This document shows positions 1-64,000 of a stretch of 64,000 nucleotides of DNA, piece by piece (the stretch's first letter is position 1; every line of letters begins with the position of its first letter). Under the pieces are notes generated by a model. The model did no database searches, was not told where the DNA came from, and saw nothing but the letters and a program-made list of their open reading frames with translations. Made by a program: the position numbers and the translations under genes. The DNA comes from Planctomycetes bacterium ADurb.Bin069 (GTDB taxonomy: Bacteria > Planctomycetota > UBA8108 > UBA8890 > UBA8898): NCBI GenBank assembly GCA_002070955.1, contig MWEK01000021.1, positions 1 to 64,000 on the forward strand, given 5' to 3'.

Positions 1-1
1 C

Positions 2-196
2 TTCTACCTCCTGGCGCAGGTTGCCCACCTGCTCCAGCAGCTTCTGTACCGCTGGCGAGCGCTGCGCGTGGTACGGCAGTACTTGGGCGCGGTGTATCGC
101 TTCATCCAGAAAATCGCCTACGACATGCGCACGCTGATGCCGCCCGACGAGGACACCGTCGAACCTGCATTTCAGCTGCGGCTTGACACGAGCTGA
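2..196 (+). CDS. C-terminal fragment of a possible transposase (cut by window edge)
   Basis: An open frame enters from the left edge and ends at a TGA at 194-196, giving 64 residues. The fragment starts FYLLAQVAHLLQQLLYRW and is rich in Leu, Arg and Gln. That helical, basic end resembles the C-terminal tail of DDE transposases of the IS group that carries a DUF6788-type helper gene; a decayed member of that group lies at about 45.7-46.5 kb. The family assignment is by resemblance only because the catalytic domain lies outside the window. It could equally be the tail of another DNA-binding protein. Confidence 0.4.
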   Translation, partial: FYLLAQVAHLLQQLLYRWRALRVVRQYLGAVYRFIQKIAYDMRTLMPPDEDTVEPAFQLRLDTS

Positions 197-372
197 CGTC
201 GAACCAGCCGAGGGGTGCTCGCTCGGTGAAATCGTCTCGGACCTCTTCGCGCTGAAACTGCCTTCATCGCGCCCCGCTCCGCCCGTCCGCCAGGACTCCC
301 GTCTAGCCGCCTGCTCCCCGCCCTCCCTGATTCTGCAGCGCTGCGGGCCGGGCGCCGCGGCCGCGCGCGCTC

Positions 373-402
373 TTTACCCCTCGCGCTCCCCTGCCCTATA
401 CT
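373..402 (+). promoter_or_regulatory. Sigma70-like promoter of the sugar epimerase gene
   Basis: TTTACC (373-378), an 18-nt spacer and TATACT (397-402) stand about 60 nt before the ATG at 465, in otherwise very GC-rich DNA. An AAAGGAG ribosome binding site follows at 453-459. Confidence 0.5.
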
Positions 403-464
403 GTGGGCGCCGGCGGGTCGACCGGGCGGCCCGCGAGCGCGCGATCCGGCGCAAAGGAGCAGCC

Positions 465-1325
465 ATGGCAGCCACGAAGATGCGGTTCGGTCTCAATCTT
501 CTCCTGTACACGGCGGAGTTCACCTCCAAGCACCTCGACCTCATCCCCAAGGTGGCCGAAATGGGCTACGACGGCGTCGAGATCCCCTTCATGGCTCTCG
601 ACGCCCTCGATGCCGCCGGAACGCGCAAGGCCCTCCAGAAGGCCGGCATCGGCGCCACCGCCTGCGCCGTGCTCTTTCCCGGGCAGAACTTCACGAGCGC
701 GAAGGAGGAGGAGCGGCGCGCCGCCTCCGACCGGCTCGCGCGCTGCATCGAGCTCACCGCCGCCATGGGCGGCGACACGGTGGCGGGGCCGCTCTACGCC
801 CCCGTGGGCCTGCTCACGGGGCGCGGACGCACGGCGGAGGAGTGGAAGCGCGCCGTGGACGGTCTCGGGCAGGCCGCCGAGAAGGCCGCCGCCGCGAAGG
901 TGACCCTCGCCATCGAGCCCCTCAACCGGTTCGAGACCTACTTCCTCAACACGGCGGCGGATGCCCTCGCGCTCGTCAAGGAGGTCGGCAATCCCCGCCT
1001 CACCGTGCAGATCGACACCTTTCACTCCAACATCGAGGAGAAAAACACCCCCGCGGCCATCCGCCTGGTCGGACGACACCTCGGACACTTCCATGTCTCC
1101 GAGAGCGACCGCGGCGTCCCGGGCACGGGGCAGGTGCCGTGGAAGGAGGTCTTCAAGGCCCTCAAGGACGTCGGCTACGGCCGTTGGGTCACCATCGAGA
1201 GCTTCGCGCGGGGCATCCTGGAGCTCTGCGCCGCCGCCTCGATCTGGCGCGACATCTACCCCTCGGCCGACGCCCTGGCCAAGGACGGCCTGGCCTTCAT
1301 GCGGGCCATGGCCGCGGCGGCGTAA
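465..1325 (+). CDS. Sugar phosphate isomerase/epimerase (D-tagatose/D-psicose 3-epimerase type)
   Basis: 286 residues, a single xylose-isomerase-like TIM barrel (AP endonuclease family 2 fold). The metal-binding and catalytic residues expected of ketose 3-epimerases are visible in order: Glu in AIEPLNRFE, Asp in VQIDTFHSN, His in HFHVSESDRG and Glu in VTIESF. Enzymes with this pattern interconvert ketohexoses at C3, but the same fold also serves inositol and hydroxypyruvate isomerases, so the exact substrate is open. The start at 465 is chosen because AAAGGAG lies 5 nt upstream and the homologous fold begins with KMRFGLNLLLYT. The frame stays open further upstream only because of high GC. No signal peptide, so probably cytoplasmic. 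It converges on the FG-GAP gene with 9 nt between stops. Confidence 0.85.
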   Translation: MAATKMRFGLNLLLYTAEFTSKHLDLIPKVAEMGYDGVEIPFMALDALDAAGTRKALQKAGIGATACAVLFPGQNFTSAKEEERRAASDRLARCIELTAAMGGDTVAGPLYAPVGLLTGRGRTAEEWKRAVDGLGQAAEKAAAAKVTLAIEPLNRFETYFLNTAADALALVKEVGNPRLTVQIDTFHSNIEEKNTPAAIRLVGRHLGHFHVSESDRGVPGTGQVPWKEVFKALKDVGYGRWVTIESFARGILELCAAASIWRDIYPSADALAKDGLAFMRAMAAAA

Positions 1326-1334
1326 TCCGCGGTC

Positions 1335-2807
1335 TCACGCGCCCGGGCCTCCCGGCACCCGCTCGCAGCCCAGGCTCTGCGCCGGCGTCACCGAGCCCGG
1401 GAAGGGGAACGGCCACGGCGGCGGCGGCCCCGCCCGGAAGAGATACGCGAGCAGGTAGACCGAGTCGCTGATGTCGAGCTTGCCGTCGCGGTTGACATCG
1501 AGAGCCTCGGCGCAATCGGTCGGGTCGGCGGCGAAGAGGACGCGCAGGCTCTTGACCGCGTCCGAGACGTCCAGCCGCCCGTCGCCGTTGGCGTCGCCGC
1601 GCAGAAAGACCGGGAGCGGCGCCTCGCCGTCCCTGACCAGCACCGACACGAGCTCCCGGGACGCCGATTGGACCAGCACCAGATCGCCGGTTCCGTTGCC
1701 GTCCAAGTCGCCCGCATCGATGTAAGCCGGGCACTCGGGAAGCGCGAACAAGGCGGGGGCGCCCAGGTTGCCGGCGCCATCGCCGGGGATGACGCAGGCG
1801 GCGCCTGCCCCCCCGGCGGCGCCGCCGACGGCGCAGTCCAGCGTCCCGTTCCGGTCGATGGGGTGGACGACCAGGCAGGTGGGATTCAGGGGAAACTCCG
1901 CGTTCCCCGCCGCAAGGAAGTCTTCGCCTCGGGCCAGCAGCACCGCGGCCGCGCCCCGCGCGGAGCTCAGCGTGCGCACGATGATCAGGTCGTCCCTGGC
2001 GTCCGCATCGAACCTGCCCGCATCGATGAGCCTGGCGCCGAAGCCCGCCGGTATGGGCCCGGCCCTCTCGTAGAACCCGAACTGCCCCGCCAGCGCCGTT
2101 GCCTTGTTGATGCCGATCCTGATCTGCGCCGCCCCCGGTTCCAGCACCGCGAGATCGGGCCAGGCGTCGCCGTTGAAGTCGCCCACGGCGAACCGCGCGG
2201 CGGCATCCGCCGTCGCCAGGCCCAGGACGGGCGCCGTCACGAAGACTCCCGCGCCGTTGTTGAGCATAATGGCGACCTGCTGCCCTTGGGCGCCGCCGGC
2301 GCCGATGCACAGAATCGCGAGGTCGAGGGCCCCGTCGCGGTTGAAATCGCCCTTCTCGATCTGGACCGGAAGCGGCCCGACGACGTACGTCCGGGGCGAG
2401 AACCTGCCGTCCGCTGTCCCCGTGACCACGGAGACGTAGTACGTCAGCGTTCAGCCCAGCCCGATCCTGTTGACCGCCGCGAAGTCGGCAATGCCGTCGC
2501 CGTTGAAATCGCCGACGACCAGGTCGACGGCTTCCGTCTGCAGCATGCCGCTGGCGCGGAGGCCGCCGAAGGTGCCGTCGCCGTTGCCCATGTAACAGGC
2601 GTAGTAGGCGGGGTAACCCGAACTGGACACGATTACATCGAGCAGCGCCGCGCCGGGCGCCGGCGCCAGCCGGGCCGCGAGCGGCATCGCCCCGCCCGCG
2701 AAGGATAAGGACAGACTCGCGGGCTCTCCGAACTCGATGGCGGCTCGCGCCGGCGCCGCCGCAAACAGGCACGCCGCCGCCCAGGCCAGGATCGGGCGCA
2801 TAGTCAT
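1335..2807 (-). pseudogene. Secreted FG-GAP/VCBS-repeat protein with C-terminal dockerin, interrupted by one in-frame TGA
   Basis: The gene begins at 2807 with a signal peptide (MTMRPILAWAAACLFAAAPARA). It then encodes repeated FG-GAP/VCBS units with the calcium-binding pattern VGDFNGDGIADFAAVN. The C-terminus (from about 1600 down to 1340) is a two-loop dockerin: RGDANGDGRLDVSDAV and LDVNRDGKLDISDSV. A TGA at 2451-2453 splits the frame after 118 residues, right inside a repeat. Both sides are in the same reading frame and homology continues straight across (VNRIGLG, stop, TLTYYVSVVTG). A single base change explains the stop. It is therefore a recent nonsense mutation, a sequencing error or, less likely, readthrough. 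If intact it would be 490 residues, exported, and probably surface-attached through the dockerin. Confidence 0.75.
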
Positions 2808-2957
2808 GTCTCCCGTCTACCCCACAAACGGCGAAAACCGTCCTCCTCGGGCGAATATATCAATTGTCCGGGGAAAAGGGCTCTTCGGCAAGCACCCAAT
2901 CTCGCCGGCGCGGCGGCAGGGGCGGGGGACACGCCGGCGCGGCCCGCGTCGGACCGC

Positions 2958-4856
2958 TTAGGCGACGAAATACGTGTACCCGTCCAGGCCCTCGCGGTAG
3001 CGCTTCTGCAGCTTCGCCGACTCCTCGGGCGTCAGTTTGCCGTTCCGGAGCGCGACCTCGATGGAGCGGCGCAGCCGTTCCTGGAGGTCCTCGGCGCTGA
3101 ACTGGACGTAGCTCAGCACCTCGCGGACCGTGTCGCCCTCGACGACCTCGGCGATATCGACCTCGCCCTCGCCGTTCATCTCGATGTGCACGGCGTTGGT
3201 GTCGCCGAACAGGTTGTGCAGATCGCCCAGGATCTCCTGGTAGGCCCCCACGAGGAACAGCCCGATGTAATAAGGCTCGTGCGGCCGGTATTCATGGAGC
3301 ATCACATAGGGCTTCACGGCCTTCAGGTCGATGAAGCGCTCGATCTTGCCGTCGCTGTCGCAGGTCAAGTCCGCGATATAGGCGCGGCGCGTGGGCTCGG
3401 TGTCGAGGCGGTGGATCGGCATGACCGGGAAAAGGTGATCGATCGCCCAGAGGTCCGGCAGCGACTGGAAGACCGAGAAGTTGCAGAAGTACATGTCCCG
3501 GAGGCCCGAGCCGAGCTTGGTCAAGTCCTCGGGCACGTGCTTGAGGTTCGCCGAGAGGCGGTCGATCTTCGCGAGGAGGTACTTCAGGCCCTGATCGGCG
3601 TAGGCGCGCTCGGGCAGGGTCAGGTTGCCGTGGACGAAGCGCAGCAGGATCTCGTCCTTGAGGCCCAGGGCGTCGTGGAGCGCCTCGTGGCAGTTCTTGA
3701 CCGAGACGGTCTCGTACAGCTCGTAGATCTCCCGCAGGATGTCCTTGTCCGACGGCGGCGGCTGGAGCCGCTCCACCGCGTCGAGGACCGGCGACACGTC
3801 GGTCACCTCGGTGACCAGCACCGCGTGGTGAGCCACGATCGCGCGTCCGGACTCGCTGATGAGGTCGGGGTGCTTGACGCCCGCCTCATCGCAGCGGGCC
3901 AGGACCGACCAGACGACATCGCGGGCGTACTCCTCGACGCTGTAGTTCATCGACGAGGGGAAGTTCGTCCGCGAGCCGTCGTAGTCGACGGCCAGCCCGC
4001 CGCCGATGTCGAGCATCGTAAGGGAGGGACAGAGCTTCGCCAGCTCGGTGTACATCCGCGTCGTCTCGCTCAGAACGCGCTTGATCGCGTTGATCGCCGT
4101 GATCTGGCTGCCGACGTGGAAGTGGAGCAGCTTGACCCAGTGCTCCTTGCCCCGGGCCTTGAGGGCCTCGATCGCCTCGATGACCTCGTAGGAATTCAGG
4201 CCGAAGCGCGCGCCCTCGCCCGCCGACCCCTCCCACCGGCCGGCGCCCTTGCTCACCGGGTTCATGCGAATCCCGATTTCGGCCTCGATGCCGACGCGCT
4301 CCGAGATCTGCAGGATGCTCTCGATCTCGTAGGGCTGCTCGACGACGATGATGGAGCGCCGGCCGAGCTTCTTGGCCAGCAGCGCCAACTCGATGTATTC
4401 GGCGTCCTTGTAGCCGTTGCAGATCAGCAGCCCGTCGGACGTGTCGTGGATGGCGAGCATGGCCAGGAGCTCCGGCTTGCTGCCCACCTCCAGTCCGATC
4501 GGCCGCTCCCGGCCGGCCAGGCGGACCGAATCGACGACGTGGCGCTGCTGGTTGACCTTGATGGGATAGACCAGGCGGTAGGACCCCTTGTAACCGAACT
4601 CCTTGATCGCGTTCGCGAAGGCATCCTGGATCGCCCGCACCCGGTCCCGCAGGATGCCGTCGAAGCGCACGAGGATCGGAACCTCGATGCCCCGTTTGAT
4701 GAGGGTCGAGACCAGTCCGTGCAGGTCGATCACGCGGGCCGGGTTGCGCTCGGGGTAGACCGCCAGGGTGCCCCGCGGACTGATGCCGAAGTACCCCGCA
4801 CCCCAGGCATCGACCAGGTAGGTCTCCGCCGACTTGGCTGTTGTCCACTTCTCCAT
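2958..4856 (-). CDS. speA: Biosynthetic arginine decarboxylase
   Basis: 632 residues, close to the family's usual 630-660. It is a fold-type III PLP enzyme that converts arginine to agmatine, the first step of the agmatine route to putrescine and spermidine. The PLP lysine lies in YRLVYPIKVNQQ, and the glycine-rich phosphate site in LDIGGGLAVDYDG. The C-terminal barrel carries the conserved run FCNFSVFQSLPD. The start at 4856 (MEKWTTAKSAETY) matches the family's N-terminus; a GGGAGG lies 13 nt upstream. A sigma70-like promoter at 4914-4942 supports this start. No signal peptide, consistent with a cytoplasmic enzyme. Confidence 0.95.
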   Translation of the reverse strand: MEKWTTAKSAETYLVDAWGAGYFGISPRGTLAVYPERNPARVIDLHGLVSTLIKRGIEVPILVRFDGILRDRVRAIQDAFANAIKEFGYKGSYRLVYPIKVNQQRHVVDSVRLAGRERPIGLEVGSKPELLAMLAIHDTSDGLLICNGYKDAEYIELALLAKKLGRRSIIVVEQPYEIESILQISERVGIEAEIGIRMNPVSKGAGRWEGSAGEGARFGLNSYEVIEAIEALKARGKEHWVKLLHFHVGSQITAINAIKRVLSETTRMYTELAKLCPSLTMLDIGGGLAVDYDGSRTNFPSSMNYSVEEYARDVVWSVLARCDEAGVKHPDLISESGRAIVAHHAVLVTEVTDVSPVLDAVERLQPPPSDKDILREIYELYETVSVKNCHEALHDALGLKDEILLRFVHGNLTLPERAYADQGLKYLLAKIDRLSANLKHVPEDLTKLGSGLRDMYFCNFSVFQSLPDLWAIDHLFPVMPIHRLDTEPTRRAYIADLTCDSDGKIERFIDLKAVKPYVMLHEYRPHEPYYIGLFLVGAYQEILGDLHNLFGDTNAVHIEMNGEGEVDIAEVVEGDTVREVLSYVQFSAEDLQERLRRSIEVALRNGKLTPEESAKLQKRYREGLDGYTYFVA

Positions 4857-4913
4857 GGCGAGTGCAGTGCCTCCCGCGCCGGCAGGGGAGCATCTCAAAA
4901 AACCGAGGGGGCA

Positions 4914-4942
4914 AGGATACTGAGTTCGGCCCCCGCGGTCAA
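4914..4942 (-). promoter_or_regulatory. Promoter of speA
   Basis: Read on the minus strand: TTGACC (4942-4937), 17 nt, TATCCT (4919-4914). Transcription would start near 4907, leaving a leader of about 50 nt before the ATG at 4856. Confidence 0.6.
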
Positions 4943-4999
4943 TAGGATCCGCGGGACCGCGAGACGGATTCGAGCCGCGCGGCCGCGCGCCGGGCGGGT

Positions 5000-5770
5000 C
5001 TACTTCCTCGCGCCTTTGGTCTTCTGCGGCCGCGTCTCGTTCTTCGCCGCTCCGCCTTGTTTGGCTCCGCCTTGTTTGGTTTCGCCTTGAACGGCCCCGC
5101 CTTGCTTAGGATCGAGTTGCTTGGCGCCGCCCTGCTTGGACGGATCGAGTTGCTTCGCGTCGCTCCCGCTCTTCTCGCACGCCTTGTCGGAGTTCTTCTT
5201 GATCTCGGCCAACTGCAGGGCCAGACTCTTCTCGCTCCCGGGGAAATTCGTCACCGTCTTGACCACCTTGCCGGAGGCATCGCAGACCAGCAGCGCCGGC
5301 ACCTTGGCGGCGTACTTCTTCCTGAGCTCCTTGTCCAGCTTCTTGGCGTCGCTCTTGTAGCACGCGAAATCCTTGAGCGCCTTCGCGCACTCGGCGGCGT
5401 TCATGAGGGCGGTCTCGAACTTTCCGCACTCCTTGGCGGCGGGATCCGCCGCATCCGTGGCCGGCCAATAGAAGTAGATCACTAAGGGCTTCTTGCCCCG
5501 GTTCACCGCCGTAACTTTGAAATCATCGAACACCGTGGCAGGCCCCTTGGGCTTCGCGGCGTCCTTGCCCGCGCCCTGCCCCGCGCCGGTCCCGTTCTGG
5601 ATCGCGTTCCAATATGGGATATGACGTTCGACCTCGTTGGGGTTCTTCGCAACGATCTTTTTTCCCGCCCCGTTCTTGGGCCCGCTTTTCTCCGCACCCT
5701 GCGCGGCCACGCCGCACGCAAGAACGACCGCCGCCGCGCCGAAGACCGCCAGGCGCTCCAGGTACCGCAT
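5000..5770 (-). CDS. Secreted thioredoxin-fold protein with a KQGGA-repeat tail
   Basis: 256 residues. AAGGAGGAG stands directly before the ATG at 5770. Residues 1-26 form a signal peptide (hydrophobic core FGAAAVVLACGVAAQ). The middle (about 75-190) has the thioredoxin-like layout: KPLVIYFYWP strand, a helix, then AAKVPALLVCDASGKVV containing the cis-proline region. There is no CxxC redox motif after the first strand, so a dithiol oxidoreductase role is unlikely. The last 60 residues are low-complexity, Lys/Gln/Gly/Ala-rich, with tandem KQLDP and KQGGA units. The protein probably sits in the periplasm or on the surface and may be a chaperone-like or binding protein. Function unknown. Confidence 0.75.
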   Translation of the reverse strand: MRYLERLAVFGAAAVVLACGVAAQGAEKSGPKNGAGKKIVAKNPNEVERHIPYWNAIQNGTGAGQGAGKDAAKPKGPATVFDDFKVTAVNRGKKPLVIYFYWPATDAADPAAKECGKFETALMNAAECAKALKDFACYKSDAKKLDKELRKKYAAKVPALLVCDASGKVVKTVTNFPGSEKSLALQLAEIKKNSDKACEKSGSDAKQLDPSKQGGAKQLDPKQGGAVQGETKQGGAKQGGAAKNETRPQKTKGARK

Positions 5771-6071
5771 TTCTCCTCCTTCGGTGGAGCCACCGCATAT
5801 GCCGCGCCGCACAGCACCGCCGGCCACACACCGGCCCGCCCGCAACGCGCCTAGGGAACAAGTGTACACGAAGCCGCCCTCCCGCCGCCACATCGCCGGC
5901 GCACGCCCGGGGCGGCGAAGTCGTCCGGCATGCGGCTCTTGATAATAATTATTTGCGAATAACTCGGTTTTAACTTGCTTCGGGCCCGCGGCGCACGTAA
6001 CTTGAGAGCCAGTCAGCGGCAACAGAGGGGCCCGGCACTGTACGGCCGGTGTGCCGAGACGGGACAGCACC
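5771..6071. other. Divergent intergenic region with an AT-rich island
   Basis: This 301-nt gap separates two divergently transcribed genes. It is GC-rich except for about 40 nt at 5938-5977 that are strongly AT-rich (TTGATAATAATTATTTG and onward). That island is the likely promoter and regulator-binding site for one or both genes. No hexamer pair with proper spacing stands out clearly, so no precise promoter is assigned. Confidence 0.4.
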
Positions 6072-7283
6072 ATGAATAACGAAGGACTCGCATGCTTCAT
6101 CCTCGCCGGCGGCGAGGGGCAGCGGCTGCTCCCCTTGACGAGGTTCAGGGCCAAGCCTTCCATCCCCTTCGCGGGCAACGCCGCCTTAATCGACCTGACC
6201 CTGCTCAACTGCCATCGCTCGGGCGTCCGCGAAATCTACATTCTGGTCCAGTACCGCTACGAATCCATCGTCCGCCGCGTAAAACTCAACTGGCGCGCCG
6301 TCGAGCAGCAGCGCGACATGGCGATCTTCTTCAGGCCCGCGCCGGAATCCGCCGGCGGCTACCGCGGCACCGCCCAGGCCGTCTGGCACAATCTGGAGCT
6401 GGTGCACCCCACCAAGGTCCGCGATGTCCTCATCCTCTCCGGCGACCACGTCTACGACATGGACTATCGCGCTTTCCTGGCGCAACACCGCGCCTCTGAA
6501 GCCGATCTCACCGTCGCCTCCACCGCGGTCCCGGTGGAGGAAGCCTCGCGCTTCGGAATCCTCCAGTTCGACGGCGGACTCCGGGTAACGACGTTCCGGG
6601 AGAAGCCGGCCGTCCCCGACACGCTGCGCCGCGCCGGCTGCGCCATGCTGCACGCCTCGATGGGCGTCTACCTGTTTCGCGCGGAAGTTCTCAGAAAGGC
6701 GCTCGCCGCGCAGCTTTCCCTCCGCCGCGATGCGGACTTCGGCCGCGACGTGCTCCCGGCCATGGTGCCGGACGCGCGGGTGTTCGCGTTCCCGTACGTG
6801 GACCCCTCGGGGCACCTGGGCTACTGGCGCGACGTCGGCACGCTCGAATCGTATTATCAGACGCAACTTGAAACCGCCGGCCGCCGGCGGCGGTTCCAGA
6901 TCCGGATTCCGCCCGATTTCCCGACCTCGCCCCTCAGACGGTCGTTCTGGGACCCGCTGACCGGCACGGTCTGCGGGTCGGACTGCCGCATTGAGGGCGA
7001 GGCCGTCGATTCGGTGATCGGCGCGGGGGCCCGCATCGCGCCCCATGCCCGGGTGACGGAGGCGGTGCTGCTTGAGAACGTCATCGTCGAGGGAGGCGCC
7101 TGCGTCCGGCGCGTGATCGTCGACCGCGGCGTGAGAATCCGGGCGGGCACGATCATCGACGGCGGCACGCGCGCCGGCGCCGCCTCGTGGGCGGGCGGCG
7201 CCCTCTCCCGCGAGATCGCGGTCATCAGCACGGACGGCGCCTCGAGCCGCATGCCCCTCCGGCGCCGGCCCGTCACGACCTGA
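6072..7283 (+). CDS. glgC: Glucose-1-phosphate adenylyltransferase-like nucleotidyltransferase
   Basis: 403 residues, the usual size for ADP-glucose pyrophosphorylase, which makes ADP-glucose for glycogen. The N-terminal Rossmann domain opens with the signature ILAGGEGQRLLPLT, followed by RAKPSIPFAG. Later landmarks are LSGDHVYDMDY (metal-binding Asp), FREKP, MGVYLF and YWRDVGTLESYY. The C-terminal third is a short left-handed beta-helix (SVIGAGARIAPHARV, ENVIVEGG). ATG at 6072 is preferred over an in-frame ATG at 6051, though neither has a strong ribosome binding site. No other glycogen genes are nearby, so another NDP-sugar product is possible. Confidence 0.78.
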   Translation: MNNEGLACFILAGGEGQRLLPLTRFRAKPSIPFAGNAALIDLTLLNCHRSGVREIYILVQYRYESIVRRVKLNWRAVEQQRDMAIFFRPAPESAGGYRGTAQAVWHNLELVHPTKVRDVLILSGDHVYDMDYRAFLAQHRASEADLTVASTAVPVEEASRFGILQFDGGLRVTTFREKPAVPDTLRRAGCAMLHASMGVYLFRAEVLRKALAAQLSLRRDADFGRDVLPAMVPDARVFAFPYVDPSGHLGYWRDVGTLESYYQTQLETAGRRRRFQIRIPPDFPTSPLRRSFWDPLTGTVCGSDCRIEGEAVDSVIGAGARIAPHARVTEAVLLENVIVEGGACVRRVIVDRGVRIRAGTIIDGGTRAGAASWAGGALSREIAVISTDGASSRMPLRRRPVTT

Positions 7284-7344
7284 CGCCGCCGCCCTCTTCC
7301 CGGGACGCGCTTTGCGCTCCCCGGCGGAGGCGGACGGCGGCGGC

Positions 7345-9798
7345 TCAAACCCCGAGTCCCGCCAACATCGCCGCTGTCACGGCGGTGAGCGCCCGGTCGT
7401 AAGCCTCGCGATCGACGATGAGGAACCGCTGGACGTCGTAGTACGGCAGCTCCCGCGGGTAGAGGGCCATGCCCGTCGCGTCCAGGTTCACGCGCACCGG
7501 CTCGAAGGCGAAGGGCGCCGCGGACGCCGTCCCGGCCGCGGCGGGAACGCTGCGCCAGGCGCCGCCTTCCCTGACGAAGGCCCGATCGGCGATGTGCGCG
7601 AAGACGCCCGCGCACCACAGATTGCGTGTCCCGGAAAGCACCGTCTCCCACTGGACCGCGTCGACGGGCTGCCCGAGGAACGCGAGGGGGTCCCCCGTCT
7701 TCTTCAGAAGCGCGTAAATGAAGTACTGCTTGACCGGATCGGCCACGCCCGCGAAAAGATCGCGGTGCGAAGCTCGCCAGAACGAAGCGCGGCCGGAGTT
7801 CCGCCAGGCCCCGCCGTCGAAGCACGGCACCCAGAAAATCGGGAGCCCGCTGCGCATGATCGCCGCGTAAGCCTGCGGGTCGAGGGTCGCGTTGTGCTCC
7901 CTGAAGCCGAAGCCGGGCGCCGAATGCGCGTCGCCGATGAAGATGTACAGCCGCTCGATTTTCGCCGCGCACAGGGCGGGATCGCGGTTCCACGCCGCCG
8001 CGATGTCGCGCATGCTCCCCACCACCGTCACCGTCACGGGCACGCTGCTCTCTCTGAGCGTCCTCAGGATCAGCTCGACGCCGCCTTGAAACTCCGCGCC
8101 CTGATCCGCGCCCGTGTCCCGCGGCGACTTGAGCGCGGAGCCCAGCCCGATGGCGGCGGCGACGCGCCGGCCCGTGATCGCCGCAAGCTGCTCCAGCGCC
8201 GCCAGCCCCGGGCTCCGCTTCTGCCGCAGGCCGTCGTCGAACACCACCCCGCGCAGGTCGATATCCCGCATCCCGAACAAGCATGCCAGATCGATGTGAT
8301 CATCGGGATCATCGTGGGGGTGGAAAAGGTCGGTAAGGTGCAAGACGGGCACGGGCCGCGGGGCCGCCACCGAAATCCACGCCTCGCAGCGCAGCCCCCC
8401 CTCGTCCAGATCGAGGCGCACGCGATGCCGCCCCGGCGCCAGCGGGCTTAGGTCCGCGTGGCACGCATAATGGTGCGGGAGAATCGCGCGCGTGCCCGGA
8501 TCCACCGCCGCGCACGCCGCCGCGGGAACCGCGGCGGCCCCCTCGATCGTCGCCGTTCCCAGCGCCCATGAGGCGCCGTCATACATGTTGAAGATCAGCC
8601 GCGCGTGCCGCCGCGGGAGCAGTTCCCGTTCGCCTCGGTCGCACTCGCCCGCCGCTCCGGAGCGCGACTCGCAGCTCGCGACGAAGCGGTGGGAGATCGC
8701 CGTCCCGTCCACCGCCACGACGCGATAGCCCCGCGGCGCGCGGTCCACGCCGCGCTCGAAGCCCGCGCCGCTCCGCCACCAGGAACCGCAGACGGCCTGC
8801 GAGGCGACGTACTCGACGCCATCCCGGCGGATCCGCTCGTTTTCGTGCACGTGGCCCTGGAGCACGAGGCACGTTCCATGCGCCGCCAGCACGGCGTGGA
8901 CCTCTTCGGCGTTGGCGACGCGCCACGCGCCGAGATCCTCCCGCGGCGCGTAGTGCCGTTCCGGGCCGGTGCTGAACAGCGGGATGTGAATGCCGGCGAT
9001 GACGGGCATGCCCGCCGGAACGGCCGCAAGATCGGCCTTGAGCCATGCCAGCTCGGCGGCGCCGACCAGGCCCCGAACCGCCCGCCAGTCGCTTCCCGCC
9101 GTCAGGCGGCGGCCGTCAAGCACCACGCAGTGCACTCCGGCCCAGTCGAAGGAGTACCAACTGGGTCCGAAAAGATCGTAGAACGCCGCCCGCGGATCAG
9201 GCTCCTTGGCCAACATCTCGTGGTTGCCGGCGCCGTTCCTCACGGGCATCGTCAGACCGGCCAGGCATTCGACGTAATCCCGGCCCATCCCGCTTTCCAG
9301 ACAGATATCGCCTTGCGCCCAGACGAAGGCGGGGCCCAAGGCGTTGATCTCGGCGAGGGTGTCCTTGAACTTGGCGATCCCCGCCTTGCCGCTTTCCAGA
9401 TGGATGTCGGTGACGAAGGCGAACTCGAACTTCGCGGGCTGCGGGTGCGGATCGAGGCGGAAGTCGGCGCGGCCCTCCGCCGCCGCCCGGGCCGCCGGCA
9501 CGTAGAACATCGCCGACCAGAAGCCGGGCGGCGTCGTCACGAAGATGAAAGGGCCTGATTCGGGGCCGACGTCGAGGGCGAAGGCGCCGGCGGCATCGGT
9601 GGTGGCGACGGACAGGCCGTCCGACACCCGCACGCCCGCGCGCGGCGCGCCCCCGCAGAGCACCGTGCCGCGCACCGTCGCGCGGTCGACGGCCGCGCGC
9701 AGCCACCGCGCCTCCAGGCCCGCCAGCAATCCGCAAGCCGCCGCGCGGCGGACGAACGTGCGCCGCGGGACCCGCCGCGATCGTCCTCGATCACCCAT
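7345..9798 (-). CDS. Secreted fusion: calcineurin-type phosphoesterase plus nucleoside-hydrolase-like domain
   Basis: 817 residues; GGGAGG lies 6 nt before the ATG at 9798. The N-terminus (MGDRGRSRRVPRRTFVRRAA, then a hydrophobic stretch) looks like a twin-arginine signal. A carboxypeptidase-regulatory-like beta domain comes next (about 40-110). A metallophosphoesterase domain (about 115-370) follows, with metal motifs FVTDIHLES, WAQGD, GAGNHEML, IAGIHIPLF and LQGHVHENE. After a linker, residues from about 480 form a second enzyme-like domain with VLHLTDLFHPHDDPDDHID, which resembles the Asp cluster of inosine-uridine nucleoside hydrolases and DUF1593 proteins. The combination suggests consecutive dephosphorylation and glycosidic cleavage of nucleotides outside the cytoplasm. 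That is inference; the substrate is unknown. Confidence 0.8.
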   Translation of the reverse strand: MGDRGRSRRVPRRTFVRRAAACGLLAGLEARWLRAAVDRATVRGTVLCGGAPRAGVRVSDGLSVATTDAAGAFALDVGPESGPFIFVTTPPGFWSAMFYVPAARAAAEGRADFRLDPHPQPAKFEFAFVTDIHLESGKAGIAKFKDTLAEINALGPAFVWAQGDICLESGMGRDYVECLAGLTMPVRNGAGNHEMLAKEPDPRAAFYDLFGPSWYSFDWAGVHCVVLDGRRLTAGSDWRAVRGLVGAAELAWLKADLAAVPAGMPVIAGIHIPLFSTGPERHYAPREDLGAWRVANAEEVHAVLAAHGTCLVLQGHVHENERIRRDGVEYVASQAVCGSWWRSGAGFERGVDRAPRGYRVVAVDGTAISHRFVASCESRSGAAGECDRGERELLPRRHARLIFNMYDGASWALGTATIEGAAAVPAAACAAVDPGTRAILPHHYACHADLSPLAPGRHRVRLDLDEGGLRCEAWISVAAPRPVPVLHLTDLFHPHDDPDDHIDLACLFGMRDIDLRGVVFDDGLRQKRSPGLAALEQLAAITGRRVAAAIGLGSALKSPRDTGADQGAEFQGGVELILRTLRESSVPVTVTVVGSMRDIAAAWNRDPALCAAKIERLYIFIGDAHSAPGFGFREHNATLDPQAYAAIMRSGLPIFWVPCFDGGAWRNSGRASFWRASHRDLFAGVADPVKQYFIYALLKKTGDPLAFLGQPVDAVQWETVLSGTRNLWCAGVFAHIADRAFVREGGAWRSVPAAAGTASAAPFAFEPVRVNLDATGMALYPRELPYYDVQRFLIVDREAYDRALTAVTAAMLAGLGV

Positions 9799-9870
9799 AA
9801 AGGCCTCCCTTGAAACGGGCGGCTCGCCGGCCGAGCATCCCGTCTCCGCTCCTGTCTTGCGCGCCGTCCG

Positions 9871-9899
9871 TTGTCGGCGCTCCGCAAACATGGTAGCGT
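9871..9899 (+). promoter_or_regulatory. Promoter of the MBL hydrolase / dihydroorotase pair
   Basis: TTGTCG (9871-9876), 17 nt, TAGCGT (9894-9899). The ATG at 9907 is only 8 nt past the -10 box, so the transcript should start at or next to the start codon (leaderless). Confidence 0.5.
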
Positions 9900-9906
9900 A
9901 CCAAGG

Positions 9907-10668
9907 ATGAAAATCAAATTCGTGGGCACTTCCAACGCGAACCCCCGCCCCGACCGCGGCCAGACCTGCATCCACGTCGAGGCCAACGGCCTCGGACACG
10001 TGCTTGACTGCGGCGACGGCGCCGCCACGAAGCTCTGGTTGGACGGCGGCATCGACTGGTCGCGCCTGCGCGCGCTGTGCATCACCCACCTGCACCCCGA
10101 CCACTCCTCGGGCGCCTTCGCGCTGCTCCACCTCCTGCACCAACGGGCCAAGGAAAACCCGTCTTGGCGCACGCACGACCACGAGGCATTCAAGCTCTGC
10201 CTGCCCGACGGCAAGGGCGCCCACCGCTTCACGCAGGTTCTGGGAGCCCTCCACGTCGACCGCGAGATGCTGGCCTACAACCTCGTCTACGAGTACTACC
10301 GGGCCGGCACGATCTTCACGGCCGGCGGGCTCAAGGTCACCGCCTACCCCACCAGCCACTGCGAGGACGCCCACAGCCTCTGCCTGGAGGCCGAGGGCAA
10401 GCGCGTCATTTTCTCGGGCGATCTGGCCGAGCCCGCCGAAATCGCCGCGCACGCCAGGGGCGCCGACCTGCTCATCTGCGAGTGCGCGCACTTCCATCCG
10501 CGCCAGCTCGTGCCGGAACTGGCGGCGATGCGCGCCGCGCACTACGTCTTGACGCACCTCCACGACGACCTTCTGGCCGACTTGGAGGCCGCCGAGACGC
10601 TCTTCCTCCCCCTCGCCGAGGCCGGCAAGGTCACGTTGGCCCGCGACGGCCTCGAGCTGGAGCTCTGA
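9907..10668 (+). CDS. MBL-fold metallo-hydrolase (RNase Z / phosphodiesterase-like)
   Basis: 253 residues with the full metallo-beta-lactamase ligand set: THLHPDH (HxHxDH), His in PTSHCEDAHS, Asp in FSGDLAEP, and His in LTHLHDD. The order and spacing match the RNase Z / PhnP-like branch, which cleaves phosphodiesters in tRNA precursors or small cyclic molecules. It lacks the exosite arm I would expect in a true RNase Z, so a small-molecule phosphodiesterase is at least as likely. It is followed after 6 nt by the dihydroorotase gene, so the two are co-transcribed. No signal peptide. Confidence 0.85.
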   Translation: MKIKFVGTSNANPRPDRGQTCIHVEANGLGHVLDCGDGAATKLWLDGGIDWSRLRALCITHLHPDHSSGAFALLHLLHQRAKENPSWRTHDHEAFKLCLPDGKGAHRFTQVLGALHVDREMLAYNLVYEYYRAGTIFTAGGLKVTAYPTSHCEDAHSLCLEAEGKRVIFSGDLAEPAEIAAHARGADLLICECAHFHPRQLVPELAAMRAAHYVLTHLHDDLLADLEAAETLFLPLAEAGKVTLARDGLELEL

Positions 10669-10674
10669 GGCCTC

Positions 10675-11904
10675 ATGCCCGCCCGCGGCGATCTGGCCCT
10701 CGAGGGCAGGGTGCTCGCGCCGGAGGCGCGGACCGCGGGCGAATGCCGCCGCGCGACGATCCGCATCGCGGCGGGCGCCATCGCGGAGGTCGCGCCGCCG
10801 CGGGGCGGCGACCTGGTGTTCGGCGACGACTGCCTCATCGCCCCGGGCTTCATCGATCTTCACGCCCATTGCCGCGAGGATCCCTCCGGCGCGCACAACT
10901 ACAAGGAGGATTTCCAAAGCGCCGGCGCGGCGGCCCTGGCGGGCGGCATCGTCGCCCTTGCCGACATGCCGAACAACCCCGATCCGCCCTCCACGCCGGA
11001 GCGCTGGGCGGCCAAGCGCCGCCTCGCGGACCGCGCCCCCATCGACATCGTCCTTTTCGCTCCGGCCCGGGAGGCGCCCTTTCAGGAAGGCATTCCCTAC
11101 AAGCTCTATCTGAGCGAGCGCCACGCCGGCTCCGAGACGGAACTGGCCGATCTCTTCCGGGCCTTCGCGGGCGCGTGGCTCGCGGTCCACGCCGAGGACC
11201 CCGCCGTGCTCGCCGAGCGCCGCGGCGCCGCCACGCACGAGGAGCGCCGGCCGCGCGAGGCCGAGATCGCGGCGACGGCGAAGCTCTTGGCGGCCCTCCG
11301 CGCGCGACCATGCCTCCACCTGCACTTCTGCCATGTTTCGGCCGCGGAATGCGTGCCGCTGCTCCGCGCCGCAAAGGCCGAGGGCCTGCCGGTCAGCGCC
11401 GAGACGTGCCTGCACCATCTCCTCTTCGATGTCGAGACTTTCCCGCCGACGCTCCGCGCCTATCGCAACGTCAACCCTCCGCTCCGGACGGCGGCCGACC
11501 GCGAGGCCCTCCTGGAAGGGCTGCGCGCGAGCGTCATTGACGCGCTCGCGACCGACCACGCGCCGCACACGCCCGCCGAGAAGGAGCGCGGCGCCCCCGG
11601 ATTCCCGGGCCTGGACGCCTACGGCGCCTTCGCGGCGGGGCTCATCGAGCGCCTGACGCCGGCGCGCTTCTTGGAGGCGACTTCGGGCTTCGCCGCCGGA
11701 TTCATGCGGCGGTTCACCGGCGAGACCTTCGGCGCCGTCGCGCCGGGCGCGGTGGGGTCGCTCACCGTCCTTGCGCTGCGGCCGGGAGGCGTCCGCAAGG
11801 CGCCCTTCCCGACGAAATGCGGCTGGTCGCCCTACGCGGGCCGCGTGTTTCCCGGCGAGGTCGAGGCCGTCATCGTCAGAGGCGTTCCGGCCTTCCGGCG
11901 CTAA
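10675..11904 (+). CDS. pyrC: Dihydroorotase-family amidohydrolase
   Basis: 409 residues. The metal motif is GFIDLHAHCRED (HxH of strand 1, usually followed by Arg; here Cys-Arg). Later motifs are YKLYLS (candidate carboxylated lysine), HLHFCHVS (His), AETCLHHL (His), NVNPPLR and ATDHAPHT (strand-8 Asp). Dihydroorotase closes N-carbamoyl-aspartate to dihydroorotate in pyrimidine synthesis. The Asn/Arg-containing NPPLR segment is typical of dihydroorotase and allantoinase. No other pyrimidine genes are adjacent, so allantoinase or hydantoinase activity remains possible. Unlike the secreted amidohydrolase-like proteins at 32-43 kb, it has no signal peptide and has intact ligands. Confidence 0.82.
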   Translation: MPARGDLALEGRVLAPEARTAGECRRATIRIAAGAIAEVAPPRGGDLVFGDDCLIAPGFIDLHAHCREDPSGAHNYKEDFQSAGAAALAGGIVALADMPNNPDPPSTPERWAAKRRLADRAPIDIVLFAPAREAPFQEGIPYKLYLSERHAGSETELADLFRAFAGAWLAVHAEDPAVLAERRGAATHEERRPREAEIAATAKLLAALRARPCLHLHFCHVSAAECVPLLRAAKAEGLPVSAETCLHHLLFDVETFPPTLRAYRNVNPPLRTAADREALLEGLRASVIDALATDHAPHTPAEKERGAPGFPGLDAYGAFAAGLIERLTPARFLEATSGFAAGFMRRFTGETFGAVAPGAVGSLTVLALRPGGVRKAPFPTKCGWSPYAGRVFPGEVEAVIVRGVPAFRR

Positions 11905-11912
11905 GCCGCGCC

Positions 11913-12389
11913 TCAGATCCTCGTGACGAGCCAGGCGCCCGTCCGCTTCCCCTCCCGGCGCTTCACGATGGAAGCGCCGTCGAAGAGCAGGGCGTCCAGC
12001 GTCGCATCGCCGGTGGTCTTGGCGAGCGTCGCCGGCTCGTCGCCCAGCGGCGGCAGGCCGTCCGCCGTGCGGGCCATCCAGAGCTCGACGTGGGGAATCG
12101 GCGCCTGCTCGCGATCGGCAAGCCACGCATCGTCAATGATGAGCCGCGGCGGAGAGATCGCGACATAGCGCGCGGAGTCATGGTGCCGCTGGCGCTCCCA
12201 CTGGTGAAGCAGCGCCATGCCGGCCCGGCAGCCCGCGTACCGTTTGGTCATGTCGTCCAGATCGGGCATCGCGAAAGCCACGCGCCCCTCGATCCGCGCC
12301 GCCGTGCGCGCGGTGGCTAGGAAGGCGATGATCCGGGCGCTCAGATCGTTTTCACGCAAGATCCGCTGCTCCCAGCTTGCGTACTTCAT
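11913..12389 (-). CDS. Hypothetical cytoplasmic protein
   Basis: 158 residues, not recognised. GGGGAGAGCGGAGC lies just before the ATG at 12389, and a good promoter lies at 12470-12498, so the gene is very probably real. The protein is mixed alpha/beta, without signal peptide or membrane segment. It contains a helical RTAARIEGRVAFAMPDLDDM region, a strand-rich ARYVAISPPRLIIDD region and a C-terminus AWLVTRI. It converges on the dihydroorotase gene with 8 nt between stops. Confidence 0.65.
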   Translation of the reverse strand: MKYASWEQRILRENDLSARIIAFLATARTAARIEGRVAFAMPDLDDMTKRYAGCRAGMALLHQWERQRHHDSARYVAISPPRLIIDDAWLADREQAPIPHVELWMARTADGLPPLGDEPATLAKTTGDATLDALLFDGASIVKRREGKRTGAWLVTRI

Positions 12390-12469
12390 GCTCCGCTCTC
12401 CCCGCGGCGCGGCGACGCCGCTCGATACGCGCCCTCGAGAATCCGAGGAACCGAAACCCTCACAACGGC

Positions 12470-12498
12470 ATTGTAGCACTCACGCCGGCGATTGTGAA
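12470..12498 (-). promoter_or_regulatory. Promoter of the hypothetical gene ending at 11913
   Basis: Minus-strand TTCACA (12498-12493), 17 nt, TACAAT (12475-12470). Confidence 0.55.
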
Positions 12499-12546
12499 CG
12501 TTCTTTCGTCCGCCGAAAACGGCGTTTCCCCGCCGCCGGCGCGGCA

Positions 12547-12576
12547 TTGTGCCCCGACGCCCGGCCGGGGTACCAT
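12547..12576 (+). promoter_or_regulatory. Promoter of the esterase/fucosidase fusion gene
   Basis: TTGTGC (12547-12552), 18 nt, TACCAT (12571-12576). It is divergent from, and about 50 nt away from, the minus-strand promoter at 12470-12498. Confidence 0.45.
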
Positions 12577-12608
12577 CCGGGCTCGTCGGCCCTGTCAAAG
12601 GAGGCGTC

Positions 12609-14807
12609 ATGCTGCGCGTGCTTTCGTTCTGGTCGGCTCTCGCTTGTGGAATCCTGTGCGCCGGGGCGGCGCCGGACACGATCGTCCTCTGGCCCCAGGG
12701 GGCCCCGGACGCCGCCGGCGGCGCCGGCGACACCGTTCCCGCGCTAAAGGCGTTTTTCCCCCCCAGGGAGCACATGACGGGCGCCGCGGTCGTCGTGTGT
12801 CCGGGCGGCGGCTACGGCGCTCTGGCTCCCCACGAGGGCGCCCCCGTCGCCGAATGGCTCAACTCCCTCGGCGTGGCGGGTTTCGTCTTGACCTACCGCC
12901 ATGCCCCGCGTTACAAGCACCCCGCGCCGCTCCGCGACGCTCAGCGCGCCATCCGCGCCGTGCGCGCCGGCGCCGACGCCTGGGGCCTGGACCGGCGCGT
13001 GGGCATCCTCGGGTTCTCCGCCGGCGGACACCTGGCGACCACCGCCGCGACCCATTTCGATGCCGGCAATGCCGCTGCGCCCGACCCGATCGACCGGGAA
13101 AGCTCGCGCCCCGACCTGGCGATTCCGATCTACCCCGTCGTCACCATGGGCGCCTTCACCCACCAAGGCTCCCGGCGCAATCTCCTCGGCGAGGACCCTT
13201 CGCCGGCTCTCCTCGGCCTCCTTTCAAACGAAACGCAGGTCACGCGGGAAACCCCGCCCATGTTTCTGGTCCACACCTACGATGACGCCGCCGTGCCCGT
13301 GGAGAACTCGCTGCTCCTGGCGGCCGCCCTCAGAAAGGCGGGCGTGCCCTTCGAACTCCACCTTTACGAGCGCGGGCCGCACGGCTTCGGCCTCGGGGGC
13401 GGGGATCGCATCCTCGGCGGTTGGCCGGAACGTTGCGCCGACTGGCTGCGGCTCCATGGGTGGGCCAACCCGGCCACGGCGGCGCCGGCGCCGTGCCCGC
13501 CCGTCCCGGCGCCCCGGCAGCTCGCCTGGCAGCGGGACGAACTGTGGATCTTCACCCATTTCGGCGTCAACACCTTCACCGACAAGGAATGGGGCGACGG
13601 CACCGAAGACCCGAAGATCTTCAACCCGGCCCGCTTCGACGCGCACCAGTGGGCCGCGACGGCGAAGGACGCGGGCTTCAAGGGCATTATCCTCACCGCC
13701 AAGCACCACGACGGCTTCTGCCTCTGGCCCACGGCGCAGACCGAGCACTGCCTGCGGAACTCGCCTTGGCGCGACGGGAAAGGGGATGTCGTCCGCGAAG
13801 TGGCGGATGCCTGCCGCGCCGCCGGGCTCAAGTTCGGCTTCTACCTCTCGCCCTGGGACCGCAACAGCCCTAAGTACGAGGACGGCAAGGCGTACGACGA
13901 TTACTTCGCGGCGCAGCTCGAGGAATTGCTCACCGGCTACGGCCCGGTGAGCGAGGTGTGGTTCGACGGGGCGGGCAGCGAAGGCCATGTCTACGACTGG
14001 CAGCGGTACTACGCGGCGATCCGGAGACACCAGCCCGGGGCGGTCATCGCCATCTGCGGCCCCGATGTCCGCTGGGTCGGCAACGAGGACGGCGTGGCGC
14101 GCGAAACCGAGTGGAGCGTCCGGGACGCGGACGCCGCCACGGGGCCGGGGCAGGACGGCAAGGCTTGGCATCCGGCGGAGTGCGACGTCTCGATTCGCCC
14201 GGGCTGGTTTTGGCACCAGAGCCAGGACGGGCAGGTCAAGTCGCTCGCGCGCCTCCTGGACATTTACTACAAGTCGGTGGGCCGCAACGCGGGCTTGCTC
14301 CTCAACGTGCCGCCGACCAGCGAGGGGCGGTTCGCGGCGCCGGATGCGGCGCGGCTGCGGGAGTTCCGGCTCGCGCTCGATGCGACCTTCGCCACGGACT
14401 TGGCCCGGGGAAAGCCCTGCCGCGCCGACGCCGTCCGGGGCGGCGATCCCGGTTTCGGGCCGGCGCGCGCCGTCGACGGCGATCCGCGCACGTACTGGGC
14501 CGTCGACGACGATGTCCGCCAGGCTTCGATCGAGATCGACCTCGAGGCGCCGGCCGCCTGCAGCGTCTGCCTCCTCGGGGAGGCCATCGAGCTCGGCCAG
14601 CGCATCGAGGCCCATCGCGTCGAGGTCCTAGCGGGCGGGCAATGGCGGACCGTCGCGCGGGGAACGACGGTCGGCTACAAGCGCCTGCACCGCTTCCCGG
14701 CGGTGGAGGCGCGGCGCCTGCGGGTGACGATCGAACGGGCGCGCGCCTGTCCGACCCTGACGACGGTGGGCCTCTTCATCGAGCCGGAAGAGCTGCGGCC
14801 CCGCTAG
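12609..14807 (+). CDS. Secreted acetylesterase-like / GH29 alpha-L-fucosidase fusion with F5/8-type C-terminal domain
   Basis: 732 residues; AAAGGAGG precedes the ATG at 12609. Residues 1-21 are a signal peptide. Residues about 22-285 form an alpha/beta hydrolase of the BD-FAE/acetyl-xylan-esterase type: oxyanion region CPGGGYG, nucleophile Ser near 136 in GFSAGGHLA, late Asp in YDDAAVPVENS and His in ERGPHGF. Residues about 300-600 are a GH29 fucosidase: FTHFGVNTF, TAKHHDGFCLW, YLSPWDRN and the nucleophile Asp453 in VWFDGAG. Residues about 610-732 form a discoidin-like carbohydrate-binding domain. The fusion suggests removal of acyl groups and fucose from the same polysaccharide, for example an acetylated fucan. 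That substrate is inference. Confidence 0.88.
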   Translation: MLRVLSFWSALACGILCAGAAPDTIVLWPQGAPDAAGGAGDTVPALKAFFPPREHMTGAAVVVCPGGGYGALAPHEGAPVAEWLNSLGVAGFVLTYRHAPRYKHPAPLRDAQRAIRAVRAGADAWGLDRRVGILGFSAGGHLATTAATHFDAGNAAAPDPIDRESSRPDLAIPIYPVVTMGAFTHQGSRRNLLGEDPSPALLGLLSNETQVTRETPPMFLVHTYDDAAVPVENSLLLAAALRKAGVPFELHLYERGPHGFGLGGGDRILGGWPERCADWLRLHGWANPATAAPAPCPPVPAPRQLAWQRDELWIFTHFGVNTFTDKEWGDGTEDPKIFNPARFDAHQWAATAKDAGFKGIILTAKHHDGFCLWPTAQTEHCLRNSPWRDGKGDVVREVADACRAAGLKFGFYLSPWDRNSPKYEDGKAYDDYFAAQLEELLTGYGPVSEVWFDGAGSEGHVYDWQRYYAAIRRHQPGAVIAICGPDVRWVGNEDGVARETEWSVRDADAATGPGQDGKAWHPAECDVSIRPGWFWHQSQDGQVKSLARLLDIYYKSVGRNAGLLLNVPPTSEGRFAAPDAARLREFRLALDATFATDLARGKPCRADAVRGGDPGFGPARAVDGDPRTYWAVDDDVRQASIEIDLEAPAACSVCLLGEAIELGQRIEAHRVEVLAGGQWRTVARGTTVGYKRLHRFPAVEARRLRVTIERARACPTLTTVGLFIEPEELRPR

Positions 14808-14830
14808 CGAGGCGCCTTCCGGCGGGCGGT

Positions 14831-15826
14831 CTACAGCCGGAGATCGCCGGGCTTCACGCCCTTCCGGTGGGCCCCGAAGCCGAACCACGTCGGCTTGTAC
14901 TCGCCGACGAGTTCGACGTCGGCCCGCGGCGGGATCTTGTCCTCCAGCCCGACGCACCAGTAGCTCGCGTTGACCAAGAGCCGCCTCAGGCCCTCGCTGG
15001 CCAGGTCCGTCGAGGCGCCCATTGTGGTGGTGAAGACGCGCCCCGAGTTGCCTTGCGCGCCCTTGTACGTCTTGATCCACGCGATGGGCATGAGGGGATC
15101 GTTCTTCCGGTTCTCGACGGGGGCGTCGCCCGGCTCCATCCCCTCGAGCACCCGGCCCATGACGAGCGGCAGGCTGTCGCCCGGGAGCGGCAGCCTGACC
15201 CGGTACACGTCGGTCGGCCCCCAGATGTCTTCGCAGCCCCGCACGATCGGATGCCCTTCCCGCCCCGGGGCGATGACCCCGCGGGTGCTCTCCTTGCCGT
15301 GCTGCCCGTGGTGGTCGATCCAGGTCTCGCCCAGAATTTGGCGGCCGAACCCGCCGTCCCACTCCTTGCTGTCGAAACTGTAGCGCGCGTAAGTCTTGCT
15401 CCTTTGGAGCCTGAAGGCGTGCGTCGCCGTTCTGAGGCCGATGATCGGCTTGCCCGCCTCGACGTACCGGACGATATGGCCCATCTGATCGTCGGGCAGG
15501 TCCCGGAAGCGCGTCGCGATGATCATGAGGTCCGCGCTGGCGAGGGCCTCCAGGCCCGGAATGTTCCCCGTGTTGACGGGGTCAATGGTCCCGTCCTCGG
15601 AATTGATGGCGAAGAGCACCGTGCAGGCGAAGCCGTGGCGCTTGGCCAGAATCCGCCCGAGCTGCGTCAGCGCCTCCTCCGACCGATACTCCTCGTCGCC
15701 CGAGACGAGCACCACCCGTTTGCCCTTGCCGGGGCCGTCGCCCCCGTCGTACACAACCCAGGGATCCGAGGCGGCGGGGAGGCCGCCGGCGGCGACGGCG
15801 CACAGGACGGTCAGCATGGTTCTCAT
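14831..15826 (-). CDS. Secreted ThuA-like (trehalose-utilisation domain) protein
   Basis: 331 residues with a short signal peptide (MRTMLTVLCAVAAGGLPAAS). The body matches the ThuA domain, a class-I glutamine-amidotransferase-like fold. It shows GKRVVLVSGDEEYRSEEAL, SADLMIIATRFRDLPDDQ, VEAGKPIIGLRTATHAF, a WIDHHGQHG segment and a late AWIKTYKG plus VFTTTMG. ThuA proteins occur widely in planctomycete glycan-degradation loci; the biochemical role is not settled. It converges on the fucosidase fusion with a 23-nt gap. AAGGAG lies upstream of the ATG at 15826 and a promoter lies at 15854-15882. Confidence 0.82.
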   Translation of the reverse strand: MRTMLTVLCAVAAGGLPAASDPWVVYDGGDGPGKGKRVVLVSGDEEYRSEEALTQLGRILAKRHGFACTVLFAINSEDGTIDPVNTGNIPGLEALASADLMIIATRFRDLPDDQMGHIVRYVEAGKPIIGLRTATHAFRLQRSKTYARYSFDSKEWDGGFGRQILGETWIDHHGQHGKESTRGVIAPGREGHPIVRGCEDIWGPTDVYRVRLPLPGDSLPLVMGRVLEGMEPGDAPVENRKNDPLMPIAWIKTYKGAQGNSGRVFTTTMGASTDLASEGLRRLLVNASYWCVGLEDKIPPRADVELVGEYKPTWFGFGAHRKGVKPGDLRL

Positions 15827-15853
15827 GGCGGCTGAGCTCCTTTCTCGGCATCC

Positions 15854-15882
15854 AGCGTACGCCGCGCGCCGGCGGACGGCAA
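15854..15882 (-). promoter_or_regulatory. Promoter of the ThuA-like gene
   Basis: Minus-strand TTGCCG (15882-15877), 17 nt, TACGCT (15859-15854). Confidence 0.4.
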
Positions 15883-15926
15883 GACGCCGGAGCCGATCCG
15901 GGGCGCCCGCGGAGCGCTCCGCCCTC

Positions 15927-15955
15927 TTCCGCTTCCCTCCGCCCGACGGTAGAAT
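15927..15955 (+). promoter_or_regulatory. Possible promoter of serA
   Basis: TTCCGC (15927-15932), 17 nt, TAGAAT (15950-15955). The -35 box is poor, but the -10 box is good and sits about 100 nt before the serA ATG at 16055. Confidence 0.35.
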
Positions 15956-16054
15956 CGGCCCTTTCGCGCGGCGGGCGGGGTCGGCGGGGAAGCGGCCGCC
16001 AGGTACGGCCGGCGCCGTCCCGATCCGTTCCGTGCGTTCGGGTTTGGAGGCTCC

Positions 16055-17233
16055 ATGGCACACCGCATCAAGGTGTTCAATTCCATCTCCCCCGAGGGTC
16101 TGAAGGTCTTCGGCGCCGACTTCGCGGTTTCGGCCGACGAGAAGGACCCCGAGGGAATTCTGGTCCGCAGCGCCACCGTGGACACCGACCAGTTCCCGTC
16201 CCTGCTCGCCGTCGCCCGCGCGGGCGCCGGCGTCAACAACATCACCGTGGGCAAGGCGACCGACAAGGGCATCGTCGTCTTCAACACCCCCGGCGCCAAC
16301 GCCAACGCCGTGGCGGAGCTCGTCTTCGTCATGCTGGGCTTGTTCGCCCGCAACATTCTCAAGGGGATCTCGTTCTGCAGGGACTTACGCCCGCTGGACG
16401 ACAAGGAGTTCGAGGAGAAGCTGGAGAAGGGCAAGTCGGCCTGCCGCGGCTTCGAACTCGCCCGCAAGGTGCTCGGCGTCCTGGGCCTGGGCAAGATCGG
16501 CACGCTGGTGGCCAACGGCGGCGTGGAGCGCGGCATGCGTGTCATCGGGTTCGATCCCCACCCCGTCCTGAAGAACATCCACCAGCTCTCCCCCCATACC
16601 GTCTTCGCCGACACGTCCAACGAAGTCGTCTCGAAGGCCGACATCCTCACGCTGCACATGCCGCTCAGCGACGCGACCCGCGGCATGGTCAACCGCGAGT
16701 TCTTGAAACCCTTCAAGAAGGGCGGCGTCCTCGTCAACTTCTCCCGCGGCGCCGTCTGCAACGAAGACGACATCCTGGCGGCCCTCGCCGAGGGCAAGCT
16801 CTCCGCCTACATCACGGACTTCCCCACGCCCCGCCTGATGGCGAACGAGCACGTGCTCTGCACGCCGCACCTCGGCGCGAGCACCGAGGAATCCGAGGAA
16901 AACTGCGCCGTCATGGCGTGCAACGAGCTCAGGGCCTATTTCAAGCTGGGCCACGTGGCCCACAGCGTCAACTTCCCCACCGTGGAGTCGCCGCCCGACC
17001 GCTCCTTCACGAACCGCCTGATCGTCATCAACCGCGACGTCCCCAAGATGATCGGCTGGATCTCGCAGACGCTCGGCGAGCACGGCCTCAACATCGAGAG
17101 CTACCGCAACGAGAGCAACGGCAAGATCGGCTACAACATCATCGACCTGCGGAGCGCAGTGCCGGCCCCCCTCGTGGAGCGCATCGGCGGGAACCCCAAC
17201 GTCATCCGCGCCCGGGTGATCAAGCTGGGATAG
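16055..17233 (+). CDS. serA: D-3-phosphoglycerate dehydrogenase
   Basis: 392 residues. It catalyses the first step of serine synthesis, oxidising 3-phosphoglycerate with NAD. It shows a D-2-hydroxyacid dehydrogenase core with AGAGVNNITV, an NAD-binding GVLGLGKIGTLVAN, the dinucleotide Asp in VIGFDPHP, catalytic Arg in NFSRGAV and catalytic His in CTPHLGASTEES. A C-terminal ACT domain begins at about residue 325 (LIVINRDVPKMIGWISQTLG) and normally gives serine feedback control. It is the short form without the intervening domain of long PGDHs. TTTGGAGG lies 4 nt before the ATG. No serC or serB is adjacent. Confidence 0.93.
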   Translation: MAHRIKVFNSISPEGLKVFGADFAVSADEKDPEGILVRSATVDTDQFPSLLAVARAGAGVNNITVGKATDKGIVVFNTPGANANAVAELVFVMLGLFARNILKGISFCRDLRPLDDKEFEEKLEKGKSACRGFELARKVLGVLGLGKIGTLVANGGVERGMRVIGFDPHPVLKNIHQLSPHTVFADTSNEVVSKADILTLHMPLSDATRGMVNREFLKPFKKGGVLVNFSRGAVCNEDDILAALAEGKLSAYITDFPTPRLMANEHVLCTPHLGASTEESEENCAVMACNELRAYFKLGHVAHSVNFPTVESPPDRSFTNRLIVINRDVPKMIGWISQTLGEHGLNIESYRNESNGKIGYNIIDLRSAVPAPLVERIGGNPNVIRARVIKLG

Positions 17234-17262
17234 GCGCCGGCGTCCGCATCGGCTCCCCGCGC

Positions 17263-17730
17263 CTAGCGTCTTCCGTCCTGCAGGAATTCCTCCTGGCCGG
17301 AGTTGTAGCGGTCGATCGCCGCCGGCGTGTAGATGATATCGTAGAGCCACGTGCCGATGAACCCGAGCGCGCCGATGCCGCCGACGGTGTACCCCGACAC
17401 CTTGAGGCCCACAAGGTGGTCGTCGCTGCGGCCGGCGAACCACAGGCCCGTGCCGACGCCCATCCCCAGGACCGACAGGGCCTCCATCTGCTCGATTTCC
17501 TCCGCCTTCGCGATGTCTCCCGCGTAGCGGTGGCCGAGGCCGTGCCAGATGATCCCCGGGAAGATTGCGATGAGCTCGCCGAGAATGACCGACTTCGGGG
17601 AGAAATCGGCCTCCTCGGGATGCCCGGCCCTGGACGCCGTGCGGCACGAACACGGGAAGACCGCCGCCGCGCACGCCGCCAGGCACAGCGCCGCGAGCCG
17701 AGTCCGCGCACGAGAATTCGAAATCGCCAT
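17263..17730 (-). CDS. Small exported or membrane hypothetical protein
   Basis: 155 residues, not recognised. The N-terminus is a signal-like stretch ending in FPCSCRTAS, possibly a lipobox variant. The mature part has three hydrophobic segments: VILGELIAIFPGIIWHGLG, ALSVLGMGVGTGLWFAG and VGGIGALGFIGTWLYDIIY. A GHRYAGD motif follows the first one. That pattern resembles the small 'PGxGHxYaG' membrane proteins common in bacteria, whose function is not known. It converges on serA (29-nt gap) and is divergent from the LOG gene. Confidence 0.6.
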   Translation of the reverse strand: MAISNSRARTRLAALCLAACAAAVFPCSCRTASRAGHPEEADFSPKSVILGELIAIFPGIIWHGLGHRYAGDIAKAEEIEQMEALSVLGMGVGTGLWFAGRSDDHLVGLKVSGYTVGGIGALGFIGTWLYDIIYTPAAIDRYNSGQEEFLQDGRR

Positions 17731-17868
17731 CTCTCGCCCTGTTCCTTTTCTGCCGATAATATGCGAGTGCCTTTTCTAGTTCGGTTTTTTCTCTCTGAAA
17801 ATGGAGCCTAAATCCAAGGGCGCGCGCCGCCGGCCGGCAACGGATGCCCGGGCGCGCAAGGAGCCGCA

Positions 17869-18591
17869 ATGACCATCAAATCCAAATTCTGGCGCGAGCA
17901 CGAGGACCGGCACCTGCTCCGCGTCCGGAAACTCCACGAGGATTTCACGGGAACCGACCCCTGGCGCGTCCTTCGGATTCAGGGCGAGTTCGTCGAGGGG
18001 TTCGAGGCCCTGTCCAAGATCGGGCCCGCCGTCGCGATCTTCGGATCGGCCCGCACGGCGCCCGAGCACCCCGCCTACGCAGCGGCCGTCCGCGCCGCGC
18101 GAATTCTGGCGAAGGCCGGGCTCACGGTCATCACGGGCGGCGGCCCCGGCATCATGGAGGCCGGCAACCGCGGCGCCTTGGAGGCCGGCGGCGCCTCGGT
18201 GGGCCTGAACATCGAGCTTCCCTTCGAGCAGATCCCGAACAAGTACCAGAACCTGCACCTCGAGTTCCGCTACTTCTTCGTGCGCAAGATGATGTTCGTC
18301 AAGTATTCCATCGCCACCCTGATCTTCCCGGGCGGCTTCGGCACCATGGACGAGCTCTTCGAAGCGCTCACTCTGAGCCAGACGCATAAAATCGAGCATT
18401 ACCCCATCGTCCTTTGGGGACGGTCCTACTGGAGCGGGCTCGTCGATTGGCTGCAGGGCACGATGCTCGCCGACGGGTGCATCTCGCCCGAAGACACCGG
18501 CCTCTTCCATCTGACCGACAGCCCCGAGGAAGCCACCGCGATCATCATCGAAAACGCCCGGCGCAACGGGTACCTGCCCGGCGCCAAGTAG
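17869..18591 (+). CDS. LOG-family protein (nucleotide 5'-monophosphate phosphoribohydrolase type)
   Basis: 240 residues with a Rossmann-like fold. It shows the two family signatures TGGGPGIMEAGNRGA and FPGGFGTMDELFE (PGGxGTxxE). Enzymes with this motif release free base from nucleotide monophosphates. They were first known for cytokinin activation and were long mis-annotated as lysine decarboxylases. In bacteria without cytokinin signalling they probably handle AMP or damaged nucleotides. The N-terminal 40 residues are a helical extension. The protein is cytoplasmic. It converges on mdh with 9 nt between stops. Confidence 0.88.
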   Translation: MTIKSKFWREHEDRHLLRVRKLHEDFTGTDPWRVLRIQGEFVEGFEALSKIGPAVAIFGSARTAPEHPAYAAAVRAARILAKAGLTVITGGGPGIMEAGNRGALEAGGASVGLNIELPFEQIPNKYQNLHLEFRYFFVRKMMFVKYSIATLIFPGGFGTMDELFEALTLSQTHKIEHYPIVLWGRSYWSGLVDWLQGTMLADGCISPEDTGLFHLTDSPEEATAIIIENARRNGYLPGAK

Positions 18592-18600
18592 CCCGCGCCC

Positions 18601-19584
<984 letters not shown>

Positions 19585-20829
19585 TCACATCCGCTCGACG
19601 ATCGCCTGTCCGAATTCGCTCGACTTGAGGAGCGTAGCGCCCTCCATGAGCCGGTGCAGGTCGTAGGTGACGAGCTTGGAGGCGATCGTCCGCTCCAGCC
19701 CCGCGGTGATCCTGTCCGCGGCCTCGTTCCACCCGATGTGCCCGAACAGCATGGCGCCCGACAGGATCAGCGAACTCGGATTGACCTGGTCCAAACCGGC
19801 GTACTTGGGCGCCGTGCCGTGGGTGGCCTCGAAGATGCCGTGGCCGGTCTGGTAGTTGATGTTGGCCCCCGGGGCCATGCCGATGCCGCCGACTTGGGCG
19901 GCGAGGGCGTCCGAAATATAGTCGCCGTTCAGGTTGGGCGTGACGATGACGTCGTACTCCCGGGGCCGCAGCAGGATCTGCTGGAGGAACGCGTCGGCGA
20001 TCGCGTCCTTGATGACGAGCTCGCGGCCGCCCGCGCGGATGACCTTCCAGGGCCCGCCCCGGAGGTCCTCGGCGCCGTACCCGCGGGCGGCGACCGCATA
20101 GCCCCAGTCGCGGAAGGCGCCCTCGGTGTGCTTCTGGATGTTGCCCTTGTGGACCAGCGTGACGCTCGCGCGCCCATGGGCCAGGGCGTAGTCGATCGCG
20201 GCCCGCACGATCCGCTCCGTGCCCTCCCTCGACATGGGCTTGACGCCGATGCCCGCGGTCCGCGGGAAACGGATCTTCGTCACCCCCAGTTCGTCCCGCA
20301 GGAAGGCGATGAGCTTGGCGGCCTCGGGCGTCCCCGCGGCCCACTCGATGCCGGCGTACACGTCCTCCGTGTTCTCGCGGAAAATGATCATGTCCACGGC
20401 GCCGGGATCCTTGACCGGGCTCGGCGCGCCCCGCAACCAGCGCACGGGCCGGACGCAGGCGTACAGGTCCAGCTCCTGGCGCAAGGCCACGTTGAGGGAG
20501 CGGATACCGCCGCCGACGGGGGTCGTGAGCGGGCCCTTGATGCCGATCAGGTGCTCCCTGAACGCCGCCAGCGTCGCGTCGGGCAGCCAGGAACCCGTCC
20601 GCGCGAAGGCGTCTTCGCCCGCGAGGACCTCCAGCCACGCGATCGCGCGGCGTCCGCCGTAGGCTTTTCGCGCGGCGGCGTCCAGAACGGCCTGCGTGGC
20701 GCGCCAGATGTCCGGGCCGGTGCCGTCGCCGCGGATGAAAGGGATGATGGGCCGGTCGGGGACGCGCAGGCGGCCGTCGACCAGGGCGATCTTCTCGCCG
20801 CCGGGAGGCGGCGCGGGGCTCATGCTCAT
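19585..20829 (-). CDS. icd: Isocitrate dehydrogenase (NADP type)
   Basis: 414 residues, the length of E. coli Icd. The N-terminal [16 protein letters not shown] and the substrate-site [14 protein letters not shown] are typical, and metal-binding Asp appear in [11 protein letters not shown]. The coenzyme segment [15 protein letters not shown] carries the Lys-Tyr pair that selects NADP over NAD. It decarboxylates isocitrate to 2-oxoglutarate in the TCA cycle. The start at 20829 has GGAG 9 nt upstream; an in-frame ATG two codons later is the alternative. It is the first gene of the icd-mdh operon. Confidence 0.93.
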
Positions 20830-20903
20830 CGCGGGACTCCTCGCGCGGCCGGCGACGCGACGCGGTCGGGCCCGCGCGACCCCGACCCGGCGATCGGGCC
20901 CCG

Positions 20904-20932
20904 ATGTTAGCAGCCGCGCCGCGGGCAGACAA
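20904..20932 (-). promoter_or_regulatory. Promoter of the icd-mdh operon
   Basis: Minus-strand TTGTCT (20932-20927), 17 nt, TAACAT (20909-20904). The leader before the icd ATG is about 70 nt. Confidence 0.6.
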
Positions 20933-21068
20933 GGGAACGCCGCCCGCCCGCGGCGCGGGTTCAGCGCGGAATTAATTTGCGCGCGCGTCTTTCGGGGAGC
21001 AAACTGATGCCATCGCCTGAAACCCGCTTCCTCAAGGCCGCGACGTTGGCAGACGCCGGGAGGTGCCC

Positions 21069-24000
21069 ATGAAACGTGCAGGTATCGCCGCCGCGTTGTG
21101 TGCAGGAGTTTTCGCCGCGGCGCAGGACGGCGCCGTCGGCGGCCTCGTCCTCGCGCCCAAGAAACTCTTCCAGGGCAACCGGGTCGCCGTGTGCGTGACG
21201 CTGCTGGAGCTCCGGACGGGCGCTCCCGTCGCCGCCCCCATCACCGTACGCCTCCTTGACGGCGCGGGCAAAGTCGCCGCCGCGCTCTACGACGGCACGA
21301 CGGACGCCGCCGGCCTCGCGCAGATTCCCTTCGCGGTGCCCGCCGACCTGGAGGGTGCTTACCGCATTGAGGTAATGACCGAATCGACGAAGTTCGGCGC
21401 GTCCGTCGTGATCGCGCGGGGTCCGGCCGTCCTCATCGAAACCGACAAGCCCATGTACAAGCCGGGGCAGACGCTGCAGGGCCGCGTGCTCCTGCTCAAC
21501 AACGAGCTGACTCCGGTCGCGGGCGACGTCGAACTCGTCATAAGCGACGGGAAAGGCATTCGCGTCCACCGGCGCACCCTCGCCGTCAACGCCTTCGGGG
21601 CCGCGGCGTTCGCGCTGCCGCTCGCCAACGAGCTCAACCTCGGCGCGTGGACACTCTCCGCGCGCGCGGGCGAGCGCCAGACCGAGCTGGCGGTGCAGGT
21701 CGACAAGTACGTGCTGCCGCAGTTCTCCGTCGCGGTCGACCTCCCCCGGGACTGGTTCCTGCCCGATGAGGCCATCGCGGGCGTAATCCGAAGCGCGTAC
21801 TACTTCGGTAAGAAGGTCCAGGGAACGGCCGTGGTCACGGCCCAGCGCTACGTGGGGGTCTGGGAGGAGTACGCCGCCGTCTCGGCGGCGATCGTCGATG
21901 GCGAGGGCCGCTTCACGCTCCCGCCGGCGGGTTTCGCCGCCGGAACCCACGAAGCGAGCGGCGACGGCGCGGTCACGCTCCGGTTCGCCGTCACGGACAC
22001 GGCCGGCCACACGGAGGAGGTGACGCGCCTCCTGAAGATCGCGCGCGCGCCGGTCAGGGTCGCGCTCATCGCCCGCGAGCAGACGATGAAACCCGGCATG
22101 CCGCTGTCCGTCGCCGTCATCACCGAGACGCCCTCAGGTATTCCGCAGGATCGCACGGTCGCCTTGACCGCCTCGTTCCAGGACCTGTCGGGGACCATCG
22201 CCGAGGTTACGCAGACCGTCACGACCAACGGCGGGGAGGCCGTCGCAACCTTCGAGACGCCCGCCGCGGCGGCCTCGGCGACGGTGCGCGCCGTGCTCAA
22301 GGAAGACGAACGCACCTCGGAGAGCGCGGTCACGCTCTTCGCCGGCCACTCGCCCACGGCGAGCTTCCTCCACCTGAGCCGCGCGGGCGGCGAAGAGGCG
22401 CGCGTCGGCGAACCGGTCGCCGTCGCGGTGCTGAGCACGCACCCGGGCACGCTCTTCTGGGAGGTCATCGCCGCCGGCCGCGTGGTAACCCGGGGCGCCA
22501 CGCACGAACGCACCATCGAGTTCACGGCGACGCCCGACATGCTCCCCGCCGTCCAGGTCGTCGCCTACCTCCTCAACCCGGGCAACGAAATCGCCTGCGA
22601 CCGCCTGCGCATTCCCGTCGCGATCCAGTCACGGCTCACCCTCGACGCCGCGTTCTCGGCGGCCGAGGCGCGGCCGGGCGAAACGGTGACACTGGCGATC
22701 AACGCGTACCGCAAGGCGCTCGTCGGCGTGTCCATCGTCGACTCGTCGCTCCTCGCCCTCGCGGGCGAGCGCGCGACGCTGCGGGGCATCTTCGACCTCC
22801 TGGAGGAGCAGTTCATGGCGCCCCGGGCCGAAGTGCACTGCGACGACCCCTGGGAACCGGTCACGCTTCCCGGCGCGTTGGACGTCTTTGCCGACGCGGG
22901 CCTTGCGATCGGCTGCTCGCCCGAGATCTCGATCCCGGCCGGAGTGCAAGCCCCGCCGTGGCTCCGCTGGGGCGACCGGTGGTTCCATGACTGGGAAAAC
23001 GGCGCTCCCGAGCTGCCGCCCGGCGGCGGCGACCCGTCCGGCGGGCTCGCCGCGATCAAGCGTGTGCGCCAGTTCTTCCCCGAAACGTGGGTGTGGCAGC
23101 CGCTTCTCCTGACCGACGACAAGGGCGCGGCGACGCTGACCCTCACGTGCCCGGATTCAATCACGACCTGGCACCTGCGGGGGCTGGCAAGCTCCGCGGA
23201 GGGCCTCGCCCTCGCCGAGGCAGATTTCACGGTGTTCCAGGAATTCTTCGTCGAGCCCGACCTTCCCGTCGAGGTCGTGCGCGGGGAGACCTTCCCGCTG
23301 CGGATCCAGATCTACAACTACGCGCAGGAGGCGCAGCGCATCTTCCTGGAGCTCGCCGCGGACGACTGGTTCGAGGGGGCCGGAGACTTGCGGGCCGCCG
23401 TCGATGTCGGCCCGGGCGAGGTCACGTCCTGCGCCATGCCCATCACGCCCACGCGGGCCGGCCGGTTCGCGCTCGCCGTCACCGCGCGGGGGCCGCGGTA
23501 TGCCGATGCGGTCACGCGGGAGATCTCGGTGGTGCCCGAGGGCGTCCCCTTCACCATCGTCGTCAACGGTTGGGTGAGCCCGGACAAGCCCGCAGTCCTG
23601 GACCTTTCGATCCCGCCCGGGGCGGTGCCCGACTCGGGCCGCGTCATCGTCGCCGTGACCCCAAGCCTCGTCGCCCAGGGCTTCGACGGCCTGGACGACC
23701 TGCTCGGCATGCCGTACGGGTGCGGCGAGCAGAACTTGATCTTCCTCGCCCCCGATGTCGAGGTCCTGCGCTATCTCTTGGCGAGCGGCGCGGCGCAACC
23801 CGAGATCTGGGCCAAGGCCGAACACTATATCAACGTGGGCTACCAGCGCCAGCTCACCTACCGGCGCGCGGACGGCTCGTTCTCCGCCTTCGGCGAGCAG
23901 GACGAGCAGGGCAGCCTCTTCGTCACGGCCTTCGTGCTCTCGACGTTCGGGGGCGCGCGGGACGTGCGCGACATCGACGACACGGTGCTCACCGAGGCGG

Positions 24001-25373
24001 CCGCATGGCTCGCCGCGCACCAGGACGCGGACGGCGCGTGGAAGCCCTTCGGGTTCCTCCACCACCAGGAGCTTCTCGGCGGCGGCATGGGCAGCCGCTA
24101 CGCTCTCACGGCGTACACGGCCAAGGCGCTCGCCGAGCACGACCCGCGGCTCAACGCCGCGGCGCTCGGCGCGGCGCAAGCCTATCTGGCCTCGAACCGG
24201 GCCGCCGTCGCGGGCGACGCCTACGCCCTCGCCATGGCGGCTTGCGCCCTGAGCCTCATGCCGGGCGCTGCGCACGACGCCGCGGCGACCCTCGATCTCC
24301 TCATGCCGCTGGCCAAGACGGACGACACAGGCCTTTACTGGGAACCCTACCCCGTCGAGACGACCGCCTACGCGGCCTTCGCGCTCATCGACGCGGCGCG
24401 GCCCGAGGCCGCCCCCGCGATCGAATTCATCACGAGCCGGCGCAACGCGCGGGGCGGCTTCGGCACGACTCAAGAGACGGTCGTCGCTTTCCGCGCGCTG
24501 GCGCGCGCCGCGCGCTGCGCGCAGGAGAGCGTCGACGCGACGATCGACCTGGTGGCGGGCGGCGCCGTCGCGCACACCTTCACGGTCAACCGGAGCAACT
24601 ACGATGTCCTGCAGACGGCGGAACTGCCGGGCGGCGGCGAGGGGCGCCTGGTCATGACGGGCGTGGGCAAGGCCGCCTACCAGGCGGCGACGCGCTTCAA
24701 CCTTCCGGGCGAGGAAACGCCCCCGCCCCGCGCCCTGCTGATCGATGTCGAGTACTTGACCGAGCACGTGGCCGTCGACGACGTGGTCGACGTGCGCGTC
24801 AGGCTGCTTTATCCCGGCCCGCGCGAGCGCACCAACATGGTGATCGCCGACATCGGCGTTCCCACCGGCTTCCAAGTCGTCGAGGCATCACTGACTGCGC
24901 TGGTCGAGGCCGGCGTCGCGGCGCGCACCGCTGTCGCGGTCAGGAAGGTGATCTTCTACCTTCGCGAGCTGGTCGCGGAGCGGGAGTTGGTTTTCACGTT
25001 CCAGGCCAGGGCGCTCTTCCCGATCCGCGCGGCGGCGGTTCCCAGCACGGCCTACGACTACTACGCCCCCGAAGCCAGCGGCACCGACCCGGGCAAGCCC
25101 ATCACGATCGGCGCGGTCCTGTTCCTCCGCGGCGATGCCAACCGCGACTCGATCATCGACGTGGCGGACGCGATTGCGATCCTCGCCCATCTCTTCGCAG
25201 GAGGCCCTGTGCCCTGCGCCGACGCCATGGACTCCAACGACGACGGTCGGATCAACGTCGCCGATCCGATCCACCTGCTCAAGCACCTGTTCGCGGCGGG
25301 CAGCCCGCCGCCGCCGCCCCAGGGCGCACCCGGCGACGATCCGACGGACGACGGGCTGGACTGTGCCGAGTAG
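21069..25373 (+). CDS. Secreted alpha-2-macroglobulin with intact thioester and C-terminal dockerin
   Basis: 1434 residues. GGGAGG precedes the ATG at 21069, and residues 1-19 form a signal peptide. The MG2 domain shows [17 protein letters not shown] near residue 125. The activation region has [18 protein letters not shown] and [12 protein letters not shown]. The internal thioester is GCGEQN with Cys at about 885, followed by the alpha/alpha thioester domain and a receptor-binding-like beta domain ([16 protein letters not shown] to about 1340). The C-terminus adds a two-loop dockerin ([16 protein letters not shown] and [15 protein letters not shown]). Such proteins trap attacking proteases covalently. 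No lipobox and no neighbouring pbpC, unlike the enterobacterial type. The dockerin suggests docking to a surface or matrix partner. Confidence 0.9.
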
Positions 25374-25386
25374 CGCCGCGCCCGGT

Positions 25387-25920
25387 CTAGCCGGCCACGG
25401 CGCGCACCACCTCTAGGGCGGCATCGTACGCGGGGTGATCGGTGATCTCGCCCACGTACTCGACGTGCCTGACGACGTTCTTGGCGTCGATGACGAAGAT
25501 CGCCCGGGACAACAGGCGCAGCTCCTTGATCAGGACGCCGTAGGCCAGGCCGAAGGATGCGTCCCTGTGATCGGATAGAACCTGCACCTTGTCGACCCCG
25601 GCGGCGCCGCACCAGCGCGCCTGCGCGAAGGGCAGATCCATGCTTACGGTGAGAACGACGACGGAGGGCGGGAGCGCCGCCGCCGCTTCGTTGAAACGCT
25701 TGGTCTGAAGATCGCAGACCGGCGTGTCGAGGGACGGCACCACGCTCAGAAGCCGCGTCTTCCCGGCGCTCGACGCCAGGGTCACCTGCGAAAGGTCCTG
25801 CGCCAGGAGCCGAAAGTCGGGCGCCTCCGCGCCGATGACGATCTCAGGCCCGCACAGGGTGAGCGGAGCGCCCTTGAACGTGATCACGCCTCTTCGTTCG
25901 GGAATCCGTACGTTCGCCAT
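25387..25920 (-). CDS. tpx: Thiol peroxidase (Tpx, atypical 2-Cys peroxiredoxin)
   Basis: 177 residues; AAAGGAG stands 8 nt before the ATG at 25920. The peroxidatic Cys is in VPSLDTPVCDLQT, and the resolving Cys is in MDLPFAQARWCGAAG, both at the spacing usual for Tpx. It reduces hydroperoxides using thioredoxin. The N-terminal FKGAPLTLCG region is also family-typical. It is cytoplasmic or periplasmic; no clear signal peptide is present. It converges on the alpha-2-macroglobulin gene with 13 nt between stops. Confidence 0.93.
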   Translation of the reverse strand: MANVRIPERRGVITFKGAPLTLCGPEIVIGAEAPDFRLLAQDLSQVTLASSAGKTRLLSVVPSLDTPVCDLQTKRFNEAAAALPPSVVVLTVSMDLPFAQARWCGAAGVDKVQVLSDHRDASFGLAYGVLIKELRLLSRAIFVIDAKNVVRHVEYVGEITDHPAYDAALEVVRAVAG

Positions 25921-25996
25921 GCGAAGCTCCTTTCCAGGCCGCTGCGGGCGGCAGGGGAAATGGTAGCAGAGGATTCCCGGCGCCGCCACCGATCCG

Positions 25997-26025
25997 TTGC
26001 GCGGCCGTGCCGGTTCGCATACAAT
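25997..26025 (+). promoter_or_regulatory. Promoter of the cupin / glycosyltransferase operon
   Basis: TTGCGC (25997-26002), 17 nt, TACAAT (26020-26025), 25 nt before the ATG at 26051. AGAGGAGG is the ribosome binding site. Confidence 0.55.
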
Positions 26026-26050
26026 CTCGGCGTTTACCAGAGGAGGACGT

Positions 26051-27250
26051 ATGGCCAACACGAAACGTCTCGCGTTGCTGGAGCAGGCCCTTGCCGACGG
26101 GAACGGCATCCTGCGTCTCGAGCCGGCATGGGTCGCCCGCGACTTCCTGCCGACGCTCTTCCGCCTCGGTCTCAGCGAGAAGGAGGCTCGCGTCGGCAAG
26201 CGCGGATACATCTGCGAGCGCTGGCTCGCCTCCACCACCAAGGCCGACAACGCCGTCGGCCCGAAGGACGAGGGACTGAGTTACATCGCCATGAACGGCG
26301 GCGCGCGCATGACCCTCAGGGAAGCGGTCGAGATCGGAGGTCCGATGCTTCTGGGCGCGGCCTACGCCAAGAAGCACGGCAACCGCCTGGGGCGCCTGCC
26401 CAAGATCTACGACTTCGCCGCCCGAATTCCCCACCACTACCATCAGATGGCCAAGGACGCCGCGAAGGTGGGGCGCAACGCCAAGGAAGAGGCCTATTAC
26501 TTTCCGACCGACGTGGACATGGGCCCCCACCCCGAGACGTTTTTCGGCGTGCACCGGTGGATCGTCGAGGACAAGGCCCAGGCCAAGGTGATCCTGCCCT
26601 ATCTGGTCGACTGGAACAGCGACCTCATCCTGAAGCACGCCTGGGCGGAGCAGCTCGTCCCCGGCGAGGGCTTCCACGTGCCCGCCGGAATTCTGCACGC
26701 CCCCGGGACCGCCGTCACCATCGAGCTCCAGGAGGACTCGGACGTTTTCAGCATGTGCCAGGCCCTCGTGGCCGGCAAAATCATCTCCAAGGACCTGCTC
26801 TTCAAGGATGTGAGCGCCAAGGACCGCAAGCGCTACGGCGAGCGCATCATCCTGGACCAGATCGACTGGGCGCTCAGCTCCGATCCCTACTTCTGGGAGA
26901 ACCGGCACCTGGAGCCGATCCTCTGCGATAAGCAGCCCGGCGGCAGCGAGTACTGGATCTACTACAACACGCTCAAGTTCAGCGGCAAGCGCCTGCTGGT
27001 CAAGCCCGGCAAAACCTTCACGACCAAGGAAAAGGGCGTCTACTCCCTCCTGGTCTGGCGCGGGAAGGGCACCTTCGACGGGATTCCGGTCAAAGGCGCC
27101 AGCCCCGGCGAGGACGAGCTGTTCGTCACCCACGCCAAGGCCGTGACGCCCCTCAAGGTCAAGAACACGGGCAAGCGGGACCTGGAGATCATCAAGTTCT
27201 TCGGCCCCAACATCAACCTCGACGTGCCCATGAAGAAAGTCAGGAAGTAG
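26051..27250 (+). CDS. Cupin-type mannose-6-phosphate isomerase-like protein
   Basis: 399 residues, cytoplasmic. Its central segment GEGFHVPAGILHAPGTAVTI is the metal-binding cupin motif of class I phosphomannose isomerases, followed by ELQEDSDVFSM. A second beta-rich half (KFSGKRLLVKPGKTFTTKEK, SLLVWRGKGTFDG) repeats the jellyroll. Upstream, DMGPHPETFFGVHRW supplies further histidines. The most likely activity is interconversion of fructose-6-phosphate and mannose-6-phosphate or a related sugar phosphate, feeding glycan synthesis. A glycosyltransferase gene follows after 39 nt. Sequence divergence from classical ManA is large, so the substrate is uncertain. Confidence 0.7.
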   Translation: MANTKRLALLEQALADGNGILRLEPAWVARDFLPTLFRLGLSEKEARVGKRGYICERWLASTTKADNAVGPKDEGLSYIAMNGGARMTLREAVEIGGPMLLGAAYAKKHGNRLGRLPKIYDFAARIPHHYHQMAKDAAKVGRNAKEEAYYFPTDVDMGPHPETFFGVHRWIVEDKAQAKVILPYLVDWNSDLILKHAWAEQLVPGEGFHVPAGILHAPGTAVTIELQEDSDVFSMCQALVAGKIISKDLLFKDVSAKDRKRYGERIILDQIDWALSSDPYFWENRHLEPILCDKQPGGSEYWIYYNTLKFSGKRLLVKPGKTFTTKEKGVYSLLVWRGKGTFDGIPVKGASPGEDELFVTHAKAVTPLKVKNTGKRDLEIIKFFGPNINLDVPMKKVRK

Positions 27251-27289
27251 CCGCGCGGGGTCCGGGCGCCGGGCGCGGCGGAGCGCGCG

Positions 27290-28384
27290 ATGCGAATCGC
27301 CTTTCTCTTCGAGCACCCGACCGTGAGCGGCGCCGAAGGCTCGGGCCTGGAACTCCTGGCGCAGCTTGACCGCCGGGAGTTCCAGGCCACGGCTTTTGCG
27401 CCGCCGGAAGGCGAACTCGCCCTTCGCCTGGCCGCGCTCGGCGTGCCGCACCGTCCCTGGCCGGCCGCCCCGCGGGACGGCGGCGTCCTGCGCGCGGCGC
27501 TGGAGCCCGGCGGGTTCGACCTGCTCCACGCCAACACGCTGCACCTGGGCCGGCTGACGGGCGCGGCGGCGGCGGACCTGGGCCTTCCCACCGCCGCGCA
27601 CATCCGCGAGTTCGGGACCTTGGGCGCGCGGGAACGCGCGCACCTATGCGCCAACGCGCGCCTCATCGCCGTCTCGGCGGCCCTGCGCGACGACCTGACG
27701 GCGCAGGGGATCCCCGCCGAGAAGATCCGCGTCATCTACAACGGCGTGTCGCCGCCTCCGGCGGCGGGGCGGTTCGACCTTCGCGCCGAACTCGGTCTTC
27801 CCGCCGGAGCGCCCCTCGTCGTCTGGCTGGGCCAGATCACGGTGCGGAAGGCGCCCGAGGTCTTCGTCGCGGCGGCGGCGGAGATCGCGCGCCGCGAAGC
27901 GCGGGCGCATTTCGTGCTTTGCGGCGAGGTCTTCGGCGGCAAGGCGGAAAACCTGCGCCTGAAAGACGGGCTCCTCGCCGCCGCGGCGCGCCCGCCCCTG
28001 GCCGGAAGGCTGCACCTCCTCGGCTGGCGGAGGGACGCGCGGGCGATCCTCGCTCAAGCGACGGTGCTTGCCCACACCGCGCGGCAGGAGCCCCTCGGCC
28101 GGGTGCTCATCGAGGCGCTCGCCGCGGGAACGCCCGTCGCGGCGACGCGCGTCGGCGGAACGGCCGAGGTGCTCGGAAGCTGCGGAGAGCTCTTCGAGCC
28201 CGACAATCCCTCCGCCTGCGCGGACGCGCTCGCGGCGCTCCTAGGCGACGAAGGGCGCCGCGCGGCGTTCGCGCGCGAGGGCCGCGCGCGCTGGGCTGCG
28301 CGCTTCCGTCCCGAGCGCATGGCTGCCGAAACCCGCGCCCTCTGGCGCGAAATCGCGGCGGACCGAACCAGGCCGGAGAAGTGA
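27290..28384 (+). CDS. Family 4 glycosyltransferase
   Basis: 364 residues with a GT-B fold. The N-terminal half starts MRIAFLFEHPTVSGAEGSG; the acceptor-side loop is typical of family 4. The C-terminal donor-binding half contains VVWLGQITVRKAPEVF and the EX7E-type motif RQEPLGRVLIEALAAGTPV. It transfers a sugar from an NDP-sugar to a lipid or growing saccharide at the inner membrane. It lies between the isomerase-like gene and a small membrane protein (stop and next start 3 nt apart), so all three are co-transcribed. Confidence 0.88.
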   Translation: MRIAFLFEHPTVSGAEGSGLELLAQLDRREFQATAFAPPEGELALRLAALGVPHRPWPAAPRDGGVLRAALEPGGFDLLHANTLHLGRLTGAAAADLGLPTAAHIREFGTLGARERAHLCANARLIAVSAALRDDLTAQGIPAEKIRVIYNGVSPPPAAGRFDLRAELGLPAGAPLVVWLGQITVRKAPEVFVAAAAEIARREARAHFVLCGEVFGGKAENLRLKDGLLAAAARPPLAGRLHLLGWRRDARAILAQATVLAHTARQEPLGRVLIEALAAGTPVAATRVGGTAEVLGSCGELFEPDNPSACADALAALLGDEGRRAAFAREGRARWAARFRPERMAAETRALWREIAADRTRPEK

Positions 28385-28387
28385 CCC

Positions 28388-28822
28388 ATGAAGGATGTCC
28401 TTGCGCGGCCGCGAATGTCCCGTCTTCACGCCGCGCTCGGGTTCGCCCTCGCCCTCGCCCTCGCCCTCGCCCTCCTCATGAGCCTGCTGGGCGGCGAGGG
28501 GCGCCGGAACGGGTTCAACTGCTTCTTGTCCGCCGCCGCGGCGCTGCCTTTCGCCCTCGCCAGCGGGATCGCGGCCCGCAGACTCCGTCCCGGCCCCGGC
28601 GGAAGGCCGTTCTTCCGGACCAAGATCGTCTGGGCAATTCTGCTCGTCCTGGCGTGCCTCGCGACGATCGGACCTGAGTTTGCGCCGCAAGCGCCGCCCT
28701 GGTGGCACTTCTCCCTCGGCGCCGCCATCTGCGCCGCGCTCGCCTTCGTGCTGGTCCGCATGGGCGCGCGGATCGCGGCCGGGAAAATCGGACTGCCCGA
28801 CGAGCCCGGCGGGAGCCGTTAG
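28388..28822 (+). CDS. Small four-helix membrane protein
   Basis: 144 residues, not recognised. Four hydrophobic helices are visible: GFALALALALALLMSLLGG, FLSAAAALPFALASGI, IVWAILLVLACLATIG and LGAAICAALAFVLVRMG. The first contains a short tandem ALALAL repeat encoded by repeated GCCCTC. It starts 3 nt after the glycosyltransferase stop, so it is likely translated from the same message. It may help anchor a glycan enzyme, but this is a guess. Confidence 0.6.
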   Translation: MKDVLARPRMSRLHAALGFALALALALALLMSLLGGEGRRNGFNCFLSAAAALPFALASGIAARRLRPGPGGRPFFRTKIVWAILLVLACLATIGPEFAPQAPPWWHFSLGAAICAALAFVLVRMGARIAAGKIGLPDEPGGSR

Positions 28823-28826
28823 CGCC

Positions 28827-29792
28827 CTACGCGCGCCGCGCCGCCGCGCGCAGCTCCTCCGGACTCACGGTGGCGGTGCCGCTCTTCGAGACGACCAGGC
28901 CCGCGGCCAGGTTCGCGAGGACGAGCGCGCGCTCCAGCGGCGCGCCTCCCGCGAGCGCCAGCGTCGCCACCGCGATGACCGTGTCGCCCGCGCCCGTGAC
29001 ATCGATGACTTCCTTCGCCACGGTGGGCAGGTGAAGCCGCCCCCCGTCCCGCCGGAAGAGCGTCATGCCCCGTTCGCCGCGCGTCACCAACACATGGGCC
29101 TCGAGCCGCCCGACGAGTTCGGCGCCCGCCCGCGCGAGTTCCGCATCGGTGCGAATGTCGATGCCGAGCAGCGCCGCGGCTTCCTTGACGTTCGGCGTCA
29201 GCATGGTGACGCCGCGGTACAGGTCGCGGTGCGGCGGCGCCGGATCGACCGTGACGATGGGAACGCGCTCCAGGCACAGCTCGACGAGCCGCTCGGTGAC
29301 GACGCCCTTGTCGTAGTCGGAAATCAGGACGGCGTCGAAGCGCCGTCCGAGGCCCTTGACCGCCGCCAGGAGCTTCGCTTCCAGGCGCCGCCCCACCGCG
29401 CGGTCATCCTCGTAATCGAGCCTGAGAAGCTGCTGGCCGCGGGCGACGGCCCGGACCTTCGTGATGGTCGGTCGCGCGCACGGAACCAGCGCCGCGCGGA
29501 TGCCGCGCCCGCGCACGAGCGCTTGGAGTCTGCGCCCCGGCCCGTCGTTGCCGACGTAGCCGGCGACCACCGTCGCGGCGCCCAGGCTCGCCAGGTTCGC
29601 GGCGGCGTTCGCGGCGCCGCCCGGGGCGAGTCGCTCGCCCGCGACCCGGAGGATCGGCACGGGCGCCTCGGGGTTGATCCGGTGCACGTCGCCCATCAGG
29701 AAGCGGTCGAGCATGACGTCGCCGACAACGAGCACTCGGCTCCGCCGGAACCCCGCGATGACCCTGTCGAACGCCGCGGCGCGCTGCGTCAT
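28827..29792 (-). CDS. rfaE1: D-glycero-beta-D-manno-heptose-7-phosphate kinase (RfaE domain I)
   Basis: 321 residues of the ribokinase/PfkB fold. The N-terminal signature is VLVVGDVMLDRFLMGDV; the sugar site is LAPGGAANAAANLASLGA. The C-terminal ATP-site motif DVTGAGDTVIAV holds the catalytic Asp. It phosphorylates heptose-7-phosphate at C1 for ADP-heptose, the precursor of the LPS inner core. The adenylyltransferase half of bifunctional HldE is missing, so a separate gene should exist elsewhere. The start at 29792 lies 10 nt after the htpX stop, so they share a transcript. It indicates a Gram-negative envelope. Confidence 0.88.
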   Translation of the reverse strand: MTQRAAAFDRVIAGFRRSRVLVVGDVMLDRFLMGDVHRINPEAPVPILRVAGERLAPGGAANAAANLASLGAATVVAGYVGNDGPGRRLQALVRGRGIRAALVPCARPTITKVRAVARGQQLLRLDYEDDRAVGRRLEAKLLAAVKGLGRRFDAVLISDYDKGVVTERLVELCLERVPIVTVDPAPPHRDLYRGVTMLTPNVKEAAALLGIDIRTDAELARAGAELVGRLEAHVLVTRGERGMTLFRRDGGRLHLPTVAKEVIDVTGAGDTVIAVATLALAGGAPLERALVLANLAAGLVVSKSGTATVSPEELRAAARRA

Positions 29793-29802
29793 GGCCGCGG
29801 GC

Positions 29803-30651
29803 TCAGCGCGCGCCGCGCGCCTGCGCCTCGAGGGCCGCGACACGCTTGGCGGTGGGCGGATGCGTGCTGAAGAGGCTCGCCGCGCCCCCCCCCGAGAAAG
29901 GTTGGACGATGTACATATTCGCGTGGGTGCGCGAGAAGCGCATCGGTATCCGGCGCGCGTAGTCATCCAGCTTCAGGAGCGCGTGCGCCAGGTCCAGCGG
30001 CCGGCCGTGCAGCTCGCCCCCCCGGTGGTCGGCCGCGTACTCGCGCGAGCGCGAGATCGCGAGCTGGATGATCGTGGCGGCGATGGGCGCCACCAGGATC
30101 AGGAGCAGCGCCGTGAGCGGGTTGCCGCCCTCGCCGCCGCCGGGCCGCACGGGGATGAACCACGCCATGTACGCCACCATGGTGATGGCGCCCGCCACGG
30201 CGGCGGCGATGGTGCTGATCAAGGTGTCGCGGTGTTTGACGTGGGCGATCTCGTGGGCCAACACGGCCCGCACCTCGGCGGGGCTCAGAAGCTGGAGCAG
30301 CCCCGTGGTCACGCACACGGCGGCGTGCTTCGGGGAACGGCCCGTCGCGAAGGCGTTCGGCGCCTGCTGGGGCGATGCGTACACGCGCGGCGCGGGAATG
30401 CCGGCCCGCGCGCTCAACTCCTCCACCATGCGGTGCAGTTCCGGCGCCTCGGCCGGGGATAAAGGCCGGGCGCCCATGGTAGCCAGCGCGATTCTGTCGG
30501 AGAAGAAGAAGGCGACGATGTTCATGACCCCGCCGAAGGCGAAACCGGCGAGCAGTCCGCGGGTTCCCCAGATGCTGCCGATCGCCATCGCGAGCCCGAT
30601 GATGGCCGCAAGCAGGATCGTCGTCTTCAGGTTATTCACGAATCTAGTCAT
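29803..30651 (-). CDS. htpX: M48 membrane metalloprotease HtpX
   Basis: 282 residues. Two N-terminal membrane helices (TTILLAAIIGLAMAIGSIWG and the AGFAFGGVMNIVAFFFSD region) are followed by the zinc motif AHEIAHVKHRD and two more helices. The third zinc ligand Glu lies in SREYAADHRG. HtpX degrades damaged membrane proteins in the inner membrane with its active site facing the cytoplasm. GGGAGG lies 6 nt before the ATG, and the promoter at 30699-30726 has a perfect TATAAT. Confidence 0.93.
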   Translation of the reverse strand: MTRFVNNLKTTILLAAIIGLAMAIGSIWGTRGLLAGFAFGGVMNIVAFFFSDRIALATMGARPLSPAEAPELHRMVEELSARAGIPAPRVYASPQQAPNAFATGRSPKHAAVCVTTGLLQLLSPAEVRAVLAHEIAHVKHRDTLISTIAAAVAGAITMVAYMAWFIPVRPGGGEGGNPLTALLLILVAPIAATIIQLAISRSREYAADHRGGELHGRPLDLAHALLKLDDYARRIPMRFSRTHANMYIVQPFSGGGAASLFSTHPPTAKRVAALEAQARGAR

Positions 30652-30698
30652 TCACACCTCCCGTTCGCCGAAGCCGCCGGGCCTCGGAAACTTGAACG

Positions 30699-30726
30699 AT
30701 TATAAGCAACTTCCATTCCGATTCAA
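30699..30726 (-). promoter_or_regulatory. Promoter of htpX-rfaE1
   Basis: Minus-strand TTGAAT (30726-30721), 16 nt, TATAAT (30704-30699). It is the closest to consensus of the promoters read in this window. Confidence 0.65.
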
Positions 30727-30843
30727 ACAACGCCCGAAAGGGGCGCGCGTTGCGCCCCGGCGGGTCGCGGCGCGGGCGGCGCTGCCAGAATGACATGAGC
30801 ACCTCGCTTTTGGCAGACAAGCGCCCCCCCGGCGACGGTCTCC

Positions 30844-30871
30844 TTTCATCCGCGCGCGTTCCAGGTACTAT
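30844..30871 (+). promoter_or_regulatory. Promoter of the small FHA gene
   Basis: TTTCAT (30844-30849), 16 nt, TACTAT (30866-30871). The ATG follows at 30878, so transcription probably begins at the start codon itself. Confidence 0.4.
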
Positions 30872-30877
30872 GAGGGC

Positions 30878-31192
30878 ATGATCACCCTTGAAATCGAGAA
30901 TCCCAACGGGGAACGCCGGATCGTCCACATCGCGGGCGACAGGGCCATCCTCGGCCGGGCGCCCGCAAGCGATGTCCAGCTTCGCCACGAGACGGTCTCC
31001 ACGAAGCACGCACAAATCGTCCGTGAAGGGCCCGCCTTCGTTCTCAGGGATTTGGAGAGCTACAACGGCACCTACGTGAACGGACGCTGGATCGCCGAGA
31101 CGACGCTCAAGTTCAAGGACAAGATCGGCATCGGCCGCTTCCACCTCACTTTTCTGACCAAGGTCCCGGTGGAGCCGAAGAAACGGAAATGA
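30878..31192 (+). CDS. Single-domain FHA protein
   Basis: 104 residues, essentially one forkhead-associated domain. Its phosphothreonine-binding residues are Arg in AILGRAPASD, Ser/His in VSTKHAQIV and the Asn pair in LESYNGTYVNGRW. FHA modules bind phosphothreonine peptides made by Ser/Thr kinases. The lack of any other domain suggests an adaptor. A second FHA protein with two modules is encoded at 62840. No kinase gene is present in the window. Confidence 0.88.
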   Translation: MITLEIENPNGERRIVHIAGDRAILGRAPASDVQLRHETVSTKHAQIVREGPAFVLRDLESYNGTYVNGRWIAETTLKFKDKIGIGRFHLTFLTKVPVEPKKRK

Positions 31193-31261
31193 CGCCGGGG
31201 CCTGCGGCGCTGAAGAGTCAGGATTCTCCGCGCCGCGAGAAAGACCGGCCCGGCGCCTTCG

Positions 31262-31290
31262 TTGTGCCGCGCCGCCGCGGCTCGTATGAT
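31262..31290 (+). promoter_or_regulatory. Promoter of the terpene-cyclase-fold gene
   Basis: TTGTGC (31262-31267), 17 nt, TATGAT (31285-31290), 29 nt before the GTG at 31320. Confidence 0.55.
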
Positions 31291-31319
31291 ACCCGGAGAG
31301 ACGTCCCGGAGAGACACGT

Positions 31320-32333
31320 GTGTCGCTGATCAGCCCTGCCATGCTCGTCATGAGCGCCGCCGCCTGCGCGGCGGTTGCGCCCAGCGAAATCGAGCTCAGC
31401 TCGGCCCGCGGCCTGGCCGCCCTGGCGGCACGGCAGGATGCAGACGGAGCCTACGCGACCGTCTATCAGGTCGCCGGCCAGGGGCTCGCGGGCCTGGCTT
31501 TCCTGGCCTGCGGCCACACGCCGAAGCAAGGCCCCCACGCACCGCGCCTCAGGCTCGGCCTCAAGCGCCTCCTGTCCTACCAGGACGACAACGGTTACTT
31601 CAACGACGGGAAGAGCAGCATGTACGGCCACGGCTTCGCGACGCTGTATCTGGCCGAAGTCCTCGGAATGTGGGGCGAGCCCAGGGAGGAGCTGCAGCTC
31701 AGGGAGGCCCTCAAGAAGGCGGTCGGCCTCATCGAGCGCGCCCAGAACTCGCGCGGCGGCTGGGACTACTCCCCCGACCCGGGCGGCATCGCCGACTGCT
31801 CCATCACGGTGTGCCAGACCATGGCGCTCAGGGCGGCGCGCAACATCGGCCTCGCGATCGATGCGCGGGTCGTCGCCGCCGCGTTCAGATACATCCGCGC
31901 CGCCCAGACCGAGGACGGCGGCTTCAGGTACCGCCTCGGAGGCCCGTCCATTCACCGGCAGGTGACGATCGGCTGCTCGGCGGCCGGGGTGTGCATTCTG
32001 AACGGTCTGGGGGAATACGACACCGACAGCGTGCGCCGCGGCGTCGACTTCGTGAAGAAGCACTGCTCCGGCGGCTTCTCCTCCCTCACGCTCATGCCGG
32101 GCATCCAGTCGCCCTTCTACTACACTCACTACTACGCGTCTCAGGCGCTGTTCCGGACGCGCGGGCGGGCTTGGGACGACTACTTCGACTACATCGCGCC
32201 GGAGCTCATCCGGCGCCAGCGCCAGGACGGCTCCTGGACGGAGCGCGAGGGCGGGGGCGACATCCCGGCCACCGCCATGGCCGTCTTCATCCTCAACGTG
32301 CCCCGGGCGCTCCTGCCGATCACTGGGAAGTGA
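31320..32333 (+). CDS. Secreted prenyltransferase/squalene-oxidase-repeat protein
   Basis: 337 residues. The N-terminus is hydrophobic (signal peptide to about residue 20). The body is an alpha/alpha-toroid built from repeated helical pairs with the QW-like turn: QDADGAYA, QDDNGYFND, NSRGGWDYS, QTEDGGFRY and QRQDGSWTE. The DCS and CSAAG segments resemble planctomycete secreted proteins of this fold rather than true squalene cyclases, since the DxDD catalytic motif is not seen. It is probably a binding or scaffold protein. The GTG at 31320 follows CGGAGAGACAC; an ATG at 31341 is a possible shorter start. It converges on the amidohydrolase operon. Confidence 0.72.
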   Translation: MSLISPAMLVMSAAACAAVAPSEIELSSARGLAALAARQDADGAYATVYQVAGQGLAGLAFLACGHTPKQGPHAPRLRLGLKRLLSYQDDNGYFNDGKSSMYGHGFATLYLAEVLGMWGEPREELQLREALKKAVGLIERAQNSRGGWDYSPDPGGIADCSITVCQTMALRAARNIGLAIDARVVAAAFRYIRAAQTEDGGFRYRLGGPSIHRQVTIGCSAAGVCILNGLGEYDTDSVRRGVDFVKKHCSGGFSSLTLMPGIQSPFYYTHYYASQALFRTRGRAWDDYFDYIAPELIRRQRQDGSWTEREGGGDIPATAMAVFILNVPRALLPITGK

Positions 32334-32386
32334 GGACGCCCTCGCCGGAGCCCGCCGGCGGGAGGCCGCGGGCGGCCCAGCCGAGG

Positions 32387-33580
32387 CTACGGCCGCGGCG
32401 GACCGGACGGCTGCCGCTCGGGCGGCGGCGCCTTGGGCTGCGGTTCCGGCGGCTCCTGCGCCGCCGGCTGCTCGGGCCTGGGAAACACATCGCTGCGCGC
32501 GCGGTCGAAGTAGATCTTGCCGTTGATGATCGTCAGGTCGACGAAGGTCCGGTAGTTGAGCGGGTCGCCGTCGAGGATCACGATGTCGGCGTCCTTGCCC
32601 TTCTCGAGACTGCCGATGCGCTGCTCGACGCCGAGGATCCGCGCGGGCTCGATGGTGATGGCCGCCAGGGCGGCGGCCTCGTCCAGGCCGCCGCGCACCG
32701 CGAAGGCCGCCTCCATGGGCATGGACATGATGTCGCGCCCCGCGAACCCGCCGCCGGTGGTCACGGTGGGCGACGGCGGAACGAGCGCGAAGGGCACCCC
32801 CGCCCGGGCGAGCACCAGCGCCACGCGCTCGCTTGAGCCCGGCGGATCGTCCGGGGTCTCGGGCGGGGCCGCCAGCACGCGCACCGAGAGGATCACCGCG
32901 GCTTTCGCGCGGCCCAGTTCCTCCGCCACGGTCCAACTCTCGACCGCCCCCTCGATGATGAACCGGACGTTGAACTCCCGGGCGATTCCCGCCGCCCACA
33001 GGAGATCCTGGGCCCGGTTGACGGCCACCCGCACCGGCAGTTCGCCCCGCAGGGCGCGCACATAGGCGCTCCCGGACTGCGGGGCCTGCGGCGCGCGCCG
33101 GAGCTGCTCGCGCGCCTCGAGCAGCGCGCGCCGGAACGCCTCCTTGCCGCTCCAGGACAGGGATAGGGACAGCGCCGGGCTGGGCGCGAGGAGAACGCCT
33201 TCCGGATCGCCGCACGTCATCTTGATGACGGTGTTGCGGCAGCACACGGCGGTGACGCCGGATCCCACGGCGAGCTTCATGGGAAAGCCGAAGACATCGA
33301 TACCCTCGGGAATCACGCCGCCCGCGCCGAAGATGTCCAAGTTCTGGGCCACGACGAAGCCCGGCATCGCCACTTTCCCCCGGGCCTCGATGATTTTGGC
33401 GCCCTGGGGCGCAACAAGGCCGTGGCCGATCTCGGCGATGACGCCGTCCTTGACCAGGATGTCGGCGTCCTTCAGCACCGGCCCCGTGATGGTGTAAACG
33501 AGCGCGCCCTTGACGAGCAGCGGCTCGGGCGCGGCCCAGGCCGCCGCGGCGCACAGCAGAAACACACCCGCCGATCGCAT
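32387..33580 (-). CDS. Secreted amidohydrolase-like protein, all metal ligands lost (operon gene 8)
   Basis: 397 residues with a signal peptide (MRSAGVFLLCAAAAWA). The overall amidohydrolase layout is clear: composite beta-sandwich (GALVYTITGPVLKDADILV), barrel, and the closing signature ILGVEQRIGSLEKGKDADI plus VILDGDPLNYRTFVD. The strand-1 HxH is replaced by Ala-Gln-Asn in GFVVAQNLDIF. The strand-5 site, usually HAHRADD, reads VAVNRAQD. The strand-6 EHGTE site reads EGAVES, and the strand-8 Asp is gone (VPPSPTV). It should not bind the usual metals. The tail is proline-rich. Its ATG overlaps the previous stop by one base (TGATG). It is the last gene of the operon. Confidence 0.85.
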   Translation of the reverse strand: MRSAGVFLLCAAAAWAAPEPLLVKGALVYTITGPVLKDADILVKDGVIAEIGHGLVAPQGAKIIEARGKVAMPGFVVAQNLDIFGAGGVIPEGIDVFGFPMKLAVGSGVTAVCCRNTVIKMTCGDPEGVLLAPSPALSLSLSWSGKEAFRRALLEAREQLRRAPQAPQSGSAYVRALRGELPVRVAVNRAQDLLWAAGIAREFNVRFIIEGAVESWTVAEELGRAKAAVILSVRVLAAPPETPDDPPGSSERVALVLARAGVPFALVPPSPTVTTGGGFAGRDIMSMPMEAAFAVRGGLDEAAALAAITIEPARILGVEQRIGSLEKGKDADIVILDGDPLNYRTFVDLTIINGKIYFDRARSDVFPRPEQPAAQEPPEPQPKAPPPERQPSGPPRP

Positions 33581-34656
33581 CACTTCTCCTCGGCGGCGCC
33601 GGCCGCCCCGCCCGTTTCCGCGGGCTCGCACGCGTACACCTTCTCACCCGCGATGTAGACCGCGCGAATGCAGGCCCGCGGGTCGAGCAGTTCGCCGTCC
33701 ACAAGGACTACATCGGCATCCTTGCCCGGCTCCAGGCTGCCGATCCGCCAGTCGATTCCCAGCGCCGCGGCGGGATTGATCGTCACGGCCCGGAGCGCCG
33801 CCTCCTCGGGAAGCCCGCTGGCGATGAGCCGGGCAACATCGAACCGGAAAGCCTCGACGGCGGCCACGCTGTCGGCCGCGGGTTCCAGGCACACGGGCGC
33901 TCCGGCCCGGGCAAGCTGCGCCGCGACGTTATGCTCGAAAAGCGTCACCGGCCGCAATTCCAGCTTCGCGCGCACCAAGCAGGGCACCTTCCCCTGGCAG
34001 AGGACGGGCAGCGCATTGACGACATCGCCCTCGGGCGCGATGTACCGGCGCAGGTTGCGGTGCTCGGCCAGGATGCGCACGAGCCAGAGCGTGCTCGTCG
34101 CATCGCCGGCCGTGATGAGGGCCGGGATTCGGCCCTGCACCGCCAGGGCCAGCGGCCCCTGCCCTTCCGGCCGCAGGAGCCCGGGCAGGGCGCGCGCCTG
34201 CGCGGCGCTGAAATTCATGCACAGGAAGTCGCTCTTCCCCAGCACGATTTCGTCTTTCGCCCGGGCGAGCGGCCGCGCCACGGCGCCCAACCCGCTCACC
34301 AGATCCCCGCCGGCGGGCACCAGGCCCAGCGCCGTGAAGCCGCAGGCGCGAATGCGGTCGTACCGGCCGTCGTAGGGCCAGAGCGTCTCGACGACCGAGC
34401 CTTGGCCGGCGCTCAAGCCGATGCGCGTGCGCGCGAGGATCATGCCCGGGTACGCCGCGAGGGTCCCGGCCTCGACGATCTCCGCTCCCGGCGGGGGCGT
34501 CAGGCGCGGCGCGATCTTCTCGATCTTGCCGTTCTTGATCAGGATAACGCCGTTCTCGACGATGCCGCCCGTCACGGTCACCACGCGATCGGCGACGATG
34601 GCCGTCACGCGGGCCTGGGGGGCCGCGGCGGCGCACAAAGCGAGGACGAGCGTCAT
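33580..34656 (-). CDS. Secreted amidohydrolase-like protein, degenerate (operon gene 7)
   Basis: 358 residues with a signal peptide (MTLVLALCAAAAPQA). The sandwich domain has GVILIKNGKIEKIAPRL and the closing segment has IDWRIGSLEPGKDADVVLV. The strand-1 HxH is Arg-Thr-Arg (GMILARTRIGLSAG), and the other histidine sites are also missing (VRAKLEL, IAPEGD). The ATG at 34656 overlaps the upstream TGA by one base. A GTG one codon upstream is an alternative start; both are served by GGAGG. It is probably non-catalytic and exported. Confidence 0.83.
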   Translation of the reverse strand: MTLVLALCAAAAPQARVTAIVADRVVTVTGGIVENGVILIKNGKIEKIAPRLTPPPGAEIVEAGTLAAYPGMILARTRIGLSAGQGSVVETLWPYDGRYDRIRACGFTALGLVPAGGDLVSGLGAVARPLARAKDEIVLGKSDFLCMNFSAAQARALPGLLRPEGQGPLALAVQGRIPALITAGDATSTLWLVRILAEHRNLRRYIAPEGDVVNALPVLCQGKVPCLVRAKLELRPVTLFEHNVAAQLARAGAPVCLEPAADSVAAVEAFRFDVARLIASGLPEEAALRAVTINPAAALGIDWRIGSLEPGKDADVVLVDGELLDPRACIRAVYIAGEKVYACEPAETGGAAGAAEEK

Positions 34657-35975
34657 CACAGCCGCACCTCCTTCCCTTGCGGGTCAGCGCCGCCGGTTTT
34701 CTCCGCATGCCGCTTCTCGGGCCCCGCGGGCGCCGCCACGGCGACGCCGCAGCCGTCGCGCCGGAACGCGACGGCGCCGTCGACCAGCACCATTTCCACC
34801 GGGGTCGTCACGTCGAGAAGCTCGCCGCGCTTGAGCACGATGTCGGCGTCCTTGCCCGGCGCGAGGCTCCCGACGCGGTCGGCGATGCCGAGGGCGCGGG
34901 CGGATTCGATCGTGATGGCTCTGAGGGCCGCTTCCTCCGGAAGTCCGTAGTGCGCCGCCATCGAGGCCTGGAAAAACAGGTGCTGCTGCGGGGAGAGAGC
35001 CGCATAAAACAGGGTGAACGCATCGGTGTTGAGGCTCAGATTGCGGACGCCGCGCCGCCAGAATTCGGTGGCAATTCCGGCCAGGCGTCCGTCGCCGGTG
35101 CGCTGGAGCTCCAGGAGATGCGGCCCGACATCGATGCGGACGCGCGTGGCCCGCGCCGCCGCGTATTCGCCGGCCTGATAGCCGCCGTAGGCGACATGCG
35201 TCGCGATGATCTTCAGGCCGAACTCGTCGTGAAAGAGCCTGATCGCCTCGGCGACGCCCCAGGCGCTGTAGGTGTGGTTGATGATGGGAATTTTCCCCTC
35301 GAAGACCAGACGCACGCGCTCCAGGTCCCGGCGCAGGGGCGGCGGATCCTTGCGCGTCCCCGCCTCGTGCTCGCGCCAAGCGGCCGCGTATTCCTTGCCC
35401 TCGATGAGAAGCCGCCTGAGCATGTACGCCATGCCCATGCGCGTCGCGCCCATATCCCCCGTGTCGCGCTCCGGATTGAAGGCCTGCGCGATTTTCAGGC
35501 AGCCCGGATCGCGGACGATCGCCTCGCGCGGCCCCGCGGCGGCCAGCTTGAAGATCACGCTGAAGCCCGCGTGGTTCGTGCCGCTCCCGGGCATCGAATT
35601 GACCGTCGTCACGCCTTCGGCGAGGGCTTTCTTCACGAGGGGCGAATCCAGGTCGATGCACGCGGCGACGCTCAGGTCCGGGTTGATGGGAAAGACCATG
35701 TCGTTCAGGCCGCCGTTCAGGCCGATATGGGTGTGCGCCTCGACGATGCCGGGCAGCGCCCAGAGGTCGCGCGCATCGATCACCTTCGCCGCGGGCGGGA
35801 TCTTCAGCTCCGCCTGCGTCCCGAGAGCCAGGATCTTCCCGCCGCCGATCAGAATCACGCCGTGATCGATCACCCGTCCCTCGACGGGCACGATCTTGGC
35901 GGCGAGCACCGCCGTGTCGGCGGCGGGGGCTTCGCCCGCGCACAGGAGCACCGCGAAGGCCGCAAGCGCCGTCAT
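34656..35975 (-). CDS. Secreted amidohydrolase with intact metal site (operon gene 6)
   Basis: 439 residues with a signal peptide (to about residue 19). This is the only member of the operon with a full imidazolonepropionase-like ligand set. His81 and His83 lie in GIVEAHTHIGLNGG. His234 is in INHTYSAWG, His260 in IIATHVAYGG and Asp318 in LSLNTDAF. The closing signature IADRVGSLAPGKDADIVL is also intact. It is predicted to hydrolyse a C-N bond in a cyclic amide, imide, peptide or similar molecule outside the cytoplasm; the substrate is unknown. Its ATG overlaps the upstream TGA by four bases (ATGA). The C-terminal 25 residues are charged. Confidence 0.88.
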   Translation of the reverse strand: MTALAAFAVLLCAGEAPAADTAVLAAKIVPVEGRVIDHGVILIGGGKILALGTQAELKIPPAAKVIDARDLWALPGIVEAHTHIGLNGGLNDMVFPINPDLSVAACIDLDSPLVKKALAEGVTTVNSMPGSGTNHAGFSVIFKLAAAGPREAIVRDPGCLKIAQAFNPERDTGDMGATRMGMAYMLRRLLIEGKEYAAAWREHEAGTRKDPPPLRRDLERVRLVFEGKIPIINHTYSAWGVAEAIRLFHDEFGLKIIATHVAYGGYQAGEYAAARATRVRIDVGPHLLELQRTGDGRLAGIATEFWRRGVRNLSLNTDAFTLFYAALSPQQHLFFQASMAAHYGLPEEAALRAITIESARALGIADRVGSLAPGKDADIVLKRGELLDVTTPVEMVLVDGAVAFRRDGCGVAVAAPAGPEKRHAEKTGGADPQGKEVRL

Positions 35976-38350
35976 CGCATTCCCCCTTCCTTGAACGCTT
36001 CCAGAACCTTCCCGCGCACGAGCACCGTCTCGACCCGGCTGCCCGGCGCGAACGGCTCGCCGTCCAGCACCACCAGGTTCGCCCAGCGGCCCCGCGCGAT
36101 GGTGCCCATGCGGTCCGCCAGCCCGGCAAGGCGCGCCGGCACGCTCGTCACGGCTCTGAGGGCCGCGTCCGGCGCCAGGCCGCGGCTCACGGCCTCCGCC
36201 GCGTAGAACCGCAGGTACAGGCTCCCGGCGGCGCCGTCCGACGCCAGCGCGAAGGGGATGCCCTTCTCCGCGCAAAGCTGCGGCAGATCCACCCACGCCT
36301 GCTCGATTCTGCGGCGGTAGGGCGGCAGCAGCACCGCCCCGCGCGCCATGGTGGCCACATGCTCCCCGGCCCGATTCAAGCCCTCGGCGTCCAGGAGCAC
36401 GGCCGCGAAGCCGCCGTCCTCGGCGAGCACGTTGAGCACGCCCTCGATCTCGTCGCCGCGCGCCGCGCGCACGAACACCGGCAGCTCGCCGCGCCGCGCC
36501 TGGAGCAGGAATTCGCTGATCGGATCCTTCTGGGGCGGCACCGGCTCCTTGAGGCGTCCCTCGGCGTCGCGCGGTTTGCGGTGCGTGAACTCGTCGAGGG
36601 CCTCCCGGTACTGGCGCCGCGCCTCCTCGTAGCGCGCGAAGTTCCTAAGGGCGTTCCTCAGGGCGGCCAGCCGCGCCAAGCGCGCGCTTCCCGACACGTC
36701 GATGTCCAGACACCCGAAGGGCCGCACGAGGAAGTCCTCGCGCCCGGCGCCGGGGGCGAGGAAGGCCCCCGTGCCCGCGAAAAGCGCCGACTCGCCGCCC
36801 CGCAGAAGCAGCCCCAAGACGCCGTAGCCCGCGCAGGCGGCGAACACCGGGTCGTCGTGCCGCACCATGGCGCTCACGCTCAGGTGGAATGTTTCGGCGC
36901 CTGAAAAGGGCGGCGCCTGGTCGCCCGCGCCGCCGGCGAAGTGGGTTCCCAAGCGGCTGGACAAGTCGATCAGCCCGGGGATGACCACCTTGCCCGCGAG
37001 GTCGAGCACCCGCGCGCCATCGGGAACGGGAAGATTCGGCCCCACGGCCGTGATCCTGTCCCCCGCGACGATGATATCCGTTCCCGGGAACCGCCCGCCG
37101 TCGCCCGTCAGGACGAGCGCGCCGCGCAGGACGAGATCGCCGCCGGGCGCCGCCGCCGCCCTTCGGTCGCGGGCGAACACCTCCTCGCCGTCGACGTACG
37201 TCGCGCACACCGACGCGCCCTCGCTGAAGGGCAGCGCCGAGAGCAGGACGAAGTCGGCATCCTTGCCTTTCTCGATGGAGCCCGTTCTCCCGGCGATGCC
37301 GAGAATCCGCGCCGCCTCGGACGTCACCGCCGCCAGGGCCTTCTCCCGCGGAAACCCGTGCGCCGCGGCGAAAGCCGCCGCGCCCAACAGACCGGCGCCA
37401 TCGAAGTCCGCCGAGACGATCGCCACGGGCACGTTCCGCGCCGCCAGGGCCGCCGGCGCGCAATCGAACACCTCCAGACGCGCGCGATCGGGGGACAGAT
37501 CGCGCAAGTCGCGCGCCCCCGGCGCGAAGGCCGCGCGCCAGACCACCGCCGCGCCCGCGCGCGCGATCTCACCCGCGCAACGGCCGGCCTCGCGGCCCCC
37601 GACGATTACCAGGGACAGGCCCTGCGCTTCGGCCAAGGCAAGCGCCGCGCGGATCTCACGTTCCGTGTCCGCCCTGACGCGGAAGACGCGCTCCTTGGCC
37701 CGCGCTTCCCGCGCGGACTCGTCGTCGCCTTTCAGGAAGGCGCGCAGCTCCGCCACCTGGCTCGCGCGCGCGTTGGGCAACTGCCGCTCGGCCAGCGGAA
37801 ACGGGTCTTCCGGCCGCAGGTACGGCTCGGGAGCGAACCGCAGCGGCGGCCCGAGCGCCGCGGCGGTCAGCACGCCCTCCAGCGCCGCCCGCCGCGCCAC
37901 GACGGCGCGCTCGGGCGCCGCGCCCAGCTTGACGACGCTGCCCTGACCGGGCACCAGCCGCCGCGTTCCCGCGCTCAGGTAGGCGCAAGTGGTGCCGCTC
38001 GCAAGCTGATCGCGGAACGGCGCGAAGTACTCGAAGCCGTCGCAGGCCACGTTGGCGGCGCAGATCGAACGCTCGTCCTCCCCGGGCCCCGCGGCCAGCA
38101 GCGTGTCCGCCGCGATCAGCCCGGGAATGAGCACCTGGCCCTTCGCGCTCGCCGCCGCCGTCCCCTCGGGCAGCTCGATGCCCTCGCCGGCGGCCTCGAT
38201 GACGCCGCCGCGGAAAAGCACCGTCCCCCCCTCGATCGTCGCGCCCGTGCCGGTGACGATGGTCAGATCGGTCAGGGCGCGCCAGGGCGGGCTCCGGTCC
38301 GCCGCCGCCGCGCAGGCGCCGAGACAGACAACCGCGATCCACGCCCTCAT
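35972..38350 (-). CDS. Double amidohydrolase-like protein, both modules degenerate (operon gene 5)
   Basis: 792 residues, twice the normal length, with a signal peptide (MRAWIAVVCLGACAAAA). Two complete amidohydrolase-like modules follow each other. Module 1 (about 25-400) ends ILGIAGRTGSIEKGKDADFV, and module 2 (about 410-785) ends LAGLADRMGTIARGRWANL. At strand 1 the HxH is lost in both: PGLIAADTLLAAG and PGLIDLSSRLGTH. Module 2 keeps only a strand-8-like Asp (LASDGAAG). The modules are joined directly, with a second sandwich domain start (LVLRGALVLTGDGGRFPGTD), so this is a fusion of two genes. Its ATG overlaps the preceding stop (ATGA). Confidence 0.85.
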   Translation of the reverse strand: MRAWIAVVCLGACAAAADRSPPWRALTDLTIVTGTGATIEGGTVLFRGGVIEAAGEGIELPEGTAAASAKGQVLIPGLIAADTLLAAGPGEDERSICAANVACDGFEYFAPFRDQLASGTTCAYLSAGTRRLVPGQGSVVKLGAAPERAVVARRAALEGVLTAAALGPPLRFAPEPYLRPEDPFPLAERQLPNARASQVAELRAFLKGDDESAREARAKERVFRVRADTEREIRAALALAEAQGLSLVIVGGREAGRCAGEIARAGAAVVWRAAFAPGARDLRDLSPDRARLEVFDCAPAALAARNVPVAIVSADFDGAGLLGAAAFAAAHGFPREKALAAVTSEAARILGIAGRTGSIEKGKDADFVLLSALPFSEGASVCATYVDGEEVFARDRRAAAAPGGDLVLRGALVLTGDGGRFPGTDIIVAGDRITAVGPNLPVPDGARVLDLAGKVVIPGLIDLSSRLGTHFAGGAGDQAPPFSGAETFHLSVSAMVRHDDPVFAACAGYGVLGLLLRGGESALFAGTGAFLAPGAGREDFLVRPFGCLDIDVSGSARLARLAALRNALRNFARYEEARRQYREALDEFTHRKPRDAEGRLKEPVPPQKDPISEFLLQARRGELPVFVRAARGDEIEGVLNVLAEDGGFAAVLLDAEGLNRAGEHVATMARGAVLLPPYRRRIEQAWVDLPQLCAEKGIPFALASDGAAGSLYLRFYAAEAVSRGLAPDAALRAVTSVPARLAGLADRMGTIARGRWANLVVLDGEPFAPGSRVETVLVRGKVLEAFKEGGMR

Positions 38351-39594
38351 TGCTTGGTGCCCTCGATCAGCTCCTGGAGATACTTGTCCTGGGCGCGCTC
38401 GTACACGAAGGCGCCGTCGATCATGACGCGGTCGACCCAGGTCCGCGGATCGAGCGGGTCGCCGGTCAAAAAGAGGAGATTCGCGCGGAAGCCCGGCTTG
38501 ATCTGGCCGAGCTTCTGGCCGAGCCCGAGCAACTGCGCGGGCGTCGCCGTGATAGCCGCGAGGGCTTCCTTGCGTCCCAGCCCGTGGCGCACGGCCTCGG
38601 CCGCGACCTGCCAGAGGCTCCCGGCGTTGATGCTGCGGGAATGGCACTGGAGCGCGAAGGGAACCCGCGCCTGGGCGAAGATCGCGGGCAGGTTCCGCCG
38701 GACGACCTCGCCGGTCTCGGGATCCTCGTCGAAGAAGACCGCGTCCGGAGGCAAAATCACGGGCAGCTTGGCCTTGGCGATGGCGCCCGCGGCGCGCCAG
38801 GCATCCGTGCCCAGGACCAGGACCGCCTTGAGCTTGAACTCGTCCACAAGCTCCAGCGCTCGGACGGCATCGCCCGCCGACTGGCAGTACACGAAGGCCG
38901 TGAGCCTGCCGGCCAGGAGATCCTCCATGTCCTTGTGCTCCAGCGGCACCTCCTCCTGCACGGGACGGCCCGCCTGCGCGGCCTCTTTCTTCGCCGTCTG
39001 GAAATCCGCGAGGAACTTCTGCTCCGCGCGGAGGAACTCCCGCAGTTTCTGCATGTGCCCCATGCGGTTCAGGCCGCCCGCGGGCGCAAGGGACACCTTG
39101 AGGCCGACGCGGCGCTGGATCAGCATCTCGTCCACCGTCGCGCCGGCCGGCTTCACGATGGTGCCCGTGCCGCCGAAGCGGGTGGCGTTGCCCGGCAGGA
39201 CGAGCGCCGCGGCGACGCCGTCCCTGAGCGCGCGCCGGAAGTACGGCTGGAAGGGATCGATGGCGTCGAAGGTCGAGATCCACGGGACATCCGGCATGGA
39301 CTCGTTCTGGCGTTCGAGCCCCTCGGAGGTGTGGGCGACGACCAGGCCGGGCATGACGATCTTGTCGGACGCGTCGATCACCTCGGCGTTCCACGGGATT
39401 TGCAGGCGGCCCGGCGCGTCCACCGCCGTGATGACGCCTTCCTCGATGAGAATGACGCCCTGGGGAATCTCCGCGTCCGCGGCGACGATCGCCGCCTTCG
39501 TCTTGACCGCCGTGACGTGCCGCGCCGCCGCCCCGTGGGCCGCGGCCGCGCACACGCCGCACCAGAGCGCCGCATAGACCGAGATTCGTCGCAT
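38347..39594 (-). CDS. Secreted amidohydrolase-like protein, degenerate (operon gene 4)
   Basis: 415 residues with a signal peptide (MRRISVYAALWCGVCAAAAHG). The sandwich domain has IPQGVILIEEGVITAVD; the strand-1 motif is PGLVVAHTSEGLER, where the second His of HxH is Ser. Later sites are AFVYCQSAGD, LVLGTDAW and LQCHSRS, none matching a metal ligand set. A conserved-looking loop GGTGTIVKPAGATVDE corresponds to a GxGxV loop shared by the other members. The closing signature is LGLGQKLGQIKPGFRANLL. It is probably exported and non-catalytic. The ATG shares one base with the upstream TGA. Confidence 0.84.
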   Translation of the reverse strand: MRRISVYAALWCGVCAAAAHGAAARHVTAVKTKAAIVAADAEIPQGVILIEEGVITAVDAPGRLQIPWNAEVIDASDKIVMPGLVVAHTSEGLERQNESMPDVPWISTFDAIDPFQPYFRRALRDGVAAALVLPGNATRFGGTGTIVKPAGATVDEMLIQRRVGLKVSLAPAGGLNRMGHMQKLREFLRAEQKFLADFQTAKKEAAQAGRPVQEEVPLEHKDMEDLLAGRLTAFVYCQSAGDAVRALELVDEFKLKAVLVLGTDAWRAAGAIAKAKLPVILPPDAVFFDEDPETGEVVRRNLPAIFAQARVPFALQCHSRSINAGSLWQVAAEAVRHGLGRKEALAAITATPAQLLGLGQKLGQIKPGFRANLLFLTGDPLDPRTWVDRVMIDGAFVYERAQDKYLQELIEGTKQ

Positions 39595-40793
39595 CAGCGT
39601 CCTCCTCCTTTCGGGAAGACGAGCTTTCCGTTGCCGATCACCTGGACGACCCGCGTCCCCGCCGCGAACGGCGCGCCCGAGAGGAGCACGATGTCGGCGA
39701 CGGCGCCGGCCGTGATGCTCCCCCGCTCGCCATCGATGCCCAAGATGCGCGCCGGCGCCAGGGTCAGCGCCCGCAGCGCCCGGTCCGGCGCCAGTCCGTG
39801 CCGCACCGCCAGGGCGCCGAGGTCCAGGGGCTCGAGCCCGAAGCCGGCGGTGGCCAGGGCGAAGGGAACCTCGGAATCCGCCAGCAACGCGGGAAGCGAC
39901 GCGCGCACCTGCGCCCCCGACAGGGCGCCCACGGCGCCGAAAGCCTCGGGCGTAAGGATCACCGCCAAGCCGCGCGCCTTGATGCCCCCGAGTTCCCGGT
40001 GCACCTCGATGCCGCCCTCGATGACGGGCGCGACGCCGGCGCGCGCCGACGCGTCCAGCAGCGCGCGCAGGTCGAAGGCCGTCCGCGTATACACGTGCAG
40101 CGGCAGTTCCCCCGCGGGCACCCGCCCGATGGCCTCCAGGTCGAGCGTCGCGGGCCGCAGACCGGCGCGGGCCTCCTTGGCGCGCTCGAGCGTCTCGGTG
40201 AACATCTGGACCAGCGCCATGCGCGTCGTCGGGCGCCTGAAGAACGGGCTGCGCGGCGGCGTCAAATCCCAGGAGCGGTTCCCCCGCACCGCTTCCGGAT
40301 CCAGCGACGCCTTCAGCGCCGCCTCGTCCCGCACGATGGAATCCCTCGCCGTCGCGCCGTAGGTCGTGACGAGGGCGCACATACCGCCGAACACGTTGCG
40401 GTTGCCCGGGCCGATGCGGGCCAGCGTGATGCCCTGCATCCGCGCCGCGGCCACATCCGGGGCCGCGGCATCGAAGGCATCGGCGGCCCTGACCCGCGGC
40501 GTCGTCTCGCAGGACTCCTCGTCGCGCGGCGGCGCCACGCCGATGACGCTGGCCGCATCGATGAAACCCGGCACGGCGACCTCGGCCTTGTAGACCGCCG
40601 CGCCCTCGGGCTCCGGGATTTCCTTGCCCACCTCGGCGATTCTGCCGTCGACGATCAGGATCATGCCCGGCGCGAGCACGTCGCCCTTCACGGTATGCAC
40701 CGCGCCGGCTTTGACAACCGCCGTCTCGGCGGCGCCGCACCGCGCCGCGGCGGCGACCAACACCGCCGCGCACATTGCCGCCCGTCGTGTCAC
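39594..40793 (-). CDS. Secreted amidohydrolase-like protein, degenerate (operon gene 3)
   Basis: 399 residues. The GTG at 40793 is chosen because it overlaps the upstream TGA (GTGA) and has AAGGAGG 9 nt upstream; an ATG at 40775 is the alternative. The signal peptide extends to about residue 21. The strand-1 site is PGFIDAASVIGVA instead of HxH. The strand-5 region is LHVYTRTAFD and the strand-6 region VIEGGIEVHRE. There is no strand-8 Asp (LATAGFG). The end is ILGIDGERGSITAGAVADIV. The fold is intact but no metal site is visible. Confidence 0.83.
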   Translation of the reverse strand: MTRRAAMCAAVLVAAAARCGAAETAVVKAGAVHTVKGDVLAPGMILIVDGRIAEVGKEIPEPEGAAVYKAEVAVPGFIDAASVIGVAPPRDEESCETTPRVRAADAFDAAAPDVAAARMQGITLARIGPGNRNVFGGMCALVTTYGATARDSIVRDEAALKASLDPEAVRGNRSWDLTPPRSPFFRRPTTRMALVQMFTETLERAKEARAGLRPATLDLEAIGRVPAGELPLHVYTRTAFDLRALLDASARAGVAPVIEGGIEVHRELGGIKARGLAVILTPEAFGAVGALSGAQVRASLPALLADSEVPFALATAGFGLEPLDLGALAVRHGLAPDRALRALTLAPARILGIDGERGSITAGAVADIVLLSGAPFAAGTRVVQVIGNGKLVFPKGGGR

Positions 40794-41869
40794 GGCTGCA
40801 CCCCTCCTTCCGGGCGATAGCGAACCGCCCCGCCGGCCACCACCGCGCACAGCGGGGTGCGCAGATCCAAGGGGTCGCCGCCGTAGATGACGAACTCGGC
40901 CGGAGCGCCGGCGGCCAGCACGGCCGAGCGCCCGCAGGCTTCGGCGGCGTAGACCGTCAGACCGCGGAGCGCCTCCTCGCGCGGCAGGCCGTACCGGTGG
41001 GCGAGCGCGGCCAAAAAGCGCAGATTCACCTCCCACACGCTGTCGGACCAGGACGCGAAGGCGAAGCGGATTCCCTTGCGGCCGGCCTCCGCCAGGCGGC
41101 CGAGCTCGCGGGGCGTCACGACCGGCGCCGGCACGACCACGGCCTTAGCCGCCCCCTCGAGCCCGGGCAGCAGATCGAGCCGCCGGCAGCCCACGAGCAC
41201 GGCCTTCGCCTTCAGCTCCCGCGCGAACGCGAGGGCCTGCTCCACCTCCTTCGGTTCCGCGGCGAAGATCCGCAGGGCGGGCGCCCCCGCCACCGCGTCG
41301 GCCCCCTTGTCCCTGAGGAGCAGCGCGAGCCCCGCGCGCGACATCGGTTCCCCGTCGTCGCGCAGCGCCGCGCCGGTCAGCGACATCGTCATGAGCCCCG
41401 GCACCACCGCCTCGGCGGCAAGATCGATGACCGCCCCGCGTCCCGCGACAAGCTGGCGCGGCCCCGGCGAGACGTACGCCGCGAGAACGCCCTCCTCGTA
41501 CAGGGCAGAGCTCTCGATCACGCCGGCCGCGAGGCAGTCGGCGATTTCGAACTGCGGATAGATCGGCACGGCGGCCTCGTTCAGATCCGCGCGGTCCCTC
41601 ACGGCGAGGTGGGTGTGCGCATCCGTCAGGGCGGGCATGAGAAACCCCTCGGCAAAGGAGATCCGGACCGCGTCGGCGCTTACCGTCGCGGGAGCGCCCG
41701 CGTGCAGGATCCGGCCGCCGCGAACGAGCACGCAGCCCGGCGAGAACGTCTCGCCGGCGCCGGTCCAGACCGTGCCGACCTCGAAGCACACGAGCTCCGC
41801 GCCCGCCGCGCCCAACGCCCACGCGAGCGCGGCGGCGGCGGCAAGGGCGCGCCTATTTCTCGGGCGCAT
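40790..41869 (-). CDS. Secreted amidohydrolase-like protein with HxH but otherwise degenerate (operon gene 2)
   Basis: 359 residues with a signal peptide (about residues 1-25). The strand-1 motif is intact, TDAHTHLAVRDRADLNEA, but the strand-5 and strand-6 histidines are replaced (LRIFAAEPKE, VLVGCRRLD). The strand-8 region reads FASWSDSV. It would bind metal poorly if at all. The C-terminal sandwich closes with AAGAPAEFVIYGGDPLDLRT. ATG at 41869 is preferred because GGGGG lies 6-7 nt upstream. A GTG at 41875 is also in frame. The gene overlaps its upstream neighbour by 17 nt. Confidence 0.83.
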   Translation of the reverse strand: MRPRNRRALAAAAALAWALGAAGAELVCFEVGTVWTGAGETFSPGCVLVRGGRILHAGAPATVSADAVRISFAEGFLMPALTDAHTHLAVRDRADLNEAAVPIYPQFEIADCLAAGVIESSALYEEGVLAAYVSPGPRQLVAGRGAVIDLAAEAVVPGLMTMSLTGAALRDDGEPMSRAGLALLLRDKGADAVAGAPALRIFAAEPKEVEQALAFARELKAKAVLVGCRRLDLLPGLEGAAKAVVVPAPVVTPRELGRLAEAGRKGIRFAFASWSDSVWEVNLRFLAALAHRYGLPREEALRGLTVYAAEACGRSAVLAAGAPAEFVIYGGDPLDLRTPLCAVVAGGAVRYRPEGGVQP

Positions 41870-43403
41870 GGTCACCCCCCTCTTGAACGACGATTTTCCC
41901 CGCGACGACGGCGCACAACACCTTGCTCCCCGTCGCGAACGGCGGGCCGTCGAATACCGCCAGGTTCGCCTCCTTGCCGGGAGCGATGCTCCCCGTGCGA
42001 TCGGCCACGCCCGAGATCTCCGCGTTGGTCAGCGTCACCGTTCTGAGAACGTAGTCCGGATCGAGGCCGCCGGCGATCTCGCACGCCGCCATGTGGCGCA
42101 GGAGATGCGCCCCGGCCCGGGGGCCCACGCCCGTGCCGAAGCCGAACTGAATCCCCGCGTCGAACAAGGCGCGCGCGTTCCGGGGCGAGCCCCGCACGTC
42201 CGCGCCCAGCGCGACGCCGGCCGCGCGCGGCACGAGCACGACCTGGGCGTCGGCCGCGGCCAGCTCCCCGGCGACGCGGTAGGCCTCGACCGCGCCGCAG
42301 ATGACGAGCTTGATCTCGTACTCCGCCCCCAGCGCCAGCACGCAGCGGATCTCCTCCTCGCGCTCGGCCCAGACGCGCAGGCGCGCCGCGCCCTCCAGAA
42401 CGGGGGCCAGCGCCGCGCCCACGGCATCGGGGCGCGGCTCGGCGGGGCGCGGGGGCAGGGGGCGCTTGACCGCGGGCTTGCCCTGCGCCTGCGCCTCGGC
42501 CTCCTCCTTGCGCAGGCGCGACACCTCGCGCTCCCAAGCCGCCATGTCCTGATCGAACCACGCGCGCGCCCGCCGGTAGGCGCGGCCTCGCTCCAAATAG
42601 TCGCGGAGGGCGCGGTAGCCCCGCAGAAGGTCGAAGCCCGTGGCGCCGGCGCGGGACGGCGCCGGCGTGCGGCCGACGCGCAGGATGATCTCGGTGTCGT
42701 CATCCGGGCGGGGATCGTCGTACTCCGGCTCCCCGTCCCCAGGCTCGGACAGGCCGATGTCGATGGTCAATTCGTAGTCCGGCGCCGCCGGCGAAGCCGT
42801 GAAGGATGATGCGCCGGGGCAGATCGCGGCCTCGAGCTGCGCCGGCGACAGCAGCACGAGCTCGGGCCCCGGAAGGCCGCCGCCCAGCCGAATCACCGTG
42901 CCGCTGCCGGCGACCGCCCCGCGCGGGCCGAGGCTCACGTAGGCCGCGGCGACCCCTTCCCGGACCGCATCCTTCCAGGCGGGATCGAAGCAATCGATGC
43001 CGTCGCCGGCGACGCACGCCGGGTCGGCCCTCAGACTCCAATCCAGCTCGCTCTTGTGGAGCAGCGTGCTCGTGGCGGCATCGATCAAGCCGGGGATGAG
43101 CACCTTGCCCGGGAAGCGCAGAACTTTCGCGTTCGGAGGCGGCTCGAGCTCGCGGCCGCCGACGGCCGCGATCTTGTCCCCCACGACGATGACCGCTCCG
43201 GGCTCGAGCGCGGGCGCCGAAACCGGCCGCACCACGCCGGCCGCCAGAAACAGAACCGGTTTGGGGGGCGGCGGCTTCGGCGCCGGCGCCTCGGCCGCCC
43301 ACGCCGCGGCGCACGCCAGACACGCGCCCGCGGCGGCCGCGCAGGCTCGAGCGAAGGACGGAAGACCGGGACGGCTGTCGCCTGCGCACTGAAGAGCCAC
43401 CAT
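41853..43403 (-). CDS. Secreted amidohydrolase-like protein with long acidic insert, degenerate (operon gene 1)
   Basis: 516 residues from ATG at 43403; AAGGAGGA abuts this codon, so GTG at 43400 or ATG at 43421 are alternatives. A signal peptide is followed by a proline-rich linker (APAPKPPPPKPV). The strand-1 motif is PGLIDAATSTLLHKSELDW, without HxH. A barrel insert of about 130 residues is acidic at first (EPEYDDPRPDDDTE) and then helical and charged (WEREVSRLRKEEAEAQAQ). The late sites VICGAVEAYRV and FGFGTGVGP lack ligands. The end signature is ISGVADRTGSIAPGKEANLA. First gene of the eight-gene operon, 190 nt downstream of the promoter at 43601-43630. Confidence 0.83.
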   Translation of the reverse strand: MVALQCAGDSRPGLPSFARACAAAAGACLACAAAWAAEAPAPKPPPPKPVLFLAAGVVRPVSAPALEPGAVIVVGDKIAAVGGRELEPPPNAKVLRFPGKVLIPGLIDAATSTLLHKSELDWSLRADPACVAGDGIDCFDPAWKDAVREGVAAAYVSLGPRGAVAGSGTVIRLGGGLPGPELVLLSPAQLEAAICPGASSFTASPAAPDYELTIDIGLSEPGDGEPEYDDPRPDDDTEIILRVGRTPAPSRAGATGFDLLRGYRALRDYLERGRAYRRARAWFDQDMAAWEREVSRLRKEEAEAQAQGKPAVKRPLPPRPAEPRPDAVGAALAPVLEGAARLRVWAEREEEIRCVLALGAEYEIKLVICGAVEAYRVAGELAAADAQVVLVPRAAGVALGADVRGSPRNARALFDAGIQFGFGTGVGPRAGAHLLRHMAACEIAGGLDPDYVLRTVTLTNAEISGVADRTGSIAPGKEANLAVFDGPPFATGSKVLCAVVAGKIVVQEGGDHAPEK

Positions 43404-43600
43404 TCCTCCTTGAACCGCCATGTTCCGGCGCGCGGCGGCGCTCCGGCTTCCTCGTCACGGTATCCGGGCGCGGCGACAATGCAACGGCCGCCCGCACCCG
43501 CGCATGCCCTAAGGCGCACACGTCAAGGATGTCTCAGCGCCGCGCCCGCGAAGCGGCTTTGCGCCGCACGGCCGAGCGGCCGCGCCGGCGCTAACCTCTT

Positions 43601-43630
43601 ATATTGGAGGCGCACCCGCACCGGTGTCAA
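43601..43630 (-). promoter_or_regulatory. Promoter of the amidohydrolase-like operon
   Basis: Minus-strand TTGACA (43630-43625), 18 nt, CAATAT (43606-43601). A perfect -35 box in very GC-rich DNA; transcription would begin near 43594 and leave a leader of about 190 nt. Confidence 0.6.
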
Positions 43631-43991
43631 GCCGTTGCGCCGCGCGCGGCGCGCGCACGCGCTTAAGCGCTTGCGCCGGCATGAGTTGCCTTGGGGGCGG
43701 CGGCGCGGCGCGCCGGCCGCGCGGACGCGCGCACCGCCCTGTACCGCGCCCCGCCGAGGCCGGGCGGCCCGGCGGCGCCGGCGCGCAGGTTCCGAGAATG
43801 CGTCCGGGCGCAAACTCGCGCTCTCAGCGGCTCCGCCGCCCGGGCCTTTAAATCGTCGCCGAACGTGCAAGATGAATTCTTCTCAAGTTCCGGTCGGCGG
43901 GAACCAATACATAAGTTGTATGCGCAGGGCGCAAAGGCGCCCCGCGGAGGCACGGCGGGAAACGGTCGGTATCGGAGGGCACGGAACAACC
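43631..43991. other. Divergent intergenic region
   Basis: A 12-nt palindrome GCGCTTAAGCGC lies at 43659-43670. The right half turns AT-rich (43866-43925, with TACATAAGTTGTAT) before the membrane-protein pair, so its promoter is probably there; no convincing hexamer pair was found. I see no gene in this stretch. Confidence 0.35.
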
Positions 43992-44693
43992 ATGAGCACA
44001 GCGCTTGATTTCGGCAAGTTAGAACGCGAGGTGCGCCGCCTCGAGGAGAGTCTCGGCTCCGCCCGAACCGCGGCGGAGCGCGCACAACGCACGTCGATCG
44101 TGATGGCGTCGTCCTTCGCGGTCATCGTCGTCACCTTCCTTCTGCTCAACTACCTGAATTTCCGGGCCGAGCTCACGGCGGAGAATCTCGCGTTCTCCTT
44201 CGGGCAGGAGCTCAGGGAAGCGGGCCCCGCGGCGCTCCGCGAGTTCGGCCAGCTCGGCCAGGAACTCCTCCCGGTCTACGCCGCCGAATGGCAGGCGCAG
44301 TTCCAGGCCGCCTGGCCGGCGATCAAGGAGAAGATCGGGAGCGAGATGGCGCAGCTCGCGGACAACGCGGCGGCGCGGGTCGACTCGCACCTGAAGGCCG
44401 GCGAACAGCGCGTCCTGGACGAGACTCGGCGCGTGGTCCTCGCGAACTTCCCGGGATTCAGCGACCCGAAGGCGCAGGCGACCATGACGGCGCGCGTCCA
44501 GGAAATCTGCGACGGGGCGTTCTCGAAGGCCCTCGGCGAATTCCATACGCTGTTCGTGAAGGACATGACCCGCCTCCAGCGCGTCATCGCGGAGTTCGAG
44601 CTTCCCGACATGAAGGCGTCCACCGTGGATCTGCAGAAAAAGTTCCTGCGCCTCTGGCTGCAGATCGTGGAACAGGAGATAACGCAGCTATGA
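43992..44693 (+). CDS. Single-pass membrane protein with long extracytoplasmic helical domain (pair member 1)
   Basis: 233 residues, not recognised. A cytoplasmic coiled-coil-prone start (KLEREVRRLEESLGSARTAAER) is followed by one membrane helix (IVMASSFAVIVVTFLLLNYL, residues about 36-55). The rest is a charged helical domain. Its stop overlaps the next start (ATGA), and the next protein has the same layout and size. The two therefore look like diverged paralogues that form a complex. No signal for enzymatic activity was found. It could be an envelope organiser or sensor-type protein. Confidence 0.7.
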   Translation: MSTALDFGKLEREVRRLEESLGSARTAAERAQRTSIVMASSFAVIVVTFLLLNYLNFRAELTAENLAFSFGQELREAGPAALREFGQLGQELLPVYAAEWQAQFQAAWPAIKEKIGSEMAQLADNAAARVDSHLKAGEQRVLDETRRVVLANFPGFSDPKAQATMTARVQEICDGAFSKALGEFHTLFVKDMTRLQRVIAEFELPDMKASTVDLQKKFLRLWLQIVEQEITQL

Positions 44694-45412
44694 GCACCCC
44701 AATGCACAACGACCAGGCCATGCGTCCGGAAGGACTCGCGGCGCGCCTCCAGGCGCTCACGCAGTCCCTGACGAGCGAACACCGGCGCACCGAGGGCAAG
44801 CGCCGGCTATTCATCGCGGTGGGCGCGGCGCTCATGGCGCTGTGTGTCTTCGGCCTCTGGAGGCTGACCTCCATGGCGTTCAAGCTCGACGCCGAGGCCC
44901 TGGCTTCCATGGGCAGGTATAAGCTGGAGCGCGAGCTCCCGGCCGGCCGCGCCCATCTGCGCGACTACCTCGTGGACAAGGCGCCCGAGCTCACGTCCTA
45001 CGCCATCGGGGGGCTGATGAGCTGCGTGCCCAGCGTGCGGCCCTACGTCCTGCAGGAGCTCGACGCCCAGTTCGCGCTCCTTACGAAGGACTACGAGTCC
45101 GAACTCTCCCGGCTTCTGGAGGACTCCTTCGCCTGCTGCCGGGCGGAGCTCGACGCCAAGCACCCGAATCTGGGCGATGTCGAACGGGTCGAGCTCCTGG
45201 TGGGAATGATGGCCGAGCGCTTTTCGCGCAACGTCGAGGAGTTCTACCACGCCATCTACCCGGACTTCGCCGCGCAGATCGGGCAGGTCGAACGGTACCT
45301 GGTGGGCCTGAAGACCGCCGACGCGGCGGAACTCACGCCGCGCGAGCGGGCGGAGAAGGAGATGATCCAAACGCTGCTCACCCTCATCGCCAAGGATAGG
45401 GACGGGCGCTAG
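44690..45412 (+). CDS. Single-pass membrane protein with long extracytoplasmic helical domain (pair member 2)
   Basis: 240 residues, not recognised. A short N-terminal helix (ALTQSLTSEHRRTEGKRR) leads into one membrane helix (LFIAVGAALMALCVFGLW). A long helical domain follows with several cysteines (MSCVPSVRP, DSFACCRAEL) and ends in charged helices. Architecture and length match the preceding gene, with which it overlaps by 4 nt. A strong terminator at 45434-45483 closes this two-gene unit. Confidence 0.7.
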   Translation: MSTPMHNDQAMRPEGLAARLQALTQSLTSEHRRTEGKRRLFIAVGAALMALCVFGLWRLTSMAFKLDAEALASMGRYKLERELPAGRAHLRDYLVDKAPELTSYAIGGLMSCVPSVRPYVLQELDAQFALLTKDYESELSRLLEDSFACCRAELDAKHPNLGDVERVELLVGMMAERFSRNVEEFYHAIYPDFAAQIGQVERYLVGLKTADAAELTPRERAEKEMIQTLLTLIAKDRDGR

Positions 45413-45433
45413 CGCGCGCAGCGCACGGACGGC

Positions 45434-45483
45434 GGGCTCCTCCGCCGCTCCTCCCACGGGGGGCGGCGAGGAGCCCGTTTCCT
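45434..45483 (+). terminator. Rho-independent terminator after the membrane-protein pair
   Basis: GGGCTCCTCCGCCG (45434-45447) pairs with CGGCGAGGAGCCC (45464-45476) with one bulged base. A T-rich tail (GTTTCCTTTCC) follows. Confidence 0.7.
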
Positions 45484-45714
45484 TTCCGGGCGCCCCCGCC
45501 GCCCTATTTTTCTCCCTTTTCACCCGCTTTCCGAGCCCTCTCCCCCGCGGCCGGAGGAAGCGCAAGAGGGCCTGAGCCCGTCCAACTCGGGCCGCCCGCA
45601 GGAGTTCCGCATCGGGGTCGCGCCAAGGCCGTAAGCCGGCCTGAATCCGCGCGTTGAGGCGTCCACGAGAAAAAAGCAAATTCACATTCGAAAGGGGCTT
45701 GATTTTTTACCGTT

Positions 45715-45747
45715 AGACTGATTTCTGATATGATATCAGATTAGTCT
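45715..45747. repeat. AT-rich near-palindrome at the left side of the decayed insertion sequence
   Basis: AGACT...TCTGATAT and ATATCAGA...AGTCT face each other around one G at 45732. The inner arms (8 bp) are perfect. The AT-rich composition is unlike the surroundings. It ends 16 nt before the ORF of the IS helper gene, so it may be an operator/promoter or part of the IS end. Confidence 0.55.
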
Positions 45748-45763
45748 CCAAGAACAATTGCTT

Positions 45764-46189
45764 ATGCCAAGGCTCGGTCGACGCGGTCTCTCGGCGGTCG
45801 AACGCAACGCGCGCTCCCGCCTCCTGCACCTCATCCATAACTCACTTCTCCTGCACGGGAGCCTCGTCACCATGGCGAGAACCTGCGGAAAGGAGAACTG
45901 CAAGTGCCAAAGGGGCGACAAACACGTCTCCCTGTACGTGTCCGCGCTGGCGGGTAAGACCCGCAAGATGATCTATGTCCCTCCCGACTTCGAAACCCAG
46001 GTCAGGGAGTGGGTGCGCGATTACCAAGAAGCCCACGAGTGCCTGGAGAAGATGTCCGGCGAGTGTGTCAAACGCCTTCAGGCCGCGAAAGAAAAGCGCA
46101 CCGGCCGAGGGAGTCAGCGCCCACGATGCGGTGATTCTGCGCGTACCTCGAGAAGGTCTTCGACTTCAGCCGCCACGTGTCCGGACTGA
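45764..46189 (+). CDS. DUF6788-like IS-associated protein
   Basis: 141 residues from ATG 45764 (a TTG two codons earlier is possible). The part up to about residue 108 looks natural. It runs through GSLVTMARTCGKENCKCQRGDKHV, where CGKENCKC is a Cys knuckle, then YVPPDFETQVREWVRDYQEA and a helical KRLQAAKEKRTGRG. This pattern matches the short DUF6788 proteins that precede IS transposases. After that the sequence becomes Arg/Ser-rich and unlike the family, so the original stop was probably lost by a frameshift. Function in transposition is unknown. Confidence 0.55.
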   Translation: MPRLGRRGLSAVERNARSRLLHLIHNSLLLHGSLVTMARTCGKENCKCQRGDKHVSLYVSALAGKTRKMIYVPPDFETQVREWVRDYQEAHECLEKMSGECVKRLQAAKEKRTGRGSQRPRCGDSARTSRRSSTSAATCPD

Positions 46190-46465
46190 TGGATGCGCGT
46201 CAGCGCCCGCGGATTACGACCGCAGCCGTCTGGCTCAGCGGCTTTCTCATGGCTGTCACGAGGGCCGGCAGCCCGCGCCTGGTGAAGTGGAGACCGTCGC
46301 GGCGCAACGACTCCTTCTACGCGTCCTGGAGAATTACCCGCGGTTCTTCGATGCTATGTTGGCGGATGCCGCCTACCTGCAGATCCCCTTCCTGCGTTTC
46401 TGCTTGAAGCACAGGCTTGACGTGGTTGCCATACTCAAGAAGAACCAGCTCGGGCTGTTGTTCCG
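46144..46465 (+). pseudogene. Transposase remnant, frameshifted and internally deleted
   Basis: One frame encodes YLEKVFDFSRHVSGL and RQRPRITTAAVWLSGFLMAV, the N-terminal helical region of a DDE transposase. A different frame then encodes ENYPRFFDAMLADAAYLQIP and RFCLKHRLDVVAILKK, which match the region around the second catalytic Asp. The roughly 100 residues with the first Asp are missing and there is a frame change, so the gene is dead. Confidence 0.65.
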
Positions 46466-46831
46466 CCAATGGTACTGGGCAACCGCGATCTCCCCAACGC
46501 GTTTGCCCGTCAAGACCCTTTGGGAAGCTGCTCACGGCCGATGTGGGCACTCTCGGGCCCGCCTGCGTCTGGGCAATCACGCTTTCTCTCCCCGGCCCGT
46601 AAACTCTCCGCTCCGAAATAGCGGCGACACACCGAGGTCTCGCCAGCCCTCCGGCTCGCGGTACGCCTCCCGCCCGCAATACGAGACCTCCAGCGCCTTC
46701 AACGTGCGTGTGAAAGTCCTCGCCGCCTTTTTCCGGCCCTCCTTTTCGGGCAAAACGGGACCTTGCCCCCCTCCCAAGACCATTCCAGCGCCCTCGCCCC
46801 CCCCATGCGGAACTCCTGGCCCGCGGCCTTC

Positions 46832-46860
46832 TTGTCAAAATCGCGGCCGTTGCCCATAAT
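46832..46860 (+). promoter_or_regulatory. Promoter of the mannitol-dehydrogenase-like gene
   Basis: TTGTCA (46832-46837), 17 nt, CATAAT (46855-46860), about 48 nt before the ATG at 46909. Positions 46466-46831 between the IS remnant and this promoter show no gene. Confidence 0.55.
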
Positions 46861-46908
46861 CAGGGCTTCAAGCGGCCGCGCGGCGCGCGCCGCCGGGACG
46901 GACCACGC

Positions 46909-48156
46909 ATGGCAGGGCAGAAGCGGTTCATCGGATTCGGTTTCGGGCCGATTCAAGCGGGGCTCTTTCTATACGAGGCCCAGGCGAGCGGCCGCTTCGG
47001 CGCCCTCACCGTCGCGGAAATCGATGCCGATCTCGTGGCGATGCTGCGCGAGGCCGGCGGCGTCTACACCCTCAACATCGCCGGACCGTCCGGCGTCCGT
47101 CGCGCGCGCGTCGGCCCGCTGGAAATCCTCAACCCGCGCGTCGCGGCGGATCGAGCCCTGCTGGTGGAGCGCACGGCCGAGGCCGACGAAGCCGCCACGG
47201 CCGTCCCGAGCATCGCCTGCTACGAGGGGGCCGAAGGCTCCATCGCCTGGACGCTGGCCCAAGGCCTGGCGATGCGCGCGGGCCCGGACCCGCTCTTCGT
47301 CTACACCGCCGAGAATCACAATTACGCCGCCGAGATCCTGCGCGAGAAGGTGGCGGCCTGCGCGGCCGACGCCGCCGGCAAGGCCGAGTTCCTCAACACG
47401 GTGATCGGGAAGATGAGCGGCGTCGTGGCCGGCCGCGAGCACATCGCGGCGCTCGCGCTCGCGCCGCTGCGGGAAGGCGCGGACCGCGCTTTCCTGGTGG
47501 AGGAATTCAACCGCATCCTCGTCAGCCGGCCCAGCCGTCCGGGCCGCGCCCTCGAGGTCTTCGCCGAGAAGGACGATCTCATCCCCTTCGAGGAGGCCAA
47601 GCTCTTCGGGCACAACGCCGCCCACGCGCTTCTCGGGTACTTGTGCCGCGCGCTCGATCTGGAGTTCATCGCCGATGCCGCGGGCGTGCCGGGATTGGTG
47701 CCCTTCGTCCGGGATGCCTTCGTTCTGGAGTCAGGCACGGCGCTCACCCGCAAGTACGAGGGCGTCGATCCGCTGTTCACGCCCGGGGGGTACGCGGCTT
47801 ACGCCGAAGACCTCCTCGCGCGCATGACAATGCGGAGTCTGAGCGACACCGTTGCCCGCGTCGGCCGAGACCCCGAGCGCAAGCTTGGATACGACGACCG
47901 TCTCATCGGCACCCTCAGACTGTGCCTCGGGCTGGGCAGCGAGGGCGCGCGCTTCGCCTTCGGCGCGGCGGCGGCCTTCGCCTGGAAGAACGCCGAGGCG
48001 ACGGACGACACCGACATCTATGGCGAACTGACACGCTTGTGGGGCCGGGAGGATGAGCGCCTCGCCCCGCCCCTCCGGGCGGCCTGGCGGCGCTTCCGGG
48101 AGTGGCGCAAGCGCGGCCGGCCCGACCTCGTGCAATTCTGGAGCGAGACGCGCTAG
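46909..48156 (+). CDS. Mannitol-1-phosphate dehydrogenase-like polyol/sugar-acid dehydrogenase
   Basis: 415 residues of the long-chain mannitol dehydrogenase family. The NAD-binding start is FIGFGFGPIQAGLFLYEA. Next come VYTAENHNYAAEIL, NTVIGKMSG and the catalytic helix region AKLFGHNAAHALLGYLC, whose Lys, Asn and His match the family's active site. The likely reaction is NAD-dependent oxidation of a polyol phosphate or hexuronate; the exact substrate cannot be read. It has no PTS genes around it, unlike a classical mtlD. It lies 49 nt upstream of the E2 gene on the same strand. Confidence 0.75.
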   Translation: MAGQKRFIGFGFGPIQAGLFLYEAQASGRFGALTVAEIDADLVAMLREAGGVYTLNIAGPSGVRRARVGPLEILNPRVAADRALLVERTAEADEAATAVPSIACYEGAEGSIAWTLAQGLAMRAGPDPLFVYTAENHNYAAEILREKVAACAADAAGKAEFLNTVIGKMSGVVAGREHIAALALAPLREGADRAFLVEEFNRILVSRPSRPGRALEVFAEKDDLIPFEEAKLFGHNAAHALLGYLCRALDLEFIADAAGVPGLVPFVRDAFVLESGTALTRKYEGVDPLFTPGGYAAYAEDLLARMTMRSLSDTVARVGRDPERKLGYDDRLIGTLRLCLGLGSEGARFAFGAAAAFAWKNAEATDDTDIYGELTRLWGREDERLAPPLRAAWRRFREWRKRGRPDLVQFWSETR

Positions 48157-48205
48157 GGCGCGGACCGGCGCGGCCCCGGCTTCGCGCCGGCGGACAGGAG
48201 GATTC

Positions 48206-49489
48206 ATGGCGCACAACGTGCTCATGCCCAAGGCCGGGCAGACAATGGAGGAAGGGACCCTCGTTCAATGGCTCAAGAAGGAGGGCGACGCGGTGGCGGC
48301 GGGCGACCCGATCATGGTCATCCAGACCGACAAGGCCGATCTGGAGGTCGAGGCCCAGGCGTCCGGCGTCCTCAGAAAGATCCTAGTCCACGAAGGCCAG
48401 GTCGTGCCCGTGTTGAGCGTTGTCGCCGTGATCGCCGCCGCGGATGAGGAGATCGATGCGGAAGCGCTCGGCGCGGCCGCGCCCCGTGCCGCCGCGCCGC
48501 CCGCGCCCGCTCCGGAGGCGCCCTCGACGACTCCCGCCCCGGTCAGAGCCACGCCTGCTGCGCGCAAGGTCGCCGAGGCGCTCGGCGTCGATCTAGGCAC
48601 GGTCAAGGGCACGGGCGTGAGCGCGCGCATCATGAAGGCCGACGTGTGCGCCGCCGCGCCGGCGCGCACGGCCGCGTCCCCCTGCGCGAGGGCGCTTGCC
48701 CGCGCCCACGGCGTGGATTTGGCGTCCCTGACGCCCTCCGGCCCCGAGGGCCGGATCATCAAGCGCGATGTCGAGGCGCGCATCGCCGCCGCGCCGGCGG
48801 CCGCGCCGCCTTCCGGGGAAGGCACCCGCGTCGTCGAGCTCACGGGCATGCGCAAGGCGATCGCCGGCGCGCTCCAGTTCAGCAAGCAGCAGGCGCCGCA
48901 CTTCTACGCGACGCTCGAAGTCGACATGACGCGCGCCCTGGCCTTCAAGGACTACCTCCGGCAGACGGGCCGCAAGGCGACCGTGAACGATCTCGTTCTG
49001 CGGGCCGCCGTGGCGGCGCTCCTGCGCCATCCCCAGGTCAATTGCCGCATCGAAGGCGACCGCGTCACCTACTTCAGCCAGGTGAACCTCGGCGTGGCGG
49101 TGGGGCTCGAGGAAGGGCTGGTCGTGCCGGTGATTCTCAACGCCGGGGCTCTAGGCCTCGACGCCCTCGCCGAGGAGGCGCGGCGCATTGCCGCCGCGGC
49201 CCGAGAGGGCAAGCTCATCGGCATGGGGCGCGGGACTTTCACCGTCACGAACCTCGGGATGTTCGGCGTGGAATCCTTCGCGGCCATCATCAACCCGCCC
49301 GAGGCGGGCATTCTCGCCGTCGGGGCGGCCAGGGATGCGGTCGCCGTCAAGGACCGCACCTTCACCTTGACGAAGTCAATGAAGCTGACGGCGTCGGTGG
49401 ACCACCGCGTGGTCGACGGCATCCTCGCCGCCAAGTTCCTGAACTCGGTCAAGGAGTTCCTGGAGAACCCGGAGAACTTGAGCGCGTGA
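48206..49489 (+). CDS. Orphan 2-oxoacid dehydrogenase E2 (acyltransferase) with two subunit-binding domains
   Basis: 427 residues; AGGAGG precedes the ATG. A lipoyl domain covers residues 1-78, with the lipoylated Lys43 in QTDKADLEVEA. After a Pro/Ala linker there are two peripheral subunit-binding domains instead of one: about 115-147 (ATPAARKVAEALGVDL ... RIMKADV) and about 158-189 (SPCARALARAHGVDL ... RIIKRDV). The catalytic acyltransferase domain (about 206-427) ends with SVDHRVVDG, the HxxxDG active-site motif. It transfers acyl groups to CoA as the core of a pyruvate or branched-chain complex. No E1 or E3 gene is adjacent, so partners are elsewhere or the acyl donor is different. Confidence 0.88.
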   Translation: MAHNVLMPKAGQTMEEGTLVQWLKKEGDAVAAGDPIMVIQTDKADLEVEAQASGVLRKILVHEGQVVPVLSVVAVIAAADEEIDAEALGAAAPRAAAPPAPAPEAPSTTPAPVRATPAARKVAEALGVDLGTVKGTGVSARIMKADVCAAAPARTAASPCARALARAHGVDLASLTPSGPEGRIIKRDVEARIAAAPAAAPPSGEGTRVVELTGMRKAIAGALQFSKQQAPHFYATLEVDMTRALAFKDYLRQTGRKATVNDLVLRAAVAALLRHPQVNCRIEGDRVTYFSQVNLGVAVGLEEGLVVPVILNAGALGLDALAEEARRIAAAAREGKLIGMGRGTFTVTNLGMFGVESFAAIINPPEAGILAVGAARDAVAVKDRTFTLTKSMKLTASVDHRVVDGILAAKFLNSVKEFLENPENLSA

Positions 49490-49536
49490 GCGCGGCCGCG
49501 TCAAGGGCGCGGGGCGCCGCCGCCCCGACGCTTGGG

Positions 49537-49752
49537 CTAACCGGTGTACACCTTGTCGTAATTGAGACCGCCTGAAAACCCGCATTGCGGCCGGATAGTG
49601 CCATCGCCCTCCCCGCAGTCGTCACAGTATTTCTCCCCACACTCCGCCTCCCCACCCTCCGGCTTATGGCGCGCGCGCACCCGGAGCCAATTGTGTGAAA
49701 GCCCTTCTTCTGCTTCACGACCGCTCCTTGCACAGGAGCCACGGCCGTTCAT
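49537..49752 (-). CDS. Small Cys-rich hypothetical protein
   Basis: 71 residues. The ATG at 49752 follows CGAGGAGAGTAA, a good ribosome binding site. The product contains CGEKYCDDCGEGDGTI and a fourth-Cys region RPQCGFSGG, which could form a zinc ribbon. No known family was recognised. Another minus-strand frame covers the same DNA, and the ORF could be a gene relic. It converges on the E2 gene. Confidence 0.35.
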   Translation of the reverse strand: MNGRGSCARSGREAEEGLSHNWLRVRARHKPEGGEAECGEKYCDDCGEGDGTIRPQCGFSGGLNYDKVYTG

Positions 49753-50129
49753 TTACTCTCCTCGGATGGAGTCTCTGCGGCGGGTCGGAGGCCGCTTGCG
49801 CGGCCGCTCCACCCCGGCCGCCTCGAAATCACCATGCGCGCCAAGCCGCCTCCGTCAAGCATCCCGATAGGTGACCGGCTCCGCGTGTCGAACCACCGCC
49901 GCCAACAGCATGATCCTGCTCGCCGCGCGCGGCGCGGTGAGCGCGGGCACGGAAATTGGCGCGGGAGCAGTCGGGGCGGGAAGCCCCCGAGCGCGCCGCA
50001 GGCTGCTCGCCTGAGCCGCGGCACGGCCCGGGCAAGCGCAGCGCCTTGGGCGGCGTTCTCATTCCGCAAGGATGGCTCGAAACACTCGCAATTCGGTGGA
50101 ACGCAGGCGACATCGCTTCTGCGAGCTTC
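49753..50129. other. Non-coding stretch, nothing identified
   Basis: No open frame with a plausible start, ribosome binding site or family resemblance was found on either strand. Confidence 0.4.
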
Positions 50130-50158
50130 TTGAATCTCGCCCGTGGTCCGTGTAAGCT
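50130..50158 (+). promoter_or_regulatory. Promoter of the zinc-ribbon membrane protein gene
   Basis: TTGAAT (50130-50135), 17 nt, TAAGCT (50153-50158), about 47 nt before the ATG at 50205. Confidence 0.5.
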
Positions 50159-50204
50159 TACGCCATGCAGCAAGTCCCGCTGGAAGCCGTGCCGGAGGCG
50201 CCCG

Positions 50205-50657
50205 ATGCAGGACGAACAGATCGGCGGTAAAAGACATCAAACGATCAGGACTTTGCTCCGCCTTTTGGGTCCGCTGGTGCTGCTGGTCGGAGTCGTGTTC
50301 GTGATCGCGGGCATCGCGAGCTTCTTTTCGTCGTTCGGCTCACACGAGCCTCCTTCCAACTTCTGGTGCGCCATCGTCGGGATCCCGCTTATTGGCATCG
50401 GGGGCGGTATCTGCCACTACGCATTCATCGGCGCGGTCGCTCGCTACGTGGTCAACGAGACCGCGCCCATCGCCAAGGACGCGGTCAACTATTTGGGCAA
50501 AGGCACGCAGGACGGCGTCACGCACGTCATCCAGGCGATCGCTGAAGGCGCCGCCGCCGCACGCCGCCCCGACGGCGCTCCCATCCTCTGCCGGGCTTGC
50601 AAGGCAAGCAACGAAGCGCACGCCAAGTTCTGCAACCGCTGCGGCACGGCGCTCTAA
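50205..50657 (+). CDS. Membrane protein with C-terminal zinc ribbon
   Basis: 150 residues; GGAGG precedes the ATG at 50205. Two membrane helices are visible (LLGPLVLLVGVVFVIAGIAS and FWCAIVGIPLIGIGGGI). A soluble part follows, and the last 25 residues form a zinc ribbon with two CxxC pairs (LCRACKASNEAHAKFCNRCG). Such small membrane zinc ribbons are widespread and of unknown function. Two perfect hairpins follow the gene. Confidence 0.75.
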   Translation: MQDEQIGGKRHQTIRTLLRLLGPLVLLVGVVFVIAGIASFFSSFGSHEPPSNFWCAIVGIPLIGIGGGICHYAFIGAVARYVVNETAPIAKDAVNYLGKGTQDGVTHVIQAIAEGAAAARRPDGAPILCRACKASNEAHAKFCNRCGTAL

Positions 50658-50714
50658 GATCGCCCTCACGCTGGGACCGAGAGCCTGCGCGGCCCCCTCT
50701 CGGCCTGCGCCGGC

Positions 50715-50752
50715 GCTCCGGGCGATGCGGGGCGCGCCGCATCGCCCGGAGC
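50715..50752. terminator. Perfect 16-bp hairpin between convergent genes
   Basis: GCTCCGGGCGATGCGG (50715-50730) and its exact reverse complement (50737-50752) flank a 6-nt loop. There is no T-tract, so this is a structural or bidirectional terminator candidate rather than a classical one. Confidence 0.55.
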
Positions 50753-50757
50753 CCGCG

Positions 50758-50782
50758 GGCCGCGCGCATTCCGCGCGCGGCC
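50758..50782. terminator. Second perfect 10-bp hairpin directly after the first
   Basis: GGCCGCGCGC (50758-50767), loop ATTCC, GCGCGCGGCC (50773-50782). It lies 11 nt before the stop codon end of the C25-type peptidase gene. Confidence 0.5.
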
Positions 50783-50792
50783 GGATTCGGTC

Positions 50793-52997
50793 TCACGGCC
50801 GCATGGCGGGGTCGCCGAGGAGCACCCATGTGCGGCGGGCCGCGACGCTCCCGAGAGCCGCCTTGGCGGCTTTCGCCGCCTCGCCCACGGTGAGATGCGA
50901 CGCGCCGAAAAGCCGCCGCACGAACTCCCGGTTCATGGCTCCCAGCGTGGCTTGATCGACATAGTCCGAGCAGCCCCACACCGCCGCCGCGCCGCCGCCA
51001 GGCGCAAGCAGCAGAGTCTCGCCGAGCGCCTCCACGGTCGAGTCGTGAAAGCAGCAGTTCAGATCGCACACGCTCGCCACCACGGGCAGGCTCGGGCCGT
51101 TCCCCAGCGCGGCGGCGTCGGCTCCCTCGAGGACGCACCCCCACCAGAAGTCGGCCCAACTCCACCCGCGGTGGTTGACGAAGCGCGGGCCCTGTTCCCA
51201 ACGCCTCAGAAGCTCGCTCCTGACGCCGGCGATGCCCAGATCCGACTCGAAGATCGCGTGGACGTTGAGCGACCTCGGGAACAGCGCCTCGAGAGCGCGG
51301 CTTTCGGCCTCGCAATCGACGCCGCCGGCCGTCGATTCGGCGCACAGCAGCACATCGTTGGTCTGGCGCACCCGCTCGCGGGCGACCAGCTTGGCCGCCA
51401 CCGCCGCCGTCTGCGCGGCGGTTTGCACGGGAAGGCGCCCGATGGCCAGCTCGGCCGTCCCATCGCCGTCCAAGTCGGCGAACCAGTCGTCGGAGGCGGT
51501 CTCCATGAAGACCCCGTCGATGAGTTTGGTCGGCACGAAATCGCAGAACCCGAATCCCATGTAGTTGCGCGGATCGAAGCTCGCGTCGCCCACCAGGAGC
51601 ACATGGGTCGGAGCGGTCCTCCAAACCGCCGCGGCCCGCCCCAGGAAGCTCCTGATGGCATAGGGGCTCGCGTGCCCGTAGTTGTATTCGTCGAAGATGT
51701 CCTGCACATCGACCACCATCACCGACCATCCTTGGCCGGAGCGCAGCGTCACGAGCGGCGCCAAGGCGGCGGCGAAGTCCGCGTGGGTGATAACGACGAG
51801 GTCGGCCCCTCCCGTGATGCGCCCGAGCCGCGAGGGGACGTTGGGCAGCACCGCCGCCGGCTGGTTGGTGGCGCCGCCGGCAAAAACATAGATCGTCCGC
51901 GCTCCCGCGGTGTTGGGCGCGAAAGACGCCGTGTACGCCCCGGCTTCCCGGCGGACCGTGCACCTGAGCGCCACGGGCTGCATGGGTTGCGTGATGTCGA
52001 GCGCGGTGACATCCGAAGTCGTGAAGCCCCGCACCGTCGCGCGCTGCCTGCCCGCGGCGATACAGCGCAGTTCGTTTCCCGTCGCGTGGAAAAGACGCGG
52101 ATACGTCAGGGTGATCTTATCCACGAGGGTGATGTCGGCGGGCGACTCCCGGGCGGCGAGAACGACCTCGTTGGCGCCATCGACCAACCATGACGCCGGC
52201 ACGGTGAACGCCGCCCGGCGCGCGGCCATGTCGGCGAACTGAATCGGCCCCAGCTCGATTCCGTTGAAGCGCACGTTCACGCTGTGGGCGCCGCCCGAGA
52301 CACCCTGCAGAGCGACGTCGAGCACGGCGCTCTCACGCGAGGCGCGGTGCGCCCCCGGCGACTCCACGGCGACCTGCGCCTCGAAAGAGGTCACGACCGG
52401 ACCGAAGAAATTCCCGGCTTCGCCGTTCTTGAGCGACGCCATGTAGATCGTCCGCGGGGAGACCTCGGTCGTGGCGCGAAAACTCGCCGCCGCCGCGGCC
52501 CGGCGCGCGGTCCCGGCGACCGTCGCGATGCGCGCGCCCGATCCCAGCTCCGTGGTGAGCCAGTAGATCTTCGTTCCGGACCACGGAGTGTCGAGGGCCG
52601 TGGCGTAGAATTCGATCCAGGACCTGGGACCGAAGCGCGCGCTGCCGCTATCCGACACGCGCAGAGGGACCTCCACCCCCTCGGCGAACAAACGCAGCGA
52701 AGCACAGCGCGCTCTCGGCGACAAGCCGGCCGCCACCAGCGCCGGCTGGCCCACCCGGTACCAGCCCTCCTTCTCAACCGCCACCTTCACGGCGGCCATC
52801 TCGGCCAGAAGCCACGTGTCGGCCCCGCGCGCCGCCGCGCACGCAAGCGCCGCGCACGCGAAGGCGCACGCCGCCGGAAACACGCGGGACCTGCGCGCGC
52901 CGGCGACGACCTTCGGTGTCGCCCGGCCGCCCGCGCTCGATCCCGGCGTTCTCCCCGCGACAGGCGCCGGTTCCGATACCCGTCGATTCGACCGCAT
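50793..52997 (-). CDS. Secreted C25-family (gingipain-like) cysteine peptidase
   Basis: 734 residues from ATG 52997; a hydrophobic export segment lies at about residues 40-58. The N-terminal third is beta-rich. The catalytic caspase-like domain shows DLVVITHADF, GWSVMVVDVQDIFDEYNYG, THVLLVGDASFDPRNYMG and IGRLPVQT, as in gingipain relatives. The expected catalytic pair should lie in FVNHRGWSWADF and VASVCDLNCCFHD. The usual GHG histidine context is altered here, so I cannot place the His with certainty. The end ALGSVAARRTWVLLGDPAMRP is typical of the domain. A type IX sorting domain is not seen. Probably degrades proteins outside the cell or at its surface. Confidence 0.78.
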   Translation of the reverse strand: MRSNRRVSEPAPVAGRTPGSSAGGRATPKVVAGARRSRVFPAACAFACAALACAAARGADTWLLAEMAAVKVAVEKEGWYRVGQPALVAAGLSPRARCASLRLFAEGVEVPLRVSDSGSARFGPRSWIEFYATALDTPWSGTKIYWLTTELGSGARIATVAGTARRAAAAASFRATTEVSPRTIYMASLKNGEAGNFFGPVVTSFEAQVAVESPGAHRASRESAVLDVALQGVSGGAHSVNVRFNGIELGPIQFADMAARRAAFTVPASWLVDGANEVVLAARESPADITLVDKITLTYPRLFHATGNELRCIAAGRQRATVRGFTTSDVTALDITQPMQPVALRCTVRREAGAYTASFAPNTAGARTIYVFAGGATNQPAAVLPNVPSRLGRITGGADLVVITHADFAAALAPLVTLRSGQGWSVMVVDVQDIFDEYNYGHASPYAIRSFLGRAAAVWRTAPTHVLLVGDASFDPRNYMGFGFCDFVPTKLIDGVFMETASDDWFADLDGDGTAELAIGRLPVQTAAQTAAVAAKLVARERVRQTNDVLLCAESTAGGVDCEAESRALEALFPRSLNVHAIFESDLGIAGVRSELLRRWEQGPRFVNHRGWSWADFWWGCVLEGADAAALGNGPSLPVVASVCDLNCCFHDSTVEALGETLLLAPGGGAAAVWGCSDYVDQATLGAMNREFVRRLFGASHLTVGEAAKAAKAALGSVAARRTWVLLGDPAMRP

Positions 52998-53140
52998 ATC
53001 CCAACACCCCCGAAGCGAGCTGGGAAGTATACGATGCTCCCGCGAATCGGCAACCGCCGCCTCGGTTCTCCGCGGAGGATTACTCCCTAACCCGCGCGGT
53101 TCCGGCGGGTTACGGTCGAACCGCGCCCGGGGCCGCGCCA

Positions 53141-54292
53141 TCAGCGCCGCGGGATCGCGTACCTGCCAAGGAGTTGCAGAGGTCTGAGCACATGGGCCGC
53201 GCCGGGGGACGCGCGCCGCCGCACCCAAGCGGGCGGAGTGCTCATGCGCTTCCACAACAAGCGCGCGCGGTCGCCGGTCCGGTCGAGCGCCCGCAGAAAA
53301 TACCCCGGGCTTTGCCTGGCCGGCGCCGCGTCCTCGTCGAAAAGCAGGCGGCAGGCCCGCACCGCCAGCGCGGTCGCCGTACGTTCCGCGTCGAGGACGC
53401 GTTCGATGGCGCGGGGCGCTTCCAGCCCGTACGTCCACGCCGCCACGCGGATGCCCAGGAGCAGCATGCGCCGGGCGCCCAGGCGTTCGGCGCGCGCCAT
53501 GAGATCGAACCACTCCCGCTCGCTCAGCAACCGGCCCAGGGCCGCCACGTCGGCCGGCCAGTCCAGCCGGCGCCAGTTATGGCCGGCGCCGTGGACGCAC
53601 AGGTGGAGCATGGCATCGGCGGGCGCCGGCGTCCGCGCGCGGCCGCCTCCGAGCGCCACGGACACGCTCCGGTCCCACAGCGACGCCGAATCCCGCGCCG
53701 CGCCGAAGTACTCGTCGAGCAGCGCCCAGTGAAGGTCGATGTGCACATCCCCCCGGGGCCGGACAAAGGCATGCTCGCAGCGGGCGAAGAGCGCCGCCGG
53801 ATCATCGGGCAGAGGGAAGTAAGGCCGGTAGCCCTGGGCGCGCACGAGCTCGCACGCCGCCGCGAAATCGCGCCGCGGCACGAGGAGATCGAGATCTCCG
53901 AACTGCCGGCATGATTCCTTTCCGTACAAGAGCGCCCCGAGCGCGGGCCCCTTGACGGCGAGGGCGGGAATCCCCCGGCGCTCAAGCTCGCCGATGACAT
54001 TGAGCAGCTCAGCGGTGAGCACGCAGGCGCGGGCGGCCGCGGCCCGCGCCTGGGCGTGCAGGCGCCCGCGCACATCCGGCGGCACATGGGCCGCGGCGCC
54101 GCACGCGCGGTGCACGAAGAGTGTCAGCCCGTGCAGGCGCGCCTTTCCGAGGAGGGCGTCCCACCGCAGCGGCGCGCGCACGAGCTCGGCGACGGAGGCG
54201 CGCGCCGACGCATCCCACGCGGACCTCACGGCCGCGGCCAGGAGCCGCATGCCGGCGCCGGAACGGGCGCGCGCAAGTTCGGGGGGCATCAT
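53141..54292 (-). CDS. NTP_transf_5-type nucleotidyltransferase (RiPP-like locus gene 6)
   Basis: 383 residues. The nucleotidyltransferase core reads LAVKGPALGALLYG and CRQFGDLDLLVPRRDF, with the metal Asp pair in GDLDLL. Then come VHIDLHWALLDEY and a helical HLCVHGAGHNWRRLDWPAD region. This pattern fits the family of uncharacterised nucleotidyltransferases that accompany lasso-peptide and related clusters, where it goes with an HprK-like kinase. It probably adds a nucleotide to a peptide or to a phosphate placed by the kinase; that is inference. Its ATG overlaps the peptidase stop (ATGA). Last gene of the operon. Confidence 0.78.
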   Translation of the reverse strand: MMPPELARARSGAGMRLLAAAVRSAWDASARASVAELVRAPLRWDALLGKARLHGLTLFVHRACGAAAHVPPDVRGRLHAQARAAAARACVLTAELLNVIGELERRGIPALAVKGPALGALLYGKESCRQFGDLDLLVPRRDFAAACELVRAQGYRPYFPLPDDPAALFARCEHAFVRPRGDVHIDLHWALLDEYFGAARDSASLWDRSVSVALGGGRARTPAPADAMLHLCVHGAGHNWRRLDWPADVAALGRLLSEREWFDLMARAERLGARRMLLLGIRVAAWTYGLEAPRAIERVLDAERTATALAVRACRLLFDEDAAPARQSPGYFLRALDRTGDRARLLWKRMSTPPAWVRRRASPGAAHVLRPLQLLGRYAIPRR

Positions 54293-54741
54293 GGCAAGAC
54301 CGCGCGCACGCAGCGTCCTGCCCGGCGCGCGAACGCGCGCCAGCGCGCAAGGCGTCCGCGCCACACGCCGTGCGCCGTAAGATCGACGCGCGCCCCCTTC
54401 CGCTCAACCGCGACGATCCGGCCGAGCACATCCTCGGCGCGGACGGGCAGATCAGGACCCGAGGCCGCGTCGCCGCGGGTGAGGAACCGCGGCGCTCCGT
54501 CCGCGCCGGCCCCGATGCGGACGACCCGGTGCGCCACGAGACGCGTTCCCCGCCGGAACAAGATGATCTCGCCGCGCGCGATGGCGCCGGGCGCCGCCGG
54601 CGCCGCGATCAGCGTCTCGCCGCCCCGGATCGTCGGACGCATGCTTCCGCCGGGCGCGCAGAACCTGGCGTCGCGGCCGCGCGCAAGGAGTTCGGCGACC
54701 ACCGCCGCCGCCCTGACGGCGGACGTTGCGCGCGTCTCCAT
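54289..54741 (-). CDS. S26B-type signal-peptidase-like protein (RiPP-like locus gene 5)
   Basis: 150 residues. The motif PGGSMRPTIRGGE carries the nucleophile Ser33. The second motif GEIILFRRGTRLVAHRVVRI carries His71 where bacterial LepB has Lys, as in SipW and eukaryotic SEC11 peptidases. RFLTRGDAASGPD supplies the Asp box. No membrane helix precedes the domain, so the protein may act on cytoplasmic peptide. The position next to the precursor and modification genes suggests removal of the leader. It starts 5 nt after the kinase-like gene stop. Confidence 0.75.
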   Translation of the reverse strand: METRATSAVRAAAVVAELLARGRDARFCAPGGSMRPTIRGGETLIAAPAAPGAIARGEIILFRRGTRLVAHRVVRIGAGADGAPRFLTRGDAASGPDLPVRAEDVLGRIVAVERKGARVDLTAHGVWRGRLARWRAFARRAGRCVRAVLP

Positions 54742-54746
54742 GGCCC

Positions 54747-55688
54747 TCAGCCCTCCAGCGCCGCGGCCGCGGCCGCCACGTCGGTTCCCAGGAGATACGC
54801 CACCTCGCACCCGGGAACCCGGTCCGCAATGTCGGCGAGGGCGCCCAGGGTGTACTCCACGGCCGGAGCGGAGTAAAAGGGACAGAACACGCAGGAGTAG
54901 AGCCGCGCCGCGTACGCGGCGCCGCCGACGGGCCGGAAGCGCGGCGTCGCGCCGGCGGTCCCGTCGCGCCGAATGAAGTACACGCGCGCCAGCGGCGCGC
55001 TTCCCGGCGCGCTCAGCGCCGCTTCGCCGTGCCACGGCGTTCCGTGCATGCGCAGCTCGCCCTCGTGCCGCCTGACGACGATGCGGTCGTCGCTGAGGAC
55101 CACCGCCCCAGCGTGCCGTTCCCAGTGCCGCGCCATGGTGGTCTTGCCCGCGCCCGACTGGCCGACGAAGAGATGCCCGCGGCCGGCTCCATCCACGATT
55201 CCGCAGGCGTGCAGTTCGACGCCGCGCCCCGCGGCCAGAAGATGGGTCACGAGCAATTCGTCCAGCGGGTAGCCGAGAGGATAGAACGCGGCGCCCTCGC
55301 CGAAGTACGGGCGGTGATACACGACCTCGCCGCGGGCGAAATCCCGGGAGAAGCGCGCCTTGCGCACCGGCACGGCCCCAAACGCCGGCGATCGGAAGCT
55401 GAAGGCGAGCCCGTCCCCGTCCTCGTGAAGCCGCCAGTGCGCGCCCGAATCGAAGACCTCGCGGCCGGCGGGCGCGTCGAAGAGTTCGCCCCACGCGACC
55501 TCCACCCGCGCGTCCGGGACCGCGCCCTCCGTTTGGAAGCGGGCGACCGCGCCTTCGAGCGCGATGCGCGGACCGCCGTCCGTCGCGGCCAACTCGATCA
55601 AGAGGCCGCCGATGGCGATTTGCCGCGAGGCGGCGCGCTGGACCGACGTTCCGTGCAACACTCTCTGCTCCGCGGGCCCGCGGTTCAC
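54747..55688 (-). CDS. HprK-like P-loop kinase (RiPP-like locus gene 4)
   Basis: 313 residues. A Walker A GQSGAGKTT sits at about 176-184, followed by VVLSDDRIVVRRH, the second motif of HPr kinase/phosphorylase-like proteins. The first 150 residues are a separate beta-rich domain with a YHRPYFGEGAAFYPLG loop. A late Cys pair (SCVFCPF) is unusual. Such kinases are found in lasso-peptide and related clusters, where they phosphorylate the peptide or a partner. The GTG start at 55688 overlaps the precursor stop (GTGA), indicating tight coupling. Confidence 0.78.
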   Translation of the reverse strand: MNRGPAEQRVLHGTSVQRAASRQIAIGGLLIELAATDGGPRIALEGAVARFQTEGAVPDARVEVAWGELFDAPAGREVFDSGAHWRLHEDGDGLAFSFRSPAFGAVPVRKARFSRDFARGEVVYHRPYFGEGAAFYPLGYPLDELLVTHLLAAGRGVELHACGIVDGAGRGHLFVGQSGAGKTTMARHWERHAGAVVLSDDRIVVRRHEGELRMHGTPWHGEAALSAPGSAPLARVYFIRRDGTAGATPRFRPVGGAAYAARLYSCVFCPFYSAPAVEYTLGALADIADRVPGCEVAYLLGTDVAAAAAALEG

Positions 55689-55885
55689 GACCCGAGCACC
55701 ACGCAGCCGAATTGGCCGCAGGTGGAGAAACTGCTGCTCCCGTAGCCGCCGGGCGCCTTGCAGCCGGCGAGAACCGCCTCCTCGGGCCTGAGGGGCACCA
55801 GGCCCACGGCCGGCTTTTCGTAGGGCTTGCGCGCTCCCCGGTTCGGCGCGGCCGAGCCGCGGCGCGCGTCAGACAGCGCCGACAT
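55685..55885 (-). CDS. RiPP-like precursor peptide candidate (gene 3)
   Basis: 66 residues. The leader part ends in KPYEKPAVGLVPLRPEEAVL, whose K-P-Y..P and RPEEAVL elements recur in short peptides next to radical SAM genes. The core has three cysteines (42, 56, 61) in a Gly/Ser-rich setting (GCKAPGGYGSSSFSTCGQFG). GGAGG lies 7 nt before the ATG at 55885, which is inside the last codons of the radical SAM gene (17-nt overlap). No homology to a known bacteriocin was recognised. It is predicted to be the modified product of the locus. Confidence 0.72.
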   Translation of the reverse strand: MSALSDARRGSAAPNRGARKPYEKPAVGLVPLRPEEAVLAGCKAPGGYGSSSFSTCGQFGCVVLGS

Positions 55886-57029
55886 TACCCACCTCCGCGC
55901 GCCGCGGCGGCGGCGCGTCTTCCACGCAGTACTCGCACGGCCCGTGCGGCGCAATCTCCATGCCGAAGGCCCGCGCCCGCAGGTGCGCCACGCGGCAGAG
56001 GAAATCCACGGGCGTCTCCCCGTCGCCGCCGGCAAGCATTCCCTGCGCCGGGCACATGCCGCACAGCGGCGCAAGCGAACAGTCCGTGCACTTCGTGCGG
56101 CGCGTGATCTCCGCGCCGCGAATGCAGGGCATCCACTCTTCCCAACCGGCGCGGAATCCGCCGCGCCGCACATCGAACCCCTCGCCCGCCGACAGCGAGC
56201 AAAGGCGCAGCATGCCGTAAGGATCCACCGTGAAGGCCATGGTCCCGCCGCCGCAGCGATACCGCGTCCGCTCCCCGCCCGCGGCGCCGCCCAGCCGCGC
56301 CGCCAGGCGCCGCCATTCCGCGGCCCGCGCCGGATCTTCCCGGTCGATGGCGACGATCCGCTCGGCGCTCAGGCGGTACCGGAGGGGCTCGGCGCCGCCG
56401 TCCAAGCGACCGTGGATCATGGGATCGACCTTGAAAGCGCAGCCGAACTCCTCCTCGGCGAGGCGCCGCATGCTCTCCCGTTCGTGTTGATTGATGGTGA
56501 GCAGCATGCTCTTCAGGCGCAGCGGGACCGCGCGTTCCCGAAGCAGCCGGATGCCCCGCAAACAGCGGGCGAAGGACCCCGGAACGCGCGTGACGCGCTC
56601 GTAGGTCTCCGCGGTGCTCCCGTACAGGGTGATCTCCGTGTAGAACGGGCGATATTCCGCCAGCAGGTCGGCCAGGGCCGGCGTGAGGAGCACCCCGTTC
56701 GTGAAGAGGATGACCAGAAGCCCCCGGCGCTTGGCGTGCAGGTAGATTTCCGCGAAGTCCCCGCGGGTCAAGACCTCGCCGCCCGTAAGCAGCACCCACA
56801 AGGCACCGGCCTCCGCGATCTCGTCGATCAGGCGGAAATGCTCCTCCGTCGAGAGTTCGCGCCCGGCCGCCGCGCGGTCCCCCGGGGGCAGGTTGTTGTA
56901 GCAGTGGACGCACGCCAGCGGGCAGCGATGCGTAAGCTCGATGACCGCATCGACGGGCAGGCGTCGCGCATGGGCGCGGCGGTGAACCCCCAGGCTGAAC
57001 TCCGCGTAGGCGCGCTGCTCCACCGTCAT
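55869..57029 (-). CDS. Radical SAM/SPASM peptide-modifying enzyme (gene 2)
   Basis: 386 residues. The 4Fe-4S cluster for SAM is bound by Cys36, Cys40 and Cys43 in THRCPLACVHCYNN. LLTGGEVLTRGD is the SAM-binding GGE segment. The C-terminal SPASM domain has auxiliary-cluster cysteines in RYRCGGGTMAF, CSLSAGEGFD and TKCTDCSLAPLCGMC. SPASM enzymes cross-link or oxidise peptides (as in mycofactocin, PQQ and sactipeptide synthesis). Its ATG overlaps the PqqD-like stop (ATGA). The overlapping 66-residue Cys peptide is the obvious substrate. Confidence 0.9.
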   Translation of the reverse strand: MTVEQRAYAEFSLGVHRRAHARRLPVDAVIELTHRCPLACVHCYNNLPPGDRAAAGRELSTEEHFRLIDEIAEAGALWVLLTGGEVLTRGDFAEIYLHAKRRGLLVILFTNGVLLTPALADLLAEYRPFYTEITLYGSTAETYERVTRVPGSFARCLRGIRLLRERAVPLRLKSMLLTINQHERESMRRLAEEEFGCAFKVDPMIHGRLDGGAEPLRYRLSAERIVAIDREDPARAAEWRRLAARLGGAAGGERTRYRCGGGTMAFTVDPYGMLRLCSLSAGEGFDVRRGGFRAGWEEWMPCIRGAEITRRTKCTDCSLAPLCGMCPAQGMLAGGDGETPVDFLCRVAHLRARAFGMEIAPHGPCEYCVEDAPPPRRAEVGNVGAV

Positions 57030-57322
57030 GGCTCCTCGGCCCGGATGAGCCCGGCGCCGGCCAGTTGCGCCAGAAACTCGCGGACATCGCGTTCGGCATC
57101 GGCGCGCGGCACGTCGTATTCCTCGGCGAGCGCCGCCGCCAGGTCCTCGGCCGCGGCGCGGCCGTCGATTCGCCGCCAGATCGCGGCGCCCGAGCCGTTC
57201 AACACGTAGGCCCCCTCCAGGTCGCCCACGCGCCCCCGGACGGGAACGACGATGATTTCCCCGCCGATATCGCGCGTCACGAGATTCGCATCGATGGCAA
57301 ACACTTCCGCCGGCATACCCAT
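57026..57322 (-). CDS. PqqD-like peptide-recognition protein (gene 1)
   Basis: 98 residues. It has the winged-helix PqqD layout: ANLVTRDIGGEIIVVPV strands, YVLNGSGAAIWRRIDG, AEDLAAALAEEYD and a C-terminal helix VREFLAQLAGAGLIRAE. PqqD domains bind the leader of the precursor and present it to the radical SAM enzyme. ATG 57322 or 57316 are both possible; GGGGGAAG lies upstream. It is the first gene of the chain of six overlapping or near-overlapping genes. Confidence 0.85.
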   Translation of the reverse strand: MGMPAEVFAIDANLVTRDIGGEIIVVPVRGRVGDLEGAYVLNGSGAAIWRRIDGRAAAEDLAAALAEEYDVPRADAERDVREFLAQLAGAGLIRAEEP

Positions 57323-57401
57323 GGTCGGATCTTCCCCCGATCGATTTCCGCGAGAGGCCCTCCGCCCTACCCTTCTTATCGGCCCGGGATCCGTTCCCGC
57401 T

Positions 57402-58307
57402 TTACAGGCCCTTGCGGCCTCGGGCCATGCCAGCCGCGGCCAGAACGCGCTCGACGCCGGGGAACCTTCCGTCCCGGCCGCGCAGCACGCACACCCGCGG
57501 GCCGAGCGGCCGCCACAGCGCGGGGTCGCTGGGCCCGAACACCGCCACCGTGGGCGTACCGAGCGCTCCCGCGACGTGCGTGATCCCCGAATCGTTTCCC
57601 ACGTACAGCCCGGCGCGCATGAGCAGCCCCGCGAGGGCGACAAGCGGCAAGCGCACGACCTCGGCCGCGGTGCCGTCCGTCGCCGCCGCGACGGCCTCCG
57701 CGTCGGCTTCTCCGCAGGGCACGCGCACCGCGCAGCCGCGTTCGAGCGCGCGGGCGATCACCGCGCGAAAACGCGCGGCGGGCCAGTTCTTCACCGCGCT
57801 CCCGCTCCCCGGATGAACGACGGCCAGCGGAAGCGGCGCGTCCTCGGGGCAGGGCAGGGCGCGGGCGATCAGCGCCCGGCCCTCGGGGAACTCGGCGCTG
57901 CCCCAGGGCGCGAGCACGGCGAAGAGCTGCCGCGCCGCGTGCGCCCCGGGCCGCAGGCCCGCGAACGACACGAGTTCCCCCGCGCCGTGCGCCCGCAATC
58001 GGCGCGCGATCGCGCCGTCGGGATCGGCCAAAAGGGACACGACGCGGTCGAAGCTCCCCACGAAGTCGGCGAGCGCCCGGCACGGGGCGCGCTCGGCCGG
58101 AGCGAAAAGCGGCGCGAAGAACGCGTCCGAAAGGTCGCGCTCCGTGTCGGCCAGCCCCGCCGCGACAGCCAGCAGCCGCGCCTCGGTCCTGGCCGCCAGG
58201 CACAGGTGCGCGCCGGCATCGCGGGCCCGCAGCCCATGCAGGACGGGGTAGCCCAGCACGACATCGCCGACGGCGCCCGCCCGCAGGATGAGAATTCGTT
58301 CCGACAT
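57402..58307 (-). CDS. Family 9 glycosyltransferase (heptosyltransferase-like)
   Basis: 301 residues with a GT-B fold. The N-terminal half starts RILILRAGAVGDVVLGYPVL. The C-terminal half holds VVHPGSGSAVKNWPAARF (the Lys typical of heptosyltransferases) and YVGNDSGITHVAGALGTPTV. It transfers heptose or another sugar to a lipid-linked core at the inner membrane. It agrees with the heptose kinase at 28.8 kb in pointing to an LPS-like outer membrane. It precedes the PqqD-like gene by 79 nt on the same strand and may be part of the same transcript. Confidence 0.85.
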   Translation of the reverse strand: MSERILILRAGAVGDVVLGYPVLHGLRARDAGAHLCLAARTEARLLAVAAGLADTERDLSDAFFAPLFAPAERAPCRALADFVGSFDRVVSLLADPDGAIARRLRAHGAGELVSFAGLRPGAHAARQLFAVLAPWGSAEFPEGRALIARALPCPEDAPLPLAVVHPGSGSAVKNWPAARFRAVIARALERGCAVRVPCGEADAEAVAAATDGTAAEVVRLPLVALAGLLMRAGLYVGNDSGITHVAGALGTPTVAVFGPSDPALWRPLGPRVCVLRGRDGRFPGVERVLAAAGMARGRKGL

Positions 58308-58334
58308 GCGCTTCCCTGAATGAACCGCCGGTCG

Positions 58335-58363
58335 TGTTCGTCCAAGCGGATGGCGCGTATAAT
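58335..58363 (+). promoter_or_regulatory. Promoter of the propeller-like secreted protein gene
   Basis: A perfect TATAAT at 58358-58363 with a weak -35 (TGTTCG, 58335-58340) 17 nt upstream. The ATG is at 58422 after GGAGGG. Confidence 0.5.
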
Positions 58364-58421
58364 AAGCCACGGACGGCGGGGGCCGCCATGCGGGACCGGC
58401 GAACCTCCAAGGAGGGCTGAC

Positions 58422-60140
58422 ATGCGTATTCCCTGCGCGCTCCTCGGAACGTGGATCGCGATCCTAGCCGCTTCTCGCCTGCCGGCCGCGCCCGAGCTCG
58501 ACGCGAAGGATCTCGTCATCACGCCCGTCATGCAAGCGCCGGCCGAGAGCGCGCTGCTGGCCGCGCGCTCGGCGAACGGCAAGACGATCGTGTACACGAC
58601 GGCCGGCGCCGCGATCCTCTTTGCCGAGGAGGGCGCCGCGCCCATGACCTTCGCCACGCTGCCCGGCCGAGCGACGAGCCTGGCGTGGGTCGAGGCGCCG
58701 CCGTACGAGGGTCTCGCCGCCCTCACCGAGCAAGGCGACGGGTTCCTCTTCGCCGCCGACGGCGCCGCCGCCGCGCTCTTCAAGGGACTGGGCGTGCCGG
58801 TCACCCGGATCGCCTTCACCGCCATGCCGCTCTATCACCAGCGCCCCCACGGCACGATCACGGAAGGCGGCCAGGAGCGCCTGGCGCGTTTCGGGCCGCA
58901 GGCCGACGCCGCCGCAGGGCACGAGCTGCCGCTAAGAATCGAGTCGCGCCTGGAGGCGCTGGGTCCCAAGGCGACGGCCTTCGCCTTCGCCGAGCTTCCC
59001 TGGCAGAAGAGCCTCCTCGCCCTGACCGACTCCGGTCAGATCTGGCGGATCGACTCCCTCGGCAAGGCCGAAGGCTGGCTTGCCGTCAAATCGCTGGCGG
59101 GCGGGCGCGATCTCGCCAGCGATCCGCTCGGGCTGCTGGGCGGCGGCGTCATCGTGAGCGTGCCCGCCCGCGGCGAGCTATGGACGGTCGGGCCGGACAA
59201 CACTCCCAGGCGCCTTGCGAGGGGCCTCGACGCGCTGGCCGAGGGCGCGCCGTACCAGGGGGCGATCGCCGTCGCCGCCGATGGGACTCTGTACGTCCTC
59301 GCCGGCGCGCGGGTCGCTTCCATCGCGCCGCCCAAGGACGGCCCGCTGGCCAAGAGCGTGCTCGCGTACCGCCAGGCCGAGAAGCTCTACCTCGCGGGCC
59401 AATGGAAGGAGGCCGCCGCGTCGGCGCAGGGAGCGTTGAAAGGCCTCAAGAGTCCGAAAGCCTACGTGGCGCGGGTCCAAGACCTTGTTCGCGCTTGCGA
59501 GGGCGCGCTGCTGCTGGAGCGCGCGAAGGGCGCCGTGGATAGCCAGGGCTTGAAGCGGCTCCTGCCGACGGCGCAAAAGTTGGAACAAACCTACGGCCAG
59601 ACCCGTCTGGCCCCCGAGCTGGCGCTGTTCCGGAAGCGCTGCGAGATGGCCACGAACGTCCTCCTCGTCCACGACTTCGAGGACCGTTGGGCGGAACCCG
59701 ACGGCCTCGGGCCCGCCGAGATCAAGGCCCGCGGGTCGGCGATCCGCCGCGCCGCGGCGCCCGATCCCGTCAAGGAAGGCGCCTACAGCCTTCTCTGGCG
59801 GATTCCCGGGACGAACCCCGAGGGAGCGTCGTTGTCCTTCGGCGGAACGCAGTGGGGCCACGCGCACGACTTCCTCCAAGCCCTCATGTGGGTCTGGAGC
59901 GGGCGGGACCGCTTCCAAATCATCGTGATCTTCCTGAACGGCATGGGGCTGGAGCTCGCGCGTTATCCGGTGGCGCTCAAGAAGGGCTGGCAGCAGATCA
60001 TCAAACCGCCCATGCAGTTCCGCGGCGAGCTCGAGCCCATCGACCTCACGGTCTGCACCCTGGTCATCGAGGCCTACTCGCCGGGCCCCAACGAGATCTA
60101 CCTCGACGACATCCGTTTCAACATGCAGCGGCGGCGCTGA
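58422..60140 (+). CDS. Secreted propeller-like protein with C-terminal sugar-binding-type domain
   Basis: 572 residues with a signal peptide (to about residue 22). Residues about 25-320 are beta-strand repeats ending in short 'DG/DSG' turns (ANGKTIVYTTAGAAILFAEE, LLALTDSGQIWRIDS, IAVAADGTLYVLAGARV), consistent with a beta-propeller. A helical region follows (KLYLAGQWKEAAASAQGALK). The C-terminal 150 residues, from LLVHDFEDRW, resemble CBM11-type carbohydrate-binding domains, ending IYLDDIRFNMQ. Function unknown; it may bind a polysaccharide at the cell surface. Confidence 0.65.
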   Translation: MRIPCALLGTWIAILAASRLPAAPELDAKDLVITPVMQAPAESALLAARSANGKTIVYTTAGAAILFAEEGAAPMTFATLPGRATSLAWVEAPPYEGLAALTEQGDGFLFAADGAAAALFKGLGVPVTRIAFTAMPLYHQRPHGTITEGGQERLARFGPQADAAAGHELPLRIESRLEALGPKATAFAFAELPWQKSLLALTDSGQIWRIDSLGKAEGWLAVKSLAGGRDLASDPLGLLGGGVIVSVPARGELWTVGPDNTPRRLARGLDALAEGAPYQGAIAVAADGTLYVLAGARVASIAPPKDGPLAKSVLAYRQAEKLYLAGQWKEAAASAQGALKGLKSPKAYVARVQDLVRACEGALLLERAKGAVDSQGLKRLLPTAQKLEQTYGQTRLAPELALFRKRCEMATNVLLVHDFEDRWAEPDGLGPAEIKARGSAIRRAAAPDPVKEGAYSLLWRIPGTNPEGASLSFGGTQWGHAHDFLQALMWVWSGRDRFQIIVIFLNGMGLELARYPVALKKGWQQIIKPPMQFRGELEPIDLTVCTLVIEAYSPGPNEIYLDDIRFNMQRRR

Positions 60141-60150
60141 CCGCCGGATC

Positions 60151-61161
60151 CTACGCGCCGCCCTCGAGAAGGAGCGGAATCGTGCGCCCGCACGCCGCGC
60201 AGCGCGCTCCGTCCAGGCGCACCGCGGTCACCGCGAAGCCCTCCCGCTCGATGACCACCGTCCCGCAGTCGGGGCAGCGCGTGTGCTCGTACCCGCACCC
60301 GGGGCTGTTGCCGACGTACACGTGCTTCAGCCCCGCTTCGAGGCCCGCCGCGCGGGCGCGTCGCAGCGTTTCCACCGGCGTCGCCGGGCGGTCGAGAAAC
60401 TGAAACGCCGGGTGGAAGCGCGACACGTGCCACGGGATGTCGGGGCTGAGCGCCGCGATGAACCCCGCCAGCTCGCGCAATTCCTTCGGATCGTCGTTCT
60501 CGCCGGGGATGACGAGGGTCGTGATCTCCAGGAAGATCCCCAACGCGTGCAGGCGCGCGATCGTCGCCAGCACGCCATCGAGGCGCGCGCCGCACAGCCG
60601 CCGGTAGAACCTGTCGCTGAAGGCCTTCAGATCCACGTTGGCCGCATCGATCAGGCCCGCCATGGCGGCGCAGGCTTCGCCGGACTGGTAGCCGTTGGTC
60701 ACGAAGAGATTGAGAATCCCGGCCTGGTGCGCCAGCGCCGCGGTCCGAAGCGCGTACTCCAGCCACAGCGTCGGCTCGGTGTACGTGAAGGCGATGGAGC
60801 GGCAGCCCGCGTTCCGCGCCGCCGCGACCGCGTCCTCGGGCGGCAGCTCGCGCCCGGGGAGCATGCGCTGAGAGATCTCCGCATTCTGGCAGAAAAGGCA
60901 CCGGAAGTTGCAGCCGCAGCTCGCGATGGAGAAGCTGCGCGAGCCGGGCAGCACGTGGAAGAAGGGCTTCTTCTCGACGGGATCGACGTGTTCGGCGACC
61001 ACGCGCCCGTAGAAATCGGTCACGAGGGCGCCGCCGGAATTGCGCCGGCCGCCGCACTTGCCGGCCGCGCCCTCCGAAATGACGCACGCGTGACGGCAGA
61101 GATTGCATTGCACGCCTCCGCCGGCGCGCGCCGTGAAAAAACCGGCCGTACGCTCCGCCAT
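60151..61161 (-). CDS. amrS: AmmeMemoRadiSam radical SAM enzyme AmrS
   Basis: 336 residues. The signature begins GGVQCNLCRHACVISEGAAG, a N-terminal Cys cluster, and is followed by the SAM-cluster motif SCGCNFRCLFCQN. It then has AFTYTEPTLW and VDLKAFSDRFYRRL, as in PflA-related AmrS. The C-terminus adds a zinc ribbon (CPDCGTVV, CAACGRT). In other genomes AmrS occurs with Memo and AMMECR1 genes, which are not in this window. Its chemistry is not settled. A promoter at 61169-61197 would make the message leaderless, and no ribosome binding site is visible. Confidence 0.88.
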   Translation of the reverse strand: MAERTAGFFTARAGGGVQCNLCRHACVISEGAAGKCGGRRNSGGALVTDFYGRVVAEHVDPVEKKPFFHVLPGSRSFSIASCGCNFRCLFCQNAEISQRMLPGRELPPEDAVAAARNAGCRSIAFTYTEPTLWLEYALRTAALAHQAGILNLFVTNGYQSGEACAAMAGLIDAANVDLKAFSDRFYRRLCGARLDGVLATIARLHALGIFLEITTLVIPGENDDPKELRELAGFIAALSPDIPWHVSRFHPAFQFLDRPATPVETLRRARAAGLEAGLKHVYVGNSPGCGYEHTRCPDCGTVVIEREGFAVTAVRLDGARCAACGRTIPLLLEGGA

Positions 61162-61168
61162 GCCGGCC

Positions 61169-61197
61169 AGGGTACCAGGAATCGGGCGCGGGCGTAA
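61169..61197 (-). promoter_or_regulatory. Promoter of amrS
   Basis: Minus-strand TTACGC (61197-61192), 17 nt, TACCCT (61174-61169), only 7 nt before the ATG (61161). Confidence 0.45.
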
Positions 61198-61288
61198 GCG
61201 CGCGCGGGCGGCGGCACGCGCCGGTCGCCGGCGCGCGGCGGCGCCAACCGCTTGTGTGTCAAGGCGTTGCAGCGCGGCAAAACCCCCG

Positions 61289-61317
61289 TTGACTCCGCCC
61301 GGGAATCCCCGTAGAAT
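61289..61317 (+). promoter_or_regulatory. Promoter of the cohesin/dockerin protein gene
   Basis: TTGACT (61289-61294), 17 nt, TAGAAT (61312-61317), about 90 nt before the ATG at 61406. Confidence 0.6.
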
Positions 61318-61405
61318 ATTACTTGTGTTGAACTCCGCGACGAGTGGGATCAACCGCCGCGGTTTAGCACTTAGACGCACTCACGAGGAAAACGCTGGTC
61401 ACCCC

Positions 61406-62623
61406 ATGAAGCGGCATTCGCGAGTTGTCGGCGCGGTCTATGCATGTGTGTATGCGAGTGTGGCGTGGGCCGGCATCGCCTTGCGCATCGCGGACGCGAC
61501 CGCGATTCCCGAGACTCCGCGCCTGCCCATTGGAGTCTTCGCTACGGGCCCCGGCGAGATCTCCGCCGCGGACATCCGGATCAGTTTCCAGAAAACCGAT
61601 CTGACCTTCGTCGAAGCCGCGCTGACCGCCGGCGTCCTCAAGGACGGGTCGGCGCGGGTCTCCGTCGCCGACGCGGGCCCGGCGTCGGCCGCGGTCTCCA
61701 TCACGATCGCGCTCGGCGCGCCCGTCGCGCTCCCCGCCACGGAAGTCAAGCTCTTCGACGCGGTCTTCCGTTTGGGCGGAGGCCTGGTGTCCGGCGATGT
61801 GTACCCCCTCGCCTTCACGCGCCCCCCTCGCGTGACGGTGTCCGGCCAGGCCGTCGATGCCGCGGCCGGCGACGGCAGCATCACCGTCGCCGCGGGCAAC
61901 TACTTCATCATGGGCAACGCCTGGGGTTATCCCGGCCAAAGCCGGATTCCGGTGGAGTTCAAGGTCTTCAACTCCGACCCGCTCATGGGCATGCAGGTGA
62001 GCTGCAGGTTCGACAAGGATCTGCTCCGACTCGACGAGATCTCCCAGGAGAACACCCTCACCGAGAGCCTCGGGTGCGAGTTCTTCCAGCCGGTTATCGA
62101 CAATGACGCCGGGTACTTCGTCCTGGGCATCCTCCTGGATGCCCTCGCTCCGGCCAACCCCGAGAAGCGCTATCCGACGAGCGGTTACCGCCTGCGCGTC
62201 GCGCGGCTCTTCTTCGATGTCAAGGACGCGGCCGCGGAGGAGCAGGACGCGGCGATCGAGTTCGAGGACGGACTCGGCTCCCCGCCCCTCAACAACCGCG
62301 TCGTCGTCGATCACGAAAGCAAGGTCCCCCACCTCCTCGACGGCGCCTTGCGCGTCGGCAGGGTGCCGAGGTTCATCCGCGGCGAGGTCAACGGCGACGG
62401 CCGCATCGATATCGCCGACCCGGTCATGATCACCCTGTATCTTTTCCTGGGCCGGCCGATCCGATGCGTCAAGGCCGCCGATGTCGATGACGACGGCAAG
62501 GTCCGCGTAAACGACGTGCAGTACCTTCTCAACTACCTCTTCCTGGGCGGGCGCGTCATTCCGCCTCCCTTCCCGACTCCGGGCCTCGACCCGACCGACG
62601 ACGACCTGCCCTGCTCCGGGTGA
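61406..62623 (+). CDS. Secreted protein with cohesin-like domains and a C-terminal dockerin
   Basis: 405 residues with a signal peptide (MKRHSRVVGAVYACVYASVAWA). Two beta-sandwich domains of cohesin or cadherin-like type follow (about 25-155 and 165-320); the second contains IPVEFKVFNSDPLMGMQVS and LRVARLFFDVKD. The C-terminus is a dockerin: RGEVNGDGRIDIADPVM and ADVDDDGKVRVNDVQYLL, each with the calcium-binding DxDxDG pattern. A cohesin-like plus dockerin polypeptide could link other dockerin-bearing proteins, including those at 1.3 and 21 kb. The interaction is not shown by sequence. Confidence 0.72.
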   Translation: MKRHSRVVGAVYACVYASVAWAGIALRIADATAIPETPRLPIGVFATGPGEISAADIRISFQKTDLTFVEAALTAGVLKDGSARVSVADAGPASAAVSITIALGAPVALPATEVKLFDAVFRLGGGLVSGDVYPLAFTRPPRVTVSGQAVDAAAGDGSITVAAGNYFIMGNAWGYPGQSRIPVEFKVFNSDPLMGMQVSCRFDKDLLRLDEISQENTLTESLGCEFFQPVIDNDAGYFVLGILLDALAPANPEKRYPTSGYRLRVARLFFDVKDAAAEEQDAAIEFEDGLGSPPLNNRVVVDHESKVPHLLDGALRVGRVPRFIRGEVNGDGRIDIADPVMITLYLFLGRPIRCVKAADVDDDGKVRVNDVQYLLNYLFLGGRVIPPPFPTPGLDPTDDDLPCSG

Positions 62624-62691
62624 CGTCCGGATCCGATAACTTCGGTCCCCGCGTCCTCGCAGGCGCCCTCCGTCCCGGCGCCCCCGCACAT

Positions 62692-62720
62692 TTGCAGGAC
62701 CATATCCGTCGGGCTACACT
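62692..62720 (+). promoter_or_regulatory. Promoter upstream of the two-FHA gene
   Basis: TTGCAG (62692-62697), 17 nt, TACACT (62715-62720), 120 nt before the FHA GTG start. Confidence 0.5.
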
Positions 62721-62741
62721 TCCCACGGCGGGAGGCGCCGC

Positions 62742-62843
62742 ATGCGCGGGGCAACGCGCGGGCGTCCTACCAGTGTCGCGTTCCGCGACGGGCGCGGCGC
62801 ATATCCGACGGAAAAACCCGGCAAGCGGGGTCGCATGCAGTGA
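62742..62843 (+). CDS. Possible short leader ORF coupled to the two-FHA gene
   Basis: 33 codons from an ATG with GGGAGG at 62730-62735. Its TGA (62841-62843) overlaps the GTG start of the FHA gene (GTGA). The peptide is basic and Arg/Gly-rich without family resemblance. It may act only to couple translation. Confidence 0.3.
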   Translation: MRGATRGRPTSVAFRDGRGAYPTEKPGKRGRMQ

Positions 62844-63589
62844 AGGTTGGAAGGGTTTTCGTCCTCTCCGGACCGCACACCGGCAAGAAGATCTTCGTGC
62901 TGGACCGCCTCAACGTGTACGAGGTCGGGAAGGCTTCCGGTTCGCACATCAAGCTGCATGACGACAGCGTGGCGATGAACCAGTGCCGCTTCTACAAGAA
63001 GGGCGAGGAGTACACCGCCTACGCCCTGAGCGAGCAGTCCGCCACGATGGTCAACGCCGCGCCCATTAAGAAATGCGTTCTGGCCGACGGCGACGTGATC
63101 AAGATCGGCGCGACCGAGCTCCTGTTCGAACTCGTCGAGCGCGACCTCGCCGATATCCCGCCGGTCGTCTCGGCGCAGCCGGCGCAGCCGGCCCGGCCGC
63201 CCGCCGACGAGGCCCCCCCGCCCGAGAGTTCGCCCCCCCCGGATGCGGGGCCGGCGCCCGCCGCAGATCCGAGTGCCGCGCCCGGCGGCGCGCGCGCGCG
63301 CATCCTCATCCTCGATGGGGATCGGCGAGGCCAGGAGTTCTCCCTGGAGGGGAAGGACCAGTTCAAGATCGGCCGCTCGACGAGCAGCGACATGCGGCTC
63401 CCAGACGCGAAAGTCTCCCGCCACCATTGCGTCATCGAGAACGCCCGGGGCGGATTCCTGATCACCGACCTGGAGAGCACCAACGGCACCATCGTCAACG
63501 GCGAGAAGATCAACAAGGCGCCACTCAAGAACGGCGATTTTCTCAGGCTCGGCTTCACAATGTTGAAGTTCGAGGTTGTCGACGCATAG
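62840..63589 (+). CDS. Two-FHA-domain protein
   Basis: 249 residues starting at GTG 62840. The N-terminal FHA-like domain (residues 1-100) is degenerate: the phosphothreonine-binding Arg position reads VYEVGKASGSH, and CRF replaces the Ser-His pair. A Pro/Ala-rich linker spans about 110-150. The C-terminal FHA domain is canonical: FKIGRSTSSDMRL (Arg), VSRHHCVIE (Ser-His) and LESTNGTIVNGEKI (Asn). Only the second domain should bind phosphothreonine. It is probably an adaptor in Ser/Thr kinase signalling; no kinase is present nearby. Confidence 0.85.
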   Translation: MKVGRVFVLSGPHTGKKIFVLDRLNVYEVGKASGSHIKLHDDSVAMNQCRFYKKGEEYTAYALSEQSATMVNAAPIKKCVLADGDVIKIGATELLFELVERDLADIPPVVSAQPAQPARPPADEAPPPESSPPPDAGPAPAADPSAAPGGARARILILDGDRRGQEFSLEGKDQFKIGRSTSSDMRLPDAKVSRHHCVIENARGGFLITDLESTNGTIVNGEKINKAPLKNGDFLRLGFTMLKFEVVDA

Positions 63590-63730
63590 CCCCGCGGGCG
63601 TCTCCGCACCGCCTCCACGCGGGCCGCGGCGCCCTCGCATGCGGCACGCGCAGCGCGGAACAGGCGGCACGGATGCCGCCCGGAGCTTCCTTCCAACCTC
63701 CTCTCCGACAACGAGTTATGAGTTTGTCGC

Positions 63731-63759
63731 TTGACGCGCCGCAGGTCTCGCCTTAGGAT
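63731..63759 (+). promoter_or_regulatory. Promoter of the TraR/DksA-like gene
   Basis: TTGACG (63731-63736), 17 nt, TAGGAT (63754-63759), 84 nt before the ATG at 63843. Confidence 0.55.
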
Positions 63760-63842
63760 TGCGAGCTACGCATGGGGAGGGGGCGCCGTCCGGCGCCGGC
63801 GCACGGGCGCTCTGGTCGTTGAACGAGTTGCGAGCGTTCGGC

Positions 63843-64000
63843 ATGAAGAAGCGATTCACGCACAAGGATTTGATTACGTTCCACAAGCTGCTTGTCGAGC
63901 GCCGCCGCAAGGCGGCGAGCACGTTCGCGCACTTCAGCAAGGATGCCTTCAATAACGTCTCTCGGCGCGACGGCGATCTGAGCGCGCTGCCCTCGGAGCT
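63843..64000 (+). CDS. N-terminal part of a TraR/DksA-type regulator (cut by window edge)
   Basis: 52 residues are visible. The layout FTHKDLITFHKLLVERRRKA then DGDLSALPSE resembles the coiled-coil start of DksA-like proteins, in which GDLSxMP precedes the zinc finger. DksA-type proteins bind RNA polymerase through the secondary channel. The zinc finger that would confirm this lies outside the window. A strong promoter stands 84 nt upstream. Confidence 0.55.
   Translation, partial: MKKRFTHKDLITFHKLLVERRRKAASTFAHFSKDAFNNVSRRDGDLSALPSE

Follow-up and report, generated by a model that had tools for sequence, protein, structure and literature searches.

The Operon and Its Proposed Product

What product is made by the compact operon at positions 53141-57322 of the window (the whole 64,000-nucleotide stretch analyzed here, which belongs to a 4.55-Mb draft genome of 88.5% completeness)? 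All six of its open reading frames lie on the minus strand, present in the order and at the positions that a sequence-only reading of this DNA had given (Table 1). That reading described every junction as an ATGA or GTGA overlap or a 5-nt gap, which holds with the exception of the radical SAM and peptide genes: these overlap by 17 nt. To judge from sequence comparisons, the operon probably makes a ribosomally synthesized and post-translationally modified peptide (RiPP) that is modified by the radical SAM enzyme and phosphorylated at a C-terminal Ser or Thr, with trimming by a soluble S26-like peptidase and with a secreted C25 peptidase as the product's candidate partner. The C25 gene next to the six operon genes had been missed by the sequence-only reading. 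On the other side, a GT9-family glycosyltransferase gene is located 80 nt upstream of the PqqD gene, of which the source genome has a single copy, and is possibly the first gene of the transcription unit. It precedes the PqqD gene in the congeneric locus L002 as well, its candidate membership in the system being limited to these two loci.

Table 1. Features of the operon and its flanks, in the direction of transcription.
Feature	Position	Strand	Evidence
GT9-family glycosyltransferase	57402..58307	-	PF01075 4.1e-28
PqqD-family RiPP recognition protein	57026..57322	-	PF05402 1e-21
Radical SAM/SPASM peptide maturase	55869..57029	-	PF04055 1.4e-20
Precursor peptide, 66 aa	55685..55885	-	homologues in several phyla; apparent purifying selection
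HprK-like kinase, GTG start	54747..55688	-	H160, K182, D200, D201; HprK/P and PEPCK model matches
Soluble S26B-like peptidase, candidate leader peptidase	54289..54741	-	TIGR02228 4e-13
NTP_transf_5 nucleotidyltransferase	53141..54292	-	PF14907 6.4e-55
Sigma-70-like promoter TTGCCG-16-TATACT before C25 gene	53026..53053	-	one site vs 0.0 ± 0.1 in shuffles
Secreted C25 (gingipain-like) peptidase	50793..52997	-	PF01364 3.1e-65

The Precursor Peptide Family

The 66-residue peptide family matched no Pfam or NCBIfam profile, the best scores being those of paeninodin-family hits (E 0.07). Comparison of the window peptide with its congeneric homologue, to which it is 86% identical, revealed 5, 5 and 15 differences at the first, second and third codon positions, which points to a translated reading frame under purifying selection. 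Since this codon pattern is accompanied by homologues in the corresponding position of the operon in other phyla, the peptide gene can be regarded as real. The window precursor has the leader RKPYEKPAVGLVPLRPEEAVLAGCK, conserved cysteines at positions 42, 56 and 61, and the C-terminal residues LGS. A [YW]xxP...EEAVLxxCK leader and three cysteines are common to the family: among 26 aligned representatives, the Pro of [YW]xxP and all three Cys are invariant, and the Leu before the first Cys is nearly so. The motif LAGC was rejected as a lipobox on account of the charged residues before it and the lack of a signal peptide.

The C-terminus is strongly restricted, with Ser or Thr as the last residue in 52 of 54 distinct precursors. 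After thinning to less than 60% identity this was the case for 34 of 36 sequences (binomial p 5.7e-22, with the 20% Ser/Thr of the rest of the core as baseline and the thinned sequences treated as independent, which they are not fully), and Gly or Ala preceded the terminal residue in 23 of the 36. Two precursors with an adjacent kinase gene end otherwise, namely in ATP (L006) and CAM (L048). Unrelated small reading frames with a YxxP motif and a terminal Ser, chosen by eye, were also seen near other radical SAM-HprK-S26 loci (L159, 7007-7204; L161, 12371-12538).

Recurrence of the Gene Set Across Phyla

The precursor family was found in Planctomycetota, Chloroflexota and Acidobacteriota/Aminicenantes, as well as in single genomes labelled as betaproteobacterial, deltaproteobacterial and Gemmatimonad. 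When the radical SAM protein was searched against GTDB genomes, eight clear relatives were detected, a ninth and weak match (26%) being left out: one, with 89% identity, is from a Planctomycete, and the others are by label one betaproteobacterial, one deltaproteobacterial, one Gemmatimonad, two Anaerolineaceae and two Aminicenantes proteins. Near all eight, a homologous small reading frame and an HprK-like gene are present. Profile searches with the precursor matched 11 of 294 genomes in the phylum of the window, 13 of 201 in that of the Anaerolineaceae genome and 26 of 199 in that of the Aminicenantes genome. The deltaproteobacterial genome was the sole match within its phylum, and the phylum sampled around the Gemmatimonad genome comprises two genomes only. 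The weakest matches are doubtful (e.g., L018-L021, E near 1e-3); L018-L021 were not counted, as they have no Cys core or no neighbours. One of them, L019, holds unrelated precursor-like reading frames with a similar leader and repeated CxxGD units, and no HprK gene nearby.

Across the 48 precursor loci, a radical SAM gene was found in 43, an HprK-like gene in 43, a PqqD gene in 40 and an S26 gene in 34; the S26 gene is absent within reach in the remaining 14, some loci being truncated and many of the genomes drafts. In the neighbourhood analysis, which the sequence-only reading had proposed as a check, the genes proved to be conserved together, the set of PqqD, radical SAM, precursor, HprK and S26 genes recurring across phyla. 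No conserved dedicated exporter was found at the related loci.

The Chloroflexota genome G311 has seven precursor copies, on contigs 525, 552, 92, 449, 274, 481 and 191. Six of them are near-identical, and five of these six lack operon enzymes in the stretches examined. On contig 552 (L115, 2653-11125), an orphan precursor has as neighbours a LanM-type lanthipeptide synthetase (DUF4135 and LANC_like) and a C39-peptidase ABC transporter, which suggests that RiPP machinery of another type can process related precursors. In two genomes, the surroundings of the operon encode a membrane sulfatase-like protein (PF00884; L121, 6415-8583; L028, 6161-8161).

The HprK-Like Kinase and the C-Terminal Residue

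The kinase is divergent, reaching the family cut-off neither in Pfam (Hpr_kinase_C 0.024) nor in NCBIfam (HprK_rel_B 1.6e-6). However, a profile of seven kinase homologues matched solved HprK at 1.7e-4, and an AlphaFold2 model (pLDDT 81) matched PEPCK and HprK/P in Foldseek searches (1e-5 to 1e-6, with moderate TM-scores), in agreement with the fold and P-loop of the HprK/PEPCK group. His160 and Lys182 are present in all 43 homologues, as are acidic residues (D/E) at positions 200 and 201. The HprK kinases of lasso peptide clusters need a His-Lys-Asp-Asp set and phosphorylate the C-terminal Ser of the precursor, the rest of its sequence mattering little (PMC9266682; PMC8498205), whereas their homologue BsfK phosphorylates the internal Ser3 instead (PMC10368454). 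Both traits of the lasso type, the catalytic set and a precursor ending in Ser/Thr, were thus encountered here. In Aminicenantes, moreover, the kinase domain is fused to a radical SAM domain, which ties the two activities together.

We propose that the HprK-like kinase phosphorylates the C-terminal Ser/Thr of the precursor, this residue being the likely phosphate acceptor by sequence and C-terminal phosphorylation the most economical reading of the kinase data, because the lasso kinase precedent, the intact catalytic set and the radical SAM fusion all converge on it. That the kinase acts on some other protein or has a regulatory role, the terminal Ser/Thr serving as a recognition or stability signal, for instance for the peptidase, is unlikely: HprK homologues do regulate other proteins as well, and the divergence of this one leaves room for such a role, but its gene directly follows the precursor gene in the operon, its catalytic residues are all retained, it is fused to a radical SAM domain in Aminicenantes, and a restriction to Ser and Thr at the terminus is chemically meaningful.

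The Radical SAM Maturase and PqqD

The SPASM cysteines of the radical SAM protein were read by hand, as the Pfam SPASM profile gave no score on the window protein; they and the CxxxCxxC motif are kept in the homologues. The protein scores below every NCBIfam equivalog cut-off, and its best full-length matches include the mycofactocin maturase and PqqE. By analogy with lasso B1 proteins and their YxxPxL motif, PqqD would bind the precursor leader at [YW]xxPx[LVI], and the radical SAM/SPASM enzyme would then modify the core, most likely by one or more links involving the three conserved cysteines.

The similarity to the mycofactocin maturase and PqqE, the absence of a conserved exporter and the wide distribution of the system would also suit a redox-cofactor pathway of the PQQ or mycofactocin kind, in which the peptide is the scaffold for one excised small molecule. 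This is improbable, considering that the precursor cores differ in length and sequence, keep three cysteines and lack an invariant pair of residues such as PqqA or MftA has, and that no dehydrogenase partner was found among the proteins scanned. A RiPP that undergoes radical chemistry followed by phosphorylation, as the sequence-only reading had suggested, is favored by the conserved gene set, the Cys core, the catalytic residues and the Ser/Thr end.

Leader Removal and Further Decoration

The S26B-like protein reached 49.5 bits with TIGR02228, slightly below the cut-off of 51.85, and has its Ser in a GGSM and its His in an AHRV motif, the Ser and His motifs being common to the mapped homologues. 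Neither the window protein nor most of its homologues have a hydrophobic, transmembrane-like segment; the long S26 reading frames with such a segment may be fusions or have wrong starts. A membrane-bound SipW was rejected because of the hydropathy, so that of the SipW/SEC11-type leader peptidase proposed earlier the candidate role in leader removal stands and the membrane type does not. The protein looks like a soluble leader peptidase, which would cut off the leader near the EEAVLxxC region.

NTP_transf_5 genes lie near 14 of the 48 precursors, with six of the proteins confirmed by Pfam. This enzyme is recurrent but optional, and its chemistry may differ from the nucleotidylation step of the sequence-only reading: pseudomycoidin, once phosphorylated, receives one or two hexoses from a nucleotidyltransferase (PMC8498205). 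By this analogy, NTP_transf_5 may attach sugars instead of nucleotides to the phosphate, and in the window genome it may, tentatively, decorate the phosphate in the way of the hexose-adding enzyme.

Association With a Secreted C25 Peptidase

The C25 gene of the window is located 144 nt downstream of the operon (PF01364, 221 bits against a cut-off of 23), and it may be transcribed separately because a promoter-like site precedes it. The catalytic Cys of the encoded protein is aligned with the family; the His is shifted, with NHRGW in place of NYIGHG. C25 genes lie within 7 kb of the precursor, always on its strand, in 13 of the 48 loci, which were not selected for C25; an estimated half a locus or so would be expected by chance, with a few C25 genes assumed per several-Mb genome. 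In two further loci (L112 and L121), the distance is about 8 kb. Six genomes have one C25 gene, and in each this gene adjoins the operon (G370, G468, G500, G578, G623 and G665), although these come from a set picked partly because C25 had been seen, so that 13 of 48 is the unbiased figure.

A tree of 38 C25 domains places the window copy in one group (support 99/93) with C25s located next to the operon in the Aminicenantes phylum and with C25s of two genomes that have the operon elsewhere; the three C25 paralogues of the window genome fall far from the operon-adjacent copy. C25s beside the operon and those away from it are not separated into one clade each (8 changes as compared to 12.7 in shuffles). 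By these comparisons, the link between C25 and the operon is strong, though not exclusive. The secreted C25 would be a functional partner of the product, serving as target or regulator of the peptide or processing it at a late stage. A precedent, by analogy only, for a phosphorylated RiPP acting on a protease is phospeptin, which is itself phosphorylated and inhibits elastase (PMC9259500). The full proposal, a new and phylum-spanning class of RiPPs that are radical-SAM-modified, phosphorylated at a C-terminal Ser/Thr and functionally paired with a secreted C25 peptidase, for example as inhibitor, activator or substrate, is put forward as a tentative one that we would not yet favor.

Comparison With Known Systems

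The paeninodin-type clusters with PadeK/ThcoK kinases and the pseudomycoidin cluster with kinase and nucleotidyltransferase resemble the window operon in the PqqD-type binder, the [YW]xxPx[LVI] motif, the H-K-D-D kinase, a precursor ending in Ser and the optional nucleotidyltransferase. A leader of lasso type is indicated by the PqqD match and by [YW]xxP in all aligned precursors. In contrast to those clusters, the operon has a radical SAM/SPASM enzyme, a soluble S26 protein and a three-Cys core, and neither a B2 leader protease nor a C (asparagine-synthetase-like) cyclase was found among its six genes or the neighbours scanned, which upholds the earlier remark on the missing lasso cyclase and led to the rejection of a lasso peptide cluster as the class. 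An unusual lasso system with the radical SAM enzyme as extra tailoring and B2/C enzymes encoded elsewhere is most improbable: the lasso-like leader motif, PqqD, HprK and NTP_transf_5 are all known from lasso clusters, but Pfam scans of the neighbouring proteins yielded no B2/C and the three invariant core cysteines are not a lasso ring pattern.

Sactipeptide and ranthipeptide maturases (AlbA, StsB, PapB) likewise are SPASM radical SAM enzymes acting on a Cys-containing core, whereas the window has a separate PqqD and an added kinase; its maturase scores far below the AlbA, StsB and PapB cut-offs, on which ground this class was rejected. The HPr-rel-A system (TIGR04353 PqqD and partners) shares PqqD and an HprK-like protein, and includes a nucleotidyltransferase module. 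It was rejected on scores below its cut-offs (PqqD narrowly, with 31 against 35; HprK-rel-A unmatched), and the radical SAM and precursor genes are additional to it. Phospeptin, a linear RiPP, is similar in its phosphorylation, here predicted, and its protease link, but its kinase is lanthipeptide-synthetase-like instead of HprK and it lacks a radical SAM enzyme (PMC9259500).

The nearest filed system is SynChlorMet (TIGR04248-04251), which has the same kinds of enzymes: HprK-like ScmC, PqqD-like ScmD and the radical SAM/SPASM proteins ScmE and ScmF, two of the latter as compared to usually one in operons of the window type. None of the window proteins comes near the Scm cut-offs (ScmD 31.8/100, ScmE 79.5/400, ScmC 16.7/125, with ScmF also far below), and on these scores SynChlorMet was rejected as the class; TIGR04247, guessed to be ScmB, is actually the NosD family. 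An S26-like reading frame is present, too, at the true ScmC locus L154, which is the only ScmC-positive contig and begins at the kinase gene. For SynChlorMet, NCBIfam files enzymes and is not known to file a precursor or substrate. The literature searched, with subscription journals largely outside the search, did not describe the combination of HprK, PqqD and radical SAM in RiPPs or of radical SAM with C25. Hence, the earlier suggestion of an undescribed system holds for the exact combination in these sources, with the qualification that a similar cassette, SynChlorMet, already bears a name in NCBIfam.

Implications

The locus provides a testable precursor and acceptor residue for the HprK-like kinases of radical SAM cassettes. 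If the proposed reading is true, C-terminal phosphorylation would extend beyond lasso peptides to RiPPs of the radical SAM kind. A RiPP would also be linked with one specific family of secreted proteases in phyla that are distant from one another and mostly uncultured.
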